DNA from: Candidatus Altimarinota bacterium
GTDB lineage: Bacteria; Patescibacteriota; Gracilibacteria; BD1-5; UBA6164
Length of the DNA: 11,950 bases
NCBI GenBank assembly: GCA_027066255.1
Contig: JAMOOA010000087.1
Span: forward strand, 1-11,950
Direction of reading: 5' to 3'
Shown here in pieces: positions 1 to 11,950 of the stretch (position 1 is the stretch's first letter; every line of letters begins with the position of its first letter). The position numbers and the translations under genes are program-made. The notes below the pieces were generated by a model. That model was not told where the DNA came from, searched no databases, and was given only the letters and a program-made list of their open reading frames with translations.

Positions 1-916
1 CTTTATTGTCTATTCCTTGCGTCTTTCCTTTTCTTTCTCACTTTCAACCCTCACTTCCATGTCCTTTCCTGTTTTTCATTTCTTCGCTACTCACCACACT
101 TGGAAGCTCTACTCCTTGTCCTTCAAGTCTCTCAGCAAGTTTATAAGCAAGTGATCCTCTGGTTTCTAAATCACTTTCTGATAAAAATTCATCTGTCTCA
201 ATATCTGTAGAGAAATCGTTTTTCTCAAGTGCTTTCAAAAATGCTCTGAGATGATTATATGAAGCACCTCCTATCTTTGTAAATACTATCTTGAAATCTT
301 CATTATCTGTGTTTTTTATAGCTTCTTCTATATCTTCTATATCAAGAACCTCTATCTGAACTCCTACTTCTAGAGCTTCCTTAAGTCATTTTTCTCCATA
401 AGCCTTGAGCTCCTCAAATGTAGATTGGAGTTCTCCATAATCTGTAGGAACATCTAAGTCATATCTATTTAAAAGAGTTTCTACTGCATCCATATGTTTT
501 TGTTCAGAGTTTGCAATCCTCTGGAAAGTTTCTTCCCCGTAAAGTTCATAGAGATAATTGTACGCATCTCTTGCGACCATTTCTTCACTGTATCCATATA
601 AAAGTATTTGTTCCTCTTCTTCTGTAAGGTCTGAAAGTGGAATACCTTCTAACATGTCTCCTTTGGTATCTCATCCCTGTCCTCTTTCAAATCACTTACT
701 CCCTTGACCTGCTTCACCATCTCTCAGACTTTGCATATATGTCTGCCTTTCTTCTTGATTCATAGATTGAACCTCTTCCCTTTGCTCTTGTGTAAGATTC
801 TTCCCCACTCATCTTCCTTGCCCATTCCCCTGTCCATAAGCAGAGACTGAGGTAATTGATACTGTTAATATACTCACTGTAGCTATAGTAGCTAGTAATA
901 CTTTGTTTGCTTTCAT
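1..916 (-). CDS. Exported ferritin-like DUF2202 protein, C-terminus cut by window edge
   Basis: At least 305 codons read from ATG at 916 and run off the left edge. Residues 1-26 form a signal peptide (MKANK basic start, hydrophobic core, VSA before the likely cut at Y27). Residues 27-86 are rich in Gly, Gln, Glu and Arg, with a GQGNGQGRG stretch and LTQEQREEV. Residues 90-235 match the DUF2202/ferritin-like AB2 type of four-helix bundle: carboxylates and histidines recur on the helices (EEMVARDAY, NSEQKHMDAVE, EVGVQIEVLDIED, ASYNHLRAFLKAL). Family knowledge suggests a diiron or metal-binding, possibly redox-protective role outside the membrane; the exact reaction is unknown. The tail after residue 280 is Gly/Lys-rich low complexity. 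At least six in-frame UGA codons are read as Gly. An upstream in-frame ATG exists (1006), but it would bury the signal peptide, so 916 is preferred. No Shine-Dalgarno site is visible. Confidence 0.85.
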
Positions 917-1020
917 AATATATAAACTATTATTAAAATAAATATGTTTTCTGAAGATTTCTATCTCTTCACACACTAGTACGAGAATCTGAAAATTTTC
1001 TTTCAAAAAAGAACAAAAAA

Positions 1021-1049
1021 ATAGAGAGAAAAGTAGTTTTTCTCTCTAT
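1021..1049 (-). terminator. Rho-independent terminator of tyrS
   Basis: A perfect 12-bp inverted repeat (ATAGAGAGAAAA, 5-nt loop, TTTTCTCTCTAT) starts 20 nt after the tyrS stop codon. On the minus strand it is followed by a T-rich run (complement of the A-rich 1006-1020). It separates tyrS from the DUF2202 gene downstream. Confidence 0.85.
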
Positions 1050-1069
1050 ATAGATAAAATTTCTGTAAT

Positions 1070-2350
1070 CTATTTTTTCACTATTCTATAATTTTTCTTT
1101 CCTTTTCTGATAAGAAGAAACTTTCCATCAATAAAATCTGCTGAGAAATCATAGTGCCCATCCTCTATCTTTTGTTCATTGATATGAAGCGCTCCGTTCT
1201 GGAGACTCTGACGAGCTGTTCCTCCAGATTGTTCCAGTCATGACTGGGTAAACATCCCAAAGAGGTTTTGATCTGTGTACTGTATCCCTCCTATTTCTTG
1301 GTAAAACAGCTCAAACTCTTCACTTGATAATCACTTGAGAAGTTCGAGTTTATCTTGGCTTCCAAAAAGAAATTCTGATATCTTCTCACTTACTTCAGCT
1401 TGAGGTTTCCCATGAACCATTTCAATAATAGTTTTTGCGAGGAACTTTTGACCCTGTCTTTTTTCTGGGACTTTTTCATGTTCCTGTACTACCTCAGATA
1501 TATCTTCATCTGAAAGAAAACTAAAGAGCTTGAGATATCTCTCTATGTCAGCATCAAGCGTGTTGATAAAGTATTGATATACTTCATAGGGAGAAGTTTT
1601 TGCTTCGTCGAGCCAGACAGCATTTCCTTCGGACTTCCCAAACTTCTTTCCATTAGCATCGACTATAAGTTTATTGGTTACCCCAAATACCTCTGCTCCA
1701 TCTTTTTTTGAGACAAGTTCAATACCTGCAAGGATTCCATCCCATTCATCACTTCCTCCTACTTCAAGAGTCACTCACTCATTTTTAAATAAATGATAGT
1801 AATCATATCCCATAATCAGCATATAACTGAACTCTGCGTAACTAATACTTTTATTTGGGTCGGTGATACGATCCTTTACTATACTTTTGTTTATCATCCA
1901 ATTTACCGTCATATATCGTCCTACTTCTCTGAGATAATCAAGGACATTCATATTTTTATGAAAATCGTAGTTATTCACTATTTCGTATTCCAGTTCTTTT
2001 CCAGTGATAGAAGCGACATTGTCTATCAGTCTTTTAAACTGTGCCTCTATCCCTGCCTGATTTCTTGCGAGGTCTTCTTCAGTAAGTATTGGTCTCTCAT
2101 CGTCTTTTCCACTCGGATTCCCAATAGTTGAGGTTGCTCCACCAACTAAGAGGTAGCATTTGTTTCCACGAAGCATGAAATGTACAGCCATCATAAGTGC
2201 AACAAAGTTCCCTATAGTCATAGAATTTGCACTACAGTCTACCCCAAAATAGAACTTCTCTCCTCATTTCTCAAATTGCTCAAATACCTTTTCATTAGTA
2301 AATTGATGAAGAAATCCTCTCTCTTCTAGGTCATTTCGTAAGTTTTTCAT
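1070..2350 (-). CDS. tyrS: Tyrosyl-tRNA synthetase with substituted active-site residues
   Basis: 426 aa, ending in TAG, the usual length for bacterial TyrRS. It should attach tyrosine to tRNA-Tyr in the cytoplasm. The class I catalytic domain occupies about residues 30-245, with LVGGATSTIGNPSGK, FSYMLIMGYD, VGGSDEW and the KMSKS-type loop KFGKS (236-240). An anticodon-binding region follows (TSPYEVYQYFINT, KRQGQKFLAK), then a C-terminal S4 domain (GGTARQSLQNGALHINEQKI; RKGKKNY near the end). N-terminal numbering matches Bacillus TyrRS. Y34, D38, K82, R86 and the equivalents of Y169 and D176 are kept. HIGH is TIGN, and T40, D78, Q173 and Q195 are replaced by Ser, Asn, Met and Glu. Four UGA codons are read as Gly, for example after EK at 28 and in NEG at 192. 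A paralog with altered specificity is possible, but the full domain set argues for a working enzyme. Confidence 0.93.
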
Positions 2351-2383
2351 ACTTGATATTTAAATATACATTTGTTACTCAGT

Positions 2384-2389
2384 AGTATA
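2384..2389 (-). promoter_or_regulatory. Candidate -10 element for tyrS
   Basis: TATACT on the minus strand, 33 nt before the tyrS ATG, in the 103-nt divergent spacer shared with the regulator gene. No good -35 lies at normal spacing, so this is a weak call. Confidence 0.3.
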
Positions 2390-2417
2390 GTGAAAACTCA
2401 AAAAACAAAAATATATT

Positions 2418-2444
2418 TTGTAAATATGATGGCTGTTCTATAAT
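2418..2444 (+). promoter_or_regulatory. Promoter of the HTH regulator, near-leaderless
   Basis: A perfect TATAAT (2439-2444) sits 9 nt before the ATG at 2454. A weak -35 is possible (TTGTAA at 2418, 15-nt spacer). If this -10 is used, the transcript would begin within a few bases of the start codon. Confidence 0.5.
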
Positions 2445-2453
2445 GAAACTATT

Positions 2454-3056
2454 ATGAAAAATCTAGACCTTTCAAAATTATTCGGATCCAAGTGTCGAGC
2501 AAAAATACTCGAGAGGTTTTTTTTGGAGCTAGAAGCTGGTGATGGGAAAGGATTTCATATGCGTGCGCTGTCACGTGACCTCGATGAACAAATAAACTCT
2601 ATCAAAAGAGAGTTGGATAATCTCAGTAACATGGGGATTCTCAAATATAGAGAAGAACTCAGAAAGAAGATTTTTTCAGTAAACACCAACTTTCTCTTCT
2701 GTGATGAGCTTAAAGATATTTTTCTCAAGTCTTACAACCCTATCGATGCTATCAGAAAGTTCTTCAAAACTCAGAATCTTCTTGAGGTCATTATCGTCAA
2801 CGAATCTGTAAAAAGAAAGCTGATGCAAGATGGAAAAAATATCCTCGATATATTCCTCATCGGAGAAATCGACAAAGATGAATTCAATGAATTTATGGGA
2901 ACTATCTTCTACAACAAGAAAGTGAAGTACGCTATCATTTCCACTGAAGATTTCTACAATAGACTTGAGTATGGAGATAAACTCATTCAAAATATTTTGA
3001 AAGAAAAAGGGAATGTCTATCTAAAAGATGCCCTACATGTGAAAGAGAAATTTTAA
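2454..3056 (+). CDS. Predicted winged-helix transcriptional regulator with nucleotidyltransferase-like tail
   Basis: 200 aa with no in-frame UGA. Residues 1-75 look like a winged helix: a helix around KCRAKILERFFLEL, then HMRALSRDLDEQINSIKREL as the likely helix-turn-helix, then a wing (LKYREELRKKIFSVN). Residues 108-195 (LEVIIVNESVKRKL, ILDIFLIGEID, KVKYAIISTEDFYNRLEYGD, then a Leu/Ile-rich helix) resemble the degenerate nucleotidyltransferase-like fold attached to such HTH domains in many archaeal and candidate-phyla proteins. The usual GSxxxG...DxD catalytic signature is absent, so it probably acts as a DNA-binding protein or ligand sensor rather than an enzyme. It is transcribed divergently from tyrS, so control of tyrS or of itself is possible but is only inference from position. 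The start is fixed by the -10 just upstream and the lack of earlier in-frame ATG. Confidence 0.75.
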   Translation: MKNLDLSKLFGSKCRAKILERFFLELEAGDGKGFHMRALSRDLDEQINSIKRELDNLSNMGILKYREELRKKIFSVNTNFLFCDELKDIFLKSYNPIDAIRKFFKTQNLLEVIIVNESVKRKLMQDGKNILDIFLIGEIDKDEFNEFMGTIFYNKKVKYAIISTEDFYNRLEYGDKLIQNILKEKGNVYLKDALHVKEKF

Positions 3057-3062
3057 GGTATC

Positions 3063-3368
3063 TTATTCCTTACTTTCAGACAACCCTAGTTCAGAAAGAA
3101 AATCACTATCTGACATCATCTTCTTAAGCATACATAGATTGTAAATATTTATACCTTGGTACTCTTCCATCTTACTGAGCTTTTTCAGGATATAAACAAT
3201 AACATAAGGTCTCTCTCAAAGTTTTTTCTCAGGAGAACTATCAGTAGATTCATAACTTGTTTTCAAATACTTTAAAATACTCTTCTTAACATTTTCCACA
3301 AGAAAGTCTGGAGCAAGAGAAAAGTTATTTTTTGAATTCGTAGAATGTCGAGAATTGCAAGAAACCAT
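3063..3368 (-). CDS. Hypothetical small protein, 101 aa
   Basis: I do not recognise a family. The frame runs from ATG at 3368 to TAA at 3063 and contains one UGA (in KKLGERPYV), so it is split under the standard code. The N-terminal 20 residues are Ser/Asn-rich. The rest is Lys-rich and mostly helical in look (DFLVENVKKSILKYLK, YVIVYILKKLSKMEEY, LCMLKKMMSD), ending acidic (SELGLSESKE). There is no signal peptide or clear transmembrane segment. It lies 90 nt downstream of tsaD on the same strand and is convergent with the HTH regulator, with only 6 nt between the two stop codons. The spacer upstream is almost pure A/T. Later starts at internal Met codons cannot be excluded. Confidence 0.55.
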
Positions 3369-3458
3369 GAAGTAAAAATGTAAGATAAATTATTATTTTT
3401 ATTTAAAATTACTTTATAAGTAAAAATAGATAATAATCAAACTTTTTTGGTATAGACT

Positions 3459-4463
3459 TTACCACTTCTCAATTCAAACCGTTCCTATACGCTTCTCAAA
3501 CTGTCCATACTTCACTCGATAATACATTAGTATTCATATCATGGCAGCATTATCCATGCAGTATACTTTCTTTGTTGGACAAAAGAATGTGAATCCATTT
3601 TCTTTTGATGCTTCTGATATCCTGGCTCTTAAATCATCGTTAGCACTCACTCCCCCTGCGAGAAGGACTGTTTCTACTCATTTTTGTTTTGCTGCTTCTA
3701 TTATTTTATAACACAACACTTCGTTTACTGCTGCTTGAAATTCATAAGATATCTCTTGCTTATCTTGAAGAAAAAGTTTTCATCTCTTATCTACCTCACG
3801 CTTCACAGCACTCTTAAGTCCTGAGAAACTAAAATTGAACTGTGATTTATTGAGATAGGAACGAGGAAAGAGTTTTGAGGATACTCCCTTATACTCATCA
3901 GCTAACTTTGAAACTACAGGTCATCCAGGATACTCAAGCCCCATCATCTTTGCTACCTTATCAAAAGCCTCTCCTGCAGAATCATCTTGCGTTCCACCAA
4001 GCTTCTCCCTTGTCCACATATCTGACATATGATATATCTCATTATGTCCTCCAGAAACAGTGAGACACACTAGTGGGAATTCTATCTCAGATTCTTTTCG
4101 TTCTAAAAAATTAGAAAAGATATGCGCCTCGATATGATTGATAGAAAGAATCGGTATTTTTAAGCTGTGAGAAATCGTTGAAGCAACTGTTATCCCTGTC
4201 AATAAAGACGGAATAAGTCCGGGATGAGTGGTAACTCCGATATAATCTATGTCCTGAAGTGCAACATCCCCTTCATCTAAAACCTCTTGTAACACGTCAA
4301 AAATAGCATTCGCATGTTCACGACTCGCTACTTCCGGTACTACTCATCCAGTTTTATTATGTATCTTTATCTGGCTCGCTGTCGACATAGCAATTAGTCT
4401 CTCATCCTCAAAAAGAGCAATAGAGGTATCGTCACAGGATGTTTCAAATGCAAGGATTTTCAT
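3459..4463 (-). CDS. tsaD: tRNA N6-threonylcarbamoyladenosine transferase TsaD
   Basis: 334 aa, normal for the bacterial family (Gcp/YgjD/Kae1). It transfers the threonylcarbamoyl group from TC-AMP to A37 of ANN-decoding tRNAs, working with TsaB and TsaE, which are not in this window. The ASKHA fold is clear: MKILAFETSCDDTS at the N-terminus, HNKTGGVVPEVASREH (35-50), the metal-binding NHIEAH (H110, H114), TVSGGHNE (135-142), GEAFDKVAKMMGLEYPGGP (164-182), LLAGGVSANDDLR (267-279) and YCMDNAAMIG (301-310, D304 the metal/catalytic acid). The second Gly of both GGVVPE and YPGGP is encoded by UGA, as are several further glycines. It begins 4 nt after the hydrolase stop and has no Shine-Dalgarno site, so it is probably translated by coupling as the last gene of the long minus-strand operon. 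Confidence 0.96.
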
Positions 4464-4467
4464 ATGT

Positions 4468-5184
4468 TTATTTTTCTATAAATTCTAAAGTTCTTTCAAA
4501 TAGCTCTTTATACTTCCCTTCCTGAGTAAATCCATGATTTGCTCCTTTTATAATATAGGTCTCTATTTTGAGAATATCTGTTTGGATTCTTGTACTCAAG
4601 TGTCCTCAGTTTTCGGCATGAACAATAAACATATTTTTATAAGGAAAAGGAAAACTTTTAAGTGTATCAATATGATCTTCCTTACGATTTTGCACCATCT
4701 CTTCTGAGACAACAAGAGCCTTCCCATTTTTTGGGAGAAAGAGAAATACTTCTCACATTTTTATAAACGTCTTCTCTATTCCTGTGTTTTCAAAAGCAGG
4801 ATCCCAGAAAATACATTTTTTAATGTTTTGAGGAAGTCTCTTCATTCATATAACACTTGGTCATCCGAGACTATGAGAGATGAGAGAAATACTAGAGTAT
4901 GTTTGTGAAAGATGTTCACAAACATACTCTATATCTGTACTGTGAGTTGAAATACTACTTTCTGCAAGTTTTCTGTTTTTTTCGCCTCCATCATAAAGAT
5001 TAAAACGAAACACTTCGTATCATCTCTCAATAAAATATTCTTTTGCATTATAATAATGCGATTCATACATATCTCATGAGAGCCCATGAATAAATATAAG
5101 TAATTTCTGTGATTTTTTCTTCCAATTCAAAATCCCTTGTATTTCAAACCCATCTGATGTTGGAATATTTAAATGCTTTTCCAT
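4468..5184 (-). CDS. Alpha/beta hydrolase, serine hydrolase type
   Basis: 238 aa covering a complete small alpha/beta hydrolase domain. After the first strands comes the oxyanion-hole segment IFIHGLSGD (30-38). The nucleophile elbow is LISHSLGGPS (101-110), with S105 as the predicted nucleophile and Ser in place of the usual first Gly of GxSxG. The catalytic His is H217 in GANHGF, a typical ending. The acid is probably in VHAENGGHLS (188-197), where related enzymes have HGxxD; E191 is a candidate, which is unusual. No signal peptide is present, so it is cytoplasmic. It may be an esterase or peptidase-like enzyme; the substrate cannot be told. Six or more glycines are UGA-encoded, including ones in the HGLSG and SLGG motifs. 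It starts 2 nt after the pseudouridine synthase stop and ends 4 nt before tsaD. Confidence 0.85.
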
Positions 5185-5186
5185 AT

Positions 5187-6191
5187 TTATTCTTTTATTT
5201 TCTTAATAAGCTTTAGCATATCTGCTTTTAGCTTGGCTTCAAGAGATAGCTTCTTTTTTATTTGTGGATGAAAGAACTCTATCTTCCAGGCATGGAGCAT
5301 CTGACGAGTCAGTCAAAAATGCTTGAAAAAATAATGATTGAGTCATTTGTTTCCATAAGTGTTATCTCATAGAACAGGAGTTCCTATCGCTGCCATATGG
5401 ACTCGTATCTGATGCATACGACCTGTTTCTATAGTCACCTCAACCTCAGAAATAATCTGTTCTCCTTGAGGAAGTTGAAGAGTATGTTCTCTCAATACTT
5501 TGAAGTGCGTAATTGCTTCTTTTCATCACTCAGAAACTTGAACTTTGTTTTCATTGTGTGCGTTTTCAATACGCTTAAGTTTCTTAGTAATGCTTCCTGA
5601 GGATCGTGAAAATTTTCAAACACAAAGTGTAAAATACGTCTTTTGGATACTATTTTTCTTTCTAAAATCTTCTGAGAGTTTCATGAGGACATGTTTATCT
5701 TTCGCGATCATCACGATACCTGAAGTATCTCTGTCGATGCGATGAATAAGAGAAGGTTTAAAAGTAAGGCTTGAGTACTGGTCTCCCAGATAGTCTTGAG
5801 CCTGCTCTATGAGAGATACTTCTTGAGACTTGTGATCTGCTGGGTGAACATTTTGATTTGGGTTTTTATTTACAATCAAGAGCGCTTCATCCTCAAAAAT
5901 GATATCTGTAGGAAGTAGTTTCTCTGAGATAGTTGCTTTCTTTTGTAATGGAATTGTGGCTCTCAAATCTTCTATATCTGTGTCTGAAAGAAATACCTGA
6001 ACTTTTTCTCACAATTGAAGTTTATATTCATTATTCTTTTTTATTTTTTTCTCTTCTGTTGTAATAATTTTTATATTTCCCTTTCTATTAAGTTTATATA
6101 AAAACCCCAAAGTCGCGTTTGGAAAAAGTTTCTTAAGGAACTTATCAAGTCTCTGATCTGCGTCATTTGATGTAATAGAAAACTGTTGCAT
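5187..6191 (-). CDS. RluA-family pseudouridine synthase with S4 domain
   Basis: 334 aa. The N-terminal S4 RNA-binding domain is at about 8-62 (ADQRLDKFLKKLFPNA, LYKLNRKGNIKI). The catalytic domain follows, with IIFEDEALLIVNKNPNQNVHP (97-117), the signature HRIDRDTSG (150-158; D153 is the catalytic Asp), KTYFTLCVG and the C-terminal ETGRMHQIRVHMAAIGTPVLGD (255-276). The order matches RluC/RluD-type enzymes, which isomerise uridines in 23S rRNA; RluA-like tRNA targets are also possible, so I give no symbol. UGA encodes Gly at about eight places, including PVLGD and YGNKGL. I chose ATG at 6191 because MQQFSITSNDADQRLD gives the usual N-terminus; an upstream TTG at 6212 is in frame. It lies 36 nt after the PilX-like gene and 2 nt before the hydrolase, so it is probably co-transcribed. 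Confidence 0.93.
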
Positions 6192-6227
6192 AAAAGGATA
6201 ATCAAAAAACAAAGAAATATAGATTTT

Positions 6228-7109
6228 TTATTGAAAGACCGTAAAATCAAAAGCCTGATCAGTAGTAAGTTGTGGTACTCTCACAGTAAAGTTCTTTTGA
6301 AACCCATAAGATTTCCCCGCAATAGTAATATTGGTAAATCTTGTAGGGATAGAATCTCATCCTGTATCGATTTGATACTCTAAAAAAGGAATAGGTTTTG
6401 TTCCTTCCATAAACATATTTGCCAAAGGTGATATCCTCAATATACAATCATCTAAGAGACCAGTACAATTATTTAAATAGAAACTAGAAAAGACTCTACT
6501 TGTACCATCAAGCTCTAATCCTCCTCTTGCATTGAGAGTAAAGATTCCTCCATTTATATCAGTAGTCGTTATAAAATCTGTAAGATTCTCTGGAAAAAGA
6601 GTATTACTCGTACTAGAAAGTTGCCGTGTAAGGATTGTAGTAGTTGCATCTCCCTCAACTTGTTGGTCTGAAAAATTTCCATCTTCATCAAAATCGGGGA
6701 CACGAAAATTAAATCTCATATTTGACCAACCATCTTGAATCATTCCTTTTCAAACCAAAAGCTGCAAAGGTTTTCCATATGCTATGGTATTCCAATCGTT
6801 ATCAAAAGGACTGTCTCACTCGTCTACGTCAGGGATGAGTGTTCCATTTGCATCTATATCATAGCTATAGTCACTATCCCCTGAAAACACTTTTGTATCC
6901 TCGTCTCAGAGATTATTTTGTTTCATATACCAGAGTGCTTGCTCTACCGCGGAATTTGCGAGATAAAAAGCCTTGGTAGAATTTTCTAGTCATTTTACAT
7001 TTTGAGCATATGGAATAATAAAACTCAATAAAAAAAGAGACATCGTTGAGACAAGAATAATAATAATAAGTCCGAATATTAGAGAAAAACCTGTGTTTGT
7101 CTTTTTCAT
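6228..7109 (-). CDS. PilX/GspK-like minor prepilin
   Basis: 293 aa. The N-terminus MKKTNTG followed by FSLIFGLIIIILVSTMSLFL is a type III (prepilin) signal: basic leader, cleavage after G7, then a long hydrophobic helix that anchors the pilin and packs it in the fibre. The usual Glu at +5 is replaced by Phe, as in tip-type minor pilins such as GspK. AFYLANSAVEQAL (47-59) is typical of PilX-like proteins. The periplasmic part has Asp-rich loops (YDIDANG, PDVDEGD, FDEDGNFSD) that look able to bind calcium, and one likely disulfide pair (C215, C222). Five or so UGA codons encode Gly. The gene follows the PilW-like prepilin by 3 nt. PilX versus GspK/ComG assignment is uncertain; a minor component of a type IV pilus or pseudopilus is the safe reading. 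Confidence 0.75.
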
Positions 7110-7112
7110 AGA

Positions 7113-8237
7113 TTAATTGTATTTGGTAGTAAGATTTATAGTCGTATTTATTTGAACCTCAGGAACACTTCCTTTCAGTCTCAATCTTTCTTTCCAGGAA
7201 GGAAGAATAGTCATAGAAATACGTAAATATGGTGATAAAAATGTAGAATCTAGATTATCAGCCCATGCAAGATTACTATCTTTATTGGGGTAAGCAGAAA
7301 TCTTTATGTTCTTAACATTGACGTTATCCCCGAGAATAGTGAGCCAATAGTTTTCACTATCATCCGTATCTACTGCTGGAGTAAGATCTGCAACAATTGG
7401 TGAACTTGTCCCATATACTTCTGGATCATAAATCCACGTGTCTATAATTCCATCATTTTGTGTTACATCAATGATACTTGAAGAATGATCGTTTCACCAA
7501 TCTACTCCCTTAAGTCTCAAAAACTGTATCGTCCCAAAACATCCATCTCCAGTAGGAGTTCTTGGATTACTAAAGTCACATATTGCTGAAGCAATTTTAT
7601 TTGGGTCTTCCTGTACATACCATCTAAAAAATGTTCTTGAATCTCAAGACTTTCCTATGAGATATATCTCTGAAATTTCTCCATCTACTCAAAAAACACT
7701 AGGTCCATTTCCGAGGTAAAGGTCATCGTCATCACCCAAAATACTTCCATCTCCATCTTCGTCTCCTCCATCCCCATCAGCATCAGAGTTGTAATCAATA
7801 AACTGCTCTGGATATTGACCATATAAAAATTTATCCCCAAGAATACTAGCTCCTGCATCATTATGTGTTAAGATGCATCCATCATTTCACATAAGAGAAG
7901 TATTTCAGCTAATACAGTGAACTAAAGAATTTGCTCCATTCCCAAAGCTTGTAAGCGTGTCATAATGTCCAGAAAGATACGTGCTATTTCAGATATTTTT
8001 TCTCTGAAAATATTCTTCATAATCAAGAGTTCCCCCTGATTTCACTATTTCGAAAAACCTCTCTGAAAAATAAAATGCTTGTTGCTCAAGCTTCGTTTTC
8101 TCCATAAGTTTAATTCTCCCAATCCCAACAGCATTGACTGCGTAAAGTCAACTAATCGTTACCATAGAAACAATCGTAACTCCTAGGAGGATTTCAATGA
8201 GAGTAAATCATCCTGTATAGGATTTAATATTTTTCAT
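7113..8237 (-). CDS. PilW-like type IV prepilin with Asp-rich loop
   Basis: 374 aa. MKNIKSYTGG then FTLIEILLGVTIVSMVTIS is a textbook prepilin N-terminus: cleavage after G10, Phe at +1 and Glu at +5 (E15). G10, the residue before the cut, is itself encoded by UGA. The exported domain contains an acidic run at 148-172 with repeated DxDGDG-like units and two pairs of cysteines (C108/C121 and C220/C233) that could form disulfides. The domain is large compared with a major pilin, so a minor pilin such as PilW is likely; the precise class is inferred. It is translated ahead of the PilX-like gene with a 3-nt gap, as in common minor pilin clusters. About ten UGA codons are read as Gly. Pilus assembly ATPase, platform protein and prepilin peptidase are not in the window. 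Confidence 0.8.
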
Positions 8238-8242
8238 TTCTT

Positions 8243-8500
8243 TTATATTTTAAATAGGTACCTCCATAGATCCGAAAAAAAAGAAGTAAGTTTGAGTCCA
8301 GAAGGGTTTCTCCAAAAGTACTTTGGCCAATGACGAAAAAGAAAATCTAGAAAACAGAAAAAGAGATTATCTTTTTTTACCACTTCTTTTTTTCCAAAAA
8401 ATATCCCCATACTACGAGGAACACTCAAAAGAGAACTTATAACAAATATAATACTATCAAGAAAAGTATTTGATATTTTTTTCCTCTTTCTTCTAGCCAT
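8243..8500 (-). CDS. Hypothetical 85-aa basic, hydrophobic protein heading the pilin operon
   Basis: I do not recognise a family. It starts MARRKRKK, then a hydrophobic stretch (TFLDSIIFVISSLLSV, about 12-27) that could be one membrane helix with a positive N-terminus inside. A Phe/Trp-rich segment follows (FFCFLDFLFRHWPKYFWRNP) that may lie on the membrane. There is no prepilin cleavage site and no UGA codon. It ends 5 nt before the PilW-like start on the same strand, and the operon promoter candidate lies upstream. Position suggests a role with the pilins, but nothing in the sequence proves it. Its short length leaves some doubt that it is translated. Confidence 0.5.
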   Translation of the reverse strand: MARRKRKKISNTFLDSIIFVISSLLSVPRSMGIFFGKKEVVKKDNLFFCFLDFLFRHWPKYFWRNPSGLKLTSFFSDLWRYLFKI

Positions 8501-8525
8501 TTATAAAGTGTTATTTGGATGTATT

Positions 8526-8548
8526 CTCTAAATCTTAGAGATAGTATA
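8526..8548 (-). promoter_or_regulatory. Candidate promoter -10 and operator-like palindrome of the pilin-tsaD operon
   Basis: On the minus strand TATACT (8543-8548) is followed at once by the palindrome CTCTAAGATTTAGAG (8526-8540, 6-bp arms, 3-nt centre). The palindrome would cover the transcription start, 25 nt before the 85-aa gene. The -35 region (TTTTTA) is poor. It could be an operator or a small 5' hairpin. Confidence 0.35.
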
Positions 8549-8655
8549 AGAATCATAAACCATAATAAAAAAAAGTAAATAATATAAAACTTTACTTTGA
8601 AAGTTTTTTATGTAAAAATCCTACCTAAGGAGATTTTATAAAAACACATATAAAT

Positions 8656-9246
8656 ATGTCTTATCAACAAAGAGCAAAATACAAAAACCTAAAAAGGTAT
8701 TTGTATAAAGTGCAAGAATCTTTGAGGTTTAAGACAGGGCACATCACTCATGCTGGGAAAATAGTACTTTTCTGAAGTGTTATTATTATATTATCTTTAT
8801 TTTTTACTTGGGTTGATTCAGGGAGTTTGATACATTCAGGAGGAGCATTTGCTCGAGTCTCTGGAAAGCCAGCTACCATGATACTTATCATTATAGGATT
8901 TATTTACTTTTCCCTCTTTTCGATAGAGAAGAAAGAAAAGATGAAGCTCATTTCAAACTTTTACTTCAAGGATTATACTAGTTGCATTCTTTGAGGGATT
9001 TTTATTATTATGCTCTGTATCAGTTCATTCAATTATATCTCATGACTACAAATGTTTGAAAGCGATATCTCCTCTGGAAAATGACCTATACTTTGTCTCT
9101 GTGGAGCAATTATCATGACAGTAGGTGGCTTTGTCATGAAAATGGAAAGATCTAAAAATATCACTGGAACCTTTGTACATGAACCAGGAATAAAAAACAC
9201 AGCCCCGTCCCAAGAAGAAAAGAATAACATGAAACTTCCCTTTTAA
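8656..9246 (+). CDS. Hypothetical four-helix membrane protein
   Basis: 196 aa of unknown family. A basic cytoplasmic N-terminus of about 35 residues (MSYQQRAKYKNLKRYLYK) is followed by four predicted membrane helices at about 36-53, 73-90, 110-128 and 144-162, and a polar C-terminal tail (SKNITGTFVHEPG to the end). The segment between helices 1 and 2 is short and Gly/Ser-rich. Five UGA codons are read as Gly, two of them inside helices (LFGSVIII, CILGGIF). Under the standard code the gene would be broken five times. It is divergent from the pilin operon and 73-82 nt upstream of the sigma-like gene. An AAGGAG lies 23 nt before the ATG, too far to be a normal ribosome binding site. Confidence 0.75.
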
Positions 9247-9254
9247 AGTTTCAT
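9229..9254 (+). terminator. Possible terminator hairpin over the membrane-protein stop codon
   Basis: A perfect 9-bp inverted repeat (ATGAAACTT, 8-nt loop, AAGTTTCAT) with the stop codon in its loop/arm junction. No T-run follows directly (the next bases are A-rich, with five Ts later), so it may be a weak terminator or an mRNA end stabiliser. Confidence 0.35.
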
Positions 9255-9270
9255 GAAAAAGAAAAAGTTT

Positions 9271-9298
9271 TTGACTTTTAATTGAAAGGAGTTATATT
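9271..9298 (+). promoter_or_regulatory. Promoter of the sigma-like/HARE-HTH gene
   Basis: TTGACT (9271-9276), a 16-nt spacer and TATATT (9293-9298) match the housekeeping consensus well. Transcription would start near 9305, leaving a leader of about 15-24 nt. The AAAGGAG at 9285-9291 lies inside the promoter and cannot be a ribosome site for this start. Confidence 0.65.
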
Positions 9299-9319
9299 TT
9301 ATCTATTAATTTTTCACTC

Positions 9320-10387
9320 ATGTGACAAATGGTAACAGACACACTCACCAACGAACAAATTCGCTCTTACTTTGATAAAGTACTCAGCTCTCTTTCCGAA
9401 AAAGAAAGAACAGTTATAGAGAGAAGGATAGGTCTCACCGGAAATAGAGAAACACTCCAAAGTATTGGTAATTCCTTCTCTCCAAACATTACTAGAGAAA
9501 GAGTAAGACAGATAGAAGATGCTGGAATCAAGAAGGTCGGGAGGATTATCAAAGCAACTGAGCTCTCTCAAATACAAGAAAAAGGAAAAGAAATACTTTC
9601 TCTTCATGGAGGAGTCCTTACAAGAGATAAACTCGTAGGAGCGCTTATCAGTGAACTTCATCTTTCAAAAGATGTAAACGCCTTTATTCTCGAAGTAATC
9701 ATACAATCTGACTTTGATATACTTAAATCAAAACCAAGACTTGGAACTCAGACGTATTTCTACCTCCCAAACATCACGAGAAAACACATAGATGCCGTTT
9801 ATAAGGAGTCTCTCAAAATGCTCAGAAAAAAGAAAGATGTTATGGAACAGTCTGAACTCTATTCAGCTATCCTAAATCTCCTCTCAAAAGAACTTGGAAG
9901 CCTTGGTGCTCCATTTGTAGATAGTGTACTCGATGTATTTGATGATATCGTCAAATGAGAAGAAACACTTATCGGTCTCACAAGATGGAAAATACTTAAT
10001 CCAAAAACGCTCAAAGATAAGTCTATCTATGTAATGAAAAAGGAGAAAGTTCCTATGCACTTTATAGATATTTCTAATAAAATATCAGAATATCTCGGAG
10101 AAACAGTAAAAGTAAACACTATCCACAATGAGCTCATTAGAAATGAAGAATTTATTCTTATAGGAAGAGGAATATACGCATTAAAAGAATGGGGTTTCAA
10201 ACCTGGAACAGTTCTTGATGTGATTGTTGATGTTCTCAAAAAAGAAGGAGATGCAATGAGTACTGAAAATATCATCAAAAAAGTTCTCAAAGTAAGAACC
10301 GTAAAAAGAACGACTATCTATATGAACCTTCAAAATAAGAAAGTTATAGAAAGAGTAGGACGTAACTTCTACAAACTCAAAGACTAA
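9320..10387 (+). CDS. Sigma-70 region 4 plus HARE-HTH DNA-binding protein
   Basis: 355 aa from ATG at 9320 (Met-Gly-Gln-Met, the second codon UGA) or 352 aa from ATG at 9329; the choice is open. Near the N-terminus LSSLSEKERTVIERRIGLTG and ITRERVRQIEDAGIKKV form a sigma-70 region 4, the helix-turn-helix that reads -35 boxes. Regions 2 and 3 are absent, so it is not a complete sigma factor. The middle is a helical, poorly defined segment. Residues about 239-352 (VPMHFIDISNKISEYLGETV, TIHNELIRNEEFILIGRGIYAL, then a second HTH-like unit) match the HARE-HTH domain, known from RNA polymerase delta and restriction/chromatin proteins. A UGA Gly joins the two main fragments at 9956. Likely an RNA polymerase accessory or regulatory factor. 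A strong promoter precedes it and a strong hairpin follows. Confidence 0.85.
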
Positions 10388-10390
10388 ATC

Positions 10391-10447
10391 AGAAACAAAA
10401 CAATAAAAAACTGCCAAATTCTGGCAGTTTTTTATTGTTTTGTTTCT
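10391..10447 (+). terminator. Strong terminator after the sigma-like gene, 26-bp stem
   Basis: A perfect 26-bp inverted repeat with a 5-nt loop (AATTC). A GC-containing top (CTGCCA/TGGCAG) is followed by TTTTTT within the descending arm. It begins 3 nt after the TAA. The A/T symmetry would let it work in both directions. Confidence 0.88.
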
Positions 10448-10460
10448 AGATATTTTCATA

Positions 10461-10487
10461 TCATTCTGAACTTGATTCAGAATCTTT
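10461..10487. repeat. Palindromic intergenic repeat, copy 1
   Basis: A 27-nt sequence identical to 11157-11183. Its core is ATTCTGAA, a 5-nt centre CTTGA, and TTCAGAAT (arms 10463-10470 and 10476-10483). It lies between the sigma-gene terminator and the exonuclease. TTGATT inside it could act as a -35, with TACAAT 16 nt downstream. Confidence 0.85.
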
Positions 10488-10493
10488 CTCCAG

Positions 10494-10519
10494 TACAATC
10501 CTACAATATAATATATACT
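10494..10519 (+). promoter_or_regulatory. Candidate -10 elements of the exonuclease gene
   Basis: Three -10-like hexamers overlap here: TACAAT (10494-10499), TATAAT (10507-10512) and TATACT (10514-10519), the last 18 nt before the ATG. Only TACAAT has a plausible -35 (TTGATT, in the repeat). Which one is used cannot be told. Confidence 0.45.
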
Positions 10520-10537
10520 ACCAAAATAATTATTTTC

Positions 10538-11149
10538 ATGAAAATTCTCGTATTTGATACTGAAACAACTGGTTTCATAAATAAGAAAGAGTTCAACCTC
10601 GAAAAACAGCCTCGAATTGTTCAATTTGCTGGGATTATGTGAGAAATGAGTAAAAATGGGAACTTCGAAGAATCTGGAAGAATAAATGTTCTTATAAATC
10701 CTGGTGTTCCTATTCCCTATGGAGCTTCCCAAGTTCATAATATCTATGATGTTGATGTAAAAGAGGCTCCCCGTATAGAGACCTCTATCGATGAATTCCT
10801 CAAAGTAATAAACGAAGCTGATGCTATTATTGGACACAATATAGAATATGATGAGGATATGATAAAGTTGGAACTAAGGAGACTTCAAAGAGTACATGAG
10901 TACCAGCCTAAACAGGTTCTTTGTACGATGAAATCAACAGTGGATTTTTGTCAATTGCAAGGAAACGGAAAGAGATTCAAGTATCCAAAGCTTTGAGAAC
11001 TCCACAAGAAACTCTTTGATGAATACTTCATTGGAGCACATGATGCGATGGTTGATGTGGAAGCAACTCTCAGATGTTTTTTGGAACTTGAAAAAAAATG
11101 AATTCTCCAGCTTCAAAAAATCGAAAAATCCGTCATGAGTTTATTTTAA
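10538..11149 (+). CDS. DnaQ-like 3'-5' exonuclease (DEDDh)
   Basis: 203 aa, a single RNase-H-fold exonuclease domain. The Exo I motif is FDTETTG (D7, E9), Exo II is GHNIEYDED (99-107, with N101 and D105), and Exo III is HDAMVDVEAT (H168, D173), so all DEDDh metal ligands and the catalytic His are present. Such enzymes act as the proofreading epsilon subunit of DNA polymerase III or as free exonucleases in repair and RNA turnover. There is no polymerase-binding tail I can name, so dnaQ is not assigned. Three UGA codons encode Gly (residues 35, 153, 188); under the standard code only the middle of the gene would be seen. It is followed by the zinc-ribbon gene and recA on the same strand, and lies between the two palindromic repeats. 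Confidence 0.92.
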
Positions 11150-11156
11150 TTTCTTG

Positions 11157-11183
11157 TCATTCTGAACTTGATTCAGAATCTTT
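11157..11183. repeat. Palindromic intergenic repeat, copy 2
   Basis: Identical over 27 nt to 10461-10487, same orientation. Arms are at 11159-11166 and 11172-11179, starting 7 nt after the exonuclease stop and followed by CTTTT, so it might also end that transcript. TTGATT (11168-11173) again has a -10-like TAAAAT 16 nt downstream (11190-11195). Confidence 0.85.
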
Positions 11184-11258
11184 TCGGAATAAAATCTATA
11201 GAATAACGAAAATACTGTTTCCTAAACAATGCTTAAGTACTTTTTATTTTAAATCTCT

Positions 11259-11264
11259 TATACT
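11259..11264 (+). promoter_or_regulatory. Candidate -10 of the zinc-ribbon gene, near-leaderless
   Basis: TATACT lies 8 nt before the ATG at 11273, much like the TATAAT placed 9 nt before the regulator at 2454. No convincing -35 is seen. Confidence 0.4.
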
Positions 11265-11272
11265 TTACTCCT

Positions 11273-11500
11273 ATGTCCGATTATTCAGACCTCATAAACG
11301 TTGAAGATCTCTGAGATAAAAGAGAAGATTTTGATCCAGAAAGAGGAGATGTCTCTTTTTATTGCAAAGATTGCGAGTGTATTGTTGAAACAGAAAGAAA
11401 AAATCCACGTGGATATAAGTTCACTTGTAAAAAATGTTCAGGGAAAAATATAGCTATAGGAACTGAAAAGTGACTCAAAACTAACTATAGGATTAAATAA
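11273..11500 (+). CDS. Small zinc-ribbon protein, 75 aa
   Basis: The gene becomes visible only with UGA as Gly (residues 14 and 67). An acidic N-terminus (SDYSDLINVEDLGDKREDF) is followed by YCKDC (C31, C34; C36 also nearby) and FTCKKC (C52, C55), two CxxC knuckles 17 residues apart, as in a zinc ribbon. It ends basic (KGLKTNYRIK). Such mini-ribbons often bind nucleic acid or RNA polymerase, but no specific family is recognised. It sits 123 nt after the exonuclease and 118 nt before recA. Start chosen because the -10 lies just ahead and no other ATG in frame is nearby. Confidence 0.75.
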
Positions 11501-11533
11501 TAAAGAGATTATTTTCAAAAAGATTTGCATAAA

Positions 11534-11575
11534 TATATACTCTATATACACTCTATATACTCATCACATATATAC
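11534..11575 (+). promoter_or_regulatory. Cluster of four TATATAC motifs upstream of recA
   Basis: TATATAC occurs at 11534, 11543, 11554 and 11569, with CTCTATATAC repeated in near-tandem. These resemble multiple -10 boxes or binding sites for a regulator. They sit in the 118-nt recA upstream gap; a further TATACA (11608-11613) lies 5 nt before the recA ATG. Confidence 0.4.
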
Positions 11576-11618
11576 ACTTATGAGACGAAACACTTTTATT
11601 AGCTAAATATACATACAT

Positions 11619-11950
11619 ATGGATAAGAAAGCAGCACTTCAAAATGCTCTCGATATGATCGAAAAACAATACGGAAAAGGTTCTATTATGAAACTTGGAG
11701 ATGATGAAAGAGGAAAATCAATCCCTACATTTCCTTCTGGTTCTCTTTCACTTGATATAGCTCTATGAGGATGATATGCAAAAGGAAGAATCGTAGAGAT
11801 TTACGGTCCAGAATCATCAGGAAAAACCACTCTTACTCTCCATGCAATTGCTGAAGTTCAAAAAGCAGGAGGAACAGCAGCTTTCATCGATGCTGAACAT
11901 GCACTTGACCCAAGCTATGCTGAGAAAGTTGGGGTAAATACTAAAGAACT
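11619..11950 (+). CDS. recA: RecA recombinase, N-terminal part (runs off right edge)
   Basis: 110 complete codons are visible, about a third of a normal RecA. RecA forms filaments on single-stranded DNA, drives strand exchange and triggers SOS-type responses. The N-terminal helix region reads [20 protein letters not shown], followed by the ATPase core with Walker [10 protein letters not shown] and the [18 protein letters not shown] segment, which carries the catalytic-glutamate region. The conserved LDIALGxGG loop here reads [19 protein letters not shown], with two of the three glycines coded by UGA (11766 and 11772); this is one of the best proofs of the genetic code. The start is the first ATG in frame, matching the usual MDKxKAL-type N-terminus. 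No Shine-Dalgarno site is present. Confidence 0.97.

Follow-up and report, generated by a model that had tools for sequence, protein, structure and literature searches.

Glycine at UGA and probably tryptophan at CGG in a family of uncultured Gracilibacteria

UGA is, with near certainty, a glycine codon in the uncultured Gracilibacterium from which the DNA analysed here derives, and a reading of CGG as probable tryptophan, with CGA as arginine, is well supported for its family by alignments and tRNA genes. The window, as we call the whole stretch of 11,950 nt, is an entire contig (C87) of a 984 kb assembly in 210 contigs, 77.5% complete (G000 below; its genus-mate is G001). In the model that we hold with high confidence, a dedicated tRNA-Gly(UCA) would read UGA as an ordinary glycine codon, release factor 2 (RF2) would have been lost, with RF1 ending proteins at UAA and UAG, a further conserved tRNA, tRNA(CCG), whose end bases are of the tryptophan type, would decode CGG as tryptophan, and CGA would remain arginine; we infer that the three codons are decoded in this way in the cell. 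The UGA part is not new, because it has already been published for Gracilibacteria: proteomics showed glycine at UGA (PMC4032931), and this code has been called well established (PMC10746230).

Translated with table 25, the window contains 15 genes with 3635 codons and 56 in-frame UGA, which are spread over 13 of these genes; on both strands together, table 11 yields 30 ORFs of at least 60 aa. A DUF2202 (ferritin-like) gene, open at the left end (2..916, minus strand; six in-frame UGA), is followed by the genes for tyrosyl-tRNA synthetase (TyrRS; 1070..2350, minus; four UGA, stop UAG), for an unnamed protein of 200 aa without NCBIfam match (2454..3056, plus; no UGA) and for another unnamed protein (3063..3368, minus; one UGA). 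Next on the minus strand come TsaD (3459..4463; six UGA), an alpha/beta hydrolase-like gene (DUF676; 4468..5184; six), a RluD-type pseudouridine synthase (5187..6212; seven), a gene whose N-terminus we read as pilin-like (6228..7109; five UGA and the sole CGG of the window), a prepilin-like gene (7113..8237; eight) with GFTLIE, which we take to be a prepilin motif, and an unnamed gene of 85 aa (8243..8500; no UGA). Neither of the two pilin-related genes has a match in Pfam or NCBIfam. The plus strand continues with an unnamed gene that looks to us like one for a membrane protein (8656..9246; four UGA), a Sigma70 region 4/HARE-HTH gene (9320..10387; two), a gene of the RNase T/exonuclease family (10538..11149; three), a small Cys-rich gene (11273..11500; two) and recA, open at the right end (11619..11950), with UGA at codons 50 and 52 (11766-11768 and 11772-11774).

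The first-pass annotation of the window had proposed glycine at UGA from a handful of conserved motifs, and the codons lie where it placed them: recA reads LDIAL-UGA-G-UGA on the glycines of LDIALGGG (within 11763-11777), TsaD has UGA for the second Gly of GGVVPE (4344-4346) and of YPGGP (3921-3923), the pseudouridine synthase reads PVL-UGA-D (5367-5369), and the hydrolase HGLS-UGA (5074-5076) and SLG-UGA (4861-4863). Its statement that UGA is avoided as a stop agrees with the 13 complete genes, 12 of which end in UAA and one in UAG, the other two crossing the window ends, and its link to Gracilibacteria was correct; its figure of about 25 fragments under the standard code can be set beside the 30 ORFs of table 11. 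Comparison with E. coli K-12, for which 16 ORFs of G000 had a match (two of them window genes, so that the columns are not the 56 UGA of the window), placed glycine at 37 of 56 UGA columns, next to 114 of 178 GGA columns. Tryptophan, the residue that the annotation had named as speaking against its reading, was found at none of the 56. One of the 16 ORFs (L172, 9327-9713) matches the E. coli frame opposite rplL; the UGA, GGA and CGA counts are the same without it. In other genomes, UGA columns had glycine in 95/153 (G001), 287/487 (G018), 49/58 (G003) and 14/23 (G041) cases, with tryptophan at one of the 58 and one of the 23, and the signal was weaker in the UGA-poor G045 (13/29).

TsaD can be read site by site. 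Codons 40 (4344-4346) and 181 (3921-3923) face glycine in all 45 standard-code homologues and codon 262 in 23 of the 45, the other three UGAs falling on sites where glycine is not conserved: codon 228 (A, G and P, seven each), codon 310 (A 39, G 6) and codon 330 (41 gaps). Both of these fully conserved sites, codons 40 and 181, hold UGA or GGN in every one of 32 rows from Gracilibacteria, and 243 of the 322 UGA codons in well-filled columns (358 in all) face a glycine-majority column; the set leaves out L041 and L045, with TAA or TAG within the match, and L065, with an interrupted gene. In this last case, an ALOHA Gracilibacterium, the two parts of TsaD that match share one frame but lie about 465 nt apart (L065:1570-2036), which may reflect an in-frame insert. 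Elsewhere in the window, both recA UGAs are Gly in E. coli RecA, E. coli has Gly at four of the seven RluD UGAs, and the four UGAs of TyrRS lie on variable sites, with Gly in 9 of 20 cells and no Trp (read by eye in five alignments of 27 matched sequences).

The same data bear on a reading of UGA as tryptophan, as in the mycoplasmas (code 4), a use of the codon known in Mycoplasmatales, Entomoplasmatales and insect endosymbionts (PMC8629427). Besides the absence of tryptophan from the 56 columns, a separate tRNA-Trp(CCA) accompanies the tRNA-Gly(UCA) described below, and best-family Pfam scores were lower or equal with Trp for seven of the eight window proteins that had a match among ten scanned. 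On replacing Gly by Trp at UGA, the score fell from 275.1 to 260.7 for TsaD, 159.1 to 151.6 for RecA, 29.1 to 20.2 for DUF676 and 102.9 to 99.3 for RluD, by at most 1 bit for DUF2202 and the catalytic domain of TyrRS and by 2.7 for the C-terminal domain of this enzyme; that of the sigma-like gene was identical, and the exonuclease was the exception, with 69.8 for Trp versus 68.4 for Gly (+1.4 bits). We regard code 4 as vanishingly improbable here.

The apparatus expected for such a code was found where the first-pass annotation had suggested looking, in the rest of the genome. On contig C198 of G000, ARAGORN called a UCA-anticodon tRNA of 79 nt, which it labels 'SeC' when run with the standard code and Gly with code 25; its end bases (G1:C72, C2:G71, G3:C70, U73) match the glycine criteria stated in PMC8629427. 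A similar tRNA-Gly(UCA) is present in 53 of the 60 genomes searched, G000 counted; Rfam tRNA counts are incomplete, the G001 copy having first been missed and then found by a later search. NCBIfam identifies the single RF-1-domain protein of G000 as RF1 (487 bits against a cut-off of 400), and this protein has PET at what we take to be the place of the PxT motif. No RF2 was found in the 77.5% complete G000 assembly, and prfB scored above the cut-off in one of the 60 genomes, compared with 10 of 14 control genomes; the other 59 of the 60 have none above it, in line with the loss of RF2 which the annotation anticipated. Gracilibacteria without prfB have been published (PMC6851277). The sole prfB above the cut-off (G016:C153:10080-11129, L029) has no in-frame UGA and comes from a 2.7 Mb bin; we suspect that it perhaps sits on a foreign contig.

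The 'SeC' label is what could be said for UGA remaining a stop codon, with the genes being pseudogenes, misassembled or expressed through readthrough or selenocysteine. Against this stand the UGA-bearing 13 of 15 genes, a mean coverage by ORFs of at least 130 codons of 85% with table 25 versus 25% with table 11 (11 stretches of G000, the window included), the exchange of UGA with GGN at conserved TsaD glycines in relatives, the lack of a detected RF2 and the 79-nt length and glycine identity bases of the UCA tRNA; we assign this possibility practically no probability.

The share of UGA among glycine codons ranges across the order from 8% to 74% and declines roughly as GC content rises: 8% in G058 (GC 0.53), 11% in G045 and G049, 25% in G000 (GC 0.35), 67% in G003 (GC 0.26) and 74% in G041 (GC 0.30), estimated from one to eleven stretches per genome.

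CGG and CGA were tested here because PMC8629427 (2021) reports both codons as tryptophan in Absconditabacteria and, in one sentence, predicts CGG as tryptophan for some Gracilibacteria and as arginine for others. Tryptophan at CGG together with arginine at CGA is foreshadowed by that sentence; a literature search, with most subscription papers outside its scope, found no other account of CGG as tryptophan in Gracilibacteria. CGG is rare in G000 (5.2 per 10,000 codons). Only one CGG column each in G000 and G001 and two in G018 could be aligned to E. coli, too few for that comparison alone, and relatives were therefore compared instead. The sole CGG of the window, codon 162 of the gene at 6228..7109 (6624..6626, minus strand), lies on a conserved tryptophan, being TGG within conserved WQLSS in all three alignable relatives (G001, L035 and L037); two further weak alignment pieces, both from L047, end short of the codon. 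Stretches of G000, G001 and G018 contained 79 CGG codons in 64 ORFs, after leaving out 14 CGG-bearing ORFs of these genomes that overlap rRNA or tRNA, and 16 of the codons had homologues. At the 14 sites with an unambiguous majority residue this was Trp in six cases (Obg counted in two genomes) and Arg in none; the other eight were Gly (two), Met, Val, Tyr, Lys, Cys and His (one each), seven of them resting on one relative each, and some may be spurious ORFs. G000 itself has CGG at tryptophan in two sites, Obg residue 34 and the window codon, with G001 in addition; homologues exist for two more of its CGG sites, which face Gly and Met, in one relative each. Control codons, sampled in about every second to fourth ORF (TGG, CGA, CGT and AGG), gave Arg at 57/79, 100/176 and 9/19 CGT sites and Trp at 24/31, 66/89 and 35/48 TGG sites in G000, G001 and G018, respectively. 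An apparent CGG site at arginine in G018, seen also in G003, matched a frame of E. coli that lies opposite 23S rRNA and was removed.

Obg allowed one such site to be followed through three families. Residue 34, read by tblastn, is encoded by CGG in 25 and by TGG in 19 of the 44 genomes read among 48 of the window's family (G025, G032, G064 and G066 gave no match at threshold), and by nothing else; in two sister families it is Tyr in 12 and Phe in 8 of the 20 read among 24 (G049 and G057 had short matches only; G043 and G051 are also missing from the count). The residue is thus aromatic in 64 of 64 genomes, with CGG counted as Trp in 25; it is Asp in E. coli and in G083, a genome of another family. 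A reading by longest open frame was wrong for G035, probably for G030, and, to judge from misaligned columns, for G038 and G058. CGG occupies the site in 14 of the 20 genera of the family. Six genomes, however, belong to a genus (g13) in which residue 34 is TGG throughout (6/6) and CGG keeps different company: of the three CGG codons of its Obg genes, one falls in a column where Lys is in the majority, one (G065, codon 380) in a column where each of the other 44 rows has Arg, and one in an Ile/Arg column. Outside g13, residue 34 is CGG in 25 of 38 genomes and UGG in the other 13, never AGA or CGU. DnaE, sampled in the best 30 of the 48 family genomes, shows the same division, the three CGG codons outside g13 all lying in TGG columns and the nine within g13 in columns of Arg (six), Lys (two) and Pro (one). 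Taken over both proteins, CGG coincides with a Trp column in 28 of 28 cases outside g13 versus 0 of 12 within it (Fisher p = 1.8e-10), a value that overstates the evidence because 25 of the 28 codons represent one site in related genomes and are therefore not independent.

These distributions bear on plain code 25, in which UGA is glycine, all else is standard and CGG is arginine. This code has been published for Gracilibacteria (PMC4032931, PMC6851277), and CGG is indeed Arg-like in g13 (six of nine DnaE columns with Arg majority; Obg 380 of G065) and in the outgroup G045, whose CGG columns face Arg in 20 of 57 and Trp in 1 of 57 comparisons with E. coli. Outside g13, however, the sites occupied by CGG are aromatic ones (25/38 genomes at Obg 34, 3/3 codons in DnaE, 3/3 relatives at the window codon), Arg is the majority at none of the 14 informative sites, and we consider plain code 25 decidedly unlikely for the window's genome. 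The annotation had named code 25 outright; the UGA half of that label stands, and the label is incomplete because CGG is very probably tryptophan here in place of the arginine of code 25.

The codon at Obg residue 34 has a further peculiarity. Residue 22 of the same protein is also tryptophan, and it is TGG in all 44 family genomes (38/38 outside g13). That the rare CGG is kept at residue 34 in 25 of the 38 genomes outside g13, though residue 22 is always UGG, would suggest selection on the recoded codon. In DnaE, whose five Trp columns comprise 100 codons, CGG accounts for three, compared with those 25 of 38, and the codons flanking Trp34 vary synonymously (L280-L309, L403-L416; in G000, L171 16145-17521). 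A wider proposal can be put together from these points: most genera of the family would use an unlisted code with UGA as glycine, CGG as tryptophan and CGA as arginine, g13 would use CGG as arginine, so that the meaning of CGG shifts within one family, and CGG at Obg Trp34 would be under selection, with Obg synthesis being set, for example, by the supply of tRNA(CCG). As a conjunction we put this forward tentatively, rating it somewhat below an even chance.

A candidate adaptor for CGG is encoded in G001, which has a tRNA with anticodon CCG. A covariance model built from 21 such tRNAs (stems 96% paired, 73 double changes) gave 29 matches of 90-103 bits in 60 genomes, one of them (G032) not called by ARAGORN, the next match scoring 54 bits; among the best matches from sister families, two that were inspected are tRNA-Arg(UCG), at 52-54 bits. 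The tRNA is present in 27 of 36 family genomes and occurs twice in G054, which belongs to a sister family. Among 192 genomes of the class, the matches at threshold outside the family were one tRNA(CCG), in G083, and three tRNA-Trp(CCA); the G083 gene has A1-U72 and G73, and the Obg of this genome contains 36 UGA. By its end bases the tRNA would fit tryptophan: A1-U72 with G73 occurs in all 21 aligned sequences and in seven more that were read, and among 29 distinct tRNAs of G001 it is otherwise confined to tRNA-Trp(CCA), the three tRNA-Arg genes of G000 having G1-U72 and A73. Charging by tryptophanyl-tRNA synthetase is accordingly what the end bases would predict. The D-arm resembles that of tRNA-Arg, including tRNA-Arg(GCG), with A at the usual place of A20 and with C35. 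A20 and C35 are identity features for arginine, and with such features kept, charging is not readable from sequence alone.

Occurrence of the tRNA can be set beside the codon at Obg residue 34. It was found in 17 of the 20 genomes searched that have CGG there, the three without it (G000, G002 and G028) being at most 90% complete, and in 9 of the 14 searched that have TGG, the five without it being G013, G027 and G034 of g13, G017 and G021, the last of which has a 26-nt piece of the gene at a contig end. The tRNA was found in none of the four g13 genomes searched (G013, G027, G034 and G066). The covariance model did not find it in the 77.5% complete G000, whose genome presumably carries it as genus-mate G001 does. 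Several structural features of tRNA(CCG) are unusual. The D-loop is without the usual GG and the T-loop has TGC for TTC in 20 of 21 sequences, G024 having TTC and also differing in the D-loop, and a non-standard pair adjoins the anticodon loop (columns 32 and 40) in 12 of 21. In two genera the last 21 nt are exactly repeated about 100-150 nt downstream, like the attachment site of a mobile element (tRNA and repeat at G001:C17:7757-7833 and 7982-8002, L310 and L333; G012:C8:44795-44871 and 44965-44985).

The mixed features of this tRNA invite the view that CGG is ambiguous, yielding a mixture of Trp and Arg, a view which overlaps the model preferred here. The D-arm like that of tRNA-Arg(GCG), the A1-U72 and G73 like those of tRNA-Trp, and the rarity of CGG are in keeping with it; no CGG site with Arg majority in G000, G001 or G018, and an aromatic residue 34 of Obg in all 64 genomes of three families (CGG taken as Trp in 25), are not, and we rate ambiguity as unlikely.

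CGA looks like an arginine codon in the family, as judged from the columns in which it stands. The residue most often in the majority at CGA sites is Arg, both in G000 (19/36) and in G001 (20/46), followed by Lys with eight in each, and in G018 Arg is the majority at 2 of 10 sites; Trp is not among the majority residues listed for the three genomes. Against E. coli, CGA columns face Arg in 8 of 17 cases in G001, with Trp not listed, and in G000 Arg in two and Trp in one of six. In the window, CGA codon 270 of RluD falls on the Arg of HQIRVH and a CGA of the exonuclease on PRIVQF, both of which we take to be known motifs. In a non-exhaustive search of the family loci examined, G000 and G001 included, no tRNA reading CGA by normal pairing was found, the Rfam counts being incomplete; among the loci examined, tRNA-Arg(UCG) was seen in sister families only. 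The code of Absconditabacteria, in which UGA is glycine and both CGA and CGG are tryptophan, was published for this sister group (PMC8629427) and would account for the behaviour of CGG as tryptophan here. We reject it on account of the Arg-like behaviour of CGA, seen in HQIRVH and PRIVQF and in the counts for G000 and G001, although those for G018 are low, and judge it highly improbable for the window's family.

The likely code, as predicted from alignments and tRNA genes, thus has UGA as glycine, CGG as tryptophan and CGA as arginine and is neither code 25 nor that of Absconditabacteria; to our knowledge, no NCBI table has this combination. Annotation of the window's family with code 25 puts arginine where tryptophan is meant, and the family offers a test case for the change of a sense codon, in which both the tRNA and what CGG stands for vary between genera, the neighbouring CGA being apparently unchanged. 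With code 25, as described for SR1 and Gracilibacteria, the family shares UGA as glycine, tRNA-Gly(UCA), a release factor set in which RF1 is kept and RF2 was not found, and the stops UAA and UAG, but CGG, arginine there, would very probably be tryptophan here. With the Absconditabacteria code (Shulgina and Eddy 2021) it shares glycine at UGA and tryptophan at CGG, but CGA, tryptophan there, is Arg-like here, most of its sites in G000 and G001 being columns of Arg or Lys. CGG is also tryptophan in Anaerococcus and in the RFN20 clade of Bacilli (PMC8629427), where the codon is likewise rare and GC content low; these belong to an unrelated phylum, however, and the accessible part of that paper does not describe UGA as glycine for them.
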